Notes under the pieces: model-generated
Databases searched by the model: none
Told to the model about the DNA's origin: nothing
The model's input: only the letters and a program-made list of their open reading frames with translations
Assembly: GCF_024398015.1 (NCBI RefSeq)
Contig: NZ_CP073747.1
Coordinates: forward strand, 3,097,001-3,161,000
DNA length: 64,000 nucleotides
Reading direction: 5' to 3'
Source of the DNA: Kordiimonas sp. SCSIO 12610
GTDB taxonomy: Bacteria; Pseudomonadota; Alphaproteobacteria; Sphingomonadales; Kordiimonadaceae
Program-made: the position numbers and the translations under genes
Part shown: piece after piece, positions 1 to 64,000 of the stretch
How positions within the stretch are numbered: the first letter of the stretch is position 1
Layout of the letters: every line of letters begins with the position of its first letter

Positions 1-1398
1 AGCAGCCATAATTTTGGCTTCATGCATCAGATCATCAACTTGCGTATCGACAGGGCGAATATCAATTTCCGGATCAACAAGTCCAGTTGGCCGGATAATT
101 TGCTCAGCAAAGGTACCGCCTGTACGCTCTAACTCCCAGTCTCCAGGCGTTGCAGACACATAAATGGATTGTGGCCGCATGGCATCCCATTCATCAAATT
201 TAAGCGGCCTGTTGTCAACACAGCTCGGCAGGCGGAAACCATAATCAGCAAGCGTTCCCTTGCGTTTCGCATCCCCCCTGCTCATGCCGCCAATCTGACT
301 AACACTCACATGGCTTTCGTCAACAAATAAAAGTGCGTTTTCAGGGATATATTCAAATAGTGTCGGTGGTGGATCGCCGGGGTTACGGCCAGTGAGGTAA
401 CGGGAATAGTTTTCAATGCCCGCGCAGCTTCCTGTCGCTTCCATCATTTCAAGATCAAATGTTGTACGCTGTTCAATCCGCTGCGCTTCTAGCAAGCGCC
501 CTTGTTGTTCATATTCCTTAAGACGCTGTTGTAATTCGTGCTTAATGCCTTTGCGCGCCTGATCAAGCGTCGGGCGCGGTGTAACATAGTGGCTGTTCGC
601 ATAAATTTTCACTGCTTCAAGTGACCGGGTTTTTTCACCTGTGAGTGGATCAAACTCAACAATATCCTCAACTTCATCACCAAACATCATTAACCGCCAT
701 GCGCGGTCTTCATAATGGCTAGGGAAGATATCAATAATGTCACCGCGAATTCTAAAGGTTCCGCGCTGAAAGGCCTGATCGTTGCGGGTATACTGCATAG
801 CAACAAGACGGCGTGCCAAATCACGGGTATCGATATCATCACCTGTTTTGATACCAAAGGTCATAGCAGTATAGGTTTCAACGGACCCAATACCGTATAT
901 ACAGGAAACAGAGGCAACGATAATTACATCATCGCGCTCAAGGATAGCCCGTGTTGCCGAATGCCGCATTCGGTCAATCTGTTCGTTGATTGACGCCTCT
1001 TTCTCAACATAGGTATCAGTACGTGGCACATAAGCTTCTGGTTGATAATAATCATAGTAAGATACAAAATATTCGACGGCATTATTCGGAAAAAAGCTTT
1101 TAAATTCACCGTACAATTGCGCAGCAAGGGTTTTATTAGGCGCCAGAATAAGCGCAGGGCGCTGTGTCGCTTCAATAACCTTCGCCATTGTATAGGTTTT
1201 ACCTGATCCAGTAACCCCAAGTAATACCTGATCTCTGTCACCTGATCTGGTACCATCAACCAACTCTGCAATCGCTGTTGGCTGATCACCTGATGGCTCA
1301 AAATCAGAAACCACTTCTAATTTGACACCGCCCTCAGATTTTTCAGGACGCTCTGGCCGATGGGGAACAAAAGGAATATTTGCTTCGTCAGGAATCAT
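1..1398 (-). CDS. uvrB: UvrABC excinuclease subunit B, N-terminal part (runs off the window)
   Basis: UvrB is the DNA-damage-verifying helicase-like subunit of cytoplasmic nucleotide excision repair, acting between UvrA and UvrC. The 466 visible codons start at ATG 1398. They include the Walker A segment [10 protein letters not shown] near the N-terminus, the [12 protein letters not shown] motif, the damage-probing beta-hairpin region [12 protein letters not shown], and further on [17 protein letters not shown], which carries the DE(S)H helicase box. The C-terminal part lies outside the window. It is transcribed away from the aminotransferase gene at 1588, with 189 bp between the two starts. 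Identification is firm; only completeness is unknown. Confidence 0.97.
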
Positions 1399-1566
1399 TA
1401 CAAAACCATCTTTCACAGATTTACAGTATATTTTTATCAAAAGCACCTCAGATTAGAACAAAGCAAAAACAAATAATATAGAAAAGTCATGATCATACTG
1501 AAAATATGATTTTCTCGGCTTGCGGAAATATATACAGAGGCTTATGGTGCGCCGGCGCAATATTAG

Positions 1567-2790
<1,224 letters not shown>

Positions 2791-2853
2791 GAATTCCTAA
2801 TAGAATTTTCGAACGAAATAATTGCAACCAGCTTAATACTCATCTCGGCAGCA

Positions 2854-3666
2854 TTGCATGCGCTGTGGAATGCTGCCGTAAAAAAGTCGCCTGACAAGCT
2901 CCCTATTATGATTTTTATCATGGCATATGGGGGGCTTATTTTTATCCCGATTGTCTTTTTCATTCCTGCACCTGACATAGAATTGTGGGGGTGGATCGGG
3001 CTTTCAGCCATCATTCATCTTTTGTATCAAATGTCATTGACCAAAATGTATGAAGTAAATCCGCTTTCCTACGCTTATCCAATTGCCCGCGGCACAGGCC
3101 CTCTGCTCGTTACAGTATTTTCAGTCTTAATCTTTAAAGACACGATCACTTTACTCGAACTTTTGTTCATAGCATCCTTAGTGCTCGGTATTTTCCTAAC
3201 GATTAAAACAAGCGATCACCCCAGTAAAGGCGTAGGTACCGACAACGAAACAAATACCTTATATCCTTTGCTGACCGGTGTGATGATTGCCGGGTATACG
3301 CTAATTGATTCGCATGCCGTAAAGATAAGTGAAAACTTGCTAACCTTCATTATCTGGTCCGGCCTTGCCCAATCGCCGTTACTGTTAATCATTGCCCTTA
3401 GAAAGCGTGGATTTAAGATATTGAAACAATCGCTTAAAGTATGGCGCTACGGTATTCCCGCAACCTTAATCGCGCAAACAGGCTATGCCTTCGCACTAAC
3501 AGCATACAGTTTTGGCAATGTTGGAAAAATCGCCGCCTTAAGAGAAACAAGTATCTTGTTTGCAGGCCTCATCGGATATTTTTGGCTTAAGGAAAAAGTA
3601 TCTGCTCAAAAAGCAATGGCATTTATACTCATCATGTCAAGCGCTGTCGCTCTTGCTGTATTTTAA
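2854..3666 (+). CDS. EamA/DMT-family inner-membrane transporter; start codon unclear
   Basis: A multi-helix drug/metabolite transporter with two EamA repeats, probably exporting a small metabolite. The motif LHALWNAAVKKSPDK is typical of the first helix, and the C-terminal repeat ends YFWLKEKVSAQKAMAFILIMSS. The first canonical start is TTG 2854, which would cut off half of helix 1. The open frame extends upstream to the aminotransferase stop at 2788 and encodes a plausible start of helix 1 (IIATSLILISAAL), but it contains no ATG, GTG or TTG. An AGGA at 2789-2792 sits 7 bases before an ATA codon at 2800, so the true start may be that ATA or a mutated ATG. Probably co-transcribed with the aminotransferase gene. 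Confidence 0.85.
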   Translation: MHALWNAAVKKSPDKLPIMIFIMAYGGLIFIPIVFFIPAPDIELWGWIGLSAIIHLLYQMSLTKMYEVNPLSYAYPIARGTGPLLVTVFSVLIFKDTITLLELLFIASLVLGIFLTIKTSDHPSKGVGTDNETNTLYPLLTGVMIAGYTLIDSHAVKISENLLTFIIWSGLAQSPLLLIIALRKRGFKILKQSLKVWRYGIPATLIAQTGYAFALTAYSFGNVGKIAALRETSILFAGLIGYFWLKEKVSAQKAMAFILIMSSAVALAVF

Positions 3667-3779
3667 TCGATATAATGAATTATAAATAATAATTTTATCA
3701 ATTTTATAAATATATAACTCTTTGCTATATTTGACCTCAGACAAAACATAACACCAAACCATAATACCGAGGAAAAATC

Positions 3780-4247
3780 ATGGCTAACCAAACTATCTTT
3801 CAGAATGCTAAACCTGAGATTGCAGAAGCTTTAAAGCCTGTTCTTGCAGATACTGTTTTACTTTATACACTTACACAGAATGTTCACTGGAATGTAACAG
3901 GACCGCTGTTTCAGCCTGTCCACGCATTAACCGAAGAGCAATATACGGAACTTGCTGCAGCGATTGACGAGATTGCAGAACGCATTAGAAGTTTGGGACT
4001 AAAAGCGCCCGCAACATTAAAAGCATTCATCGAGCTTGGTAGCATTGAAGACGGCGACGAGAATGCGTCGGCTGAAGACATGGTTCGCTCACTTGTGCAC
4101 GCTAATGAAGCAATCACAAATACCATTCGTCCAATCATAAGCAAAGCCGCGGAAGCGGGCGACGAGGTAACCGCAGGGCTATTAACTGATCGGCTCACAG
4201 TTCATGAAAAAGCCGTGTGGATGCTAAATGCCATGATTGGTCAGTAA
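3780..4247 (+). CDS. dps: Dps-family ferritin-like DNA-protection protein
   Basis: A 155-residue four-helix-bundle protein of the Dps family. These form hollow dodecamers that oxidise and store iron with hydrogen peroxide and can protect DNA. The inter-subunit ferroxidase ligands are all visible: His36 in NVHWNVTG, His48, Asp63 and Glu67 in the segment AAAIDEIAERIRSLG. The N-terminus lacks the lysine-rich tail used for DNA binding in E. coli Dps, so iron and peroxide detoxification may dominate (inference). GAGG lies before the ATG, the upstream DNA is very AT-rich, and a strong intrinsic terminator follows. It stands alone, just before the iron-uptake genes feoAB. Confidence 0.93.
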   Translation: MANQTIFQNAKPEIAEALKPVLADTVLLYTLTQNVHWNVTGPLFQPVHALTEEQYTELAAAIDEIAERIRSLGLKAPATLKAFIELGSIEDGDENASAEDMVRSLVHANEAITNTIRPIISKAAEAGDEVTAGLLTDRLTVHEKAVWMLNAMIGQ

Positions 4248-4278
4248 AGATACAAATTTCCCCCTCCCAAACTATAGC

Positions 4279-4314
4279 AAGGCTATGCCGTTCCCCTCGG
4301 CATAGCCTTTTTTT
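4279..4314 (+). terminator. Intrinsic terminator after dps
   Basis: GGCTATGCCG at 4281-4290 pairs with CGGCATAGCC at 4298-4307, with a short pyrimidine loop and a following run of T. It separates dps from feoAB. Confidence 0.9.
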
Positions 4315-4396
4315 AAATAAAAGCCCATGAGTCACAAGTCTGCTATTCACCGGCTAATTGCTTGCTGTGTCTTAATTTCCATGTTACCTGATGATT

Positions 4397-4413
4397 TTAA
4401 GAACCACTCTTAA
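4397..4413. promoter_or_regulatory. 17-bp inverted repeat upstream of feoA
   Basis: TTAAGA at 4397-4402 and TCTTAA at 4408-4413 form a perfect inverted repeat with a 5-bp spacer, 24 bp before the feoA start. It could be an operator for an iron-responsive regulator or a short hairpin in the leader. It does not clearly match a classical Fur box, so the regulator is unknown. Confidence 0.35.
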
Positions 4414-4437
4414 CAAGCAATCATATCGGGGCACTTC

Positions 4438-4701
4438 ATGAAACAAACAAATACGGGGATACCTCTAGGGACTTTATCGCCTGGAGCAATAGGTGTGATT
4501 ACCCAAATTGGTGGTTTTTCAAATACAGAAGATGCATCACAGGCGGACCGTCTGCGCGAAATTGGTTTTGCAGAGGATTTACCCTTTGAAATTTTACAAC
4601 AAAGCCCGTTCGGCCGTGACCCAATTGCCGTTAGCATTGACGGCATGACCGTCGCTATTCGCAGAAACGACGCAAATATAATCCTTGTAGACCTATCATG
4701 A
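4438..4701 (+). CDS. feoA: Ferrous iron transport protein A
   Basis: An 87-residue SH3-like cytoplasmic protein that supports FeoB-dependent Fe(II) import. The sequence has the FeoA pattern: LSPGAIGVITQIGG near the N-terminus, RLREIGFAEDLPFEILQQSPFGRDP in the middle and a final strand IILVDLS. The ATG lies shortly after a GGGGC stretch. Its stop codon overlaps the feoB start in an ATGA junction at 4698-4701, so the two are translationally coupled. Confidence 0.93.
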   Translation: MKQTNTGIPLGTLSPGAIGVITQIGGFSNTEDASQADRLREIGFAEDLPFEILQQSPFGRDPIAVSIDGMTVAIRRNDANIILVDLS

Positions 4702-6542
4702 CTTCAAACAAACGCATTGCCCTTGTTGGTAACCCGAACTGCGGGAAATCTGCACTCTTTAACGCGCTTACAGGCCTTCGACAAAAGGTAGCAAACTATC
4801 CCGGTGCTACGGTTGAACGCCGTACAGGACCGCTCCTTGATAACAGCTCTGTTGAATTGATTGACCTTCCCGGCACCTACAGCCTAACGCCGCGCAGTCC
4901 CGACGAAGAAGTCACCCGAAATATCCTGATGGGTACTCAGGAAAATGAGGCGAAACCAGAGGCGCTCATTTGTGTCGTTGATGCAACGAACCTCGCCCAG
5001 CATTTACGCTTCACATTAGAGCTCAAGAGCCTGGGTATTCCGATGATACTAGCGCTTAATATGACGGACTTGGCAGCTCGGGAACAGATCAAAATCGACC
5101 CTGCTTTGTTATCTGAAAAGCTTGGAATTCCTGTTATTGAAACCGTTGCAGTCAGGAAAAAAGGCCTTGATGCAATTAAAGCAAATATCGAAGCTATTTT
5201 AAAAAGCGATTTGGATGTAACCGTTGATACGTGGGACAGTGTTGCAGCCCGACAGAAAGCCGCAAGAAAACTTGCTAAGGAAGTGACCATCAGCGAGGGT
5301 GTCGGCCATAAGGCAACCCACTTTTTAGACAAAATTTTCCTTCATCCTGTCTTCGGTATCCTGATTTTATTTGGCCTACTTTTCTTCATGTTTCAGGCCG
5401 TATTCTCATGGGCGGAAGCACCTATGGGGTGGATTGAAGACGGCATCGCAATCCTTCAGGGGCTCGTAACTGCAAACCTCGACGAAGGCTTTATTACCAG
5501 TTTACTATCTGATGGTATTCTCGCTGGTGTCGGAAGTGTTGTCGTCTTCCTGCCCCAAATTATCATCCTGTTTGCGTTCGTGCTTACACTCGAATCGACA
5601 GGTTATATGGCCCGTGCCGCTTTCCTGATGGACAAATTGATGGCTTCAGTTGGCCTTAATGGCCGTGCCTTTATTCCATTATTATCAAGTTTTGCCTGTG
5701 CAATTCCGGGCATAATGGCAGCGCGCGCAATTGCAGACCCAAAGGATCGCCTGACGACCATTCTGATCGCTCCCTTAATGACCTGCTCTGCACGTCTACC
5801 CGTTTACACCGTCATTATTGGCGCCTTCATTCCCAATACAAACGTTGGTGACACCTTTGTTGGCCTGCAAGGGTTGGTTATGTTCGGCCTTTATCTCATG
5901 GGCATTGTCTCAGCGCTTGTTATTGCAGCCGTATTGAAACGCACTGTTGCAAAAGGTAAATCAACAGGCTTCCTTCTCGAGCTTCCTAAATACCAGATGC
6001 CAAATTTACGTTTCATCATGATTGGGCTTGTTGAGCGATCACGCTTATTCTTGCGGCGCGCGGGCACAGTGATTATGGGTGCAACCATCGTTCTTTGGGT
6101 TTTGGCATCCTATCCGGGCGCACCAGCAGGTTCTGACAAACCTGATGTCTACCATAGTTTTGCGGGGATGATTGGCCGTGCGCTGGAAGTTATTTTTGCG
6201 CCTATCGGATTTAACTGGGAAATTTCAATTGCCCTCGTACCGGGAATGGCTGCGCGTGAAGTTGCCATTTCTTCGCTTGGTACTGTCTATTCACTGGCTG
6301 GAAGTGAAGAAGCCGTTGAGGCTGGATTGGTGGGCATGCTTAATGGCCTTTGGTCACTTCCGACCGCGCTCGCTTTCCTTGCATGGTTTGTATACGCGCC
6401 GCAGTGCCTTTCAACCATCGCAGTGACACGCCGTGAAACTAACGGCTGGAAATGGCCGCTATTCATGACTGGATATCTTTTTGCCGCTGCTTATATCGCT
6501 GCCTTTATAACCTATCAGCTTTCCAGTGCGTTAATCGGATGA
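4698..6542 (+). CDS. feoB: Ferrous iron transporter B (GTPase-permease)
   Basis: A 614-residue inner-membrane Fe(II) transporter with an N-terminal G domain. The G1 motif is GNPNCGKS at 11-18, G3 is DLPG at 56-59 and G4 is NMTD at 121-124. A helical linker follows, then a polytopic region from about residue 220 with the two Gate-type segments, including TGYMARAAFLMDK and the cysteine-containing FACAIPGIMAARAI and MTCSARLPVY stretches. It is shorter than the E. coli protein and lacks its long C-terminal extension; no feoC follows. Operon with feoA. Confidence 0.96.
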   Translation: MTSNKRIALVGNPNCGKSALFNALTGLRQKVANYPGATVERRTGPLLDNSSVELIDLPGTYSLTPRSPDEEVTRNILMGTQENEAKPEALICVVDATNLAQHLRFTLELKSLGIPMILALNMTDLAAREQIKIDPALLSEKLGIPVIETVAVRKKGLDAIKANIEAILKSDLDVTVDTWDSVAARQKAARKLAKEVTISEGVGHKATHFLDKIFLHPVFGILILFGLLFFMFQAVFSWAEAPMGWIEDGIAILQGLVTANLDEGFITSLLSDGILAGVGSVVVFLPQIIILFAFVLTLESTGYMARAAFLMDKLMASVGLNGRAFIPLLSSFACAIPGIMAARAIADPKDRLTTILIAPLMTCSARLPVYTVIIGAFIPNTNVGDTFVGLQGLVMFGLYLMGIVSALVIAAVLKRTVAKGKSTGFLLELPKYQMPNLRFIMIGLVERSRLFLRRAGTVIMGATIVLWVLASYPGAPAGSDKPDVYHSFAGMIGRALEVIFAPIGFNWEISIALVPGMAAREVAISSLGTVYSLAGSEEAVEAGLVGMLNGLWSLPTALAFLAWFVYAPQCLSTIAVTRRETNGWKWPLFMTGYLFAAAYIAAFITYQLSSALIG

Positions 6543-6571
6543 TATGCTCTCTCTAACTATGGGAGTGAAAT

Positions 6572-7768
6572 ATGAAAAGATTTCTGGTTACATCAGCCTT
6601 AGGGGTTATCTTGACGTCTGCATTGAGCGCTTATGACGTAAGTGAAAAAGCAAATGAGATTGCAAAAAATACAATCATTATCGATACGCATATCGACGTA
6701 CCTTACCGCCTGAATGATGGATGGATTGATGTCACCAAGGCCACTGAAGGCGGTGATTTCGATTACCCACGTGCTATCAAAGGTGGATTGAACGCCCCCT
6801 TTATGTCAATTTACACCCCTGCGGCATTGGACGGCACACCAGACGCTAAAAAGCATGCAGAGCGGATGATCGGCATCGTTGAAAAAATGGTCGCCACGGC
6901 ACCGGAAAAATTCCAAATCGCTCACAGTGTCGCGGATGTGGAAACCGCCTTTAAAAAAGGTATTATCGCTCTTCCAATGGGTATGGAAAACGGATCGCCT
7001 ATCAGTGGTGATCTTGACAATATCGATTATTTTTACAAACGCGGTATTCGATATGTCACGCTATCCCACTCAAAAGCAAATGGCATTTCTGATTCGTCAT
7101 ATGACGATAACAGGAAATGGTTTGGCCTTTCAGAGTTTGGTGTGAAGGCCGTTGAGCGCATGAATAACATCGGGGTCATGGTTGATGTCAGCCATATATC
7201 CGACACCGCTTTCTGGAAAGTCATGGAAGTAGCCAAGGCACCAGCGATCGCGTCCCATTCATCCGTAAGAAAATTCACCCCGGGTTTTGAGCGCAACATG
7301 AATGATAAAATGATCAAGGCGCTCGCACAGCAAGGCGGCGTTATCATGATCAATTATGGGTCTTCTTTCCTAACCAAAGGCGCCAATCAATATAACACCA
7401 ATGCTGTTAAAGCGTATCAAGCCTATCTGAAAGCCGAAGGCATTGAAAACACGACTGAAGCCCAAGAGAAATTTAGGAAAAAATACAGTCTGGAAACCCC
7501 GTACCCATTCGCTACATTGAATGATGTTCTGGATCATATTGACCATGTTGTGCAGATTACAGGCAGCGTTGATTTTGTTGGAATTGGCTCTGATTATGAT
7601 GGTGTCGGCAACACATTACCCGTTGGCTTAAAAGACGTGTCCTCATATCCAGCATTAATTGATGGCCTCTTGAAGCGTGGTTATAGCGAGGACGACATCA
7701 AAAAAATTCTATCCGGCAATATTCTGCGGGTTTGGCGCGCTGTAGAGGATTATGCCGCCAATCATTAA
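6572..7768 (+). CDS. Secreted membrane dipeptidase (peptidase family M19)
   Basis: A 398-residue zinc dipeptidase of the renal-dipeptidase family with an N-terminal signal peptide (probable cleavage after residue 20, ALSA). The metal ligands are visible with family spacing: His40 and Asp42 in DTHID, Glu139 in MGMENG, His208 in VDVSHIS and His229 in ASHSS. GSDYDGV near the C-terminus is also typical. It probably acts in the periplasm on dipeptides, possibly including D-amino-acid dipeptides. A GGGAG lies before the ATG. It follows feoB by 29 bp and may be read with it, although no functional link is obvious. A terminator follows. Confidence 0.92.
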   Translation: MKRFLVTSALGVILTSALSAYDVSEKANEIAKNTIIIDTHIDVPYRLNDGWIDVTKATEGGDFDYPRAIKGGLNAPFMSIYTPAALDGTPDAKKHAERMIGIVEKMVATAPEKFQIAHSVADVETAFKKGIIALPMGMENGSPISGDLDNIDYFYKRGIRYVTLSHSKANGISDSSYDDNRKWFGLSEFGVKAVERMNNIGVMVDVSHISDTAFWKVMEVAKAPAIASHSSVRKFTPGFERNMNDKMIKALAQQGGVIMINYGSSFLTKGANQYNTNAVKAYQAYLKAEGIENTTEAQEKFRKKYSLETPYPFATLNDVLDHIDHVVQITGSVDFVGIGSDYDGVGNTLPVGLKDVSSYPALIDGLLKRGYSEDDIKKILSGNILRVWRAVEDYAANH

Positions 7769-7792
7769 TCAAAAATCATTGATTTCTCTTTT

Positions 7793-7821
7793 AGGCCGCG
7801 AATTCTTGCGGCCTTTCTTTT
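7793..7821 (+). terminator. Intrinsic terminator after the M19 dipeptidase gene
   Basis: AGGCCGC at 7793-7799 pairs with GCGGCCT at 7808-7814, followed by a T-rich tail. Confidence 0.85.
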
Positions 7822-7943
7822 ATCAAAATAATTCATGTCATTAAACGAAAGCTGATTGACGAAGCTTGGCTTATAGTGAATGCTAATCGTAGGGGAGTGG
7901 TAAACACATATCATTGTTTACCCAATTAATATTGGGAGTAGCT

Positions 7944-9266
7944 ATGACCGATAACGTGTCGAGTAAGGATGCCGTTGATCAAAGCGGTATTTCAAACAAT
8001 CTGAAATATTACACACTTTTTATTTTGACGATTGTATATGCCTTTAATTTCATCGACCGTCAGATTTTGGTCATCATGCAAGAAGCTATTAAAGTTGATC
8101 TAGAGCTAACAGATACATGGCTAGGTTTTCTTTCTGGTCCCGCGTTCGCTTTGTTTTATACCATTGTGGGAATTCCTATTGCCCGTTACGCAGACTTTGC
8201 AAACCGACGAAATATTATCGCAGTTTCATTAGCATTATGGAGTGGCATGACCGCTCTTTCTGGACTAGCCCAGAATGTTATTCAACTTGCAATGGCGCGC
8301 GTCGGCGTTGGTATCGGTGAGGCAGGCGGTAGCCCACCATCGCATTCAATCATTTCCAATATGTTCAAAGAAAAAGAACGTGCAACCGCACTCGCAATTT
8401 ATTCGTCGGGATTGTATTTAGGAATTCTACTTGGCTATATTTTAGGGGGATACCTCGTTGTAGCTTATGGTTGGCGTAACACCTTTTTCATAGTTGGAAT
8501 ACCCGGTGTATTAATGGCACTTCTGGTAAGGTTTACTCTAAAAGAACCGATTAGAGAAAACGCGACAAGTATACGTTCAGAACCATTTAAAATTAGTGAT
8601 CACTTTGTTGGTATTTTTAAAGTGATGGGAGTTTTATTTCGCCTCAAGTCATTTCCTTACTTTGCCTTAGGGTGTGCAATGTCTGCCTTTATTAGTTACG
8701 GCGTCGGCAATTTCGTGCCGTCATATATCATAAGATATTATGATCTTAGTCCGTCAGATTTTGCAATTCGGCTCGCACTTTCTGGCGGCGGTGGAGGTAT
8801 GATTGGTACCTTCCTTGGGGGATATTTAACCGACAAAATAGGCGCAAAAGATATCCGCTGGTATTTATGGCTACCTGGTCTGATCGCGGTACTTGCTATT
8901 CCGTTTGCCATTTGGGCCTATTTAGTAACTGATGTAGACACAATGTTTATTCTCATTTTTGTCTATACTGTTATGGGAACACTGTATTTAGCACCCGCAA
9001 TCGCAACCGCACATAGGCTAGTTGTCCCACACATGCGCGCAATGGCATCAGCCGTATTGTTCTTCATTCTCAACCTTATTGGACTTGGTTTGGGACCTTT
9101 ATTTATAGGATTCCTAAGTGATTATTTAACTAAAATAAACGGCGTCGAAAGCTTAAGAGAAGCCATGATTATTGGTGTTTGTCTGGCAGTAATTAAAGGT
9201 GTTCTCTTCTATATCGGAGGACGTCATTTACCAGAAGATTTGAATAAACAAGCGGATATGAAATAA
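7944..9266 (+). CDS. MFS transporter, spinster-like
   Basis: A 440-residue, 12-helix major-facilitator transporter of the inner membrane. The first helix ends FNFIDRQILVIMQ, typical of spinster-type MFS proteins. The cytoplasmic loop 2-3 motif appears as ARYADFANRRNII, and helix 4 carries ARVGVGIGEAGGSPPS. I place the start at ATG 7944 because GGGAG sits 5 bases before it; a TTG 30 bases upstream has poor spacing. Substrate unknown; such proteins are often annotated for lipids or organic anions without proof. It stands alone between a terminator and a convergent gene. Confidence 0.9.
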   Translation: MTDNVSSKDAVDQSGISNNLKYYTLFILTIVYAFNFIDRQILVIMQEAIKVDLELTDTWLGFLSGPAFALFYTIVGIPIARYADFANRRNIIAVSLALWSGMTALSGLAQNVIQLAMARVGVGIGEAGGSPPSHSIISNMFKEKERATALAIYSSGLYLGILLGYILGGYLVVAYGWRNTFFIVGIPGVLMALLVRFTLKEPIRENATSIRSEPFKISDHFVGIFKVMGVLFRLKSFPYFALGCAMSAFISYGVGNFVPSYIIRYYDLSPSDFAIRLALSGGGGGMIGTFLGGYLTDKIGAKDIRWYLWLPGLIAVLAIPFAIWAYLVTDVDTMFILIFVYTVMGTLYLAPAIATAHRLVVPHMRAMASAVLFFILNLIGLGLGPLFIGFLSDYLTKINGVESLREAMIIGVCLAVIKGVLFYIGGRHLPEDLNKQADMK

Positions 9267-9277
9267 ATTGCTAATGG

Positions 9278-10195
9278 CTAGCGCTGATACAGGCGCCAGT
9301 TTCTAAAATCAATCGCAAACTCGTCGCGCCCAAGCACATCCGTACCAAGGATAATTGCAGGAGCGCGGCGGGCACCAAAAGCTGCAAAAATTGGTAAATC
9401 TGAAGTGATAACCTTTACATCTTCATATGATTTTTTGCCGAATGTTAAATTTTCAACAATCACAGTGCGCCCCCCACTTATACCGCCCGCGGATAGAATT
9501 CGCCGTAACTCCTGATTCTGTGGCTTACGTTCTTTCGCGCTTGGCAACGCTTGATAAGCGGCATCATTCATGACGGTAAAGGAAGCGCCAGTATCTATAA
9601 TCGCGTGAACTTCCACACCTTCGATATCAATAACCATCGCAAGTGAACCATAACCCACTGCACGGCCCTGCGTTACATCCCAGGTTTTATAGCCTGGCAT
9701 ATCCCGTATGTTATCAAACAAATGAACTTTGGCTTGCTTTAAATAGAAAGCAAGCGTTTTACTACGCAACAAATCTATCCCGATAAGGCCATAAACATTT
9801 GCTCGTCCCTTTGGTGCGGCAACAGCAACCGTTTCCTCAATTTCTAGTGTACGACCAAGGGCCGTGATTTCTTTGATAGGATACAAAAGCGCTTCAGTGC
9901 GCCCGGTAGCTGTTAATATGCGTTTGGAACGCCTTGGAATTGCATTTATGCCGAGCGCCACTGGCAACCTTCGATAGGCAATCGTGCGACTGGCCGCTGT
10001 ATCAATTACAAATGGAAACGGGCCTTTTCCCTCAATAAAGGTATCGACAACAAACCGCCCTTGATCGTCTTCGCTTAACCGTGAACCCTGCTGGTCCTCA
10101 GCGACACTTGAAATGCTCAGGCACCAAAATATGATCAGAAACAATAAAGGCGACCACAATGTGCCGCCTTTAGTCGATATGGATTTCAAATACAC
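9278..10195 (-). CDS. Two-lobed retropepsin-like aspartyl protease, secreted or membrane-anchored
   Basis: A 305-residue protein with an N-terminal hydrophobic segment (about 13-32) serving as signal peptide or anchor. Two aspartyl-protease lobes follow. The first has FVIDTAAS (Asp65) and later GLIGIDLL; the second has AIIDTGAS (Asp201) and later ILGTDVLG. Each lobe therefore carries its own catalytic-type loop and hydrophobic-hydrophobic-Gly signature, as in a single-chain pseudo-dimer. The first loop has Ala instead of the usual Gly. The start appears to be GTG 10195; other TTG starts are possible. Natural substrate unknown. It lies just after rpoD on the same strand, 15 bp downstream. Confidence 0.85.
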   Translation of the reverse strand: MYLKSISTKGGTLWSPLLFLIIFWCLSISSVAEDQQGSRLSEDDQGRFVVDTFIEGKGPFPFVIDTAASRTIAYRRLPVALGINAIPRRSKRILTATGRTEALLYPIKEITALGRTLEIEETVAVAAPKGRANVYGLIGIDLLRSKTLAFYLKQAKVHLFDNIRDMPGYKTWDVTQGRAVGYGSLAMVIDIEGVEVHAIIDTGASFTVMNDAAYQALPSAKERKPQNQELRRILSAGGISGGRTVIVENLTFGKKSYEDVKVITSDLPIFAAFGARRAPAIILGTDVLGRDEFAIDFRNWRLYQR

Positions 10196-10210
10196 TACAC
10201 CAAGACCATT

Positions 10211-12220
10211 TTATGTATCTAGGAAGCTTCTAAGTTGGCGTGACCGACTTGGGTGCTTAAGCTTCCTAAGCGCTTTTGCCTCAATCTGGCGAATACGTTC
10301 GCGCGTTACAGAGAATTGCTGACCAACTTCTTCCAACGTGTGGTCTGTATTCATACCAATACCAAATCGCATACGAAGAACCCGTTCTTCACGCGGTGTA
10401 AGCGACGCCAGAACGCGTGTTGTTGTTTCCCGAAGATTAGACTGAATTGCCGCATCAACAGGTAGAATAGCATTCTTATCTTCGATGAAGTCACCAAGAT
10501 GGCTATCTTCCTCGTCACCGATCGGGGTCTCAAGCGAAATTGGCTCTTTGGCGATTTTCATCACCTTACGCACTTTTTCAAGCGGCATAGATAGGCGTTC
10601 CGCCAGCTCTTCCGGCGTTGCTTCGCGGCCAATTTCATGCAGCATCTGACGGCCCGTACGAACAAGCTTGTTAATCGTTTCAATCATATGCACAGGAATA
10701 CGGATTGTGCGCGCCTGATCTGCGATAGAGCGGGTAATCGCTTGTCTGATCCACCATGTTGCATAGGTAGAGAATTTATAACCACGGCGATATTCAAACT
10801 TATCAACCGCCTTCATCAAGCCAATATTACCTTCCTGAATAAGATCCAGGAATTGAAGGCCGCGGTTTGTATATTTTTTTGCAATCGAAATCACAAGACG
10901 AAGGTTTGCCTCCACCATTTCTTTCTTAGCAATACGAGCTTCTTTCTCACCCTTTTGGACGGTGCGAACAATCCGGCGGAATTCAGAGACATGCAGGCCG
11001 ACACGGTTGACGATTTCACCAACCTGATTACGAATATTGTTAACGGCTACGCCTTCATTCTCAACGAATGCGGCCCAACCACGTCCCTTAAGTTTTGATA
11101 CGCGCTCTAGCCAGCCTTCTTCAAGCTCATTACCTTGATATTCAGCCAAAAACGCAACACGGCTAACCTTGTGTGATTCTGCCAGACGTAGCAAGCGGCC
11201 CGAAAGTCCCATCAAACGACGATTAAGGCCGTAAAGTTCATCAACCAATTCTTCGATACGCACATTGTTGAATTTAACCGAGCTGATCAGCTCAATAAGT
11301 TCAGCCTGTAATTTTTTAAAACGACGTTCCTGAACAGCCGAAATGCTATCGCCTTGAAGGGCCGCCGCAACACGAGTGTCCTGAAGTTTCGCGTATTTTT
11401 TATACGTGTTCGTGATCAGGCGGAATTTCTCGATTGTTTCTGGCTTCAAATGCTCTTCCATTGCGGAAAGAGACATAGCCGCCTCTTCATCATCATCTTC
11501 TTCACGTCGCTGCTGGCCCTCGCCTTCTGCAGCTTCACCGTCTTCAGATGTTGTATTCTCAGAATTTTCTTCTGGTTCGTCGTCATCGTTATCGGCTTGC
11601 CCCGCGCTCTCTGCGATCACATCACCAGCATTTTCATTCTCGAGGTCTGCTGTATTCGGTTCTTTACCGAGTGTCGCTTCCAGATCGATAATATCGCGCA
11701 GCAACATATCTTCATTTTCAAGACGCTCCGCCCATTCGGTAATGGCCTTGAAGGTAAGCGGGTTCATACACAGACCTTCGATCATAGTCGCACGGCCAGC
11801 CTCGATACGCTTCGCAATAGCGATTTCGCCTTCGCGGGAAAGAAGCTCAACGGACCCCATTTCACGAAGATACATGCGCACAGGATCATCTGTGCGGTCG
11901 TTGGCTTCTTTTTTATCAGAAGTCTTAAATTCTTCCTGCTCGTCTTCTTCTTTTTCGGCTTCTGCCTCTTCAGGCTCATCGCCTTCGATAACATTAATGC
12001 CCATCTCTGAGAGCATGGCCATGATATCTTCGATTTTCTCAGAAGACATTTCTTCGGTTGGCAAGGTTGCGTTCATTTCATCATAGGAAATGTATCCACG
12101 CTCTTTTGCCTTAGCGATCATTTTTTTGACCGCTGCTTCGGTCGAATCAACAAGCGGGCCAGCGCTAGTTTCGTCGCGGCTCGTGTCTTTTTCTTGTTCT
12201 TGATTCGCTTTAGTCGCCAT
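10211..12220 (-). CDS. rpoD: Primary sigma factor RpoD (sigma-70)
   Basis: A 669-residue housekeeping sigma factor. Region 1.1 is at the N-terminus, followed by [29 protein letters not shown] (region 1.2), a long acidic non-conserved insert rich in Asp and Glu, region 2 ([41 protein letters not shown]), region 3 and region 4 with the helix-turn-helix [28 protein letters not shown] choose ATG 12220 because GGAGAG precedes it; an upstream TTG overlaps that ribosome site. Order yqeY-dnaG-rpoD is the alphaproteobacterial macromolecular-synthesis arrangement; the gap to dnaG is about 50 bp. Confidence 0.98.
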
Positions 12221-12273
12221 TAAATATCTCTCCAATTAGGTCAAAACACCCGATTCGCAAGTTCTATAGCATA

Positions 12274-14169
12274 TTAATTATAGGAAAGTCTGCCTGATTC
12301 GAGCCTATAACCATCTTTATCCGCTTCTTTTTCCTCAAGTTCACGGTAAGCTTGCTGTGCTGCAACAAATCTAGCATGGTTTTCTTCGGTCATATCGCTC
12401 GCATATTCCGTCTCAGCTTGTCGATAAGCCGCCCAACAATCAGTGATATGATGAAAGCGTTTTAAAGTATGCTCAAAGCCTGTTATGGCATCCCCCAGTG
12501 CTGCATCAGGCCACGCAAACCAATCATCTTTCAAACTTTTATTCGCAAGCAATCTGTCCTTTGCGCCACCTATTCCTCTATCGACTAGATAATGCGTGAG
12601 TTTTGTTTCTTCAAGGGTATCATTTTCAGTCATAAATTCCAGAATAGCGCTTTGAATCTTTCCCAAATCGGCAAGACTTAAATCGAGCGTAGCAAAAGCT
12701 TCTTCGTAGCTTACAAGAATTTCAGGATGATTGAGAACAGCCAACACCAGTAACTGTTGCAGGCGATCTGTAACAGGCCCGGTTCCCGTTCCTTTTCCAA
12801 GCGCAGTTTTTCCAAGTAATCCCGTGCTATGAGAGAAAGGCATAGGCTTCCCATAAGCGCCGGTTCGTCGTTGATATGCAGCGTTATTCGATTGCCTCTT
12901 CGATTTGAATTGCTGCCATATGCGATTTCTAAATTCGCTTTGATAGAGCTTCTTGACATTCTCGTCCTGAATTTCCGAGAGGCGACCAAATACTTTTTTC
13001 TCAAATCCTGCCCGTCGTTCGGGCGTATCTGTAACTATCCCCTCGTTTAATTCACGCCAAAGCATATTCACAAGCGGCTCAGCTTCGTCGATTTTACGCT
13101 CGATCGCGCCTTTGCCTTCTCGCTGCACCAGAGTATCTGGATCATCACCGTCCGGCATAAAAACAAACCTTAGTGATTTCCCTGGCCGAAGCATCGGGAG
13201 CGCCCGGTCCATCGCACGCATAGCAGCGCGGCGGCCTGCATTATCGCCGTCAAATGAAAGGATCGGTTCATCACCCATTTGCCAAAGGTGCGCGATCTGC
13301 TCCTCGGTCAAAGCAGTCCCCAAAGGCGCAACCGCATAATTTATTCCAGCCTGAGCGAGCGCGATTACATCCATATAGCCCTCAACAACCATGACCTGAC
13401 CAACATCATAGGACGCTGCACGGGCATTTGCCCAGTTATACAGAGTGGCACCCTTGTGGAACAAAACCGTTTCAGGACTGTTCAAATATTTGGCTTTTGC
13501 ATCCTTTGAAAGCGCACGCCCCCCAAAGGCGATAATCCGCCCTTGCCGGTCACTGATAGGAAACATCAAACGATCCCGAAAACGATCATAACTGTCACGC
13601 CCATCCTCTGGCTTGATGAGCATACCAGTTTCAATTAACTGGTCCTCGTATATACCGCGCCCTTGCATCGCATCTTTTAGGGCACTGCGCGAGTTAGGAG
13701 CAAACCCAAGGCGAAAATCTTTCAGTGTTTTATCGTTAAGCCCACGGCCTTTGATATACTCGAAAGCACCTTTACCAACTTGTCCGTAAAGTTGAGCTTC
13801 ATACCAGCTGGTAACGGCTTCCATCACTTCTGAAAGGCTTGCCCTCGCCTTCTCTCGCTCAACGGCTTCACGGCTGGGCTTGGGTACATCCATTCCAACC
13901 TGACCCGCTAATTGCTCGATTGTTTCCGGGAAGGTCAATCCTTCAGTGTTCATGACAAAATCAATAACACTGCCGTGCTGACCACAACCAAAGCAATGGT
14001 AAAAACCTTTTTGGTCATTCACCGTAAATGAAGGGGTTTTCTCGTTATGAAAGGGGCACAAACCAGTATGTTCACGCCCACGCCGGATAAGCTTAACCTT
14101 TCGCCCCACCACATCAGAAAGGGTGAAGCGATGCTTAAGTTCATCAAGAAATTGCGGACTAAGTGCCAT
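12274..14169 (-). CDS. dnaG: DNA primase
   Basis: A 631-residue primase that lays RNA primers at the replication fork. The CHC2 zinc-binding domain is at the N-terminus (CPFH...CFGC; Cys38, His41, Cys59, Cys62 when counted from ATG 14169). The TOPRIM core has VVEGYMDVIAL and SFDGDNAGRRAA. The C-terminal part should hold the DnaB-interaction domain. Two in-frame ATGs, at 14175 and 14169, are possible; GGA lies 6 bases before the second, which I prefer. Transcribed towards rpoD, probably one operon with the yqeY-like gene upstream. Confidence 0.97.
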   Translation of the reverse strand: MALSPQFLDELKHRFTLSDVVGRKVKLIRRGREHTGLCPFHNEKTPSFTVNDQKGFYHCFGCGQHGSVIDFVMNTEGLTFPETIEQLAGQVGMDVPKPSREAVEREKARASLSEVMEAVTSWYEAQLYGQVGKGAFEYIKGRGLNDKTLKDFRLGFAPNSRSALKDAMQGRGIYEDQLIETGMLIKPEDGRDSYDRFRDRLMFPISDRQGRIIAFGGRALSKDAKAKYLNSPETVLFHKGATLYNWANARAASYDVGQVMVVEGYMDVIALAQAGINYAVAPLGTALTEEQIAHLWQMGDEPILSFDGDNAGRRAAMRAMDRALPMLRPGKSLRFVFMPDGDDPDTLVQREGKGAIERKIDEAEPLVNMLWRELNEGIVTDTPERRAGFEKKVFGRLSEIQDENVKKLYQSEFRNRIWQQFKSKRQSNNAAYQRRTGAYGKPMPFSHSTGLLGKTALGKGTGTGPVTDRLQQLLVLAVLNHPEILVSYEEAFATLDLSLADLGKIQSAILEFMTENDTLEETKLTHYLVDRGIGGAKDRLLANKSLKDDWFAWPDAALGDAITGFEHTLKRFHHITDCWAAYRQAETEYASDMTEENHARFVAAQQAYRELEEKEADKDGYRLESGRLSYN

Positions 14170-14319
14170 GAACATTCCAAACGAAGCACCTCACAGAAAA
14201 GACACGCATGTGAAGCGTCCTGAAAGGTATTAGAACTCTAGTTGTCTACTGTAAAATGGAACAACAAGCATAACAAGAATTACAGAGGCTTCGAAAAAAT
14301 ATGGAGCTTGATCTTGGGT

Positions 14320-14775
14320 TTATGCCAGTAATTCTTTTACTGCCAGACTTGCCTTTGCAAAATCCATTTGCCCCGCATATTTGGCTTTCAAAGCCCCCAT
14401 GCAGCGACCAATATCTTTTAGACCTTCAGCCCCTATTTCACTAACGATCGCTACACAAGCGTTTTTCAGTTCGTCATCAGAAAGCTGACGCGGCAAGAAA
14501 GTTTGAATAATAGAAATTTCTTCGCGCTCTTGTTCCGCCAGTTCACAACGGCCAGCCTCTTCATAAGCCTTGATACTGTCACCACGCTGTTTAACCATTT
14601 TGGATAGAATATCGGTGATAATCGCATCATCATCACGGTCTGCATTATCAAGCGACCGATCTTCGATATCCTTTTCCTTAACGGCAGCCAAAATTAGGCG
14701 AATTGTAGAGAGGCGAGTACGATCTTTTGACTTCATAGCCTCTTTCATTGCGTGTGTTAAATCATCACGTAACAT
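14320..14775 (-). CDS. GatB/YqeY domain protein
   Basis: A 151-residue soluble protein made almost entirely of the YqeY domain also found at the C-terminus of GatB. Typical segments are MLRDDLTHAMKEAMKSKDR..RLSTIRLILAAVKEKDIE at the N-terminus, a central QRGDSIKAYEEAGR and FLPRQLSDDEL, and a C-terminal GRCMGALKAKYAGQMDFA. Proposed roles involve tRNA-dependent amidotransferase function, but the free-standing protein is not well defined. AGGAC precedes the ATG. It is the first gene of the dnaG-rpoD block and divergent from carA, as in many alphaproteobacteria. Confidence 0.92.
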   Translation of the reverse strand: MLRDDLTHAMKEAMKSKDRTRLSTIRLILAAVKEKDIEDRSLDNADRDDDAIITDILSKMVKQRGDSIKAYEEAGRCELAEQEREEISIIQTFLPRQLSDDELKNACVAIVSEIGAEGLKDIGRCMGALKAKYAGQMDFAKASLAVKELLA

Positions 14776-14972
14776 TTATTTTCCCGTCCTTATTAGACCC
14801 ATTTTATCTTTGACCACCAGTATGATTGCTTTTGTCTTCATATCAGTTGCCCACATCAAAGTTCACTTGATGAGTCACAAGCGATAATCATACTCTATGA
14901 ACGTAAATTGAGCAATCGTTTAAATTGATCATAAGTTATTGATTTTAAAGGATTTTATTTTGAAATTTTTTC

Positions 14973-15001
14973 TTGACCTGAAAGACTGTTTTGCCTATTG
15001 T
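14973..15001 (+). promoter_or_regulatory. Probable sigma-70 promoter for carA
   Basis: TTGACC at 14973-14978 and TATTGT at 14996-15001 are separated by 17 bp, giving an expected start of transcription near 15008 and a leader of about 105 nt before carA. Confidence 0.6.
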
Positions 15002-15023
15002 CCCGTCAATTTGGCTACAGGTT

Positions 15024-15044
15024 ATGATACACCTTCAGTATCAT
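15024..15044 (+). promoter_or_regulatory. Hairpin in the carA leader
   Basis: ATGATAC at 15024-15030 and GTATCAT at 15038-15044 form a perfect 7-bp inverted repeat with a 7-nt loop, shortly after the predicted transcription start. It also contains the start codon of a short leader ORF. Could be an operator or an RNA element. Confidence 0.45.
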
Positions 15045-15116
15045 GATATAATACCAAATCCTTATAAATCAGGGACTTACAATATCCCCTTGGCGAACAG
15101 GAAGGCATGCCCATGA
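15024..15116 (+). CDS. Possible 30-codon leader ORF overlapping the carA start
   Basis: An uninterrupted frame from ATG 15024 gives 30 codons beginning MIHLQYHDIIPNPYKSG and stops at TGA 15114-15116. That TGA overlaps the carA ATG at 15113 as ATGA, the usual geometry of translational coupling. A weak AGG lies only 2 bases before the ATG, and the start lies in a hairpin. There are three Pro and three Tyr codons but no run of one amino acid as in classical attenuators. It could be a chance ORF; no homology can be claimed. Confidence 0.3.
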   Translation: MIHLQYHDIIPNPYKSGTYNIPLANRKACP

Positions 15117-16303
15117 CCGACTCCAAACTATCCGCCGATGCCCTTAAGGGGCGGCCATATGATGATATCACTGGTGTTTTGGTGTTATCTGATGGATCAG
15201 TGTTTTGGGGATATGGGTTTGGAGCCAGCGGCGATACAATCGGTGAAATATGTTTCAATACATCGATAACCGGGTATCAGGAAATACTGACCGATCCGTC
15301 TTATGCGGGCCAGATCATCAATTTCACATTTCCTCATATTGGCAACGTAGGCGCAAATATTGAAGACCTGGAAACACAAAACCCTGCCGCACGCGGTCTT
15401 GTCATCCGGGAAGACATCACCGAGCCTGCAAACTATCGATCGTCCGAGCATTTTGCTGAATGGGTAAAAAACAATAAACTAATAGGCATTTCGGGTGTCG
15501 ATACACGTAGCATCACACGCCTTATCAAGGAAAAGGGCGCTCTAACCGGGGTAATTGCCCATAGCCCAACCGGAGAATTCGATGTTGCCGCATTATTTGA
15601 GCAAGCATGCAAATGGCCTGGCCTGAATGGCATGGATCTCGCCAAAGAGGTGACTTGCCAAGAAACCAAAGACTGGGATGAAACACGTTGGTCCATCAAA
15701 GAAGGCTTTGGTAAGCTTGAGGTAGAAAAAGCACACATAGTTGCCGTTGATTACGGTGCAAAAGATAACATTCTTCGTTGCCTATCTGAAACTGGTGCCA
15801 AAGTAACCGTCGTTTCAGCGACAACATCCTTCGATGATATCATGAAACACAATCCCGATGGGTTTTTCCTATCAAACGGCCCCGGTGATCCCGCTGCAAC
15901 CGGTGAATATGCTCTACCTATTATCAAGCAGATGATCGAAACAGGCTTACCTATTTTCGGAATTTGCCTTGGGCATCAATTACTGGCCCTCGCTTTTGGT
16001 GGAAAAACATACAAAATGCATCAAGGGCACCGCGGCGCTAATCATCCGGTACAGGATTTGCGCACAGGCAAAGTGGAAATTACATCCATGAACCACGGGT
16101 TCTCAGTGGACGGTGATAGTCTGCCTGAAAATGTATCGATTAGCCACATATCGCTATTTGATAAAACAGTGTGCGGCATCGAGGTAAAGGACAAACCAAT
16201 TTTCAGTGTGCAGCAACACCCAGAAGCATCCCCTGGACCACAGGATAGCTTTTATTTGTTCGAACAATTCATGGATAATATCCAAAAGCACAAGACTTTA
16301 TAG
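15113..16303 (+). CDS. carA: Carbamoyl-phosphate synthase small (glutaminase) subunit
   Basis: A 396-residue subunit that hydrolyses glutamine and passes ammonia to CarB for arginine and pyrimidine synthesis. The N-terminal CPSase small domain includes GEICFNTSITGYQEILTDPSYAGQI. The C-terminal class I amidotransferase has FGICLGHQLLALAFGG with nucleophile Cys285 and QQHPEASPGPQD with the catalytic His/Glu. ATG 15107 and ATG 15113 are both possible; AAGG 7 bases before 15113 favours that one. Unlike a tight carAB operon, a separate gene lies between carA and carB here. Confidence 0.97.
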   Translation: MTDSKLSADALKGRPYDDITGVLVLSDGSVFWGYGFGASGDTIGEICFNTSITGYQEILTDPSYAGQIINFTFPHIGNVGANIEDLETQNPAARGLVIREDITEPANYRSSEHFAEWVKNNKLIGISGVDTRSITRLIKEKGALTGVIAHSPTGEFDVAALFEQACKWPGLNGMDLAKEVTCQETKDWDETRWSIKEGFGKLEVEKAHIVAVDYGAKDNILRCLSETGAKVTVVSATTSFDDIMKHNPDGFFLSNGPGDPAATGEYALPIIKQMIETGLPIFGICLGHQLLALAFGGKTYKMHQGHRGANHPVQDLRTGKVEITSMNHGFSVDGDSLPENVSISHISLFDKTVCGIEVKDKPIFSVQQHPEASPGPQDSFYLFEQFMDNIQKHKTL

Positions 16304-16308
16304 ACATA

Positions 16309-16331
16309 CAAACAATTGCCGCAATTGTTTG
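16309..16331. repeat. Perfect 10-bp inverted repeat after carA
   Basis: CAAACAATTG at 16309-16318 and CAATTGTTTG at 16322-16331 enclose a 3-bp centre. No T-run follows, so it is not a standard intrinsic terminator. It may stabilise the carA mRNA end or bind a regulator of the next gene. Confidence 0.5.
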
Positions 16332-16432
16332 GCAGCAATACAGCCACCCAGGTACGGGTAAAAGTATGGGGCAGAATATCTGATGCGACCAAAAAGCATC
16401 AAAGGGGCTAAAACCTCTAAAAGGACAGTAAA

Positions 16433-17137
16433 ATGACAGTAAAAACCCTAGCGATGATTTTATTAGGTGCAACAGCAATTTCCACTGTTACCCTATCATC
16501 AGAAGCCCAGTCACGTGAAGACGGTGGTTATTATGTATCTGGCTTTGCAGGCCTTGCCTTCCAGAGCGGTAATACCAACACACCTGTAACAGGTGCTGGT
16601 GGCAATCTTGAACTTGAATATGATACTGGTTACAGCATTGGTGGTTCAGTTGGTTATAAACTTCCGACAAGTAGTTTGTTTTCAGGTTTTCGTCTGGAAC
16701 TAGAAGCATCATACCGTGAAGGCGACGTCGAACCAACCGATGACACAGACCGTGACGGCGATACATCATCATTTGGTGTACTTGCGAACGTACTTTATGA
16801 TTTTGACGCTATTGCCAGCGATTTTTTTGTACCATATATCGGCGTTGGTGCCGGATTGGCGGGCGTTGAATCTGATTTATTTGTCGGCTTTCCTGACACT
16901 TCAGGTGCATTTGTGACGCAACAATTCGGTGGTAGCACCAGGACGCAGTTTGTTTATCAAGGCATCATAGGAGCAACATTCCCACTGAGTGACAGTTTTG
17001 ACCTTTTCATTGATGGGCGATACTACACAGCAGGTGATGTTCAATTCGATCTGGTAGCACCCGATAGCACTGAAACAGCCTTTGATAGCGATTATGATGT
17101 CATTCAGGTCCAGGCTGGTTTCCGGTTCCATTTCTAG
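16433..17137 (+). CDS. Outer-membrane beta-barrel protein
   Basis: A 234-residue exported protein. A signal peptide ends around residue 26 (SSEAQS). The mature part has alternating polar and hydrophobic strands (GGYYVSGFAGLAFQSG, GYSIGGSVGYKL, FRLELEASYREG, VPYIGVGAGLAGVE, TQFVYQGIIGATFPL, FDLFIDGRYYTAG) and ends in the outer-membrane signature QAGFRFHF with terminal Phe. It fits an 8-strand OmpA/OmpX-like or OmpW-like barrel. AAGGA precedes the ATG. It has its own terminator and sits between carA and carB. Precise function unknown. Confidence 0.82.
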   Translation: MTVKTLAMILLGATAISTVTLSSEAQSREDGGYYVSGFAGLAFQSGNTNTPVTGAGGNLELEYDTGYSIGGSVGYKLPTSSLFSGFRLELEASYREGDVEPTDDTDRDGDTSSFGVLANVLYDFDAIASDFFVPYIGVGAGLAGVESDLFVGFPDTSGAFVTQQFGGSTRTQFVYQGIIGATFPLSDSFDLFIDGRYYTAGDVQFDLVAPDSTETAFDSDYDVIQVQAGFRFHF

Positions 17138-17166
17138 TCAGATGGATCAAATGATTTAAAATATAA

Positions 17167-17195
17167 AAGAGGGAAGCAAACACTTCCCTCTTTTT
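17167..17195 (+). terminator. Intrinsic terminator after the barrel gene
   Basis: AAGAGGGAAG at 17167-17176 pairs with CTTCCCTCTT at 17183-17192, with a 6-nt loop and a T-run. It lies only about 40 bp before carB, so carB needs its own promoter or readthrough. Confidence 0.9.
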
Positions 17196-17234
17196 GTAAG
17201 AAGAAAAGCAACCTTTAACTTTAAGAGCAAAAAC

Positions 17235-20200
17235 ATGCCTAAACGTACCGATATAAAAAGTATTCTCATCATTGGTGCCGGACCGATCATCATTGGTCAA
17301 GCTTGCGAATTTGATTATTCAGGGACACAGGCATGTAAGGCGCTTAGGGAAGAAGGCTACAGGGTCATTCTTGTGAACTCTAACCCTGCAACGATTATGA
17401 CGGACCCGGAACTTGCGGACGCAACATATATCGAACCAATCACACCAGAAGTTGTCGAGAAAATCATCGAAAAGGAAAAGCCAGACGCTATCCTGCCAAC
17501 AATGGGCGGTCAAACTGGCCTAAATACCGCCCTTGCACTATCCGCAAACGGTGCCCTTAAGCGCCACGGTGTCCAGCTAATTGGCGCTGACGAGGATGCG
17601 ATCGATAAAGCAGAAGACCGCAGTCGGTTTAACGCCGCGATGGAAAAAATTGGGCTGGATACTTGCCGCGGCAAAACGGCAAACACAATGGATGAAGCCC
17701 TTGAAATTCTAGATTGGTTAGGGCTTCCTGTAATTATTCGTCCTTCATTTACCATGGGCGGCACTGGTGGCGGCATCGCTTATAATAAAGAAGAATTTGT
17801 TGAGATTGTCACAAAAGGACTGGATGCTTCACCTACCACCGAAGTTCTCGTGGAAGAGAGTATTCTTGGCTGGAAAGAATATGAGATGGAAGTTGTCCGC
17901 GACAAAGCAGATAACTGCATCATTGTGTGCTCCATTGAAAATGTTGATCCGATGGGGGTTCACACCGGCGATAGTATCACAGTAGCGCCTGCACTCACGC
18001 TTACTGACAAAGAATATCAAATCATGCGAAACGCATCGATCGCCGTCCTGCGCGAAATCGGTGTTGAAACCGGTGGTTCGAACGTTCAGTTTGCCGTCAA
18101 CCCCAAGGATGGCCGCTTGATTGTTATTGAGATGAACCCAAGGGTCTCACGGTCATCAGCGCTAGCCTCAAAAGCAACAGGCTTCCCAATCGCTAAGGTC
18201 GCTGCAAAGCTTGCTGTTGGATATACATTGGACGAACTTGATAATGATATCACGGGTGTCACACCCGCGTCCTTTGAACCAACGATCGATTATGTGGTTA
18301 CAAAGATACCACGATTTACTTTTGAAAAATTTGGCGGCACCGAAGCAACTTTATCTTCAGCAATGAAATCTGTTGGAGAGGTCATGTCAATCGGCAGATC
18401 ATTCGCAGAAAGCGCACAAAAGGCCATGCGTTCAATGGAAACAGGCCTCACAGGATTTAATGACATTACCTTTGAGGATTATATTCCTGGCTCAGGTGAT
18501 TTTGCCCCCATCCTACGCGAACTCGCTATTGCACGCCCTGACAGGCTATTACGCATAGCCCAAGCGCTAAGAGAGGGTGTAAGCCTAGAGGAAATTAACC
18601 GTGTCTGCCATTATGAACCCTGGTTTGTGCGGCAATTGGAAAGCATCGTTAGCGCAGAAAAAGAGCTAATTGAAAACGGCCTGCCGGATGACGCCCGCGA
18701 GATGCGCAAGCTAAAAATGCTTGGATTTTCTGACGCAAGGATCGCAGAATTAACAGGCACCCAAGAAAATGACATTATGACAAAACGTCATAACCTTGGG
18801 GTTCGACCGAGCTTCAAGCGTATTGATACGTGCGCAGCCGAGTTTGAGGCAAAAACACCCTATATGTATTCGACATACGAAACATTTGCCGCAGGAAGCG
18901 TAGCAGAATGCGAATCCAACCCAACCGACAAAGAAAAAATTATCATATTGGGAGGCGGCCCTAATCGGATTGGCCAAGGTATCGAATTTGATTATTGCTG
19001 CTGTCACGCCTGTTTCTCCCTTTCAGACGCCGGCTATGAAACAATCATGATCAACTGCAATCCTGAGACAGTTTCAACGGATTACGACACTTCAGATCGC
19101 TTGTATTTTGAGCCACTAACCGCTGAAAATGTAATCGAGGTTATTCGCACTGAACAACAGAATGGAACTGTCAAAGGTGTAATCGTTCAATTTGGCGGAC
19201 AAACGCCACTAAAACTCGCACACGCGCTGGAGGCTGCCGGCATTCCTATTTTAGGAACCAGCCCTGATGCGATTGACCTCGCTGAAGACCGTGAACGCTT
19301 CCAAGAACTCGTGCAGAACCTTGGCCTCAAACAGCCTAATAACGGTTTAGCGCGCTCGTTAGAGGAAGCCATTTCTGTAGCTGAAGAAGTCGGATACCCG
19401 GTTCTTATTCGCCCAAGTTATGTTCTTGGCGGCCGCGCAATGGAAATTGTGCATGATGTCGAAGGCTTAAACCGATATATGGATGAGGCTGTTCAGGTAT
19501 CAGGCGATAGCCCTGTCCTTATCGATAGCTTCCTAAAAGACGCGATTGAAGTTGATGTAGATGCCCTCTCAGATGGTACCAACATTCACATTGCAGGCAT
19601 TATGGAACATATTGAAGAAGCAGGCATTCACTCCGGCGACAGTGCATGTTCGCTCCCTCCGTATAGTTTGCCAGTGGGTCTGGTAAATGAAATCAAACGC
19701 CAAGCAAAGGAGCTAGCGAAAGCCCTTAATGTTTGCGGCCTTATGAATGTGCAGTTTGCCGTTAAAGACAACGAAGTTTATCTTATCGAAGTTAACCCAA
19801 GAGCATCCAGAACCGTTCCGTTTGTAGCAAAGGCAATCGGTAGCCCCATAGCCGCACTCGCGGCTCGGGCAATGGCGGGGGAAAGTCTTACCAGCTTTGA
19901 ACTCACAGACCCGATACCAGAGCATGTTGCCGTGAAAGAAGTTGTTATTCCTTGGGCACGCTTCCCTGGCGTAGATGTGCTTCTCGGTCCAGAAATGAAA
20001 TCCACTGGTGAAGTCATGGGCATCGACCGTACGTTCGCTATGGCGTTTTATAAGTCACAGCTTGCCGCAGGTGTGCAACTACCTTACGAAGGGCAAGTGT
20101 TTGTTTCAGTGAAAGATAATGATAAATACGGCCTTGTTCCCATGGTGCAGGACCTCAAAGGCATGGGTTATAGCGTCATCGCAACTGAGGGCACTGCGCA

Positions 20201-20486
20201 ATATTTAAAAGATCATGGACTTGACGTGAACACTGTCTACAAAGTCCAATCAGGCCAGAGACCACACGTATTGGATATCATGAAGAACGGAGAAGTTCAG
20301 TTGATGTTCAATACAACCGAAGGCAAGCAAGCCATTCAGGATAGCTATAGCCTCAGGAACACGGCTCTGACTATGAAACTTCCATACTTTACGACCATGG
20401 CCGCATCGAAAGCAGCAGTGCAAGCGCTTAAGGGATTACATGCTGATGAGCTGGATGTTAAACGCCTTCAGGATTATGTTACATAG
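17235..20486 (+). CDS. carB: Carbamoyl-phosphate synthase large subunit
   Basis: A 1083-residue enzyme that builds carbamoyl phosphate from bicarbonate, ammonia and two ATP. Two homologous ATP-grasp halves are visible: the first begins [22 protein letters not shown] near residue 10 and carries [16 protein letters not shown]; the second begins [20 protein letters not shown] near residue 570 and carries [15 protein letters not shown]. The oligomerisation domain lies between them. The C-terminal MGS-like regulatory domain contains [20 protein letters not shown]. Length is normal for the family. Followed by a strong terminator. Confidence 0.98.
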
Positions 20487-20550
20487 CTATCAGTCGCAGC
20501 AAAGTATGTACTCTTGATTTTTGATACATAGTGCGTTATTTGTAGGACTA

Positions 20551-20590
20551 GTGCGCCGGCCCATGCCTATTGGGCCGGCGCACCTTATTT
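20551..20590 (+). terminator. Strong hairpin terminator after carB
   Basis: GTGCGCCGGCCCA at 20551-20563 pairs perfectly with TGGGCCGGCGCAC at 20571-20583 around a 7-nt loop; the tail CTTATTTTG is only partly T-rich. Confidence 0.75.
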
Positions 20591-20656
20591 TGAGAAGCCT
20601 TCTCTTTAACACCATGAGACGGCGCAGTATATTAAAAGATAATATGGACGGGACAC

Positions 20657-21130
20657 ATGAACGAAACAGTGCCCATGCTGCTTGAAGGCTATCAGGCCCT
20701 AGAAGCAGAATTAAAGAATTTGAAAACTGTCGAACGCCCTGCTGTTGTTTTGGCAATCGAAGAAGCTCGTGCCCATGGCGATTTATCAGAGAACGCCGAG
20801 TATCATGCAGCGAAAGAGCAACAAGGACACATTGAGGGCCGTATCCTCGAGCTTGAAGGAAAGATCAGCCGCGCACAGGTTATCGATCCGACAACTTTAT
20901 CAGGGGATAAAGTCGTATTCGGCGCAACTGTTACTTTAATTGATGAGGATGACAATAAAGTTGTCTATCAAATTGTTGGTGCAGATGAAGGCGATGTCAA
21001 AGCTGGCAAGATTTCCTACCAATCCCCTATTGCACGTGCGCTAATCGGCAGAAAAGTTGATGCTGAGATTGAAGTAAAAGCACCAGGCGGCGAACGCTAC
21101 TACGACATCGAAGCGATCGAGTTTATATAA
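20657..21130 (+). CDS. greA: Transcription elongation factor GreA
   Basis: A 157-residue factor that rescues backtracked RNA polymerase by stimulating transcript cleavage. The N-terminal antiparallel coiled coil contains the conserved acidic tip ([18 protein letters not shown], with the Asp/Glu pair). The C-terminal FKBP-like domain contains [47 protein letters not shown] lies before the ATG. A strong terminator follows, and an Lrp-type regulator is convergent, an order common in alphaproteobacteria. Confidence 0.97.
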
Positions 21131-21157
21131 AATAAACACAGTATTGAAGTTAGACTG

Positions 21158-21183
21158 AAGGCCCGAAACCGGGCCTTTTTTAT
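21158..21183 (+). terminator. Intrinsic terminator after greA
   Basis: AAGGCCCG at 21158-21165 pairs with CGGGCCTT at 21170-21177 around a 4-nt loop, followed by T residues. Confidence 0.92.
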
Positions 21184-21197
21184 TGCTGTTTAATTTT

Positions 21198-21677
21198 CTA
21201 CTTCACTTCGGGAAGAGGAATGCCTGGTTTGTGTTTAGATGTTCGAATAGTAAGCGATGTTTTTACACTGGCAACATTCGGGGCAGGCGTCAGTTCACCG
21301 GTTAAAAATTGCTGAAACGCTGCTAAGTCTTCGGCAACAATTTTCAAAATAAAATCAATTTCGCCGTTGAGCATAAAACATTCACGCACCATCGGCCATT
21401 CATGAACTTTTTCTTCAAAAGCTTGCAGGTCTGCCTCAGCCTGTGAATGCAATCCCACCATTGCAAAAACTGTCAGGCTAAAGCCCAGTGCTTCTTGGTC
21501 AAGATCTGCATGATACCCTTTGATGAATCCTTCATCCTCGAGGGCTCGAACACGCCTTAAACAAGGAGGAGCCGTTATTCCAACCTTTTCAGATAAGTCG
21601 ACATTTGTAATACGACCTTCAGATTGCAGACACGACAGTATCTTTCTGTCAACGGCATCCAGTTTAACACGCCCCAT
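21198..21677 (-). CDS. Lrp/AsnC-family transcriptional regulator
   Basis: A 159-residue feast/famine regulator. The N-terminal winged helix (LDAVDRKILSCLQSEGRITNVDLSEKVGITAPPCLRRVRALEDEGFIKGY) is followed by an effector-binding RAM domain from about residue 65 (FAMVGLHSQAEADLQAFEEKV, VRECFMLNGEIDFILKIVAEDL). It probably responds to an amino acid and controls amino-acid metabolism. AAGGAG lies 7 bases before the ATG. In many alphaproteobacteria this type of gene sits between greA and trxB; here trxB lies about 9 kb away. Confidence 0.93.
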   Translation of the reverse strand: MGRVKLDAVDRKILSCLQSEGRITNVDLSEKVGITAPPCLRRVRALEDEGFIKGYHADLDQEALGFSLTVFAMVGLHSQAEADLQAFEEKVHEWPMVRECFMLNGEIDFILKIVAEDLAAFQQFLTGELTPAPNVASVKTSLTIRTSKHKPGIPLPEVK

Positions 21678-22034
21678 AAATCGCTCCTTAAAGGTGTAAT
21701 CAGCTATGAAGAACTGATTTACTTTTTATCTCTCACCAAAGAATATACGTTGATTAACATGATATTTTGAACAATTCCATACCATTTCAATAAAAAGAAG
21801 AAATAAAATTCCAGATATGGCTAATTATCTTGCGATTATAAATATAGACTAGTATCCCGATTCGTTTCAGGTACTATATCCGAAATTATGTGAAATATGT
21901 ATGTAAGATGCCCTTTAATTCCGATTGTAAAATGGGTATAAATACATAAATTTACAATAATATTCATCATGGGACGGTAATAGTTTGCCTGCTAGCAGCA
22001 GGTAAATAACGAATAGAGGGTACCAAAATTCGAC
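21678..22034. other. 357-bp AT-rich intergenic region with an inverted repeat
   Basis: No coding frame is convincing here. ATTGTAAA at 21924-21931 and TTTACAAT at 21951-21958 form a perfect 8-bp inverted repeat with a 19-bp spacer. CCTGCT at 21988-21993 and AGCAGG at 21997-22002 form a short second one. Both lie upstream of the DUF2336/PAS gene and are candidates for regulatory sites. The region must also carry the Lrp-family gene promoter. Confidence 0.5.
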
Positions 22035-23930
22035 ATGAATGCACTAGATAGTCGAATTAGGGAGTTGGTAGCATATGCAAGAGAACGGGATGGTGAAGAC
22101 CGTACCGCTCTTTTCCGTAATCTTGTGGATTTATTCCTGACCAACAAAGCCCCTACGAAGCAACCTACCCGTAATCAACTTCTTGAGGTTGTTAACGCTC
22201 TTATCCCTCATGTGGAACCTGAGAGTCGGCGAACCGTTTCTGATTTGCTTGCCTCCATGAGCAACCCTCCAATGGATTTAATTCATTGCATTGTGAAGGA
22301 CCGCGCCAGTTTAGTGAGTAAATTGCTGAAAACTGCACCCTTTGATGAAGATGAATTGATCGAACTCATTGAAATTACTGGCCGTGAACACCATCAAGAG
22401 CTTGCTGCAAGGACAGACCTTTCGGCCAACGTTTGGATTGCGCTCGCCCGTGCAACACCTTCCGCTCCCCCTTATGGATCAAATTCAACGCTTGCTCTGT
22501 GGCGAGAGGATTTAGGGCTAAACAAAACAGGCTCAGAACCAGACCTTACAAAGGTTTCGCCGCAAGATTTGGCGTCTGTAACTCCGTTGCATCCGGAAAA
22601 ATACAGGAAGCCAAATGCCAAGATACGCATTCTAAAAACCGATGAGGATATAGTCACTAGCCACCTCAGTGATAACAAAAACAATGAAACGATCAATTTC
22701 GTTGAAGAAAGCTCTGAGGATCAGAATGGCAGTTACGGTATTGATCAGATACCGCAGTCAGAAGGTAAGGCTCCGAGTGTCTTAACTGATGATGAAGTTG
22801 CTCAGAAAAAAACCGCACTAAATACAAAGCCTTCATTCAGGTCTTTACGCCCTCCTCAGCCCTTATCGGCTCAGGACTCTGAAACGGTACAACATTCTAT
22901 ATCAGTACAGAACGACGAGGCGGAGAAAGAACCAAAAGCACCGGAGCCGGCGGCCGAACCAACAACAATCAAGCGTCCATTGATTGAGCCAGAAACTGGG
23001 TCCTGGGCATGGCGAAGTGACCGCGATGGCTTTATTATTGAAGTCTCCAGTCAAGCAGAGCGTTTAACCGGCGGCAATTACCAGCTTATTGGCGCAGCAA
23101 TGCTCGATATGCTGGCCCTAAACACAAAACTGGGGCATCCGGTAAGCCGTGCATTCCAAAGACGCAGTTCAATTCATGAAGCCCCCATATATTTGGCACA
23201 CCTTGAGCAAGCGCAAAGATATTGGACCCTAGAGGCATCGCCTTTATTTGACCCAAATACAGGTGCGTTCGATGGATATGAAGGCATTTTAAAGCCGGTT
23301 ATTCCCGCCAGAGGCGAGGACGACATTATACCTGCAGACGATATAAGCCCCGACGTTACAGAGTATGCTTCTTCGTCTCTTAATAACGAAGAAAAAATAA
23401 CACACAACACTACAAAAGCGCCCTCGCCCTCAACAGATAACGAGTTTTCATTTTCGCCAAGCAAACCACTGAACTGGTTTGATGAGCGCGGAATGGGCGG
23501 TGAAGAAAATACAATTCCTCAATCTAATCCTATTCTAAGTAAGAAACATAAGAATACCCTAGAAACACTTCTGGAAAACCCATCTGATATTAACCAAATT
23601 CTTGGGGACACTATCAATGAAGTTGCGGAAAACTTGAGCCCTGAAAGACCAGAGATCGTTTCCCGTGAGGAAAGCAAAGCCCCCAACACCCCTAGTAATG
23701 AAGTAGCCACTGAGTTAGAAACGCCAACCCCTGATGTAGACATTGATAGCGCAGAAAACGATCCATTTGAAACTATTCAATCTACTCTAATGTTGATGGA
23801 AGAGGCGTTAGGGCGGCTGGCTAAAGCAGAGGAGAATAATAATTTTCTTCAGGTAAGACTTCAGTCAGAGATTGCACAAGCCTGCGCAAGAACCTTAAAG
23901 AGTGAGTTTGCTGCACTTAAAAAAAGGTAA
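22035..23930 (+). CDS. DUF2336-like / PAS domain protein with C-terminal coiled coil
   Basis: A 631-residue soluble protein without signal peptide. Residues 1-140 form a helical-repeat region resembling DUF2336 (RIRELVAYARERDGEDRTALFRNLVDLFL, ELIEITGREHHQELAARTDLS). A long low-complexity, acidic and Pro-rich linker follows. Around 325-425 lies a PAS-like module (GSWAWRSDRDGFIIEVSSQAERLTGG, ending with the PAC-like strand LEASPLFDPNTGAFDGYEGI). Another disordered stretch leads to a C-terminal helix with QSTLMLMEEALGRLAKAEENNNF. No kinase, cyclase or response domain is present, so it is a sensor or scaffold of unknown output. Isolated gene with its own terminator. Confidence 0.75.
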   Translation: MNALDSRIRELVAYARERDGEDRTALFRNLVDLFLTNKAPTKQPTRNQLLEVVNALIPHVEPESRRTVSDLLASMSNPPMDLIHCIVKDRASLVSKLLKTAPFDEDELIELIEITGREHHQELAARTDLSANVWIALARATPSAPPYGSNSTLALWREDLGLNKTGSEPDLTKVSPQDLASVTPLHPEKYRKPNAKIRILKTDEDIVTSHLSDNKNNETINFVEESSEDQNGSYGIDQIPQSEGKAPSVLTDDEVAQKKTALNTKPSFRSLRPPQPLSAQDSETVQHSISVQNDEAEKEPKAPEPAAEPTTIKRPLIEPETGSWAWRSDRDGFIIEVSSQAERLTGGNYQLIGAAMLDMLALNTKLGHPVSRAFQRRSSIHEAPIYLAHLEQAQRYWTLEASPLFDPNTGAFDGYEGILKPVIPARGEDDIIPADDISPDVTEYASSSLNNEEKITHNTTKAPSPSTDNEFSFSPSKPLNWFDERGMGGEENTIPQSNPILSKKHKNTLETLLENPSDINQILGDTINEVAENLSPERPEIVSREESKAPNTPSNEVATELETPTPDVDIDSAENDPFETIQSTLMLMEEALGRLAKAEENNNFLQVRLQSEIAQACARTLKSEFAALKKR

Positions 23931-23978
23931 GCTTGAAGACAAACATTTATTAGCAATTCACTTCAAGCTTTTTAGTTT
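23929..23978 (+). terminator. Terminator of the DUF2336/PAS gene
   Basis: AAGCTTGAAG at 23929-23938, starting within the stop codon, pairs perfectly with CTTCAAGCTT at 23961-23970 across a 22-nt loop, followed by TTT. Confidence 0.7.
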
Positions 23979-24015
23979 TACTATCAGTTTATGACAACCC
24001 TTGTATTTACCTGCC

Positions 24016-24855
24016 TCATTCAGCAGCCACGACGTCAGGAACGGTATAACCACCCCCAACTTTCCTACGGGCACCTTTAATTTTCAATGTTTTGGCAACA
24101 TATTCTGGGTGCTCTGTTCCCATTAGACGATCCCAATAGGTAAAATACAGACCATAATTATAACGGAAGGAAGAATGGTGCAGATCGTGGTGCGTAACAT
24201 TTGTTAGCTGCCCCCAAACCGGGTGAGTGACCCAACGCCTTGGAAAGACTTCATAACCTGAATGACCAATAGCATTACGAACTATCATAAATGTTAAAAA
24301 GGTAAACACACCCAATCCATGGATAGGAATAGCAATCAAAAACAGCTTCACATACATGAAGTTAATCACGGCTTCTTTCCAATCAAAACTATAGGCAGTC
24401 CAAGGGGTTGGATTATTGGATTTATGATGAAGCCCGTGAATGCGCGGGTAAATACCTGCCACATGCATCAAACGGTGCGTCCAGTAAAAATAGGTATCAT
24501 GTAAAAAGATCATCAGGAAGGTCGAGAAAATTAGATACCCCCACCCTAATTCATTCACATCACTATAAATACGAAACCATCCCAGTTGATACCCATAGTT
24601 AATAATTAAACCAACAGTACTAAATACGGCAACCGTTTTTACGGAATGCAAAAATTCAAAGACCATTTGCCGTTTTGAAGGAGTAGCTTTTCTAATTTTG
24701 CGATTTTTCAAAAACGGACGCAAAATTATCCAAATAGCAACAAAAACACCACTTGCTGCGAGAAAATAACGTTTAAAGTCGTGATAGAAAGCACTTAGCC
24801 ATCTTCCGCCCAACGTATCCCAATTCTCTGCAAAATATAAAAAGAAATCTTCCAT
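24016..24855 (-). CDS. Sterol desaturase / fatty-acid hydroxylase family membrane protein
   Basis: A 279-residue integral-membrane di-iron enzyme of the fatty-acid hydroxylase superfamily. The histidine clusters expected to bind iron are all visible: HDTYFYWTHRLMH near 119-131, HGLHH near 140-144 and HHDLHH in the C-terminal third. Several hydrophobic helices surround them. Substrate unknown; members act on sterols, carotenoids, fatty acids or ether lipids. I choose ATG 24855 with an upstream GCGAG; a GTG 9 bases earlier is possible. The next gene upstream on the same strand encodes a membrane AraC-type regulator. Confidence 0.88.
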   Translation of the reverse strand: MEDFFLYFAENWDTLGGRWLSAFYHDFKRYFLAASGVFVAIWIILRPFLKNRKIRKATPSKRQMVFEFLHSVKTVAVFSTVGLIINYGYQLGWFRIYSDVNELGWGYLIFSTFLMIFLHDTYFYWTHRLMHVAGIYPRIHGLHHKSNNPTPWTAYSFDWKEAVINFMYVKLFLIAIPIHGLGVFTFLTFMIVRNAIGHSGYEVFPRRWVTHPVWGQLTNVTHHDLHHSSFRYNYGLYFTYWDRLMGTEHPEYVAKTLKIKGARRKVGGGYTVPDVVAAE

Positions 24856-25077
24856 ATCTATCACTCGCTTTATGTTTATTCTCGGGCCGACTTTTTGTTC
24901 AACCGATTTAAATATGACGACATACCTTTGGAGAGTAACATGAGAGTTAAAAGCATGCCGTCTTGCAAGTTACATAGAAGGCCATGATTTCTATGGCTCG
25001 TTGATTTTGAAAACGACAAATATTTTTAAGAATCAGCAAGTCTTTTTAGTTTTTGACCAGTAAAAGTTCGCTAATTT

Positions 25078-26136
25078 TTATACCTTGTCCTGCAGTTGCT
25101 GCCTTCGAAACTCTGTGGGTGTTTGACCCGTCCGGTTCTTGAAAGCGCGATTAAAGGGTCCCAAAGATTGATACCCCAGGTCCATCGCAATTGTTAAAAC
25201 AGAGTTATGACGTTCCTCAATTTTTGACAATCTACGCTTTGCATCATCGACTCTGTATTCATTTAAGAATTGAGAAAAATTTTGGTACCCTAAGTGGTGA
25301 TTGATCAATTTACGCAATCGATGTTCGGGAATATTAAGCCTTTCGGACAACATTGAAATCGTGAGACCCGCTTCTTTATATATTCCATCTGTCATGCTGG
25401 CTTGAAGGTCATTCAGCCCATGACGGTCTTCTGCGGACAGGTCAGTATCCTCAATTGCATTATCAACTTTGCCTATCTTTACATCATCTGCCCTAACGAA
25501 GAAGACTTGATCATTCACGCGGGTAATATGCGATAATAAAAACAAGCTGATAACAAATATTACGGCTGCCTGCGACAACGAGCCATAACCCAAATCATAG
25601 AAGTCAGGATAAAATAGCTCTGCAATAGAAATGAATGCTGTTGCCGCTATTACCGCGCCAACAAGCCACAGGCGGAATGACCGTCGCTCTTCAACTAAGT
25701 CTTCGTTACGTCCTGCAATAATCACATAAATAAGATAACCGTATATCGCTATACGAACTAACCGAGAAGTGGTTACTGCACTATAGTCGGTTAGTATATC
25801 AAACTGATAAATAATCGCGGAAAGAACATAAAAAATGACCACCAACCAATGTGCCGGCTGAATTTTGAAATTATCTTTAAATAGAGATAAGCAAAACAGC
25901 CAAGTCAGGCCAGGGTTCAATTCAGCAACCAACACCAAGGGGACGCCAAGGCGTCCAAAAATTGCAGTCTCATCGTATATTGAGACAATCAGAAATCCAC
26001 TGATCGATATCGCAGCAGCTCCGCCCAATCTTGCTTGAATAGCATTTGGGAAATATTTTGCGAGCAGAAACGCGCTCCATAGCATGGTAACTATGGCACC
26101 AAATCGAAAGAAACTATCATAAAACTCAATTGCCAC
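25078..26136 (-). CDS. AraC-family regulator with an N-terminal membrane domain
   Basis: A 352-residue protein. The first 210 residues contain about six to seven hydrophobic helices (IVTMLWSAFLLAKYF, WLVVIFYVLSAIIYQF, LWLVGAVIAATAFISIA, AAVIFVISLFLLSHIT). The last 100 residues form an AraC/XylS double helix-turn-helix (GLTISMLSERLNIPEHRLRKLINHHLG and SVLTIAMDLGYQSLGPFNRAFKNRTGQTPTEFRR). Membrane sensing coupled directly to DNA binding is likely. The GTG at 26136 has GGAG 9 bases upstream; a TTG at 26151 is the alternative. It may regulate the adjacent hydroxylase gene (inference). Confidence 0.88.
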   Translation of the reverse strand: MAIEFYDSFFRFGAIVTMLWSAFLLAKYFPNAIQARLGGAAAISISGFLIVSIYDETAIFGRLGVPLVLVAELNPGLTWLFCLSLFKDNFKIQPAHWLVVIFYVLSAIIYQFDILTDYSAVTTSRLVRIAIYGYLIYVIIAGRNEDLVEERRSFRLWLVGAVIAATAFISIAELFYPDFYDLGYGSLSQAAVIFVISLFLLSHITRVNDQVFFVRADDVKIGKVDNAIEDTDLSAEDRHGLNDLQASMTDGIYKEAGLTISMLSERLNIPEHRLRKLINHHLGYQNFSQFLNEYRVDDAKRRLSKIEERHNSVLTIAMDLGYQSLGPFNRAFKNRTGQTPTEFRRQQLQDKV

Positions 26137-26229
26137 GTCACCAATCTCCAACCTTACACATGCAATAAACCATAAACACAGGCGGTTTCAAAGCACGAAC
26201 AGGTGTGATTAAATCCAACTAATCTTGCT

Positions 26230-26257
26230 TTGACATACTTTTTATGCGATCAATAAT
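26230..26257 (+). promoter_or_regulatory. Probable sigma-70 promoter for the peroxiredoxin gene
   Basis: TTGACA at 26230-26235, a 16-bp spacer and AATAAT at 26252-26257. The predicted leader is about 175 nt and contains the inverted repeat TCGATT (26282-26287) / AATCGA (26293-26298), a possible operator. Confidence 0.55.
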
Positions 26258-26438
26258 TAAGATTAAAATAAATTTGTTAAATCGATTACTGAAATCGAGA
26301 TTAGCAATCACACAACATCCGCAAATAAGTTGAATTTTCTTAGTAAAACAATACACTCCCGCGCGAGAGTTATTGATTTATTCAGTATATCAATCCAGTT
26401 CATTAAATATAGTATTTAACTTAATAAAGGATATCGAA

Positions 26439-27044
26439 ATGGCGGTTCTCGCAGGTAAACCAGCTCCGGACTTTAATGCAGTTGCTGTGATGGAAGATGG
26501 CAGCATCAATGAAAACTTTAACCTGAAAGAATATATTGGCGAAGACTATGGTCTCGTATTCTTCTACCCACTAGACTTCACTTTCGTTTGCCCATCAGAA
26601 ATCCTAGCGTTCCACAACCGTATGAACAAGTTCAAAGAACTTGGCGTAAAGGTTGTTGCCGTTTCTGTAGATAGTCAGTTCTCACACGCTGCATGGCGCA
26701 ATACACCAACAGCAGAGGGTGGCCTAGGTCCAGTCGATTTCCCAATGGTTGCTGATATCACAAAGCAAATTTCACGTGATTACGACGTTTTGATTGAAGA
26801 AGATGGTGTTGCCCTTCGTGGTACATTCCTCATTGGTAAAGATGGAAACGTTTGGCACCAATATGTAAACTTCCTACCGCTTGGCCGTAACGTAGACGAA
26901 TTTGTTCGTCTTGTTGAAGCGCTTCAGTTCCATGAAGAGCACGGTGAAGTTTGCCCAGCAGGCTGGAATAAAGGCGACGAAGGCATGAAAGCTGACGCTG
27001 ACGGTGTTGCTGCATACCTATCAAAGCACGCTGAAGAACTATAA
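26439..27044 (+). CDS. Typical 2-Cys peroxiredoxin (AhpC/Prx1 type)
   Basis: A 201-residue cytoplasmic peroxidase reducing hydrogen and alkyl peroxides. The peroxidatic cysteine is Cys51 in DFTFVCPSE and the resolving cysteine is Cys172 in GEVCPAGW. The GGLG segment at 94-98 associated with overoxidation-sensitive enzymes is present, but the C-terminus (AAYLSKHAEEL) lacks a clear YF motif. I use ATG 26439 because AAAGGA precedes it and the family starts here; an upstream in-frame extension is not supported. TrxB, encoded 3.5 kb downstream, is a possible reductant supplier. Confidence 0.95.
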   Translation: MAVLAGKPAPDFNAVAVMEDGSINENFNLKEYIGEDYGLVFFYPLDFTFVCPSEILAFHNRMNKFKELGVKVVAVSVDSQFSHAAWRNTPTAEGGLGPVDFPMVADITKQISRDYDVLIEEDGVALRGTFLIGKDGNVWHQYVNFLPLGRNVDEFVRLVEALQFHEEHGEVCPAGWNKGDEGMKADADGVAAYLSKHAEEL

Positions 27045-27065
27045 GAAATCTAAATCAAATTTAAT

Positions 27066-27095
27066 AAGCTCCGGTAACAAAGCCGGGGCTTGTTA
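27066..27095 (+). terminator. Hairpin after the peroxiredoxin gene
   Basis: AAGCTCCGG at 27066-27074 pairs with CCGGGGCTT at 27083-27091 with one G-T pair. The tail GTTAAC has no T-run, so efficiency is uncertain. Confidence 0.55.
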
Positions 27096-27118
27096 ACATA
27101 TAGGGCGAGTTCAAAACC

Positions 27119-27748
27119 CTAGCGATCGCCCGAAGATAGTAATCGTTCGGCAAACCAGTCCCTAAACCCTACTGTTCCCTGCTCTTCATCAAACCCAAGT
27201 AGGCTCGAAATATAATCACCAGCGATACCATCACCAATAGCGGTTAACGCAACCTGGAATATTGTGTATTTTGCATGTCGAAGGGCCGTAGCATCGGTTA
27301 TGTCTTCTTCATTTACAGCAATGATCGCTGTTTTTACACCATGGGCCAATTTCTCAAACAGCGCCGCCAAGGTCTCTCTGCCTTCTTCCAGTTCCAAACC
27401 TTTGAGCATTGTCCACGCCAGTAGTCTCGCATTACCTTCATCACTCAACACAGCGAACACTCGAAACAAGGCCTTATGGTCACTTGTAACGATACTTCCG
27501 GTATCCAAAACCTCGAGGATATCCCCGAGCAGTTTTTCAACCATTTTCTGAGCGAGGGAAGCCCTCACGCCCTCAGCACTTCCGAAATGATGCAAGATTG
27601 TCGAATGGGTTACACCTGCGATGTTCGCAATCTCAGCCACCTGAAGCCCTTCTGGTCCCACAGCTTCCAGTCGTTGCTGCGCAGCATGCAAAATTAACGC
27701 TTTCGCTTCCTCGGGTGTTCGGCGCACTCTTTTAACAGGTTTTGACAT
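27119..27748 (-). CDS. TetR-family transcriptional repressor
   Basis: A 209-residue one-component regulator. The N-terminal helix-turn-helix reads VAEIANIAGVTHSTILHHFGSAEGVRASL at about 42-70; the helical ligand-binding and dimerisation domain follows. It is divergent from the coq4-like gene, and the 114-bp gap contains two near-identical 22-bp palindromes around a strong promoter. This makes it very likely that the protein represses coq4 and itself. Ligand unknown; a hydrophobic or quinone-like ligand would fit the neighbour (inference). AAGGA lies before the ATG. Confidence 0.9.
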   Translation of the reverse strand: MSKPVKRVRRTPEEAKALILHAAQQRLEAVGPEGLQVAEIANIAGVTHSTILHHFGSAEGVRASLAQKMVEKLLGDILEVLDTGSIVTSDHKALFRVFAVLSDEGNARLLAWTMLKGLELEEGRETLAALFEKLAHGVKTAIIAVNEEDITDATALRHAKYTIFQVALTAIGDGIAGDYISSLLGFDEEQGTVGFRDWFAERLLSSGDR

Positions 27749-27760
27749 TCATCAAATTCC

Positions 27761-27782
27761 TTATTGACAAATATGTTTATAA
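27761..27782. promoter_or_regulatory. Probable TetR operator, copy 1
   Basis: A 22-bp palindrome with core ACAAATATGT flanked by TTAT and ATAA (pattern TTAT-N2-ACAAATWTGT-N2-ATAA). It overlaps the -35 box and spacer of the promoter facing coq4. Confidence 0.75.
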
Positions 27783-27792
27783 GCCATATAAC
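27764..27792 (+). promoter_or_regulatory. Promoter facing the coq4 gene
   Basis: TTGACA at 27764-27769, a 17-bp spacer and TATAAC at 27787-27792: a near-consensus sigma-70 promoter, overlapped by operator copy 1 and followed by copy 2. Confidence 0.75.
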
Positions 27793-27794
27793 CG

Positions 27795-27816
27795 TTATTA
27801 ACAAATTTGTCGATAA
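27795..27816. promoter_or_regulatory. Probable TetR operator, copy 2
   Basis: A second 22-bp palindrome of the same pattern with core ACAAATTTGT, 34 bp centre-to-centre from copy 1 and covering the expected transcription start of coq4. Confidence 0.75.
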
Positions 27817-27862
27817 GGTGATCGGCGTGTATTTATGATATAGAGTTATAGTCAGGATTAAG

Positions 27863-28612
27863 ATGATGACAATGGAAACTAAAACAAAAGCACCCCGTCG
27901 CGATTATTTTGCTGCTTGGAAGGCACTGCGCGCACTTATGAAAGACCGTGAAGATACAAACCAGGTCTTCAAGATCATGCAAGCCCTTACTGGCGACTCG
28001 CTACACAAGCAATATGCACGCTTTATCGAAACAGATATCGGCACAAATATCATCGAAAAGAAAATCGACCTTTTGGATACACTTAAGAACCGTGAGGCCC
28101 TTGCAAAATTACCAGAAGGTTCATTAGGCCGTGAATATCTCAACTTTATGATCACAGAGAATATCACCGCTGAAGGGTTAGTTGACGCAAGCGACGATAG
28201 TTTCAGCCATTTTCAAGATGAAAATTTCGAGCGCTACGCAATGCGCACCCGTGAAATGCATGACCTCTGGCACGTGATCACAGGCTATGGCCGCGATGGA
28301 CTGGGCGAGTTTTGTGTGGTTGCTTTTTCATATTCGCAGACAAAAAGCCTTGGTTTCGCTGCAATTGCGTTAATGGGTGCTTTTGATCTCTCCAAAAAAT
28401 TTAAAGGCCACGGTGTTTTGGGTGCAGTCATGCAAGCCTTCAAACATGGCCGCCAAGCAGCTTGGTTGCCCGGCCAGGACTGGGAAAACCTTATGGCAGT
28501 GCCACTGAGCGAAATTCGCCAAATGATGAATATTCAAGACCCAACCAAATATATTGCTGCAAGCGAAGTTAGCGCACAAACCCGCCCTGACTCAATCGTT
28601 GCAACGGCATAA
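27863..28612 (+). CDS. coq4: Coq4-family protein (ubiquinone-associated)
   Basis: A 249-residue protein of the Coq4 family, which supports ubiquinone biosynthesis; in eukaryotes Coq4 is reported to act in C1 decarboxylation/hydroxylation and in organising the Q-synthesis complex. The hallmark metal motif HDxxHx11E is visible as His133, Asp134, His137 and Glu149 within MHDLWHVITGYGRDGLGE. N-terminal and C-terminal regions are helical, and no signal peptide is seen. AGGA lies 5 bases before ATG 27863. Likely TetR-regulated, which suggests an inducible rather than constitutive role. A terminator follows. Confidence 0.9.
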   Translation: MMTMETKTKAPRRDYFAAWKALRALMKDREDTNQVFKIMQALTGDSLHKQYARFIETDIGTNIIEKKIDLLDTLKNREALAKLPEGSLGREYLNFMITENITAEGLVDASDDSFSHFQDENFERYAMRTREMHDLWHVITGYGRDGLGEFCVVAFSYSQTKSLGFAAIALMGAFDLSKKFKGHGVLGAVMQAFKHGRQAAWLPGQDWENLMAVPLSEIRQMMNIQDPTKYIAASEVSAQTRPDSIVATA

Positions 28613-28649
28613 CTAACTGTCGTTAATTACCAGTATATGTTTCACTTTC

Positions 28650-28675
28650 AGGCCTCCTCGGAGGCCTTTTCTTTT
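28650..28675 (+). terminator. Intrinsic terminator after coq4
   Basis: AGGCCTC at 28650-28656 pairs with GAGGCCT at 28661-28667, followed by a T-rich tail. It separates coq4 from a convergent gene. Confidence 0.88.
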
Positions 28676-28687
28676 AAATATACGCAA

Positions 28688-29308
28688 TCAAGATGGAAGT
28701 GCGTGTTCAGCATCTTTCGCGAGCGCGCGTTCAAATGCAGGGCGCGTCAGGCACCGGTCGATATAATCATTGATAATTTGGCTATCGGGTAAAATATTGA
28801 ACATTCTCAGGAAATTAGCCGTTGACCCAACCATAACATCAGCGGCACTAAATTTATCGCCAAGTAACCAAGGCCCCTTATCTTCACCGTCCAAAGCATT
28901 TTCCAGGACCGAAATCATCGTGTCAAAATCACCCCATCCATGAGAAACCTTATTGGGTGGTATATTGGAAAACTTCTCTGCCATTGCTGGCTCAATGACA
29001 CCTGGCACATAAACCATCCAATATAAATATTGCGCACGTAATGGGTCGTCAACACTGGGAGCCAAGGCCTTTTCAGGATATTTATCAGCGAGATACAGGC
29101 ATATTGCAGCGCTATCTGCCAACACTGCTTCCCCATCATTTAGGGCCGGGACTTTGCCCATTGGGCTGGCCTGAAGGAAACCGGAATCCACTTTCGCTTT
29201 TTCATCACGGATATCGATTATCTTCAAATCATAATCCACGCCTAATTCTTCCAACATCCACATCGCGCGCGCTGCACGGGTTTGCGGACACCAATATAAT
29301 GTTATCAT
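28688..29308 (-). CDS. Glutathione S-transferase family protein
   Basis: A 206-residue cytosolic GST fold. The thioredoxin-like N-terminal domain starts MITLYWCPQTRAARAMWMLEELG and contains the cis-Pro/substrate loop SPMGKVPALNDGEAVLADSAAICLYLADKYP. The helical C-terminal domain contains GPWLLGDKFSAADVMVGSTANF, the N-capping/hydrophobic staple region. Substrate unknown. GGGGGC precedes the ATG. Convergent with coq4; no clear operon partner. Confidence 0.9.
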   Translation of the reverse strand: MITLYWCPQTRAARAMWMLEELGVDYDLKIIDIRDEKAKVDSGFLQASPMGKVPALNDGEAVLADSAAICLYLADKYPEKALAPSVDDPLRAQYLYWMVYVPGVIEPAMAEKFSNIPPNKVSHGWGDFDTMISVLENALDGEDKGPWLLGDKFSAADVMVGSTANFLRMFNILPDSQIINDYIDRCLTRPAFERALAKDAEHALPS

Positions 29309-29459
29309 TGTATCGCCCCCTTAATTCCTTAGTTACTTTTTCACCGAATAGGTTAACCCTATCAAACGGTTTTATAAAACGCATATACAATTTTATCTGT
29401 TTTTTGCAGCCAGGTTGAAATTTCACTATGGTGTATTTGTCCGAAAGATGGAGGCTTGA

Positions 29460-30338
29460 ATGAAACCTGTATTATTTTTCATCTTTTTGCTTGTGACTGC
29501 GAGTACCAACATAAACGCGCAAGACAATTTAGCGAGTCAGCAAAAGCAACGCCTTCATGAACTTTGGTCAATCTCAAATGGCCTATATGAGCCAGAATCC
29601 GTCGCATATGACCCTATCAGCAACAAACTTTTCGTAACGAATGTTCATGGTTATAGCAAAAACGGTTTAGGATATATTTCCCGGCTTGATGCTGATGGAA
29701 GTAATTTTGAAGCAAACTGGCTTACCGGCCTGAATGGTCCAACCGGCATCATCTTTCATGATGGCAAATTATATTTTGCAGATATCGACACACTTAAGGT
29801 TGCAGATGCAACATCGGGTGACATACTCGCAGAATATCAAACATCCGACGAAAACCCGGGTCTTAATGACGTTACCATCGGGCCTAACGAAACAATCTAT
29901 GTTTCCGCCAGCAACTCAGCCACCATATACAAGCTCATAGATGGTCAATTATCTGTTTTCATCCATGATGCCCGTGCTTTAAGAAATGCAAACGGACTAT
30001 TGGCGACCAATAACATTTTAATCTCGGGTGGTGACGCACTCCATGCATGGCAGCTAGAAACGGGGACTCACCTGGGTCTACTGGCCGCCGAAAACAGCGA
30101 AATAAACAATATCGATGGCATCACCATCAACAAAAACGGCGCGCTGATACTGTCACTTTTAAATGATCCTCGCCTGTGGCAGTTAAAACCGGCTGGCTCA
30201 TATTCACCTGTCGACCAGCAACAGGTGCACGGTGTGGACATTACCTTGCACCCCGCTCTAAACCTTCTGTTTGCGCCAAGAATAAATCTGAAAACAAAAG
30301 AATATAGTATTACCGCCTATATGTATGATCATCATTAG
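29460..30338 (+). CDS. Secreted SMP-30/NHL-like beta-propeller protein
   Basis: A 292-residue exported protein with signal peptide (cleavage near NINA, residue 20). The mature part has repeated four-strand blades (PESVAYDPISNKLFVTNVHG, GPTGIIFHDGKLYFADIDTLKVAD, LNDVTIGPNETIYVSASNSATIYKL, IDGITINKNGALILSLLNDPRLWQL), as in gluconolactonase/SMP-30-like six-bladed propellers. Periplasmic lactonase or ligand-binding activity is possible, but metal ligands cannot be assigned by eye. GGAGG lies 7 bases before the ATG. It stands alone. Confidence 0.75.
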   Translation: MKPVLFFIFLLVTASTNINAQDNLASQQKQRLHELWSISNGLYEPESVAYDPISNKLFVTNVHGYSKNGLGYISRLDADGSNFEANWLTGLNGPTGIIFHDGKLYFADIDTLKVADATSGDILAEYQTSDENPGLNDVTIGPNETIYVSASNSATIYKLIDGQLSVFIHDARALRNANGLLATNNILISGGDALHAWQLETGTHLGLLAAENSEINNIDGITINKNGALILSLLNDPRLWQLKPAGSYSPVDQQQVHGVDITLHPALNLLFAPRINLKTKEYSITAYMYDHH

Positions 30339-30360
30339 CCTTTAATAACGGCTAAGAAAC

Positions 30361-30385
30361 TTCAAACATTACTGATCAGTTTGAA
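30361..30385 (+). repeat. Inverted repeat upstream of trxB
   Basis: TTCAAAC at 30361-30367 and GTTTGAA at 30379-30385 flank the palindrome ACTGATCAGT at 30371-30380. It may be the propeller-gene terminator or a regulatory site for trxB. Confidence 0.35.
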
Positions 30386-30537
30386 AGCCTTCATCTTTTA
30401 TTCGGTTTTTCCGATTATTATGATCGAAACAATCCATTGCGGCGTCTAATGATGGACATTGCTTTTTTGCACCAGAACGCTATGTAAATATCAATAGTAA
30501 TTTATGAAGCGCACCTAGTGCTCAACGGATATTAAGA

Positions 30538-31500
30538 ATGACTGACACCAAACATACTAAAATGCTTATCATCGGCTCTGGCCCTGCAGGCTATACTGCT
30601 GCAATTTATGCTGCCCGTGCAAATATTTCGCCCATGATTGTAACAGGCATGCAAGCTGGGGGTCAGCTGACAATAACGACAGACGTAGAAAACTATCCTG
30701 GCTTCGCTGATGCCGTTCAAGGTCCAGAGTTAATGGAAGCTATGCGCCAGCAAGCCGAAAATGTTGGAACTGAAATTATCTATGACCTGATCAACGAAGT
30801 TGATTTGAAGGCAACTCCGAAGCGTGCTGTTGGCGATAGTGGTACAGTTTACACAGCCGACACAATCGTTATTGCAACTGGTGCACAGGCGAAATGGCTA
30901 GGCATTCCATCTGAAGAAAAATTCAACGGATACGGCGTGTCTGCATGTGCCACATGTGATGGTTTCTTTTACCGCGGCAAAGATGTTGTCGTAATTGGTG
31001 GCGGCAATACTGCTGTTGAAGAAGCGCTGTACCTCTCAAACATTTGTAAATCAGTCACACTCATTCATCGCCGCGACGAATTACGGTCTGAAAAAATTCT
31101 TCAGGAACGCCTGTTTAAAACAGAGAATATCACAGTGAAATGGGATACTGTTCTGGATGAAGTCCTGGGCACAGAAGAGCCTCTCGGTGTAACTGGTGTA
31201 CGCCTTAAAAACGTTAAAACTGGCGGTACCGAAGACCTTGAAGTTCACGGCGTTTTTGTTGCTATTGGCCATACTCCAACCACTGGTATTTTCAAAGATC
31301 AATTGCCGATGGATGAAGAAGGTTACCTTTTTAAGAAGCCGGATAGCACGCAAACAGATATTCCTGGTGTCTATGCAGCAGGTGATGTGACCGACAAAGT
31401 CTATCGTCAGGCCGTTACCGCGGCAGGCATGGGATGTATGGCGGCGCTTGAAGCAGAAAAATATATCGCTGAATTAGAGCACGCTTTAGCCGCTGAATAA
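30538..31500 (+). CDS. trxB: Thioredoxin reductase
   Basis: A 320-residue NADPH-dependent flavoenzyme that reduces thioredoxin. The FAD site is [16 protein letters not shown] at 13-28, the redox pair is Cys137-Cys140 in ACATCDGFF, and the NADPH site is [16 protein letters not shown]. The C-terminal FAD segment is [23 protein letters not shown]. Length is normal. A terminator follows. In many alphaproteobacteria trxB neighbours the LysR gene seen here at 31973. Confidence 0.97.
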
Positions 31501-31527
31501 ACAGCAAATTAGTATTCAAAAGAATTA

Positions 31528-31556
31528 AGTCCGCACCAACCCGTGCGGGCTTTTTA
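31528..31556 (+). terminator. Intrinsic terminator after trxB
   Basis: CCGCAC at 31531-31536 pairs with GTGCGG at 31543-31548, extended by A-T and G-T pairs, then TTTTT. Confidence 0.88.
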
Positions 31557-31569
31557 TTTGCAAACCTGT

Positions 31570-31872
31570 TCAGTGTACAACTGCATCATTTACAAGAGCC
31601 TGAACCGTATATCCCTGCTCAGTCAATGTTACCAATTGAGGGATCAAGTCTGTATCAACAACTTCAACCAAACTTTTCTGCATTAATTCAGCGAGTGCCG
31701 TATCGACACGAACTGCCGCAAAACCAAGCGCTTGCGACAAGGAATATCCGTTTTCCTGATCATCGCTACTTAGCAGGAGAAAAATCGATGCAGCCTCAAC
31801 AGACAGTCCAGGTACATGACGACCAAGCGCCTGTACCGTCCTTTTAAGAATATCTTCGTTATTACCATCCAT
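31570..31872 (-). CDS. Small winged-helix-like protein of unknown function
   Basis: A 100-residue, mostly helical soluble protein. The pattern SLSQALGFAAVRVDTALAELMQKSLVEVVDTDLIPQLVTLTEQGYTVQALV resembles a MarR-like winged helix ending in a wing and a helix. No larger effector domain is present. It lies between trxB and a LysR gene and is divergent from the latter, with about 100 bp between starts. I do not recognise the family. Confidence 0.6.
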   Translation of the reverse strand: MDGNNEDILKRTVQALGRHVPGLSVEAASIFLLLSSDDQENGYSLSQALGFAAVRVDTALAELMQKSLVEVVDTDLIPQLVTLTEQGYTVQALVNDAVVH

Positions 31873-31972
31873 GCCATACTCACCAAAGTTTCGCTGAATA
31901 TAACTTCCAAATTCTCACAAAATCCTTAAGATCATCGAATTATTTCTAGATACAGTAGAGCGAGAACAGGTT

Positions 31973-32866
31973 ATGGACTGGGATAGGCTACGTATTTTTC
32001 ATACTGTTGCGGAAAGCGGAAGCTTTACAAATGCTGCAAACCGTTTGAACAGCAGCCAATCAGCAATTTCAAGACAAATTCGGGCATTGGAAGAAAGCCT
32101 GAATGTTTCACTTTTCACGCGCCATGCCCGCGGGCTAGTTTTGACGCATGAAGGACAAGAACTTCACAATATGGCACGTGAAGTTGTCCACAAAATCGAA
32201 GAGACAGAACGCAACCTGCTGGAGTCGAAAAAAAGGCCAACTGGATTACTTCGTGTAACAACAATGGTTACCTTTGGCTCTGTTTGGCTATCCCCTCATC
32301 TGAAACAATTCATGGATGAATATCCCGAAATTGATATTCAACTTATTCTTGATGATCGTGATCTTGACTTAGCCGCGGGTGAGGCCGATGTTGCCATTCG
32401 TTTGCACGATCCTGAGCAGGCTGATTTAATTCAACGTCCACTGGCAAGTTTCCACACCCATATTTATGCCAGCCCCGAGTATCTGGATCAACGCGGTACA
32501 CCAGTTACACCTGATGATCTAGATCATCATGATTTAATCACGCTAAGTAATGCCAATTCCCCCGTATTGAAAAGCATGCAATGGCTCTATGATATAGGTA
32601 ATCCCAAGCAAAAAAGAAAACCACGCCTTCAAGTTGACAACCTGTATGCTGTGATGCATGCCGTTGAAGCCGGGATTGGTATCGCCGTATTGCCCGATTA
32701 TCTAGTCCATAACCGGCAGAAACTTATGCGCGTTTTACCCGATATTGAAGGGACACCTTTCAATAGCTATTATTGTTATCCTCCAGAACTCAGAGGGTCG
32801 CTGAGGGTGGCACTCTTCAGGGATTTCATGGTTCGCCAAATCAGAGCGGAAAGTAATATTCTATAG
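31973..32866 (+). CDS. LysR-family transcriptional regulator
   Basis: A 297-residue LysR regulator. The N-terminal winged helix is DRLRIFHTVAESGSFTNAANRLNSSQSAISRQIRALEESLNVSLFTRHARG. The co-inducer domain includes GLLRVTTMVTFGSVWLSPHLKQFMDEYPEIDIQLIL and a VEAGIGIAVLPDYLV segment. This type of LysR gene is a frequent trxB neighbour in alphaproteobacteria. A small secreted-protein gene begins 8 bp after its stop and may be co-transcribed. Ligand and targets unknown. Confidence 0.93.
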   Translation: MDWDRLRIFHTVAESGSFTNAANRLNSSQSAISRQIRALEESLNVSLFTRHARGLVLTHEGQELHNMAREVVHKIEETERNLLESKKRPTGLLRVTTMVTFGSVWLSPHLKQFMDEYPEIDIQLILDDRDLDLAAGEADVAIRLHDPEQADLIQRPLASFHTHIYASPEYLDQRGTPVTPDDLDHHDLITLSNANSPVLKSMQWLYDIGNPKQKRKPRLQVDNLYAVMHAVEAGIGIAVLPDYLVHNRQKLMRVLPDIEGTPFNSYYCYPPELRGSLRVALFRDFMVRQIRAESNIL

Positions 32867-32874
32867 GGCAACTT

Positions 32875-33438
32875 ATGAAAAAGATTTGCACAATCATTCT
32901 GCTGATCACTTTGTCCAGTAATCTTTTGGCTGAAGACAATCTTATTTTAAACGTTCCCGATAATTGGCGCAAAGAAGTGTTCGCATTTCCGCTGGAATTT
33001 GCACCTGAGATTAAACTTTCCGGAACGGAGGAAGTTCATTTCGCACCCGGCATGTTTAAACCTAAGGCTTCTGACTATTTCAATTACATTTTTCTATGGC
33101 ACATAAAGGAAAAGCAGGCTTTTACCCCCAGTGACTATTCAACGTTTTTAAATCAATATTACCGCGGGCTATATTTGGCCGTTAGTAACACCGACAAAAA
33201 ACAAAACAAGGCCAATCAATTCACATACAAGTTCCTTGAACGTCAGAAGGATAAAATCCTTTTCCAAGGGGATTGGCTCGACCCTTTCAACAAGAACAAT
33301 CCGGTCGAATTACTCATTGCAATCGAAGCAAACTATTGTCCTGCAAAAGACATAACCAATATTCTGTTCAGGATCACTTCAACGGACCATAACTCAGCTA
33401 TCACTGAATTGAATGCTATGAAAATGCCGCAGTGCTAG
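32875..33438 (+). CDS. Secreted protein of unknown function
   Basis: A 187-residue protein with a clear signal peptide (MKKICTIILLITLSSNLLA, cleavage before EDN). The mature part is predicted to be mixed alpha/beta, with an N-terminal WRKEVFAFPLEFAPEIKLSG segment and two late cysteines (NYCPAKD and the C-terminal MPQC) that could form a disulfide in the periplasm. I do not recognise the family. It starts 8 bp after the LysR gene, probably co-transcribed. Confidence 0.65.
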   Translation: MKKICTIILLITLSSNLLAEDNLILNVPDNWRKEVFAFPLEFAPEIKLSGTEEVHFAPGMFKPKASDYFNYIFLWHIKEKQAFTPSDYSTFLNQYYRGLYLAVSNTDKKQNKANQFTYKFLERQKDKILFQGDWLDPFNKNNPVELLIAIEANYCPAKDITNILFRITSTDHNSAITELNAMKMPQC

Positions 33439-33454
33439 GGGTAATATTATACCT

Positions 33455-33679
33455 CTAGTGCCGTGCCTGTAATTCTTCCATCATTTTACGGGTATTTCGA
33501 TCTCGAACGACCAGTACTGCCCACACAGCAAGAACGATCCACATAAAAAAGCCAAGGCCTGCAAAAATAGCAAAAATCCAAGCTAAGATCCAAATCACCG
33601 CACTAATAATGGCTTGAAAAGGTTTGCCACACAGTAATAAAGCAAGTGGCGGCAGAATAAGAGCAACCAGATAAAGCAT
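33455..33679 (-). CDS. Small membrane protein, YqaE/Pmp3-like
   Basis: A 74-residue protein with two hydrophobic helices (LYLVALILPPLALLLCG and AVIWILAWIFAIFAGLGFFMWIVLAVWAVLVV) and a charged C-terminal tail RDRNTRKMMEELQARH. The LPPLALLL start of the first helix resembles the YqaE/Pmp3 family of stress-related small membrane proteins. Convergent with the preceding secreted-protein gene; function unproven. Confidence 0.65.
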   Translation of the reverse strand: MLYLVALILPPLALLLCGKPFQAIISAVIWILAWIFAIFAGLGFFMWIVLAVWAVLVVRDRNTRKMMEELQARH

Positions 33680-33766
33680 TTATATCTCCAATGTTTCGTA
33701 TATTGTAAAAGGAAGCAGGACAATCGCAAGTGTCAAATTTAAATACTAATTGTGAATGAGGCGAGG

Positions 33767-34243
33767 ATGTTAAGATTACCAATTTTATTTCTATGCGCAC
33801 TTTACATTCTAACAGTTCCCATAATCGGCGCTGACCTTAATAAAAAGCATAAAACAATTTCTACAACATTCGATGTTTCAAAACACCCCGAAGCACGTGT
33901 GATGGGCCTTGAAATTCTGGTTAGGAATGAGAAACACCTTCTATCCAAGGACAAATCTGTCCGGGTTGATTTTGGCCTCAAGAAGAAAAAAAAGGATATT
34001 GGCAGCTTTTATATCACCAACAGAAATTTTGGAGGCAAAAAAATACTAAACACCAACCTCCAAACTTCCCCAGACGCAAATGACCGACAAGAGTTTCGCC
34101 TTCTGTATGGCATGGAAACTCTGCACGCCACACTCAGATATGTGGATGGTGACACACAGATATCCCGCATTTTCATCATTATTCATGATGCTAACGACAA
34201 AAAGAGGCCATTCAAGAAAATCAGGAGTGCCCGTTTAAAGTAG
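33767..34243 (+). CDS. Secreted protein of unknown function
   Basis: A 158-residue protein with signal peptide (MLRLPILFLCALYILTVPIIGA). The mature part is rich in Lys (a KKKKKD stretch) and beta-prone, with VRVDFGLKKK, FYITNRNFGGKK and FRLLYGMETLHATLRYV. I do not recognise the family. I choose ATG 33767 because GAGG lies a few bases upstream; GTG 33752 would add five residues and disturb the signal peptide. Its stop lies only 3 bp from the stop of the convergent HEAT-cyclophilin gene. Confidence 0.6.
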   Translation: MLRLPILFLCALYILTVPIIGADLNKKHKTISTTFDVSKHPEARVMGLEILVRNEKHLLSKDKSVRVDFGLKKKKKDIGSFYITNRNFGGKKILNTNLQTSPDANDRQEFRLLYGMETLHATLRYVDGDTQISRIFIIIHDANDKKRPFKKIRSARLK

Positions 34244-34246
34244 CGC

Positions 34247-35992
34247 TCAATTTTGTTCTTCAGGGATAGGTTCCACAAGAACGCTCAAAATTTGATCACC
34301 TTCCTGCAAGGCGTAGACAATGTCCATGCCTTCAACAACATGCGCAAATACAGTGTACCGCCCATCGAGATGAAGATTACGGTGCGTATTGATGAAAAAC
34401 TGCGTACCACCAGTGTCTTTACCGGCTGTTGCCACCCCAACACTTCCAATTGAATGTGTGCCGGCCGCCCATTCTTCCCGAATACTGCCCCATTCATAGA
34501 GACTTTGATCTTCTTTCTGTCCTGCCTGTGCGACAAAATTAGGGATAACACGATGCCACAACATGCCATCCATCTTTCCTTGCTTTGCAAGCGTCACAAA
34601 ATTATGGCTTGTAAACGGTGCAGTTGGGTGCGTATCCATGATAATGTCGCCGCGTGTCGTTTTCATCGTTAAACGGCTTTGACTTTTCAAGGCATCTTTA
34701 TAATCCGGCGATGCTTTGGCAACAGTGCGTGCTTCGATCGAAGGGTCAATAGCTATCCTCGCCTCGCGCGCGCGGACGAAGTTATCACTTTTATCCGCAA
34801 AATCTTTCAACAAGTTACGTCCTTCTTCGCTTGCTGCAAGGCGGGCCATAGCATGAAACGCATAATAATAATTGTCTGAAGAAAGCCAATCGAATGCAAG
34901 CGCCTCGCCCTTTGCCTTATCCAAAGCGACAAGGCCCCGCATCGCCTGTGTATTGATCCAGTCGTTATCTTCCAAAAGTAAGGATTTTAATAGAGATGCA
35001 TACTGTGATTTAAGGTCAGCTTCCTTCAACACCTTTACATTCAAGGCAGCAATCGCAGCTTGCCTCTCGTGCGTAGCACGTTCCTTGTCCTTTACTATCG
35101 CTAATAAGGCCGTTGTTGCAGCAACATCATCCAATGCGCCCAAGCCTGCAATGGCTTCCTGACGATATTTAGGGTTATTGCCGGACAGTTGAGACAATAG
35201 AAAATCAACCTTTCCAGCTCCTAAGTTCACGCGCCCAATCGCACGAAGTAATAATAATTTCACGCTCTCATATTCAGCTTTATCAAAGGCGCTTTCGAAG
35301 TCCGAAAATGTCAGAAAGGCCTCTAATTCATTCATACGTGTCAAAAGATACGCTGCTCTTAACGCTGTTGTTTCTGCGTTTTTACCATATGTAAGTTTGA
35401 TCAGTTTTTGATAATCCAGATTTGGTAGGTCGCCTGCCTTTACGCCGGCATATACAATATTCTGCATCAAGCCTTCGAGCGCACCTTCTAAGGCCTCAGT
35501 CTTTTTTTCGCTGGATATCGCGTTAATAAGAATGGAACGAACATCAACACGGCCGGTATAACCAAGAGCTCGATAGAGTTCGCCTTTGATCAAGGGGTCT
35601 CGCTCACGATTGATCTGCAGCACAAGCGCCGGTGTAGAGATATTCTCCATACACATGGCGGCTCCACTTGCAGCATAGAGTTTAACATCATTTTGGTTAT
35701 GGTTGAGATATCGAGCGAGTTTTTGACATGACCCGGGTGTGCCAATTTGGCCCCAATGCCATAAGGCATCTATATAGCCTGCTTTCAGCGCTTCCTCAAA
35801 AACCGGGTTTATACCATCACGGTCATCCGCAGCCTCAAACATTAGGGCTTCATAATCAATGAAACCATTTTCATCCGGCTCAATTGAACTTTGTAATGAT
35901 TCTGACGCATCTTGAGCCGTGCTCAATGAGGGGAAAATATTCAAAAGTAAAATTACAGCAACAAACACATTGGCACGGAATTTTAAAAACAT
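34247..35992 (-). CDS. Periplasmic HEAT-repeat protein fused to cyclophilin-type PPIase
   Basis: A 581-residue exported protein. A signal peptide (VFVAVILLLNIFPSLSTA) is followed by some 370 residues of HEAT-like helical repeats (RQEAIAGLGALDDVAATTALLAIVKD, NTQAMRGLVALDKAKGEALAFDWL). The last 150 residues form a cyclophilin with LWHRVIPNFVAQAGQ (catalytic Arg, Phe and Gln), GTQFFIN and LDGRYTVFAHVVEGMDIV. Probably prolyl isomerisation or chaperone activity on periplasmic partners. I use ATG 35992, in front of the signal peptide, instead of an upstream frame extension. The upstream region has no gene for 450 bp. Confidence 0.85.
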   Translation of the reverse strand: MFLKFRANVFVAVILLLNIFPSLSTAQDASESLQSSIEPDENGFIDYEALMFEAADDRDGINPVFEEALKAGYIDALWHWGQIGTPGSCQKLARYLNHNQNDVKLYAASGAAMCMENISTPALVLQINRERDPLIKGELYRALGYTGRVDVRSILINAISSEKKTEALEGALEGLMQNIVYAGVKAGDLPNLDYQKLIKLTYGKNAETTALRAAYLLTRMNELEAFLTFSDFESAFDKAEYESVKLLLLRAIGRVNLGAGKVDFLLSQLSGNNPKYRQEAIAGLGALDDVAATTALLAIVKDKERATHERQAAIAALNVKVLKEADLKSQYASLLKSLLLEDNDWINTQAMRGLVALDKAKGEALAFDWLSSDNYYYAFHAMARLAASEEGRNLLKDFADKSDNFVRAREARIAIDPSIEARTVAKASPDYKDALKSQSRLTMKTTRGDIIMDTHPTAPFTSHNFVTLAKQGKMDGMLWHRVIPNFVAQAGQKEDQSLYEWGSIREEWAAGTHSIGSVGVATAGKDTGGTQFFINTHRNLHLDGRYTVFAHVVEGMDIVYALQEGDQILSVLVEPIPEEQN

Positions 35993-36277
35993 AATTATTG
36001 ACCTTTTACAGGGAACCAAAGTTCGAATATTCAAGTAAGTTATAGCATGCCATAATTTATTTATACCTGAAATTAACAAGTTTGACATCTAAAGCATTGA
36101 AAACAATAGAGTTAACGAAACAAAAGCTAGTCAGTTATAAATTATCAAAAACAACGAGATATGCAAAAAATGCATAGCTGGTAAGAAAATTAAATGGGTT
36201 CTACATAGATGCGATTTTGCGTATAACCCTTTTCACACGCTGCAACGCAGCAAACTGCTTTGACGGTTATACGTCAT

Positions 36278-36414
36278 AAAGGCCGGTTCTCGGATACCCT
36301 CCCCTCCCCACTTCCCCTTTCGGGAGCCGGCCCTTTAGTTTCTCTTTGGAAGAGATACTACCTCCCTAAAAGTTGACTAACTATTTTGCCCCGAATTTAT
36401 TTCGGGGCTTTTTT
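36278..36414 (+). ncRNA. Candidate structured small RNA with anti-Shine-Dalgarno loop
   Basis: Residues 36278-36292 (AAAGGCCGGTTCTCG) pair with 36321-36336 (CGGGAGCCGGCCCTTT), giving 15 base pairs with one bulged C and three G-U pairs. The 28-nt loop is pyrimidine-rich (ACCCTCCCCTCCCCACTT) and could pair with Shine-Dalgarno regions. TCTCTT/AAGAGA forms a second hairpin at 36341-36355, followed by single-stranded CTACCTCCC and the terminator. Family resemblance to alphaproteobacterial CCUCC-loop sRNAs is inference. The 5' end and promoter are not identified; the transcript may begin upstream near 36220-36275. Confidence 0.5.
36388..36414 (+). terminator. Orphan intrinsic terminator, plus strand
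   Basis: GCCCCGAA at 36388-36395 pairs with TTCGGGGC at 36401-36408 around a 5-nt loop, followed by six T. No plus-strand CDS precedes it within 2 kb. Confidence 0.9.
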
Positions 36415-36446
36415 CTTTTACATGGGAATAACGAGTTGGTTCTGGG

Positions 36447-37301
36447 TTAGCCACCTAGTTCTTCACCCCGTTTCCGCGCTGCTCTGACTGTCTCCCGAAT
36501 GAGGCCACCCAATCCACAATCAACTCCCATCAACGCATCAAGCCCTGCGGCTGTCGTCCCATTTGGGCTAGTTACACGTTCGCGGAGAACACCTGCGCTT
36601 GTTAACGGCTCATTTTCCAGCAAAGCGCCTGCTCCCACAATCGTATGCCGAGCGAGTTCTTCAGCCACGTCCGCAGGCAAGCCTTCGTTTTCCGCAGCGG
36701 CTGCCAAACATTCAATCAAATGAAACACATAAGCTGGCCCACTACCAGAAACTGCCGTGACAACATTAATCAACGCCTCGTTTTCTACCCACACAGTTTC
36801 TCCAGCCGCCTGCATTAGTAATTCAGCAACGTGTTTTTCATCATCTGTCACATTTGAACTGGCGACTAAGCCTGTTATGCCTTTACCAACCGCGGCAGGG
36901 GTATTGGGCATCGTCCGTATCATCTTGATCCCTGATCCCAGATAGGTTTCAAAATTTGCAATCGTTGTTCCCGCAGCCACAGAAAGCAGCAAAGTGTCAC
37001 TATTTAACGCTGGCTTTACTGAGGGTAAAACCGTTGCCATCATCTGAGGCTTGATCGCAACCAAAATTGCCTTCACATGAATAGTCGCAGGCAAGTCATC
37101 AGCACGGGCAATAATGTTTGCTTCAGGAAATGCCTGAAACATCTCAGCCCGGTTAGCTTTTTCCGTAAGTGCAGGGTCAATTATGTATACAGCATCAGCC
37201 TGAAGTCCGCTTTTCAACCATCCATCCAAAAGAGCACCGCCCATGTTACCGCAACCAAGCAAAACCAATGGCGCATCTGCGGAAAAGAGTGTTTTCATCA
37301 T
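36447..37301 (-). CDS. proC: Pyrroline-5-carboxylate reductase
   Basis: A 284-residue NAD(P)H-dependent enzyme catalysing the last step of proline synthesis. The Rossmann motif is VLLGCGNMGGALLDGWL at 13-29. The typical MIRTMPNTPAAVGKGITGL follows, and the C-terminal signature is AVSGSGPAYVFHLIECLAAAAENEGL with a later LRERVTSPNGTTAAGLDAL. Length is normal. It lies downstream of the YbjN-like gene on the same strand, an adjacency seen in other alphaproteobacteria. Confidence 0.96.
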   Translation of the reverse strand: MMKTLFSADAPLVLLGCGNMGGALLDGWLKSGLQADAVYIIDPALTEKANRAEMFQAFPEANIIARADDLPATIHVKAILVAIKPQMMATVLPSVKPALNSDTLLLSVAAGTTIANFETYLGSGIKMIRTMPNTPAAVGKGITGLVASSNVTDDEKHVAELLMQAAGETVWVENEALINVVTAVSGSGPAYVFHLIECLAAAAENEGLPADVAEELARHTIVGAGALLENEPLTSAGVLRERVTSPNGTTAAGLDALMGVDCGLGGLIRETVRAARKRGEELGG

Positions 37302-37444
37302 GAAATCCTATTCTTCAAGCCGAGTAAAAATAAACGTCTATAATTTGCCCTATGTTTAATCTATTTCTGAATTAATCAAAAGCAAAAGGCGCAGCATAGT
37401 CGCCGCGCCTAATTAAGGGATATTCATAGGTTATAGTAATTGCT

Positions 37445-37957
37445 TTAGGCTGAACCAACACAGTCAAGCATTGCTGCCTCAATAGCCTCTTCAGGTGATT
37501 GCCCGCCCCACATAACAAATTGAAACACAGGGTAAAATCGTTCACACTCACTAATGGCTGTTTCTACCATCGCAGCCAAATGCTCTTCGCCAAAATGTCC
37601 CAGCATCGGATCATTTGCTAAACTCGCATGCCGGAACAGTAAAATGGCCTCGTCTTCCCAAAACTCAAAATGGCCGATCCATAATCTTTCATTCAAAAGC
37701 CCAAGGGTTTTATAAATATCTTTATCGCGTCCTTTAGGGACTTTTAGGTCAAACAAACAAGCAAACTGCAACGTTTTATATTCTTCGCGCCACATTAACC
37801 GAAATTGAAAGTCTGTATATTGGCCGCCGATAAAAAGCGTAAGCTCATCATCATTTTGCCGCTCAAGTTGCCAATCATTAACGCCAGCAAGCTCTTCCGC
37901 AATATCGACAGGGTTAGGTGAATATGTTTCGCTGTGGGCCGTATTAAGTGTCGTCAT
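37445..37957 (-). CDS. YbjN domain-containing protein
   Basis: A 170-residue soluble protein matching the YbjN/DUF1790 type: a beta-rich N-terminal half (LTLFIGGQYTDFQFRLMWREEYKTLQFACLFDLKVPK) and a helical half (LNERLWIGHFEFWEDEAILLFRHASL, MVETAISECERFYPVFQFVMWG). The family has a type III secretion chaperone-like fold; its role in free-living bacteria is undefined. AGGGG lies 8 bases before the ATG. Probably co-transcribed with proC, 143 bp downstream. Confidence 0.8.
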   Translation of the reverse strand: MTTLNTAHSETYSPNPVDIAEELAGVNDWQLERQNDDELTLFIGGQYTDFQFRLMWREEYKTLQFACLFDLKVPKGRDKDIYKTLGLLNERLWIGHFEFWEDEAILLFRHASLANDPMLGHFGEEHLAAMVETAISECERFYPVFQFVMWGGQSPEEAIEAAMLDCVGSA

Positions 37958-37984
37958 CCCATTTTCCCCTTAGAGGTGGGACCC

Positions 37985-38018
37985 GCCGGCCAATCAAACC
38001 GGCAGATCAGTTAGCCGG
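37985..38018 (-). promoter_or_regulatory. Alternating GCCGG/CCGGC segments in the ybjN-like leader
   Basis: GCCGG at 37985-37989, CCGGC at 37999-38003 and GCCGG at 38014-38018. The middle copy can pair with either neighbour, so two exclusive hairpins are possible just upstream of the ybjN-like gene on its transcript. Confidence 0.35.
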
Positions 38019-38228
38019 TTAGTGACTCATATATGTCGCGTCAGAAGCACGATATATAGCTTCCTATATTTTTATGAACACTAAATATAGGGTGCCATTA
38101 GTTAAGAATTGATGCAAGAAAATATTAACAAACAGCCATATTTGTTATAATTTTGTCATAAACCTCGATTTTATCGTGGTGACTGAGCGATAATCATCAA
38201 CAAACAGACAACCCTTATAATTAAGCTG

Positions 38229-38471
38229 CTATTTCTCGTTTTTCAGCGCTTCGATTTCTGCGCGAAGGGCATCATTTTCAAGCCGAGCTTTCTCTGCCAT
38301 CGCACGCACCGTTTCAAATTCTTCACGGCTCACAAGGTCCATACCTGCAATCTGCTTTTCAAACCATGCACGAAACTGGCCTTCCATCTCGTTTTTAACG
38401 CCGTGCAGCGTACCGGCCGCACCCGTTGCAAGCTTGGCGATATCATCCATGATTTTGTTGTTGGTTTGCAT
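38229..38471 (-). CDS. ubiK: UbiK-family accessory factor (BMFP)
   Basis: An 80-residue protein. A helical N-terminal part (MDDIAKLATGAAGTLHGVKNEMEGQFRAWFEKQIAGMDLVSREEFETVRAMAEKAR) leads to a C-terminal coiled coil LENDALRAEIEALKN, exactly the BMFP/UbiK layout. In E. coli UbiK assists aerobic ubiquinone synthesis with UbiJ; membrane association through the amphipathic helix is likely. Divergent from lgt; the pair is common in alphaproteobacteria. Confidence 0.88.
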   Translation of the reverse strand: MQTNNKIMDDIAKLATGAAGTLHGVKNEMEGQFRAWFEKQIAGMDLVSREEFETVRAMAEKARLENDALRAEIEALKNEK

Positions 38472-38669
38472 GCTTTATCCTAACTTCTGCTCAAATTGGT
38501 AATAGTTGAACCTTATATGATAGATAATCACCATATTTTCAATGCTACAGAGTGCCTCACCGCAATATGAAGGATTGTTTCCTAAAGAATATATACATAA
38601 TCTATCTCTTCCACTAAAACTCGCATAAAGTTCAAACACCTTGTCTTGAAATCAACATATGGATTTTTG

Positions 38670-39536
38670 ATGATCGATATTTTCGCAGCAACATTCAGCG
38701 CCATATCTACAACCATCCCTTTCCCTAATATTGACCCCGTCATTATAAGTTTCGGGGAAGTACCTTTGGTTGGTGAGCTTGCTATCAGATGGTATTCGCT
38801 TTCGTATCTTGCGGGTTTGCTTTTTGCTGGCTGGTACATGGGCCGAATTGTCAAAAAACCAGGCGCACCTATGTCAAAAGATCATCTGGATGACATGATT
38901 TTCTGGGCTACAATCGGCATTATCGCAGGCGGACGTTTGGGTTATGTCCTCTTCTACGGTGAAGGAAAGTTTTTTAACGACCCGTTGCTTGTTTTCCGCT
39001 TTGCCGATGGGGGAATGTCTTTCCATGGTGGATTAATCGGTGTTGTTTTAGCCGTGATTTTCATCGCGCGAAAAAACAAGCTGAATTTAATGCGGGTAGC
39101 TGATCTCGTCGCGATTGTAAGCCCGATTGGGTTGCTGTGTGGAAGGATAGCAAACTTTATTAATGGCGAACTTTGGGGCAGAGCAACGGATGTACCGTGG
39201 GCGATGGTGTTCCCTGATGACCCGTCACAGCTAGCGCGCCATCCAAGCCAACTATATGAAGCCTTCGGGGAAGGGCTGCTATTATTCATTATTTTGCAAA
39301 TTTTATATCACAGAACCAATCTTCCCAAAAAGAGCCCGGGGGTGATCGCAGGTCTCTTTTTCATAGGATATGGGCTTGCGCGTATCACTGTTGAATTCTT
39401 CCGCGAACCAGATAGCCATATTGGATTAATAGCGGGCATTTCGCGCGGCCAGATGCTATCCGTGCCTATGTTCCTTCTGGCTGCATGGTTGATCCATAAA
39501 GGCATGAACCACAGCAAAACAAGAACCAAGCCATAA
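38670..39536 (+). CDS. lgt: Prolipoprotein diacylglyceryl transferase
   Basis: A 288-residue inner-membrane enzyme that attaches diacylglycerol to the lipobox cysteine of preprolipoproteins. Signature segments are the HGG motif in GMSFHGGLIGV, the GRIANFINGELWGR signature in the middle and a C-terminal GLFFIGYGLARITVEFFREPD. Seven or so hydrophobic helices are visible. I choose ATG 38670 with GGA 6 bases upstream; a TTG 24 bases earlier is less likely. First gene of lgt-midA; midA starts 4 bp after its stop. Confidence 0.95.
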   Translation: MIDIFAATFSAISTTIPFPNIDPVIISFGEVPLVGELAIRWYSLSYLAGLLFAGWYMGRIVKKPGAPMSKDHLDDMIFWATIGIIAGGRLGYVLFYGEGKFFNDPLLVFRFADGGMSFHGGLIGVVLAVIFIARKNKLNLMRVADLVAIVSPIGLLCGRIANFINGELWGRATDVPWAMVFPDDPSQLARHPSQLYEAFGEGLLLFIILQILYHRTNLPKKSPGVIAGLFFIGYGLARITVEFFREPDSHIGLIAGISRGQMLSVPMFLLAAWLIHKGMNHSKTRTKP

Positions 39537-39540
39537 CCCT

Positions 39541-40599
39541 ATGTCTGCTCAACGCTCACTTCAGGACAAGTTAGAAAGGCGCATCGCTGCATTAGGTCCG
39601 ATTTCTATCGCAGATTATATGCGCGAATGCCTGATGGATCCGGAATTTGGCTATTATCAGCAACAGGTTGTTTTTGGCGAAAAAGGCGACTTTACAACGG
39701 CCCCTGAAATCAGCCAGATGTTCGGCGAGATTATTGGCCTCAAGCTTGCCGAAAAATGGTTATTAGCCGGCAGCCCAAAAAATACTATGCTCATCGAACT
39801 CGGCCCCGGCCGAGGGACTTTGATGGCTGACATTTTGCGCGCTACGAAAATGGTGCCCAATTTTCATGAAGCAATAGACATACATTTTGTTGAAACCAGC
39901 AAACAATTAAAAACCTTACAAAAGGAAAAGGTTCCTGATGCCAATTGGCATGATCAAATTCATGACGTACCAGAGGGGTTTTCCCTGATTGTCGCCAATG
40001 AATTTTTTGATGCCCTGCCAATCCATCAGTTTGAAAAGAAAGATGGTATTTGGTTTGAACGCATGGTCGCTACAAAGAACGGTGCGTTAGAATATGTATT
40101 ATCCAATCCCGGACCACAATTTTCGCTGGTTCCGTCATCGTTCAAAGCAAAAGAAAATGGCTCAATTTATGAGGTTTGTCCCGCCGCATTATCCATCACT
40201 GGTATAGTATCCGAGCGGATCAAAAAATACGGCGGAAGCGCTATTATTATCGACTATGGATATATTCAGTCAACTGGCGGCGATACGTTTCAAGCTCTAA
40301 AGCATCATACATATGTGCCCACACTAGAAAACCCGGGCAGCGCAGATTTAACCGCTCATGTTGCGTTTGACCAGCTAGCGAATGTGGCGAAAGAGATTGG
40401 AGTAAAAGTGAATGGGGCCTTTGAACAAGGCGCATTTCTAATGCAGGCAGGAATTGGTGAACGGGCACAAAATTTGGCGAAGGATGCCCCGGAAGACTTG
40501 CAAAAGAAGATTTTAGGTGAGCTTGTTCGACTGACAGCGCCAGATCAGATGGGACAGCTTTTCAAAGTACTTCTGCTTAATCATATCAAATTTGAATAG
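39541..40599 (+). CDS. SAM-dependent methyltransferase, MidA/NDUFAF7 family
   Basis: A 352-residue class I methyltransferase of the family that includes NDUFAF7, the mitochondrial complex I arginine methyltransferase. Conserved segments are GYYQQQVVFGEKGDFTTAPEISQMFGEIIGLKLAEKW, the SAM-binding LIELGPGRGTLMADILRATK and VANEFFDALPIHQFEK. In an alphaproteobacterium it may modify a NADH dehydrogenase subunit (inference). Starts 4 bp after lgt, so very probably translationally linked with it. Confidence 0.9.
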   Translation: MSAQRSLQDKLERRIAALGPISIADYMRECLMDPEFGYYQQQVVFGEKGDFTTAPEISQMFGEIIGLKLAEKWLLAGSPKNTMLIELGPGRGTLMADILRATKMVPNFHEAIDIHFVETSKQLKTLQKEKVPDANWHDQIHDVPEGFSLIVANEFFDALPIHQFEKKDGIWFERMVATKNGALEYVLSNPGPQFSLVPSSFKAKENGSIYEVCPAALSITGIVSERIKKYGGSAIIIDYGYIQSTGGDTFQALKHHTYVPTLENPGSADLTAHVAFDQLANVAKEIGVKVNGAFEQGAFLMQAGIGERAQNLAKDAPEDLQKKILGELVRLTAPDQMGQLFKVLLLNHIKFE

Positions 40600-40687
40600 A
40601 CACTATACATTTTTATAATCCATGCCGACTTGTAATTAAAGACCGCTGATGTAATTTCACCAATATATTCAATCAGGAGATATTATT

Positions 40688-41932
40688 ATGGCGGCCACAT
40701 CCTTGTCTTCCGTATTCAACCTACCCAACGGCTCAAGCTTCCCAAACAGGGTAGCAAAGGCTGCGATGGAAGAAAGCCTGTGTGCCCCAGATCATGGTCC
40801 AAGTGACCGTTTGATAAACTTATACAAACGCTGGTCAGAAGGCAAACCAGGCCTTCTGATAACTGGAAACATCATGGTCGACCGTAAAGCGCTTACAGGA
40901 CCCAACAATGTTATCGTAGAAGACGACAGGCATATTGAAGGGCTGAAGGCATGGGCAAATGCCGGAACCATTGGCGGCAATCAACTATGGGCACAAATTA
41001 GCCATCCCGGGCGACAGGTTTTTGCCAATATGGACGATGAACCAGTTGCCCCGTCTGCCGTCGGTGTTAACATTCCCGGAGCGCGCGGCATGTTTGCCAT
41101 TCCTCGCGAACTGAGTAGTGACGAAATAAACGATTTGATCGAACGCTTTGGTAAAACAGCATCTATACTGGATAAAGCAGGCTTTGACGGGGTGCAAATT
41201 CACGGTGCACATGGGTATTTGATCAGTCAATTTCTATCTCCAATAACCAATCAACGTACGGACGAATGGGGTGGTTCTATTGAAAACAGAGCCCGTTTTC
41301 TTATGGAAATCATCAAAAGCGTTAAAGACGCGACAGGTGATAAGTTCAGTATTGGTCTAAAGCTAAATAGTGCAGATTTCCAACGTGGTGGCTTTACAGA
41401 AGAAGATGCAGAGACCGTTATCAAAATGCTGAATGTGGAAAAATTAGACCTTCTTGAAATATCTGGCGGCACTTATGAAGCCCCAGCCATGTCTGGTAAA
41501 ACACCCACGAGCGAGTCTACGCTCGCCCGCGAAGCTTATTTCCTAGAGTTTGCAACAAAAATAAAAGCAATAACAACCATACCTATCATGGTGACAGGTG
41601 GTTTCAGAAGCAAAGGCATTATGGACGAGGCGCTTGAAACTGGCGCACTCGACATTATTGGGATGGGCAAGCCGTTTGCTTGCGATCCAAATGTAGCGCA
41701 AAAGTTAGTTGAAAACCAAATTGACAAGGTACGAACCAAAGATATTAAAATGTCAAAGCCCGCATTTGAAAGTGTATCAGAAATGGCTTGGGCCAAAAGT
41801 CAGATACAGCGAATTTCAGCAGGTAAAAACCCGGACCCAATTTGGCCACCATTATGGAACATGATCGGTTCACAGATTACACAGCGCCGAGACGCTAAAA
41901 AGTACAAAGAATGGCTAAAAACTGCCATCTAA
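40688..41932 (+). CDS. NADH:flavin oxidoreductase, Old Yellow Enzyme family
   Basis: A 414-residue FMN-dependent ene-reductase-like TIM barrel. Visible motifs: FPNRVAKAAMEESLC at the N-terminus, QLWAQISHPGRQ, the catalytic and flavin-binding DGVQIHGAHGYLISQFLSPITNQRTDEWGGSIENRARF, and IPIMVTGGFRSKGIMDEAL with IIGMGKPFACDPN for phosphate binding. It lacks the C-terminal Fe-S and FAD domains of dienoyl-CoA reductases. GGAGA lies before the ATG. It separates midA from pgeF, which are usually adjacent. Confidence 0.92.
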   Translation: MAATSLSSVFNLPNGSSFPNRVAKAAMEESLCAPDHGPSDRLINLYKRWSEGKPGLLITGNIMVDRKALTGPNNVIVEDDRHIEGLKAWANAGTIGGNQLWAQISHPGRQVFANMDDEPVAPSAVGVNIPGARGMFAIPRELSSDEINDLIERFGKTASILDKAGFDGVQIHGAHGYLISQFLSPITNQRTDEWGGSIENRARFLMEIIKSVKDATGDKFSIGLKLNSADFQRGGFTEEDAETVIKMLNVEKLDLLEISGGTYEAPAMSGKTPTSESTLAREAYFLEFATKIKAITTIPIMVTGGFRSKGIMDEALETGALDIIGMGKPFACDPNVAQKLVENQIDKVRTKDIKMSKPAFESVSEMAWAKSQIQRISAGKNPDPIWPPLWNMIGSQITQRRDAKKYKEWLKTAI

Positions 41933-41971
41933 CAGTTATAGGTCAACGAGCCATCCAATAAAGACAAAGTC

Positions 41972-42760
41972 ATGCTGAATACAAAAAAAATCAAGACATG
42001 CCAACTCGAATATTCGAACGCTATTGATTACCCTCATGGCTTTTTTTCCAATAATGGTGGTGTTTCTGAAGGCATATATAAAAGTTTGAACTGCGGCCCC
42101 GGGTCTAATGATATTCCGGAGCGTATTATCACTAATCGCGCTTTAGTCGCTGAAGCCTTAACAGGTGATAAAACGACACCCGTTTTAAGCCTTTACCAAG
42201 TCCATAGTAATATCACTGTTCGTGCCAACAGCGATTGGAAGGAAAATCGCCCAGAAGCTGATGCAATGGTTACAAACACCCCGGGCCTTGTGCTCGGAAT
42301 TTTAACCGCCGACTGCACACCGGTGCTGTTCGCAGATAAAAAGAATAAAGTAATTGGAGCCGCACATGCAGGGTGGAAAGGAGCACTATCCGGGGTTTTA
42401 CAAGCTACGATCAATCAGATGTTGTCACTGGGTGCACAATTGGAAACCATAACAGCGGCAATAGGCCCAACAATTCATCAACCTAGCTATGAAGTGACGC
42501 AGCCATTTAGAGATAAGTTCTTAGAACACAATGAAGCCTACAATAAATTTTTTCATAGTGGATGTGATAACGACCATTTTCAGTTCAATTTACCTGAGTT
42601 TGTAAAATGGCAGCTTCGCGAAACCGGCCTTCAATCAATCTATTCATCCACTACAGATACATATACCAGCCAGAATCATTTCTCATATCGCAGGACAACT
42701 CATAAAAACGAATCAGATTATGGTCGGCAAATGTCTGCCATCACACTTCCCCACCCTTAA
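41972..42760 (+). CDS. pgeF: Peptidoglycan editing factor PgeF (laccase-domain / YfiH family)
   Basis: A 262-residue protein of the YfiH/DUF152 family, which in E. coli removes wrongly incorporated L-Ser from peptidoglycan precursors. The catalytic metal residues are in LYQVHSN (His), ILTADCTPVLFAD (Cys) and GAAHAGWKGALSGVL (His). The C-terminal SYRRTTHKNESDYGRQMSAITL is typical. The older 'polyphenol oxidase' label is doubtful. Same strand as lgt and midA, with the oxidoreductase gene in between. Confidence 0.93.
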   Translation: MLNTKKIKTCQLEYSNAIDYPHGFFSNNGGVSEGIYKSLNCGPGSNDIPERIITNRALVAEALTGDKTTPVLSLYQVHSNITVRANSDWKENRPEADAMVTNTPGLVLGILTADCTPVLFADKKNKVIGAAHAGWKGALSGVLQATINQMLSLGAQLETITAAIGPTIHQPSYEVTQPFRDKFLEHNEAYNKFFHSGCDNDHFQFNLPEFVKWQLRETGLQSIYSSTTDTYTSQNHFSYRRTTHKNESDYGRQMSAITLPHP

Positions 42761-42933
42761 AAGTAGACGATTCTATATTTTGTGCGATTTTGAGTAGCTT
42801 TATCATCGATAAAAACACACCTTCGTGAGGAAGTTTGCAGAATTATTACGGATAACTTTACAGAACAGGTTGGCCCTGATAAACGAGCCCCATATTCAAA
42901 CCTCAACATTTCCTGCCACAGGGAGGCGACCTT

Positions 42934-43872
42934 ATGGGAATGAAGATTTTATCTGGTAACTCTAACACCGAGCTTGCCGAGGCTATCGCTGCATATCTTA
43001 ATATGCCACTCACAAAAGCAGCTATCAAACGTTTCTCAGATCAGGAAGTCTTTGTAGAAATTCATGAAAATGTTCGCGGCGAAGATGTTTTCATTGTTCA
43101 GCCAACGAACTTCCCAGCGAATGACCATATGATGGAACTGCTGGTCGCGATTGACGCCTTAAAACGTGCTTCCGCGAGGCGTATTACCGCCGTTATCCCG
43201 TATTTTGGATACGCGCGCCAAGACAGAAAGCCTGGACCAAGAACACCAATTTCAGCAAAGCTTGTTGCAAACCTTATTACAACAGCAGGCGCGAACAGGG
43301 TCCTCACAATGGACCTTCACGCTGGTCAAATACAGGGTTTCTTTGATATCCCAACAGACAATTTGTATGCCATGCCTGTGCTTGTTCGCGACATGAAAGA
43401 AAAGTACACAAACCGTGAAACAACAATCGTTTCGCCAGATGTTGGTGGTGTGGTTCGTGCACGTGCGTATGCAAAACGCATGGATGCTCCCATCGCAATC
43501 ATCGATAAACGGCGCGAGCGCGCTGGCGTTTCCGAAGTGATGCACTTGGTTGGTGAAGTTGAAGGTACGGACTGCGTACTTGTTGATGACATAGTTGATA
43601 GTGCTGGTACACTATGCAATGCAGCAAAAGCCCTCAAAGACGCTGGTGCCAAATCCGTTTCGGCATACGTGGCTCACGGTGTATTATCAGGCCCAGCATT
43701 AGAACGCATAGAAAACAGTGTAATGGATGAAGTTGTTATAACTGACAGCATTAAACCTACTGAAGGTGTTCATGCGAACTCTAAAATTCGTGTGGTTACT
43801 GTCGCACCATTACTTGCAGAAGCCATGAACCGCATCGCACACGAAACAAGCGTTTCAAGCCTGTTTGATTAA
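42934..43872 (+). CDS. prs: Ribose-phosphate pyrophosphokinase
   Basis: A 312-residue enzyme making PRPP from ribose 5-phosphate and ATP for nucleotide, histidine and tryptophan synthesis. Typical segments are [19 protein letters not shown], the flexible-loop region [21 protein letters not shown], the catalytic [18 protein letters not shown], and the PRPP-binding [24 protein letters not shown] lies before ATG 42934. Length is normal. A strong terminator follows. Confidence 0.97.
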
Positions 43873-43891
43873 GACATAATGAAACAAAATT

Positions 43892-43923
43892 AAAAGTCTC
43901 AGAAACCCATCTGAGACTTTTTC
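43892..43923 (+). terminator. Intrinsic terminator after prs
   Basis: AAAAGTCTCAGA at 43892-43903 pairs perfectly with TCTGAGACTTTT at 43910-43921 around a 6-nt loop. Confidence 0.92.
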
Positions 43924-43941
43924 ATATTTTAGCCGATAGAT

Positions 43942-44643
43942 TTAGATTCCTAAATCCGCTGGTGTTAGAAAGACAAGATCAGGCGCATCATAATCTGGGA
44001 AAATCTTCTCTAAGGCTTTTGCGGTAAATTCCGCAGCAACAGGGCCCACTCGTGTAGTGCCTGACGTCGTTAAATAAGCATAATCACGGCCTTGGTAATT
44101 ACGGCCTGCCGTAAATTTAGGCACCAATGCTGTCCAAACTTTATGCTCAGCGATTAAATTATTGTTCTCGTCATAATGCTTAACAACGCCTTTCATGCGA
44201 CTATTGAAGGAATTAATCGCGGCAAGGGGAAAATTAGCAATCCTTAACTCGGTAATATCAAGAACAATTCTACCATTGAAGCCGTCAGGACTGGCTTCTT
44301 CAATCCCCCGTTTCATCATTTCTTCTATGAGAGCAGGTACCGAATAATCATCAAGATTAGGAATTAACCTTTCATTTGCCCATTCAGTCTGGAAGAATCT
44401 GCTATTATTCAAACGGTCCCGTGGGCGTTGTGCCTGACGTGAACCATCTCTGCGAAAATCTCTGAAGACTTCTTCCCGCTGCTTATCAATAGCGGATATA
44501 CGATCCATTCGTTTCGCCAAATATTTTGAGAAACTCAATTCAATGATATCTGACTCAGCAAATGCTGTACCAGAAAGCCCGAGCATTACAGGTATAACCG
44601 CTGCAGAAACAACCTTTCGGAATTTGACTATATTCTTAAACAT
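43942..44643 (-). CDS. Secreted protein of unknown function
   Basis: A 233-residue exported protein with a signal peptide (AAVIPVMLGLSGTAFA, cleavage before ESD). The mature part begins with a charged helical stretch (RMDRISAIDKQREEVFRDFRRDGSRQAQRPRD) and continues with a beta-rich domain (NGRIVLDITELRIANFPLAAINSFNSRMKGVVKHYDENNNLIAEHKVWTALVP pattern) that resembles a periplasmic or lipoprotein-like fold. I do not recognise the family. Convergent with prs. Confidence 0.65.
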   Translation of the reverse strand: MFKNIVKFRKVVSAAVIPVMLGLSGTAFAESDIIELSFSKYLAKRMDRISAIDKQREEVFRDFRRDGSRQAQRPRDRLNNSRFFQTEWANERLIPNLDDYSVPALIEEMMKRGIEEASPDGFNGRIVLDITELRIANFPLAAINSFNSRMKGVVKHYDENNNLIAEHKVWTALVPKFTAGRNYQGRDYAYLTTSGTTRVGPVAAEFTAKALEKIFPDYDAPDLVFLTPADLGI

Positions 44644-44951
44644 TTAAGTCTCCTCTTTACGATTCACACCCAACACATTTTATAATCGCAGAATATAACA
44701 TTAGATTGAACCTGACATGAACAAAAATAAAATACTTGCCTAATTAATATCCTCCGGCCAAGAAGCCTTAGAAATAGCGTTTTTACGTAGTTTTTAAGCC
44801 GATTCAGCCTTGCATTATCCATGAAAAAAGGGTACACCCCGCCAACCTTGAATGCATAGGCTTCAAGCTAATCCGTCCTTGCATCCCTGGAGGAAGTGAC
44901 GGTCGGACATAAAATTACTTTATGACCGAATAAAAATATTGGAGAAATCAG
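44644..44951. other. 308-bp intergenic region upstream of rplY
   Basis: No gene seen. CTTGAA at 44847-44852 and TTCAAG at 44862-44867 form a short inverted repeat, and CCGTC at 44873-44877 with GACGG at 44898-44902 another, both in the likely rplY leader. They could be parts of an autoregulatory leader, but this is weak. Confidence 0.4.
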
Positions 44952-45584
44952 ATGGCCAAAGTCATCACTATCGCGGCTGAACCGCGTGAACGAGTTGGCA
45001 AGGGAGCCTCTCGTGCAGCACGTCGTGCTGGTCAAGTCCCTGCTGTTATTTACGGTGATAACAAAGAACCAGAAGCTATTCAAATTCCACAGAATGAAGT
45101 TATTCGTCTTCTAAACCGTGGCGGTTTTATGTCTCATACTTTTGAGATTAAAGTCGGCAAGAAAAAAGCAACAGTACTTCCACGTGATCTGCAATTGCAT
45201 CCTGTGTCTGACGCACCGATGCACATTGACTTCTTGCGCCTTGGTAAAGGTGCTACTGTTGTAATGTCAGTTCCTGTTCGTGTAACTGGCGAAGAAGTTT
45301 CACCTGGCCTCAAGCGCGGTGGTGTAATTAATCACACACGTCACGATATCGAGCTAAACGTTCCTGCGGACGCAATTCCTGAGTTTATCGAAGTTTCTGT
45401 AGCAGAACTTGAACTCGGTGAAGCAGCTAAGATTTCTGATGTTACGCTTCCAAAAGGCTGCGAACCAACGATTACAGATCGTGACTTCACAATCTGTGCG
45501 ATCGTTGCTCCAAGTGGACTTAAGTCTGCTGAGAATGCAGCATCAGACGATGAAGCAGAAGCATCAGAAGAGACTGCTGAATAA
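44952..45584 (+). CDS. rplY: 50S ribosomal protein L25/CTC family
   Basis: A 210-residue long-form L25 (CTC/TL5-like) that binds 5S rRNA. The N-terminal L25 domain has ERVGKGASRAARRAGQVPAVIYGDNKEP and continues with LPRDLQLHPVSDAPMHIDFLRL. The C-terminal CTC domain contains VRVTGEEVSPGLKRGGVINHTRHDIELNVPADAIPEFIEVSV, and an acidic Ala/Glu-rich tail ends the protein. GGAGA precedes the ATG. First gene of rplY-pth-ychF, a conserved order. Confidence 0.96.
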   Translation: MAKVITIAAEPRERVGKGASRAARRAGQVPAVIYGDNKEPEAIQIPQNEVIRLLNRGGFMSHTFEIKVGKKKATVLPRDLQLHPVSDAPMHIDFLRLGKGATVVMSVPVRVTGEEVSPGLKRGGVINHTRHDIELNVPADAIPEFIEVSVAELELGEAAKISDVTLPKGCEPTITDRDFTICAIVAPSGLKSAENAASDDEAEASEETAE

Positions 45585-45622
45585 TTTCGAGTTAATATCT
45601 CGTATAGTCGAAGGAGTTTGAA

Positions 45623-46327
45623 ATGCTGCTTTTTGTCGGACTTGGCAACCCTGGCAGCAAATATGAACGCAATCGACACAATATTGGTTTTATGGCGGTG
45701 GACGATATTGTTCATCGCCATAATTTTTCCGCTGGTCAGAAGAAATGGCAAGCCATAACTTTTGAAGGTCGAATTGGCAACGAGAAAATTATTGCGCTTC
45801 AGCCACAGACCTTCATGAACAACAGCGGTCAATCCGTTGGGGAAGCCATGCGCTTTTTCAAACTTAGCCCCGGTGATGTATTTGTATTCTACGACGAATT
45901 AGATCTGGCTTTTGGTAAAATAAAAGCAAAAATTGGCGGCGGGGCCGCAGGGCATAACGGAATTAGGTCAATTACATCGCACATAGGCGCAGACTACAAT
46001 CGTATTCGTATGGGAATTGGCCACCCCGGGCATAAAGATCGGGTACACGGCCATGTTTTAGGTGACTTCGCAAAATCTGAACAAACAGTTCTGGATGATA
46101 TGCTATCAGCCACAGGGCAAAATTCATCGTGGCTAACCAAGCGTGATTTACCGCGGTTTATGAGTGAAGTTGCACTTTCGACGTCACCAAATAAATCAAA
46201 TACGCAAAAACATACAGGCAACAAGACTTCACCAACGAAAGCCATAACGCCTAAAAAATCAAAACAAGATAGTAAGCAAGAAGGGCCGATGGCTGCAATG
46301 CTTCGCGCACTTAAAGGAGATAAGTAA
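45623..46327 (+). CDS. pth: Peptidyl-tRNA hydrolase
   Basis: A 234-residue enzyme that frees tRNA from dropped-off peptidyl-tRNA. Catalytic residues lie in GLGNPGSKYERNRHNIGFMAVDD (Asn9, His19), and later QPQTFMNNSGQSVGEAMRFF and FYDELDLAFGKIKAKIGGGAAGHNGIRSI. The core ends near residue 185; a further 45-50 residues are Lys/Thr/Ser-rich and probably disordered, an extension seen in some alphaproteobacteria. AAGGAG precedes the ATG. The final A of its stop codon is the first base of the ychF ATG. Confidence 0.96.
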   Translation: MLLFVGLGNPGSKYERNRHNIGFMAVDDIVHRHNFSAGQKKWQAITFEGRIGNEKIIALQPQTFMNNSGQSVGEAMRFFKLSPGDVFVFYDELDLAFGKIKAKIGGGAAGHNGIRSITSHIGADYNRIRMGIGHPGHKDRVHGHVLGDFAKSEQTVLDDMLSATGQNSSWLTKRDLPRFMSEVALSTSPNKSNTQKHTGNKTSPTKAITPKKSKQDSKQEGPMAAMLRALKGDK

Positions 46328-47430
46328 TGGGTTTTAAATGTGGTATTGTTGGTCTACCCAATGTTGGAAAATCAACCCTTTTTAACGCCTTAACGAACAC
46401 AGCGTCTGCGGCAGCGGCAAACTATCCTTTCTGCACCATCGAACCGAATGTTGGGCAGGTTCCCGTCCCGGACGAAAGGCTTTACGAACTAGCGAAACTC
46501 GCGGGATCTAAAAATGTAATAGCAACGCAATTGTCATTCGTAGACATCGCAGGGCTAGTACGCGGAGCATCAAAAGGGGAAGGCCTCGGCAACCAATTCC
46601 TGGGCAATATTCGCGAAGTAGATGCCATATGCCATGTACTACGCTGTTTTGAAGACGGCGACATCACCCATGTGGACGGGCGTGTCGATCCTGTGGCCGA
46701 CGCAGAAACGATCGAAACCGAATTAATGCTTGCAGACCTTGAGAGCCTCGAGGGGCGTATCCACAACCTTGGCAGGCGCGTCCGCGGAGGAGACAAGGAA
46801 GCGATTGCAACCCTTGCCATGGTAGAGCGGGCGATTGAAGTTCTCAAAGAAGGAAAACCCGCTAGGTTTGTAGAAGTAGCAGATGAAGAAGAAGCCAAAA
46901 CACTAAAGATGCTTCAACTTTTAACTGCGAAACCCATTCTTTATATTTGTAACGTTGACGAAGATAGCGCTGCAACCGGCAATGAATTTTCAGAGGCTGT
47001 TCAAAAAATGGCTGAAGAACAGGGATCAGGCTGCGTTATTATTTCAGCGGCCGTCGAAGCAGAGATCGCTCAGTTGGACGAAGATGAAGAGAAAGCAGAA
47101 TTCCTAGAAACACTCGGCCTGGGCCAAACTGGACTGGCGCGGGTGATCAGAGCCGGGTATGACCTTCTCAATTTGATTACATATTTCACGTGTGGGCCTA
47201 ACGAGACAAGAGCCTGGACTATCACAACTGGCACCAAAGCCCCTCAGGCAGCTGGGGTAATTCATACTGACTTTGAAAAAGGCTTCATTCGCGCAGAAAC
47301 AACTGCATATGACGATTATGTTGGATTGGGTGGTGAACAAGGTGCAAAAGACGCAGGGAAAATGCGACTTGAAGGTAAGGACTATACCGTTGCGGACGGC
47401 GATGTGATGCTTTTCCGTTTCAATACCTGA
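46327..47430 (+). CDS. ychF: Ribosome-associated ATPase YchF
   Basis: A 367-residue Obg-like P-loop protein that binds ATP rather than GTP and associates with ribosomes. G1 is GLPNVGKSTLFNALTN at 9-24; DIAGLVRGASKGEGLGNQFLGNIREVDAICHVLRCF is diagnostic. The C-terminal TGS domain contains YFTCGPNETRAWTITTGTKAPQAAGVIHTDFEKGFIRAE. Overlaps the pth stop by one base (TAATG), so it is coupled to pth. A perfect terminator follows. Confidence 0.97.
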   Translation: MGFKCGIVGLPNVGKSTLFNALTNTASAAAANYPFCTIEPNVGQVPVPDERLYELAKLAGSKNVIATQLSFVDIAGLVRGASKGEGLGNQFLGNIREVDAICHVLRCFEDGDITHVDGRVDPVADAETIETELMLADLESLEGRIHNLGRRVRGGDKEAIATLAMVERAIEVLKEGKPARFVEVADEEEAKTLKMLQLLTAKPILYICNVDEDSAATGNEFSEAVQKMAEEQGSGCVIISAAVEAEIAQLDEDEEKAEFLETLGLGQTGLARVIRAGYDLLNLITYFTCGPNETRAWTITTGTKAPQAAGVIHTDFEKGFIRAETTAYDDYVGLGGEQGAKDAGKMRLEGKDYTVADGDVMLFRFNT

Positions 47431-47452
47431 TAGAGTGTAAATTAGTACAAAT

Positions 47453-47485
47453 AAAAAGGCCTCAGTTTACGACTGAGGCCTTTTT
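47453..47485. terminator. Bidirectional terminator between ychF and suhB
   Basis: AAAAAGGCCTCAG at 47453-47465 pairs perfectly with CTGAGGCCTTTTT at 47473-47485 around a 7-nt loop, with A-run and T-run on the two sides, so it can serve both convergent genes. Confidence 0.93.
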
Positions 47486-47507
47486 CGATTCTAGTACAAA
47501 ACGCTGA

Positions 47508-48332
47508 TTAACTAACGTTAGTTTTCTTTGCAAGATTACGCCGAGCACGCTTGATAACGCGCTCCATCGGTGAATGTAACCTATCATTTGAGGCAATAAC
47601 CGAGCCGTTCTTTAGCATATCCTGACGGCCTGAAATATCACTCACGTAACCGCCTGCTTCACGAACAAGCAGAATACCGGCAGCAATATCCCAAATATTC
47701 AGGTTATCTTCCCAAAAGCCGTCAAAACGGCCCGCTGCTACATACGCCAAATCAAGTGAAGCAGCGCCGAAACGGCGAATGCCCGCAACGCTTGGGATAA
47801 ACTCCTCAATTTCAGCAACAGATTCTTCTGCACCTTCCTTACCTTTGAAAGGAATACCGGTTGCCAAAAGTGCAGTTTCTAGCTTATCCCGCCCTGCAAC
47901 ACGCAAGCGTGCATCATTCAGGTAAGCGCCCTGACCTTTTTCAGCCCAGAATAAATCTTCAGTTAAAGGGGCATACGTGACGCCAGCAACAATCTCCCCG
48001 CGCTCCTCAACCGCAACAGTAAGCGCAAAATGAGGTAATCCATGTAAAAAATTCGTCGTGCCATCAAGTGGATCAATAATAAAGCGAGTATCAGGTTTCC
48101 TACCTTCAATTTCTCCGCGCTCTTCCATAATAAATCCAAAGTCCGGGCGTGCTGTAGACAACTCTTCAAACAGAATTTGCTCGGCTTTGCGGTCAGCGGT
48201 TGATACAAAATCAGCTGGGCCTTTTTTAGAAACTTGCAAATGTTCAACCTCGCCGAAATCACGGCGAAGACCACGGCTTGCTTTCATAACCGCGGAAACC
48301 ATTACATTAATTAAGGGGGAACGACGGGCCAT
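47508..48332 (-). CDS. suhB: Inositol monophosphatase family protein SuhB
   Basis: A 274-residue Mg-dependent phosphatase of the inositol monophosphatase family; SuhB also influences rRNA transcription in E. coli. Metal-binding motifs: FIMEERGEIEG, the core FIIDPLDGTTNFLHGLPHFALTVAV and the C-terminal NIWDIAAGILLVREAGGYVSDISG. Length is normal. It lies 75 bp downstream of efp, separated by a strong hairpin. Confidence 0.94.
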   Translation of the reverse strand: MARRSPLINVMVSAVMKASRGLRRDFGEVEHLQVSKKGPADFVSTADRKAEQILFEELSTARPDFGFIMEERGEIEGRKPDTRFIIDPLDGTTNFLHGLPHFALTVAVEERGEIVAGVTYAPLTEDLFWAEKGQGAYLNDARLRVAGRDKLETALLATGIPFKGKEGAEESVAEIEEFIPSVAGIRRFGAASLDLAYVAAGRFDGFWEDNLNIWDIAAGILLVREAGGYVSDISGRQDMLKNGSVIASNDRLHSPMERVIKRARRNLAKKTNVS

Positions 48333-48344
48333 TTTGGCTTCCCT

Positions 48345-48388
48345 TCATAAAATCAAAAAGAAACCGCAGTGCCTCAGCGCACTGCGGT
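48345..48388 (-). terminator. Intrinsic terminator after efp (minus strand)
   Basis: ACCGCAGTGC at 48363-48372 and GCACTGCGGT at 48379-48388 form a perfect stem. On the minus strand it is followed by TTCTTTTTG, so it terminates efp transcripts just before suhB. Confidence 0.82.
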
Positions 48389-48407
48389 CTATGAATAAAT
48401 ACTAGAA

Positions 48408-48971
48408 TTAGTCAGCGCGGCTTACATACTCACGCTCAGACGTAGAAACAACGATACGGTCACCAGCATTAACAAACGGAGGAACACCAACGCGCAATCC
48501 ATTTTCCAGCAACGCTGGCTTGTATGAACTTGATGCTGTCTGTCCTTTAACAACAGGCTCAGTTTCAGTGACTTCCAGTGTTACTTTTTCAGGTAAACTT
48601 ACACCAAGGGGGGTCTCTTCATGAAATTCAATCTGAACCTGCATACCGTCTTGTAAAAATACCGCGTCTTCGCCGATATCTTCTTCAGAGATCGAGATTT
48701 GCTCGTATGTGTCCTGATCCATAAAATTATACATGTCGCCTTCTTGGTAAAGATATTGATAGTCTTTTTGCTCAAGACGGGCACGCTCAACTTTCTCACT
48801 GGAACGGAAACGTTCGTTTAATTTTGAACCATCCCTTAGATTCTTTAATTCCACCTGGAGATAGGCTCCTCCCTTTCCAGGTTGGGTGTGTTGCGTTTTC
48901 ACAGCACGCCATAAACCACCTTTATGTTCGATAACATTACCCGGACGAATGGAGTTTCCATCAATTTTCAT
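48408..48971 (-). CDS. efp: Translation elongation factor P
   Basis: A 187-residue three-domain tRNA-mimic factor that relieves ribosome stalling at polyproline. The N-terminal KOW-like domain begins [45 protein letters not shown]; the modification-site lysine is within PGKGGA. Domains II and III include [32 protein letters not shown] and [29 protein letters not shown] use ATG 48971 with GAGG 7 bases upstream; a GTG two codons earlier is less likely. No EpmA/EpmB-like modification gene is in the window. Confidence 0.97.
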
Positions 48972-49196
48972 GAGCACACCTCAGCAAGAACCATAAATCA
49001 AAGATCGAAAGTCATCTGATGACTTTGGAGCGCGGTCTAACAGATTTAACCTTATTGTGCAATACCGTGCGGTAAGTGAATTGGGCTTGTTTATTGCTAT
49101 TGAGCAGATAGTAGATTGACGCGAATGTGATATTCAATGCCATATCGGATACGCTATACATTTTGAATATGTTACGGCACGCAAAAGGTATACATC

Positions 49197-49754
49197 ATGC
49201 GAACTTTTTTAATTGGTATTTTCCTTTTTCTGGCAAACCCTTATAGCCTGTCAGCGGAAATAGAAGACATTGGCCCCGCGATTGGTTCAAAAATACCGCA
49301 CAATCTATCTGTTAAGGATGATCAAGGAAACGAGCAATCCTTTAATACAGTGGTGGGTCAGAAAGGCGCGGTCCTTATTTTCTATCGCTCAGCAAACTGG
49401 TGCCCGTTTTGTAAGAATCAACTCATTGACTTAAACAAGTCAGCAGCAAAACCCGCTAAAGCACTTGGGTACAATTTGATCGGTATAAGCTATGACGCTG
49501 TACCTGCCCTTAATAAGTTTAAAGTGAAATATCAGATTTCGTATCCCCTTCTCTCTGATGAAGGATCAAAAATTATCGAGGCCTTTGGAATACGGAATGA
49601 GGAGCATAAAGAGGGGCACTTTGCCTATGGCATTCCTCACCCCATGATTATAGTCACTGATGAACATGGTATTGTAAAAGCGAAACTTCGCGAAGAAGGC
49701 TATCGCAACAGGCCAGAAGTTGAAGTTCTTTTGGAAACGCTAAAAAGTCTTTGA
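49197..49754 (+). CDS. Exported peroxiredoxin-like (AhpC/TSA) thioredoxin-fold protein
   Basis: A 185-residue exported protein: signal peptide to about residue 20 (PYSLSA), then a thioredoxin fold of the AhpC/TSA (redoxin) class. The active-site region is IFYRSANWCPFCKNQLIDL with Cys69 and Cys72 in a CxxC arrangement. Later GIPHPMIIVTDEHGIVKAKLREEGYRNRPE fits the family's cis-Pro strand. Probably a periplasmic thiol oxidoreductase or peroxidase. Isolated between divergent efp and convergent thiE. Confidence 0.85.
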   Translation: MRTFLIGIFLFLANPYSLSAEIEDIGPAIGSKIPHNLSVKDDQGNEQSFNTVVGQKGAVLIFYRSANWCPFCKNQLIDLNKSAAKPAKALGYNLIGISYDAVPALNKFKVKYQISYPLLSDEGSKIIEAFGIRNEEHKEGHFAYGIPHPMIIVTDEHGIVKAKLREEGYRNRPEVEVLLETLKSL

Positions 49755-49768
49755 TCGAAGCACTTGAA

Positions 49769-49796
49769 AAAAGGCTGCTTTACGTGACGGCCTTTT
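49769..49796. terminator. Weak bidirectional terminator between the redoxin gene and thiE
   Basis: AAAAGGC at 49769-49775 pairs with GCCTTTT at 49790-49796 across a 14-nt loop; flanking A and T runs allow use on both strands. Confidence 0.5.
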
Positions 49797-49798
49797 AT

Positions 49799-50449
49799 TT
49801 ATGTAGATTCGGCCGCTCTGATCGCGCTCAGAAGTTTCTTAGCCCCTTCTACTGCACCACCTGGGTAGTTCCAAACGGCGCCTGACACTGCTATAAAATC
49901 AGCACCTGCTTTTACCAACTCCCCACAATTTTCGGCTGTAATGCCACCAATAGCGACACAAGGAAGCTCAGTGATCGCTGACCAGACACGAAGCAGCTCC
50001 GTATCTGCCTGATGCTCAGTAGCTTTGGTCTCGCTAGGATAGTAGGCACCAAAGGCCACGTAATTAGCACCTGCCTCTCCTGCCTGAAAGGCAAGGTCCA
50101 TGCTATCATGGCATGTCACACCGATATCACGGTCAAAACCGATTATATCGCGGGCTTCGTCAATGCTACCGTCGCCTTGTCCTATATGAACAGCATCTGC
50201 GTCCAAGGCTTCTGCCAAATCAGCACGGTCGTTTACGATGAATGCCACATCATGAGCGTGGCAAACATCGCGGATTTTTGCCCCGACAAACAAAACCTGC
50301 TCATCGTCAATATTTTTAAGTCGAAGTTGCAAGCAAGCGATCTCGACTGATTTAAAAATATTTTCCAGATCAATAATATATTGATCCACATCTTCAATCA
50401 CTTCAGGCGTGATCAAATACAGCATGCATGGTTCTTTTGTTGGGGCCAT
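49799..50449 (-). CDS. thiE: Thiamine-phosphate synthase family protein
   Basis: A 216-residue TIM barrel that joins the thiazole and pyrimidine moieties of thiamine. Recognisable segments: LYLITPEV at the N-terminus, IACLQLRLKN, VAFIVNDRADLAEALDADAVHIGQGDGSIDEAR, GVTCHDSMDLAFQAGEAGANYVAFGAYYPSETK and LPCVAIGGITAENCGELVKAGADFIAVSGAVW. It lies 24 bp downstream of fba, as in other alphaproteobacteria; the C-terminus is normal. Some family members in this position lack proven activity. Confidence 0.9.
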   Translation of the reverse strand: MAPTKEPCMLYLITPEVIEDVDQYIIDLENIFKSVEIACLQLRLKNIDDEQVLFVGAKIRDVCHAHDVAFIVNDRADLAEALDADAVHIGQGDGSIDEARDIIGFDRDIGVTCHDSMDLAFQAGEAGANYVAFGAYYPSETKATEHQADTELLRVWSAITELPCVAIGGITAENCGELVKAGADFIAVSGAVWNYPGGAVEGAKKLLSAIRAAEST

Positions 50450-50473
50450 TTTAATTCAACCTATGTCTGCGAA

Positions 50474-51535
50474 CTAGTCCGCAAGGGATTTCCCGCGTGA
50501 TTTAAGATCAACAAAGGCTTCGTCAAGGCGTGCAATCATCGCCTCTTCACATTTACGAAGCCAAACGCGCGGGTCATATTGCTTTTTGTATGGCTGACCT
50601 GTTTCAGGATGCACCTGCCATTTAAACGCTTCCTGATTTTCGTTTACATATTTGCCAACAGCTTCAGAGAAAGCAAACTGAGTATCTGTATCAATATTCA
50701 TTTTGAAAACACCGTACTCAAGCGCTTCTTCAATTTTCGCTTTTTCAGAACCGGAACCGCCGTGGAATACAAAATTCAACGGATTTGCACCTGTTGCGCG
50801 ATCTGCAATCACCAAGTCCTGTGACGCTTTCAAGATTTCAGGGCGAAGTTTAACATTACCCGGTTTGTACACACCGTGCACATTACCAAACGATGCAGCC
50901 ACAGAGAAATGCCCAAGCGGTGTTAGTAAATCATAGGCTTTCAACACATCTTCGGGCTGTGTGTAGAGGCTGGGGTTTTCAAAATCATCGCCGACATCAG
51001 CACCCACGCCGTCTTCTTCACCGCCTGTAACACCCAATTCAATTTCCAGGCTCATGCCAAGCGGGTCCATGTCTTTAAGAACACGGGCACAGGTTTCCAG
51101 ATTATCATCAATAGCTTCTTCTGATAAATCGAGCATATGCGAGCTATAAAGTGGCACGCCTTCTTTATTAATGTTCTTACGGCTTTCTTCCACTAAGGCT
51201 TCAACCCAAGGAACCAATTTCCGGTTCGCATGGTCAGTATGAAGAACAACACAAATACCATAGTGCTCTGCCAATAATTGAACATGTTTCGCCGCAGACA
51301 CAGCCCCCAGTACCTTGGCACCAAAACTGTCTTCCATGCCTTTTCCTGCATAGAACTGAGCACCACTATTCGAAAACTGAATGATAATATCAGATTTATT
51401 CTTCGCAGCAGCTTCCATAACCGCATTAATTGAACTTGTTCCAACTACATTCACCGCAGGAAGCGCAAACCCTCCATCCTTGCAGTTTTGAACAAGCTTT
51501 GCATAATCTTCACCGAATACAACACCTGGCTTCAT
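50474..51535 (-). CDS. fba: Fructose-bisphosphate aldolase, class II
   Basis: A 353-residue zinc-dependent aldolase splitting or forming fructose 1,6-bisphosphate. Typical segments: GGFALPAVNVVGTSSINAVMEAAAKNKSDIIIQFSNSGAQFYAGKG, the zinc-ligand region GICVVLHTDHANRKLVPWVE, EIELGVTGGEEDGVG and FVFHGGSGSEKAKIEEALEYGVFKMNIDTDTQ. I use ATG 51535 with AGGA 7 bases upstream. In relatives fba normally follows pgk; here a two-gene sensory module on the other strand separates them. Confidence 0.96.
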   Translation of the reverse strand: MKPGVVFGEDYAKLVQNCKDGGFALPAVNVVGTSSINAVMEAAAKNKSDIIIQFSNSGAQFYAGKGMEDSFGAKVLGAVSAAKHVQLLAEHYGICVVLHTDHANRKLVPWVEALVEESRKNINKEGVPLYSSHMLDLSEEAIDDNLETCARVLKDMDPLGMSLEIELGVTGGEEDGVGADVGDDFENPSLYTQPEDVLKAYDLLTPLGHFSVAASFGNVHGVYKPGNVKLRPEILKASQDLVIADRATGANPLNFVFHGGSGSEKAKIEEALEYGVFKMNIDTDTQFAFSEAVGKYVNENQEAFKWQVHPETGQPYKKQYDPRVWLRKCEEAMIARLDEAFVDLKSRGKSLAD

Positions 51536-51740
51536 GAGAAATTCCTGTAAATTAGGCCGCAGCCGCAAAAACCATATTAATTATATGCAGTTTGGGTTCA
51601 GAACATGCTCTGCCTCAAACTGCATAACAACACGCTGTCTTGATACACAAACTCGCTAAACTAGGCAATGAATGATCGCTTCCCTATTTGTGTTATTCGT
51701 GTAAACTTAATCCCAGCGATGATTTTAAAGGCGGGAACTA

Positions 51741-52721
51741 ATGATCAAGCTGATGAAATTTTATCTTCAAGTCATGATTTCTGTTCTGTGCGTGTTTACC
51801 ATAAATTCATGCGCACCCAAACATCCAGACCCACCGATAACAGTCGCTGCGAACCTCTGGCCCGGATATGATACGTTTTTCATGGCTGAGACCTTGAACA
51901 TGTACCCTGAAAATTCTGTTCATATGGTTGAAACCCCGCGCTCGCTTGCCTTAGCGCAGGCGATTAGAGGGGCCAGTATTGATGCAGCAGCCATGTCTCT
52001 CTCCAGAGCTATTGAAATCTCAGAGAAAGAGGTAGATGTTTCAATCGTTTTAGTGCTCGACAGTTCGGAAGGCGCTGACGCAATCCTTGCAAAACCAGAA
52101 TATAAATCCATTAAGGATCTTAAGGGCAAACGTGTAGCAGCAGAAATGGACTCTATCACAGGCTATATGTTTTTACGGGCTCTCGAAATCAATGGCATGT
52201 CACTTGATGATGTCATTATGAATAGTATCGATAATAGAATTATGGCAGAGCTTTATGAAGCTGAGGAGTTGGACGCCGTTGGCATATACGGATATGACCG
52301 AGCGAAAGTCGCTGAACTGGGGGCCGTAAAATTATTTGATTCTTCAGAAATCTCTGGTGAAATTATTGATGTTCTGGTTGTCAGAAATAAATACATCGAA
52401 CAATACCCAAACCGAGTTGTTGATTTAATTGTCGGTTGGATTAAAACACTAAACTACATCAATTCTCTAAAATCTAGTGATGATCTTCCTATTGGCGCGA
52501 TGAACAGAGAAGATTATGTGGCGGCGAAAAATGGCGTCAAAATTTGGAGTCCGACTGATAACATAAATGCCTTTGAAAACAATCATTCAAGCATACAGTC
52601 TATCATCGATATAAATATTCAGCACGGTATTGATTTAGGCTTTGTTCGTGAAGGGGTAAAACCTCCGTCGATCCGGGGAGATTTCCTGACCACCGCATTA
52701 AAGCGACTGGGATCGGATTAA
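51741..52721 (+). CDS. Substrate-binding-like periplasmic lipoprotein (NitT/TauT type)
   Basis: A 326-residue lipoprotein: signal segment VMISVLCVFTINSC with lipobox Cys24, then a type II periplasmic binding fold. The segment ITVAANLWPGYDTFFMAETLNMYPENSVHMVETPRSLALAQAIRGASIDAAAMSLSRAI and KDLKGKRVAAEMDSITGYMFLRALEINGMSLDDVIM follow the NitT/TauT/SsuA binding-protein pattern. No permease or ATPase is nearby. Instead a hybrid histidine kinase starts 4 bp after the stop, so it probably presents a ligand to that kinase rather than to a transporter. Ligand unknown. Confidence 0.82.
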   Translation: MIKLMKFYLQVMISVLCVFTINSCAPKHPDPPITVAANLWPGYDTFFMAETLNMYPENSVHMVETPRSLALAQAIRGASIDAAAMSLSRAIEISEKEVDVSIVLVLDSSEGADAILAKPEYKSIKDLKGKRVAAEMDSITGYMFLRALEINGMSLDDVIMNSIDNRIMAELYEAEELDAVGIYGYDRAKVAELGAVKLFDSSEISGEIIDVLVVRNKYIEQYPNRVVDLIVGWIKTLNYINSLKSSDDLPIGAMNREDYVAAKNGVKIWSPTDNINAFENNHSSIQSIIDINIQHGIDLGFVREGVKPPSIRGDFLTTALKRLGSD

Positions 52722-52725
52722 CCAT

Positions 52726-54678
52726 ATGCTTAAGAATCTCGCTCTTAAAACCCTGATACCGATCCTCTTCCTTATTAGCGGGCTAATTCTGATTTTCGCA
52801 TTCTATATAATCGTTATCCCCGCTGCTAAAAAAGAGACTTACGAATTTGCTGAAAAACAATCTCGATTATTGATGCAATCGCACCAAGGTCGATTAGATA
52901 CGTTGCTTAGTAGCGGAAATGAAACCAGAATTGGTTATGATATCTTTTTTGCAGCAGCTGATGAACGCATAAAAATGATATTGGTTATCGATGAAAAAAA
53001 TACCATTCAATATGCCCACCGCTCAAGATTAGTTGGAGAGACTATTGATAATATTGGCATTGCATTCTCTAGAGACTTAATCGATACAACGACAAAGTAT
53101 GGCACTATCTCGGTTGATAGAGTAACCGATCAATCAGACCTAATTGCCGCCTATGCTGGTTTAACCTTTGTTACACCTGACAATACAATAAACCGCTGGA
53201 CACTGATCATTGTTGAAGACTATGGAACGGTCTTGGATCATATTACGTCTATTGTTACCTTCCCATCTGAACTCTTGGCAACATTCTTCATCATTATCGG
53301 CACTGGCCTCGTTGCAATATTAGGTTTAAGACTTAGAAAAAGACTAACACCACTGCTGGACAGTGCGGCAGCTATTGCAAATGGCAATACAAATGTTCGA
53401 AGCAACCTGAGTGGTCAAGATGAGTTCGCTGAACTCAGCATGGCATTTGACCACATGGCAGAACAGTTCGAAAATCAACAGAAACAATTAAAAATAGCAA
53501 AAGACACAGCCGAAAAAGCAAATCGTACTAAAACCTTGTTCCTCGCTGGCATTAGTCACGAGATACGAACACCGCTTACAAATATCATTGGCTTTTTGGA
53601 ACTCATAGACCAACCCACAACCAATGCCGATGACATCAAACTATTCTCGCAATCTGCTAAGGTGTCGGCGGACACGCTTCTCGGTTTAATCGAAGATATC
53701 ATGCAGTTTTCCAAGTTGGATTCTGGTGAAATAATACCAATAAACGAACCTTTCTGCTTAAATCTTCTGGTTCAAACAATTGTAGAACCATACACCCAAC
53801 AACTCAGTGAAAACTTTTTGGATATCCGGATTGAGAGCGAATCTGATGAACCCATTTGGATAGAAAGCGATTACAGAATTATCCGTCAAATTTTGATGAA
53901 TTTACTCAGTAACGCAATTAAATTTACATTGAATGGCACCATCACCGTAGGCTTGGGGATAAGAGACAAATCTGAACATAATTCAATTGCGACAATTTGG
54001 GTTGAAGACAGCGGTATAGGCATGAAGCCATCATTACGTTCAGAAATTGAGGATTTCCTGAACAGGCCCCAAGACAAACAATATGAAGATGCATTGGGCT
54101 TGGGCGTTTCAATATGCAAGCAACTGAGTTCACTATTGAATGGGCAGTGGACCATTGAGTCTATCGAGGGTGAAGGAAGTAAATTCACTCTAGAAATAGA
54201 AACAACCAAAGCAGCCCCTCAAACGGAGCTATCCTTTAAAGACATCAATATTCATCAACAAAACCAACTTAACATTCTAATTGTTGACGATCACACAGTG
54301 AACCGCCTGCTGATCCAAAGTATCGTCGAAAAATGGGGGCATTCTGTTACTTGCGTCGATAGCGGACCAGAAGCTATTGAAGCCGTAAAAGCGACTTTAA
54401 TTTACCCTGACAAACCCTTCTTTGATGTTTGCTTGCTTGATATCAATATGCCAAACATGAACGGGTATGAAACGATCCAAAACATTCGAACTTTATCAGA
54501 GAAAACAGCACGTTTACCAAGTATCGCCATCACAGCCAACGTCAGCGAACAAGATCGCACAGAATGTTTAAAGCATGAAATTGAAGGATTTGTTCCCAAA
54601 CCGATTGACACAGAAAACCTCGCTGCGGAGCTTTTCCGTGTCACACATATTTTGGAAACCAATTCGAAGAGGCAATAA
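52726..54678 (+). CDS. Membrane hybrid sensor histidine kinase with receiver domain
   Basis: A 650-residue kinase. TM1 at about 8-33, an extracytoplasmic sensor of about 150 residues, TM2 at about 183-203, a HAMP linker to about 256, then HisKA with His278 in GISHEIRTPLTNIIGFLEL. The ATPase domain has N-box MNLLSNAIKF, DSGIGM at 428-433 and GLGVSICKQL. The C-terminal receiver has acidic residues at 521-522, phosphoacceptor Asp572 in CLLDINMPNMNGYE and Lys625. There is no HPt domain and no response regulator in the window. Translationally close to the upstream binding-protein gene. Confidence 0.93.
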   Translation: MLKNLALKTLIPILFLISGLILIFAFYIIVIPAAKKETYEFAEKQSRLLMQSHQGRLDTLLSSGNETRIGYDIFFAAADERIKMILVIDEKNTIQYAHRSRLVGETIDNIGIAFSRDLIDTTTKYGTISVDRVTDQSDLIAAYAGLTFVTPDNTINRWTLIIVEDYGTVLDHITSIVTFPSELLATFFIIIGTGLVAILGLRLRKRLTPLLDSAAAIANGNTNVRSNLSGQDEFAELSMAFDHMAEQFENQQKQLKIAKDTAEKANRTKTLFLAGISHEIRTPLTNIIGFLELIDQPTTNADDIKLFSQSAKVSADTLLGLIEDIMQFSKLDSGEIIPINEPFCLNLLVQTIVEPYTQQLSENFLDIRIESESDEPIWIESDYRIIRQILMNLLSNAIKFTLNGTITVGLGIRDKSEHNSIATIWVEDSGIGMKPSLRSEIEDFLNRPQDKQYEDALGLGVSICKQLSSLLNGQWTIESIEGEGSKFTLEIETTKAAPQTELSFKDINIHQQNQLNILIVDDHTVNRLLIQSIVEKWGHSVTCVDSGPEAIEAVKATLIYPDKPFFDVCLLDINMPNMNGYETIQNIRTLSEKTARLPSIAITANVSEQDRTECLKHEIEGFVPKPIDTENLAAELFRVTHILETNSKRQ

Positions 54679-54683
54679 AGTGC

Positions 54684-55850
54684 TTACTTTTTAAGGGCTT
54701 CCACACCCGGTAGTTCACGGCCTTCCATCCACTCAAGGAATGCACCACCTGCCGTAGAGATATGGGTAAAGCTGTCTTTTGCCCCTGCATGCGCAAGAGC
54801 GGCTACTGTATCACCGCCACCAGCAACACTAAGAAGCGAGCCTTCATCAGTTAGGTATGCTGCTTTTTGCGCCAGTGCCACGGTCGCCCGGTCAAAAGGT
54901 TCCATTTCAAAGGCACCCATTGGGCCGTTCCACACAAGCGTGTTTGCATTTTCCAAAACGTCACAGAGAGCGGTTACAGTTTCGGGGCCTGCATCCAATA
55001 TCATTTCATCTGAAGCTACATCATCAGCCGTAATGGTGCGATTTTCTGCATTTGCTTTAAACTCTTTAGCGACGACGACATCACTCGGCAGATGTACCTG
55101 ACATCCTGCTTTTTCTGCACTCGCGAGGATAGCAAGCGCCGTGTCTTTAAGGTCATTTTCACAGAGGCTTGCACCAACATCAACACCCCCAGCATAAAGG
55201 AAGGTGTTCGCCATGCCGCCCCCAATAATTAGGTGATCTACTTTCGCGACGAGGTTTTCAAGCACTGCAAGTTTTGAAGAAACCTTAGCACCACCTACAA
55301 CAGCAACAACCGGTGATTTCGGATTGCCGAGAGCGTTATCCAGAGCCTCAAGTTCAGCCCCCATTGTTTCACCGGCGGCTGCGGGCAGTAGTTTTGCAAT
55401 CGCCTCTGTGGATGCATGAGCGCGGTGCGCACATGAAAAGGCATCGTTAATATAAACATCACCCAACGCTGCATAGCGCTTGGCAAGTTCGGCATCATTC
55501 TTTTCTTCACCTGCTTCAAAACGCGTGTTTTCCATCACAACAACATTCGTCCCAGGCAATTCACTACCCAATTCTGCAAAAGCCACATCACAGCCCAAAA
55601 CATCAGCTAGTGCCGGCACTACGGGTTTCAGTGACATTTCGGATACTTTTTGTCCTTTGGGTCGACCGAAGTGCGCGAGTAAAACACATTTACCGCCGGC
55701 CTTCAGCACTGCCTCAACAGTCGGCTTCACGGCTTGAAGGCGCGTATCATCGGTTACAACACCATCTTGCATTGGAACGTTTAAATCCACACGGACTACT
55801 GCACGTTTACCCGTCAAATCACCAAAGTCAGAAATTCGATTAAATGCCAT
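54684..55850 (-). CDS. pgk: Phosphoglycerate kinase
   Basis: A 388-residue glycolytic kinase transferring phosphate between 1,3-bisphosphoglycerate and ADP. Signature [11 protein letters not shown] at the N-terminus, [46 protein letters not shown], and the nucleotide loop [11 protein letters not shown] with [19 protein letters not shown] at the C-terminus. Length is normal. Follows gap on the same strand at 71 bp. Convergent, with 5 bp, with the kinase gene. Confidence 0.97.
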
Positions 55851-55921
55851 TTTTCTTCTCTTAATAAGATCAATATAAAAAAGGCGGCTATAAAGCCGCC
55901 TGATTTCAAATTCTATATTCC

Positions 55922-56929
55922 TTAACCAAGGCTCGCCATCTTAACCGCTGTATCAGACATACGGTTTGAGAAGCCCCATTCGTTATCGTACCACGTGAGG
56001 ATACGTACAAAACGGCCATCAATAACTTTTGTTTGGCTTGCATCAAACGTTGAGCTGTTCGGGTTATGGTTAAAGTCGATAGAAACCGCTGGCATATCTT
56101 CATATCCTAGAACACCTTTAAGACGGCCTTCCGCAGCTTCTTTGATCGCAGCATTGATTTCTTCCGCCGTTGTATCGCGGCCTGCATCAAACTTAAGATC
56201 AACCATAGAAACATTTGGTGTTGGTACGCGAACCGCTGAGCCATCAAGCTTGCCTGCAAGCTCAGGAAGCACAAGACCTACAGCTTTAGCTGCACCAGTG
56301 GATGTAGGGATCATTGAAAGCGCTGCTGCACGAGCACGGCGCGGGTCACTATGAAGTGTATCAAGAACTGGCTGATCACCTGTATATGCATGAACAGTTG
56401 TCATGTAACCACGCTCAATACCAACAAGTCCGTCAAGAACCTGAGCAACCGGCGCTAAGCAGTTAGTCGTGCACGACGCGTTAGAAACAATAATGTCATC
56501 AGCTGTTAGTTCATCGCTATTCACACCGTACACAACTGTACGGTCAACGTCTGTACCAGGTGCTGAGATCAAGACTTTCTTGGCACCGGCCTCAAGGTGT
56601 TTTGCCGCTGCATCACGCTTAGTGAAAATGCCGGTACATTCCATTGCAACATCAACATTCTCTTCACCCCATGGAAGAGCCGCAGGGTCGCGCTCAGCGG
56701 TTACACGAATGCGATCGCCATTTACGATGATAGCACCGTCTTCAACACTCACTTCACCAGGGAATGGGCCATGGACACTATCGCGCTTCAAAAGGTATGC
56801 GTTCATTTCAGCGTCACCAAGGTCGTTCAGTGCTACAACCTTGATATCTGTGCGGCCACTCTCGTAAATCGCGCGAAGTACGTTACGGCCAATACGGCCA
56901 AATCCATTAATAGAAACGCGAACAGTCAT
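55922..56929 (-). CDS. gap: Glyceraldehyde-3-phosphate dehydrogenase, type I
   Basis: A 335-residue NAD(P)-dependent dehydrogenase of glycolysis and gluconeogenesis. Rossmann motif [14 protein letters not shown] at 7-20, catalytic Cys153 in [53 protein letters not shown] and the C-terminal [16 protein letters not shown] lies 8 bases before the ATG. Ordered tkt-gap-pgk on the same strand, the alphaproteobacterial carbon block. Confidence 0.97.
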
Positions 56930-57011
56930 TCCCTAGTCTCCAATCTTTCAAAAGAACCCTCAACATGAGGTAAAAATCAACAGTAAAACTCAAATATCTC
57001 TTAACTATGCC

Positions 57012-59015
57012 TTACAGCTTCTGTTTAACAGCATCAATCAGCGCATCAGCTGTTATACCGAAATGTTTGTACAGAGCATCCGCAGGCGCCGACGCGCCAA
57101 ATGTATCAATACCGATATTAACGCCGTCAATACCTGTGTAACGCTCCCAGCCGTACGTAGTAAGCGCCTCAATAGAAGCCTTCAATGCATCAGAGGGTAG
57201 CACGCTTGCTTTATAGCTGCTGTCTTGCTGGTCAAATAACTCGGTAGACGGCATAGAAACAACACGTGTCGGCGTGCCTTCTGCTTCGAGACGTTCCCGC
57301 GCTTCGGCAGCAATTTCAACTTCTGAGCCGGTTGCGATCAAAACAACAGCAGGATTACCATTTGACGCCTCGTGCAAGATATAACCGCCTTTGGCACAAA
57401 GATTTTCCTCTGTATGATCAAGGCGCTGCTGCTTAAGCCCTTGACGCGTTAGTGACAACACTGACGGTGTTTCCTTGGCTTCAAGCGCTAGCGCCCAGCA
57501 TTCTGCTGTTTCAACAGCGTCACAAGGGCGAAACACATTGAGGTTCGGCATAGCGCGCAAACTTGCAACATGCTCAACAGGTTGGTGCGTTGGTCCGTCT
57601 TCGCCGAGGCCGATACTATCATGTGTCATCACATAAATAGAACGTTGCTTCATCAACGCCGCCAAACGGATAGCTGGACGCGCGTAATCAGTGAAAACAA
57701 GGAAAGTACCGCCGTATGGAATATGGCTGCCATAAAGCGCCAAACCATTCATCGCTGCTGCCATCTCAAATTCGCGGATACCATAATATATATAGCGCCC
57801 CGTGAAGTCGTCAGCCGATATACCTTCTGTCTGGCTTGTTTTCGTAAGGTTGGAACCGGTTAAGTCAGCAGAACCACCAATTGTTTCTGGAACAACACCG
57901 TTGATAACCTCTAGTGCCATCTGGCTGGCTTTACGTGTCGCCACCTTAACGGGTTCTGCAACCAATTGCGCTTTATAATCATTAATTGATGTAGCGAAAG
58001 AGGATGGCAGCTCTTTGTTTTGACGGCGTTCAAAATCAGCACGTACAAACTCATCAAGCTTTGCAAACTCAGCTTGCCAGTCACTCACAAGCGCTGCCCC
58101 TTTAGCACCGACAGCGCGCCATTCATTCAGAACATTTTCGGGAATTTCAAATGCGGCATGCGGCCAATTCAGAAACTCACGCGCGTTAGCAATTTCATCA
58201 TCACCCAGTGGTGCACCGTGCGTAGCAGCCGTGCCTTGTTTATTCGGAGAGCCGTAACCAATTGTCGTACGGCAGGCGATCATAGATGGCAGGTCACTGC
58301 GCTGCGCTTCTGCAATCGCTGCTTCAATCGCTTCTGGATCATGACCGTCCACCGCCTGAACATGCCATCCGGCTGCTTCAAAGCGCATACCCATGTCTTC
58401 ACTTGACGAAAGATCAATACTGCCATCAATCGAAATCGAATTGTCATCCCAAAGCACAATCATTTTGGAGAGCTTAAGATGGCCCGCAAGCGAGATTGCT
58501 TCCTGGCTTACGCCTTCCATCAGGCAACCATCGCCCGCTAACACATATGTATAATGGTCTGTAATTGTGTCGCCGTATTCTGCATTCGAAAGGCGTTCAG
58601 CTATTGCCATCCCAACCGATGTTGCCAGCCCCTGCCCCAAGGGGCCTGTTGTCGTTTCCACACCCGGACATTCACCAAATTCAGGATGGCCCGCAGTCGG
58701 GCTGTGAAGTTGGCGGAAATTTTTGATATCTTCAATCGTAGGATGCTCATATCCTGTCAGATATAAAAGTGAGTAAATCAGCATGGAGCCATGCCCTGCT
58801 GACAGAATGAACCGATCCCTGTTTGCCCATGTTGGGTTCTTCGGATCAAACTTCATAAAGTTTCTAAACAGAACCGTTGCTACATCTGCCATTCCCATAG
58901 GCATACCAGGGTGTCCAGAGTTTGCTTTCTGGATTGCATCCATGGAAAGTGCTCGGATTGCATTTGCCATGTCATTGTGAAGGTCATTTTCTTGAGAAAA
59001 GTCGATATCGCTCAT
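57012..59015 (-). CDS. tkt: Transketolase
   Basis: A 667-residue thiamine-diphosphate enzyme of the pentose phosphate pathway. N-terminal GHPGMPMGMADVATVLF, the TPP-binding GDGCLMEGVSQEAISLAGHLKLSKMIVLWDDNSISIDG, the pyrimidine-domain EFEMAAAMNGLALYGSHIPYGGTFLVFTDYARPAIRLAALM and the GPTHQPVEHVASLRAMPN segment identify it. Full length. First gene of the tkt-gap-pgk run. Confidence 0.97.
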   Translation of the reverse strand: MSDIDFSQENDLHNDMANAIRALSMDAIQKANSGHPGMPMGMADVATVLFRNFMKFDPKNPTWANRDRFILSAGHGSMLIYSLLYLTGYEHPTIEDIKNFRQLHSPTAGHPEFGECPGVETTTGPLGQGLATSVGMAIAERLSNAEYGDTITDHYTYVLAGDGCLMEGVSQEAISLAGHLKLSKMIVLWDDNSISIDGSIDLSSSEDMGMRFEAAGWHVQAVDGHDPEAIEAAIAEAQRSDLPSMIACRTTIGYGSPNKQGTAATHGAPLGDDEIANAREFLNWPHAAFEIPENVLNEWRAVGAKGAALVSDWQAEFAKLDEFVRADFERRQNKELPSSFATSINDYKAQLVAEPVKVATRKASQMALEVINGVVPETIGGSADLTGSNLTKTSQTEGISADDFTGRYIYYGIREFEMAAAMNGLALYGSHIPYGGTFLVFTDYARPAIRLAALMKQRSIYVMTHDSIGLGEDGPTHQPVEHVASLRAMPNLNVFRPCDAVETAECWALALEAKETPSVLSLTRQGLKQQRLDHTEENLCAKGGYILHEASNGNPAVVLIATGSEVEIAAEARERLEAEGTPTRVVSMPSTELFDQQDSSYKASVLPSDALKASIEALTTYGWERYTGIDGVNIGIDTFGASAPADALYKHFGITADALIDAVKQKL

Positions 59016-59334
59016 GTGCTCATCTAGCCTTTAATTGCTTGAAGCTAAAAACAAGGTTGGCTGGGCCACATTGCGCGACCTAAGCCCCGAATTTGCGCCA
59101 AAATGGCGAGGATGCAGCACATAGTCAAGAACAGAACTCAATTAAGTCAGTCATTAATGGTTCTTCCTGATCCTATTTTATCTTTTCCGTGATTGACCAA
59201 GCCCCTAAATCAAGCGTAGTCTTTGGCAGAAAGCAGCCAGATTATATGCAATCCGCTTGAATAAAGGACGACCTTATTCAAGGAATACGCAATATTTTTT
59301 CTGGCCATAATTTCGGCGGATAAAGGATAAATCA
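59016..59334. other. 319-bp intergenic region between tkt and the zapA block
   Basis: Divergent promoter region for tkt (minus) and the coiled-coil/zapA genes (plus). A TTGACC at about 59193-59198 could be a -35 element, but no good -10 is visible. No gene, repeat or strong structure seen. AAAGGA lies just before the 59335 start. Confidence 0.35.
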
Positions 59335-59820
59335 ATGCAATCTGATGCATCAAACAACAATTTAGAAGCAGCACGAACGCGACTCGAAGCATCTCTATCA
59401 CGCCTAAGTCATGGTGTTGCTAATTCTCGTGAAGCTTTATCAACAGCCCAAAATATGGTGACTGAGAAAAACGCGCTTGCTGAAAAAGTAGCTGCCTTAG
59501 AGAGCGAAAATCTTAAACTGCATGACCAAATTGCTATCCTGTCGAACGAAAAACACAAAAATAGTGATGTTGATGAACTTAGGTCTGAAAAGGACGCGAT
59601 CGAAAAGAATTATCAACGCCTGAAATCACAATTCGCAGACTTACAGGACGAGTTAGATGCAACGGAGAACAGCAATATGGAGGCTGCATTTGCTGCAATA
59701 AAAGCGGAAAATGACATCCTAAAACAGGAGAATGCCATCCTAAAGGCTGAACGTGATACAGTGAAAGTACGCCTAGAAGGTGCGATATCCCATGTAGAAA
59801 CGATGGTTGAAGGAGCATAA
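59335..59820 (+). CDS. Coiled-coil protein upstream of zapA (DUF4164-like)
   Basis: A 161-residue, almost wholly helical protein with long heptad-like runs (AEKVAALESENLKLHDQIAILSNEK, EKNYQRLKSQFADLQDELDATENSN, ENDILKQENAILKAERDTVKVRL). No signal peptide or membrane segment. Small coiled-coil genes of the DUF4164 type often sit directly before zapA in alphaproteobacteria, suggesting a role alongside ZapA in division, but this is by position. AAAGGA precedes the ATG; zapA starts 2 bp after the stop. Confidence 0.75.
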   Translation: MQSDASNNNLEAARTRLEASLSRLSHGVANSREALSTAQNMVTEKNALAEKVAALESENLKLHDQIAILSNEKHKNSDVDELRSEKDAIEKNYQRLKSQFADLQDELDATENSNMEAAFAAIKAENDILKQENAILKAERDTVKVRLEGAISHVETMVEGA

Positions 59821-59821
59821 A

Positions 59822-60139
59822 ATGGCGCAAATCTCTATCAATGTTAACGGAAAATCACACCTATTGGCATGTGCAGACGGTGAAGAAGAACAATTGAAGC
59901 AACTTGCTGAGTATGTAAATTCCAAAACGGTCGAACTTACTGAAAAGCTTGGGCATGTCAGCGAAAGCAAATTACTGTTGATGGCAAGTCTTTTGATTGC
60001 AGATGAATTAAATGAAGCATTAGAAGGCAAAGGACAACAGGGAATTATTGGCGGAATCTCTGAAGATGATCTCGCTGGAATACTTACAGAAGTCGCAGTT
60101 GAAGTAGAAGGTATTGCAGATCAGCTCGCAAAGTCCTAA
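59822..60139 (+). CDS. zapA: Cell-division protein ZapA
   Basis: A 105-residue protein that bundles FtsZ filaments. The N-terminal MAQISINVNGKSHLLACADGEEEQLKQLAEYVNSKTVELTEKLGHVSESKLLLMASLLIADELNEAL matches the ZapA head and helix; the rest is a coiled coil. GGAG precedes ATG 59822. The gene is followed directly by 6S RNA and fthC, a conserved cluster. Confidence 0.92.
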   Translation: MAQISINVNGKSHLLACADGEEEQLKQLAEYVNSKTVELTEKLGHVSESKLLLMASLLIADELNEALEGKGQQGIIGGISEDDLAGILTEVAVEVEGIADQLAKS

Positions 60140-60145
60140 GTAAGG

Positions 60146-60312
60146 GGCGCGGGCACTGCGCTGTGCGTCTGATACGAAGTAACCCCTGGGGCTATAACTA
60201 CCTCTAGGGAGCTGTCCCTGGCCGAGATCGTGGTCTCTTTCATACGGCGCCCACCTGACTTGTCAGGTTCCAGAGGGTACAAACGTCAATACGGCAGAAG
60301 TGGTCCCGCACC
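60146..60312 (+). ncRNA. ssrS: 6S RNA
   Basis: This 167-nt gap between zapA and fthC is where 6S RNA lies in alphaproteobacteria. Its ends pair: GGCGCGGGCAC near 60146-60156 with GTGGTCCCGCACC at 60300-60312. An inner stem is formed by ACCTCTAGG near 60200 with CCAGAGGGT near 60270-60280. These leave an open central region, the expected RNA polymerase-binding bubble. 6S RNA imitates an open promoter and sequesters housekeeping holoenzyme. Exact ends are approximate. Confidence 0.8.
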
Positions 60313-60359
60313 TTCACCCTTCTGGCTTATGCAGCAAGAATAAAACACGGGTTATTCAC

Positions 60360-60935
60360 TTGAACACCATATCCGAATCCAAAACGGCCCTCAGAAAAAA
60401 AGCTAAGCATATGCGTAGCGCCATGCATAAAATGTATAACATGGAAGCTGCGGAAAAAGCGGCGAAGCATGCTAAATCTCTTTTGAAAGACATACCTACT
60501 CAGGCATGTATTGGGCTGTATTCCTCTGTAGGCGATGAGCTTAACCCTTGTTTTCTAGCCCATGACCTTGAACAAAAAGGGTATCGCCTGGCGCTACCTG
60601 TTGTTACAGGAAAAAATACACCACTCGAGTTTAAGCGCTGGGGGCAAGGCGATCCACTAAGTGCTGGCCCATACGGCATAGAAGAGCCCGAAACAAACGC
60701 TCCAATTGTCATTCCTGACGTTCTGATTGTGCCCCTTTTGGCTTATGACGAGAATTGTTACCGGCTTGGATGGGGAGGCGGATATTATGATCGCACAATT
60801 GCAAAATATAGTGCTATAAAAGCTTTTGGCTTTGCCTATGCAGCGCAAATCGTTGATGACTTACCAACTGAGCCTCACGATTTACCTCTGCACGGGGTAA
60901 TCACAGAAACCGGGGTTATCTTACCCAAAAAGTAA
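60360..60935 (+). CDS. fthC: 5-formyltetrahydrofolate cyclo-ligase
   Basis: A 191-residue enzyme converting 5-formyl-THF to methenyl-THF with ATP. The N-terminal helix SKTALRKKAKHMRSAM and the C-terminal signature VPLLAYDENCYRLGWGGGYYDRTIAKY are diagnostic. I place the start at TTG 60360, which best fits family length; frames running upstream into the 6S RNA are not credible. The next in-frame ATG, about 50 bases downstream, would remove the first helix. Confidence 0.92.
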   Translation: MNTISESKTALRKKAKHMRSAMHKMYNMEAAEKAAKHAKSLLKDIPTQACIGLYSSVGDELNPCFLAHDLEQKGYRLALPVVTGKNTPLEFKRWGQGDPLSAGPYGIEEPETNAPIVIPDVLIVPLLAYDENCYRLGWGGGYYDRTIAKYSAIKAFGFAYAAQIVDDLPTEPHDLPLHGVITETGVILPKK

Positions 60936-60990
60936 GCAAACAATTTCTATACTGCAATTGTTACAATTAAAAAGCTGGAAGTAAGTCTTT

Positions 60991-61803
60991 ATGCGTATTT
61001 TGTTTTTGGGTGATTTAATGGGACGCAGTGGCCGTTCAGCCGTTATTGATGCACTACCAGAATTACGAAAATCACTTAAGTTAGACTTTGTAATTGTAAA
61101 CGGCGAAAACTCAGCTTCCGGTTTCGGAATCACCAGCAAAATCGCTAATCAAGTTCTCGAGGCGGGCGCAGATGTGATTTCAGGCGGCAACCATTCGTTT
61201 GACCAACGTGAAATTATGTCCCACATGAATGCTGGAACAATTTTACGCCCTCTCAATTATCCGGAAGGAACACCAGGAAAAGGCTTTGGTCTTTACGATG
61301 CCCCGCGCGGCAAAAAAATCCTCGTAGTTAATGCAATGGCACGGGTTTTCATGAACCCGCTAGATTGTCCCTTTCGCGCAATTGACACAGTCTTAAAGCA
61401 ATATCGTTTAGGCAACTCATTGGCGGCTATTGTTGTAGATTTTCACGGCGAAGCTACATCGGAAAAAATGGCCATGGGGCACTATCTGGATGGCAGAGTT
61501 AGCTTAGTTGTCGGAACCCACAGTCATGTACCAACGGCAGATTGCCAGATCTTACCGGCTGGCACAGGATATCAAACCGATGCCGGCATGTGCGGTGATT
61601 ATAACAGCGTAATAGGTATGAAAAAGGAAGAGCCCATCAGTCGTTTCCTTACCAAGATGAACAAAGAACGCTATTCACCTGCTGACGGCGAAGCAACAAT
61701 ATGCGGAACATTCATTGAAACAGACGACCAATCAGGGCTTACAAAACGTATTGAGCCACTCCGTATAGGTCCGCGTTTGATGGAACATATCCCCCAAGTT
61801 TAA
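60991..61803 (+). CDS. YmdB-family metallophosphoesterase
   Basis: A 270-residue calcineurin-like phosphoesterase of the TIGR00282/YmdB family, which has cyclic-nucleotide phosphodiesterase activity in Bacillus. Metal-site segments: ILFLGDLMGRSGRSAV, FVIVNGENSASGFG, VISGGNHSFDQ, ILVVNAMARVFM, DFHGEATSEK and VVGTHSHVPTADCQIL. Starts 55 bp after fthC. Its stop lies 3 bp from the stop of the convergent response-regulator gene. Confidence 0.93.
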   Translation: MRILFLGDLMGRSGRSAVIDALPELRKSLKLDFVIVNGENSASGFGITSKIANQVLEAGADVISGGNHSFDQREIMSHMNAGTILRPLNYPEGTPGKGFGLYDAPRGKKILVVNAMARVFMNPLDCPFRAIDTVLKQYRLGNSLAAIVVDFHGEATSEKMAMGHYLDGRVSLVVGTHSHVPTADCQILPAGTGYQTDAGMCGDYNSVIGMKKEEPISRFLTKMNKERYSPADGEATICGTFIETDDQSGLTKRIEPLRIGPRLMEHIPQV

Positions 61804-61806
61804 CCG

Positions 61807-62625
61807 TTATAAGAACCGCCCAACAACGCTTTTATAGGAGCGACTGACCTTTAGCTCGGTTCCACCATCCAGTGTAAGGAAACATTCGCCGTTCGAATGA
61901 GGGCGAACCTCTTTGACTTTATCTAAATTCACGATTGTCGATCTGTGAATACGTTGGAAAATCTTGGGATCTAATCGTTTTTCCATAACTTTCATCGTTT
62001 CACGCAGGATATGTGTTCTTTCACCGATATGGATACACATATAATCACCAGCGGCATCAATATAATCAACATCCGCTATGTCAACGATTGTTATATGGCC
62101 TCTGTCTTTAATCCGTAATTGCGGATCGTAACGATCATCCTGTAATGGCTCATTCGGTGCCTCTAGTAAAGCAGACAGTGCCTCTTTCGGCGGATTTTCC
62201 ATTCCTTCCAAAAGTTTTACAAGACGTGAATTTTGCTCTATCGCAGCACGTTGTGATACATGTTCACGTACCCTGTGCACTGCTTCCTGAAGGCGTTCTT
62301 CCTCGACGGGTTTTAACAAATAATCCAATGCATGGGCCTCAAAAGCCTCTAATGCATATTGATCAAAGGCCGTCACAAACACGACCAATGGGATCATACT
62401 TTCACCAACCAAAGCATTCAAAACAGAAAAACCATCAAACCCTGGCATCTGAATATCCAAAAACACCAAATCAGGCCGCTGCTCTTTGATCACTTTCACA
62501 GCTTCGCGGCCATTGGCGCAGCTACCAATAATCTCAATATCTTCATATTTCTCAAGCCGTATAGCCAACCCTCTGACAGCAAGAGGTTCATCATCAACAA
62601 GAAGGGTACGGATTTTTTTCATCAT
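61807..62625 (-). CDS. LytTR response regulator
   Basis: A 272-residue two-component regulator. N-terminal receiver with phosphoacceptor Asp57 in DLVFLDIQMPGFDGF and conserved Lys in DYLLKPVEE. The C-terminal LytTR DNA-binding domain contains YIDAAGDYMCIHIGERTHILRETMKVMEKRLDPKIFQRIHRSTIVNLDKVKEV. AGGAAAAG precedes the ATGs. Encoded 26 bp after its partner kinase. Confidence 0.94.
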   Translation of the reverse strand: MMKKIRTLLVDDEPLAVRGLAIRLEKYEDIEIIGSCANGREAVKVIKEQRPDLVFLDIQMPGFDGFSVLNALVGESMIPLVVFVTAFDQYALEAFEAHALDYLLKPVEEERLQEAVHRVREHVSQRAAIEQNSRLVKLLEGMENPPKEALSALLEAPNEPLQDDRYDPQLRIKDRGHITIVDIADVDYIDAAGDYMCIHIGERTHILRETMKVMEKRLDPKIFQRIHRSTIVNLDKVKEVRPHSNGECFLTLDGGTELKVSRSYKSVVGRFL

Positions 62626-62651
62626 CTTTTCCTAGCGACAAACTTTAAGGG

Positions 62652-63803
62652 CTATAAACTATTTCGACTACTGTGTTCCAAAGGAATGGCAATCGTAATC
62701 CCCAAACCTGAGGGCTCTAGATTTTTAAGTGTTAATTCATGGGTTTCGCCGTAAATCTGTGTCAACCGGTCTTTGGTATTAACAATTCCAACACCTGAAC
62801 CAGATTGGCTTACTATATTATTCACATCAGGTATGCCGGGCCCCGTATCCTCAAGCATTAACATAAGCCTTCGGCCCATTACATGTGCACATATCCTGAT
62901 TGTACCGCCGTCTATTTCTGGAGCAATGGCATATTTAATCGCATTCTCGACCAAGGGCTGTAGTATCAAGCTCGGCACAAGCGCCGATTTCGCTTTATCA
63001 TCAATATCTAAGACAATTTTAAGCCGTTCGCCAAACCTGACTGCCTCTATGTCCAGGTAAAGGCTAGTAGCTTGTAGTTCCTGCTCCAGGCTGGTTCGCT
63101 GTGTAGGTTGATTGACAAGCGTATACCGCAAAAAACTGGATAATTTCGTCAGCATCTTATTCGCGTCATCGCCAGCTTTTTCAAGAACGAGCGTTGAAAT
63201 TGCATTGAGTGTATTGAATAGAAAATGAGGATTCAACTGATAACGCAGCATTTTAAGCTGAGCCTGATGCGCCATCGCCGTTGCCTTTAAGGCACGTTCT
63301 TGTTGCTCAAGAAAACCTGTATAGTAATGATACCCAAAATAAATCGACGACCATGCAAACAAGACTGTTGATTGAAACATTGCGTTATTGAATTGCGCAA
63401 ACCCAGTTGCAAACCCAAAATCCGGAATCAAATAAGGCGCTATAAATGCTTCAATCGAAGACAATAAAAGCCCCAAAAGAGCACAGGATAAAATAGCAAT
63501 AACAAACGTTATGACAACGCTACTATCTCTAACTCTTCTGTAAACTATGCGTAGAATACAGGTTAAGAGTATTCCAATAATGGCAACAGGTAACACAATA
63601 GGAAAGTTGAAACCAAACTCATCAAAGCTACTGATAGCGGTTAAACTATGGAATACTCGAACGAGAATATATCCCAACCATCCTGAACACTGGAACAGCC
63701 AAAAAGCCTTGTTTCGATCAGCGAAAATCGTATCTAGCAAAGATATTCCTCCAGCTCTTACCTGAGCTTGTTCTCTGTCTGTATGAGGGGAGCTAATACT
63801 CAT
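62652..63803 (-). CDS. LytS/YehU-type membrane histidine kinase
   Basis: A 383-residue kinase with four or five N-terminal transmembrane helices (residues about 40-165), then the His_kinase domain with LRYQLNPHFLFNTLNAISTLVLE (His193 from ATG 63803), RYTLVNQPTQRTSLEQELQATSLYLDIEAVRFGERLKI, a PSLILQPLVENAIKYA N-box and VGIVNTKDRLTQIYG. I use ATG 63803 with GAGAG 7 bases upstream. Forms a two-component pair with the LytTR regulator. Signal unknown. Confidence 0.93.
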   Translation of the reverse strand: MSISSPHTDREQAQVRAGGISLLDTIFADRNKAFWLFQCSGWLGYILVRVFHSLTAISSFDEFGFNFPIVLPVAIIGILLTCILRIVYRRVRDSSVVITFVIAILSCALLGLLLSSIEAFIAPYLIPDFGFATGFAQFNNAMFQSTVLFAWSSIYFGYHYYTGFLEQQERALKATAMAHQAQLKMLRYQLNPHFLFNTLNAISTLVLEKAGDDANKMLTKLSSFLRYTLVNQPTQRTSLEQELQATSLYLDIEAVRFGERLKIVLDIDDKAKSALVPSLILQPLVENAIKYAIAPEIDGGTIRICAHVMGRRLMLMLEDTGPGIPDVNNIVSQSGSGVGIVNTKDRLTQIYGETHELTLKNLEPSGLGITIAIPLEHSSRNSL

Positions 63804-63831
63804 TCCCAAACTCTCTGCTACATATTATGAG

Positions 63832-63870
63832 GCCACATGGCGCTGTCGCCAAGTGGCTTTTTATTATTTT
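63832..63870 (+). terminator. Hairpin with plus-strand T-run upstream of the LytS gene
   Basis: GCCAC (63832-63836) / GTGGC (63853-63857) and TGGCG (63838-63842) / CGCCA (63847-63851) with one mismatch form a stem, followed by TTTTTATTATTTT on the plus strand. Both neighbouring genes are on the minus strand, so its orientation is puzzling. Confidence 0.5.
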
Positions 63871-63894
63871 CGACTAAAGGAGCCGTATTTTCCT

Positions 63895-64000
63895 TTATCT
63901 GCCAAGAACTGTTGCTTGAACTGGTTCTTTAATCGTTAGCGACTGACCGGGGCGTAAGCGCTCTCCGCCGCGGATAATTACAACATCACCATTTTCGATA
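63895..64000 (-). CDS. C-terminal end of a probable RND efflux adaptor (HlyD/MFP family), partial
   Basis: Only 34 codons before the TAA at 63895-63897 are visible, beginning IENGDVVIIRGGERLRPGQS and ending VQATVLGR. This pattern, a GD-V-I-RGGERLRPGQ strand followed by a short tail, is typical of the membrane-proximal end of periplasmic efflux adaptor subunits. The rest lies beyond the window, so the family call is tentative. Confidence 0.5.
   Translation of the reverse strand, partial: IENGDVVIIRGGERLRPGQSLTIKEPVQATVLGR

Follow-up and report, generated by a model that had tools for sequence, protein, structure and literature searches.

The plus strand of the 64-kb stretch of DNA analysed here (the window) carries at 36161-36414 a probable small-RNA gene that is uncatalogued and whose C-rich loop may silence mRNAs by masking their ribosome-binding sites. 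The gene specifies a conserved, structured RNA with promoter and terminator signals. It is linked to the gene for a LysR-type regulator, lsrB, and its putative operator recurs at lsrB loci across the Alphaproteobacteria. We infer transcription of the RNA, binding of LsrB, involvement of Hfq, and pairing with target messages. We consider it likely that 36234-36414 is an LsrB-activated, AbcR-like gene for a trans-acting sRNA that represses translation by pairing with Shine-Dalgarno (SD) sequences. The features are as follows.

30538-31500, plus strand: trxB, thioredoxin reductase (TIGR01292, 410.8 bits against a cut-off of 343.45), first gene of the trxB-lsrB-sRNA neighbourhood
31973-32866, plus strand: gene for an lsrB/vtlR-like LysR regulator (Pfam HTH_1 and LysR_substrate), the probable activator
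36161-36175, plus strand: ATGC-N7-GCAT palindrome ATGCAAAAAATGCAT, the probable LsrB operator, found at 26/26 family loci and 46/102 class loci
36172-36184, plus strand: GCATAGCTGGTAA, which overlaps the palindrome and fits the published LsrB box GCAT-N3-TG-N3-T bar the last base (A for T)
36194-36202, plus strand: ATGGGTTCT, family-conserved element of the -35 region, offset by 3 nt from the ATGG element of the class
36222-36227, plus strand: probable -10 element TATAAC (TATAAC or TATATA here in 24/26 family promoters)
36234-36414, plus strand: predicted sRNA of about 180 nt, its 5' end placed by inference
36239-36251, plus strand: 5' hairpin GCTGC-AAC-GCAGC (GCTGCAACGCAGC), 78 nt from palindrome start to hairpin start
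36259-36280, plus strand: small hairpin TTTGACG...CGTCA (predicted fold, alignment)
36278-36336, plus strand: long hairpin with the C-rich loop, stem 36278-36293 with 36320-36336 (covariation)
36297-36317, plus strand: C-rich anti-SD loop CCCTCCCCTCCCCACTTCCCC (fold, alignment, family cores)
36339-36355, plus strand: third small hairpin (predicted fold), variable in relatives
36358-36367, plus strand: single-stranded CTACCTCCCT, second anti-SD motif (predicted fold, alignment)
between CTACCTCCCT and the terminator, plus strand: GTTGACTAAC
36388-36414, plus strand: intrinsic terminator with U tail, stem 36388-36408 followed by TTTTTTC

The gene lies between two minus-strand genes, a HEAT-repeat/cyclophilin gene on one side and proC on the other. 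The longest ORF of the upstream gene sets the gap at 36089-36446, but the likelier start of that gene, at a signal peptide near 35991, would give the gap of about 450 bp described in an earlier note on this DNA. No ORF of at least 50 aa lies within the gap. The earlier note had proposed a new sRNA here, and its stem, C-rich run, exposed motif and terminator were reproduced at the same coordinates. Its proposal is supported by a conserved structured RNA gene that has promoter and terminator signals and matches no Rfam family at threshold; the lsrB linkage and the promoter palindrome are context that the note did not contain. Besides the C-rich run CCCTCCCCTCCCC, neither strand of the whole window has a stretch of 12 or more pyrimidines in which C makes up over 75%, and the terminator at 36388-36414 has the most G-C pairs among three terminator-like sites in 35500-37000 (shuffles: mean 1.5).

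The predicted folding energy of 36232-36414 was -62.9 kcal/mol, whereas shuffled sequences averaged -40.0 (sd 3.56; z -6.4) and 0/200 of them did as well. A DNA search of 59 genomes produced 16 loci, the window's own among them, with a match across the hairpin, and these were aligned; the remaining matches, for the most part fragments such as the bare terminator, were dropped. In the long stem 97.5% of the cells were paired, and 9/16 pairs had changed on both sides among 15 distinct sequences, so that the compensatory changes whose absence from relatives the earlier note had set as grounds for rejection are present. The covariation score of this stem was reached by 0/500 shuffles and by no slid register. 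Taking paired cells, both-side changes and the shuffle test together, we conclude that the long stem is more than chance. A fresh alignment of all 26 family loci likewise had 9/12 predicted pairs changed on both sides. The riboswitch-like pairing suggested earlier, of AAAGG alternatively with an upstream hairpin, found no support, as in relatives the long stem pairs AAAGG with CCUUU. Of this pairing, each of the two outer A-U pairs is kept in 13/15 distinct sequences, and six Kordiimonas sequences carry AATGG opposite CCAAT.

A covariance model built from the 16 seeds (R1) detected the RNA in 26/29 genomes of the family (Kordiimonas and relatives), ten of them outside the seed, with one copy each. 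Scores were at least 58 bits in 24/26 genomes and about 35 bits in the other two (G006 and G008); an additional match in G025 corresponds to the antisense strand of the locus already counted. The three family genomes without the RNA are G004, where lsrB was not found either, and two drafts, G024 and G026, the latter with a partial lsrB match. The cores are 76-84 nt long and contain CTCCCC in 26/26 and ACTTC in 21/26 cases. A scan for one exact pattern returned five records (Kordiimonas laminariae, K. gwangyangensis and three MAGs), a count that, because of the single pattern, is no measure of distribution. R1 also gave weak matches outside the family, in 10 genomes that all belong to one other family (E 2.5e-4 to 0.01); these were not counted as homologues. 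Four of these were inspected: L060 and L062 are plain palindromes, L061 lies before a pspA-like ORF and L063 after an ahpC-like ORF (ORFs identified by eye). At L063 (1501-1573), in another family of the order, a hairpin with the loop CTTCTCCCCCCTCCCCCAC stands directly 3' of the ahpC-like ORF (R1 E 0.001).

For the regulator in the window the closest solved chain is 9HH1, LsrB of A. tumefaciens (E 4.2e-81), and the next chain follows at 4e-32; none of the NCBIfam models among the 25 matches listed reached its cut-off. The protein has a single cysteine, residue 268, which is aligned with a cysteine of 9HH1. lsrB was found in 28/29 family genomes, and in 25/26 genomes with the RNA it lies 178-4469 nt upstream of it on the same strand; in G006 the two are on different contigs. 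A LysR regulator is the direct upstream gene, on the same strand, at 6/26 family loci. In the window the sRNA follows trxB-lsrB in the same orientation at a distance of 3.4 kb, and four ORFs lie between lsrB and the sRNA. An ORF of 100 aa without a Pfam match lies between trxB and lsrB on the minus strand (31570-31872), and ORFs similar to it by eye were seen upstream of lsrB at L041, L043 and L048.

The arrangement has a published counterpart. In Agrobacterium the gene order is trxB-vtlR-abcR1-abcR2, VtlR activates AbcR1, and GCAT-N3-TG-N3-T was proposed as its box. In Sinorhizobium the LsrB box is reported to span -61 to -49 and to be accompanied by T-N11-A motifs; promoter activity dropped more than 22-fold when the box was missing. 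For S. meliloti the literature is split: the Agrobacterium paper states that LsrB does not control AbcR, and a later paper that LsrB controls AbcR1. Among the papers listed on lsrB and AbcR, the leading ones concern rhizobia, Agrobacterium or Brucella.

Transcription of the Kordiimonas RNA would start at about 36233-36234, which puts GCATAGCTGGTAA at about -62 to -50. A generic promoter scan listed no promoter at the sRNA site and found no sigma-70 consensus there. GCAT-N3-TG is present in 24/26 family and 16/45 class promoters, and the full LsrB box in 7/26 and 14/45, respectively. We built a promoter matrix from the 70 nt after the palindrome in 45 class promoters. Applied to the 26 family promoters, it gave a mean of -3.5 versus -22.1 (sd 1.65) for shuffles and scored best at register 0/+1; single family promoters ranged from z 0.1 to 4.8, and the window's own promoter was weak (z 1.0). 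Family and class promoters resemble each other over the 10 nt that follow the palindrome (z 15.7) and around the -10 element (z 6.1), which the family has one nt further on. They differ at the -35 region (z -3.0), where ATGG stands 3 nt closer to the palindrome in the family. Sixteen class loci have both palindrome and 5' hairpin by exact pattern, with 77-81 nt from the start of the one to the start of the other; the exact hairpin pattern occurs in just 4/26 family loci, window included, at 77-79 nt.

In the window's own genome ATGC-N7-GCAT-NN-CTG has six matches, versus one for the pattern read backwards. One other palindrome site, ATGCTTAAAACGCATAGCTG with GCATAGCTG (G000:C1:847049-847068, minus strand), is found next to the FGase/alpha-R8 locus and precedes a TonB_C-domain gene.

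Several of these observations count against an LsrB-activated sRNA: the -35 region is out of register with the class, the LsrB box ends in A instead of T, the window's own promoter is weak with the class matrix and absent from the generic scan, the genome has six palindrome sites and four ORFs intervene between regulator and RNA. The number of sites, with one upstream of a TonB_C-domain gene, and the intervening genes would also fit an sRNA outside LsrB control, with the palindrome belonging to another regulator and the neighbourhood inherited by chance. T-N11-A, moreover, is generic for LysR regulators. We nevertheless regard this alternative as unlikely, given that palindrome and sRNA lie downstream of lsrB in 25/26 family genomes, that lsrB is the neighbouring gene at 6/26 family loci, and that the palindrome recurs at 46/102 of the sampled class loci.

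This recurrence emerged from a survey of 190 sampled genomes of the class, 105 of which (own included) carried an lsrB-like gene with an E value no higher than 1e-60. We examined 107 matches outside the window's own genome (104 genomes), of which 102 were long enough for a 500-nt count and 98 for control stretches. Within 500 nt downstream of lsrB, ATGC-N7-GCAT was found at 46/102 loci, compared with 1/98 in each of two more distant stretches. The corresponding frequencies were 53/102 for CCTCCCTGT (controls: 2/98 and 0/98) and 40/102 for CTCCCAGACG (controls: 0/98 and 0/98). At least one of the three signals occurred at 67/107 loci, and none by exact pattern at 40/107. When palindrome spacers of 0-14 were compared, only 7 was enriched (45/89 loci; others 0-5).

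Downstream of lsrB, class loci carry a candidate RNA of their own. We chose 39 loci for CTCCCAGACG plus CCTCCC with a T run and aligned 36 of them (alignment A2; three incomplete ones were dropped, and one locus without the T run was left out). The 36 RNAs are near-invariant over ACGTCTCCCAGACGTGAAGCCTCCCTGTT, for which the selection accounts in part. These loci (L103-L183) have a strongly conserved CTCCCAGACGTGAAGCCTCCCTGTT 3' domain. The class-wide RNA often carries CUCCCAGACGUGAAGCCUCCCUGUU and had no Rfam match at threshold in the loci scanned. Twenty-two signal-bearing lsrB loci likewise matched no sRNA family at threshold; this set combines 16/18 loci of one Rfam scan with 7/40 of another (palindrome-only loci excluded), one being in both. 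Sub-threshold matches at class lsrB loci were to SorX, SorY, suhB and, once, AaHKsRNA41. Downstream of lsrB at L123 and L150 the palindrome is repeated, at L150 also CCTCCCTGT, which suggests tandem sRNA copies as for AbcR1/AbcR2.

A model of the class 3' domain ACGUCUCCCAGACGUGAAGCCUCCCUGUU built from the 36 sequences (R2) placed just 1/26 family RNAs correctly below E 0.1 (E 0.04). Because R2 missed the family RNAs, we claim no homology of the RNA body, and the miss also weighs against reading the Kordiimonas RNA as an LsrB-activated sRNA of the AbcR kind. Operator, -10 element and place argue for common descent; neither the -35 region nor the RNA body shows it. On balance we lean towards an LsrB-activated anti-SD sRNA beside lsrB that is ancestral to much of the Alphaproteobacteria, with operator and place fixed and the body remodelled; AbcR would then be the rhizobial and the C-rich-loop RNA the Kordiimonas-family version.

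Rfam searches of 36050-36480 up to E 10 listed 21 families, all below threshold (anti-hemB with 27.9/49.5 bits, PrrF, suhB and others), and the five matches with alignments all cover the terminator. RF02346 (ar35) gave nothing over its cut-off. Among the nearest known RNAs, AbcR1/AbcR2 (alpha-r15, RF02345) with LsrB/VtlR share the layout: they too lie downstream of trxB-lsrB on the same strand. The published LsrB box of the AbcR1 promoter lies at -61 to -49, against a near-match at about -62 to -50 here. Both RNAs combine an anti-SD motif in a hairpin loop with a second, single-stranded one (here in a predicted fold, the sequence being kept in relatives) and end in an intrinsic terminator. The AbcR pairing sites are a loop motif, CUCCUCCC, and a second motif, UUCCCCUC. 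Unlike AbcR, the Kordiimonas RNA has a longer C-rich loop and ORFs between lsrB and the sRNA and belongs to a different family of the class, and ar15 is not among the 21 families found at its locus up to E 10. RF02345 also had 0 matches over cut-off in 289 class genomes (own included), in a search whose strict filters lose weak matches and which had no positive control. Alpha-r15 is reported from Rhizobiaceae and Brucellaceae, in multiple copies (PMC3712013), whereas each of the 26 family genomes has a single copy. We therefore do not file the RNA as AbcR, as it shows neither the model match nor the multiple copies.

The alpha-R8/MmgR/SisA-D RNAs (RF00519, suhB) resemble it in a single-stranded CCUCCCU before the terminator, and SisA-D of Caulobacter carry UUUCCUCCCU. 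At the Kordiimonas locus, however, RF00519 reaches 22.5 bits against a threshold of 41, and the neighbours are the HEAT/cyclophilin gene and proC, not FGase. A separate alpha-R8 copy (C1:845128-845201, 50.4 bits) lies near the FGase gene in the same genome; this copy and the low score rule out alpha-R8 identity. SorX and SorY of Rhodobacter (RF02784, RF02651) have no match at the Kordiimonas locus up to E 10; it is the class-wide lsrB-linked RNAs that have SorX's CUCCCUGUUNGAC stretch (best 42.6/46.6 bits). GsrN of Caulobacter is alike in its 5' C-rich loop but is reported to have a sigma-T (EcfG) promoter and BLASTn matches only in Caulobacteraceae. The EcfG-type promoter motif GGAAC-N15-18-CGTT is absent from both strands of 36100-36260.

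The mechanism is most likely as follows. LsrB, encoded 3.4 kb upstream, would bind both the palindrome (36161-36175) and the GCAT-N3-TG box that overlaps it, and bound LsrB would activate a weak promoter of the sigma-70 type. Two unpaired C-rich stretches of the RNA, the loop at 36297-36317 and CUACCUCCCU at 36358-36367, would then base-pair to G-rich ribosome-binding sites, probably together with Hfq, and so prevent translation. Anti-SD pairing by the sRNA is plausible by analogy with AbcR and the alpha-R8 RNAs.

A further mark of AbcR is Hfq binding with repression of transporter mRNAs. In computed pairing, the loop and CUACCUCCC bound more strongly to the starts of 20 TonB receptors than to those of 349 other ORFs (p 0.004 and 0.0006). 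The 20 receptors were taken from 29 matches, start codons were assigned by rule, and at least two receptors lie inside the 349-ORF background. The 16S tail, too, pairs better with the receptors (p 0.002). Once 16S-tail energy was regressed out and identical regions were removed, the loop effect had p 0.11, or 0.10 versus ORFs of at least 250 aa; the preference of the loop for TonB-receptor starts thus loses significance through the correction for SD strength.

This loss counts against the LsrB-sRNA mechanism and fits a protein-sequestering or structural RNA, whose C-rich loop would bind a protein and not mRNAs; so does the retention of a long C-rich loop despite its varying length. We hold such a role to be improbable in view of the second exposed CCUCCC and the parallel with the anti-SD motifs of AbcR and alpha-R8. 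Still less probable is a cis-acting leader or attenuator of a downstream gene. Hairpins and terminator are attenuator-like, and a same-strand ORF follows the RNA at several family loci, but proC runs towards the RNA in the window and the downstream gene differs among relatives. There is hardly any chance that the locus is a small protein gene or a chance palindrome, since the short ORFs that are present (the longest overlapping the RNA, among those of at least 20 aa, has 38 aa at 36260-36376) are at odds with loop indels that do not come in threes and a stem that covaries.

LsrB/VtlR and the AbcR RNAs have been studied for their roles in symbiosis and virulence. If the LsrB-activated sRNA is right and the pair of regulator and sRNA is class-wide, it would be a core metabolic or redox switch of the Alphaproteobacteria, beyond a host-interaction device, and open to study in free-living laboratory species. 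It would also be a case in which operator and place are conserved while the RNA that they drive diverges beyond recognition by sequence models. Elsewhere in the window, at 60150-60310 on the plus strand, lies a 6S RNA (52.6 bits against a threshold of 46.4).
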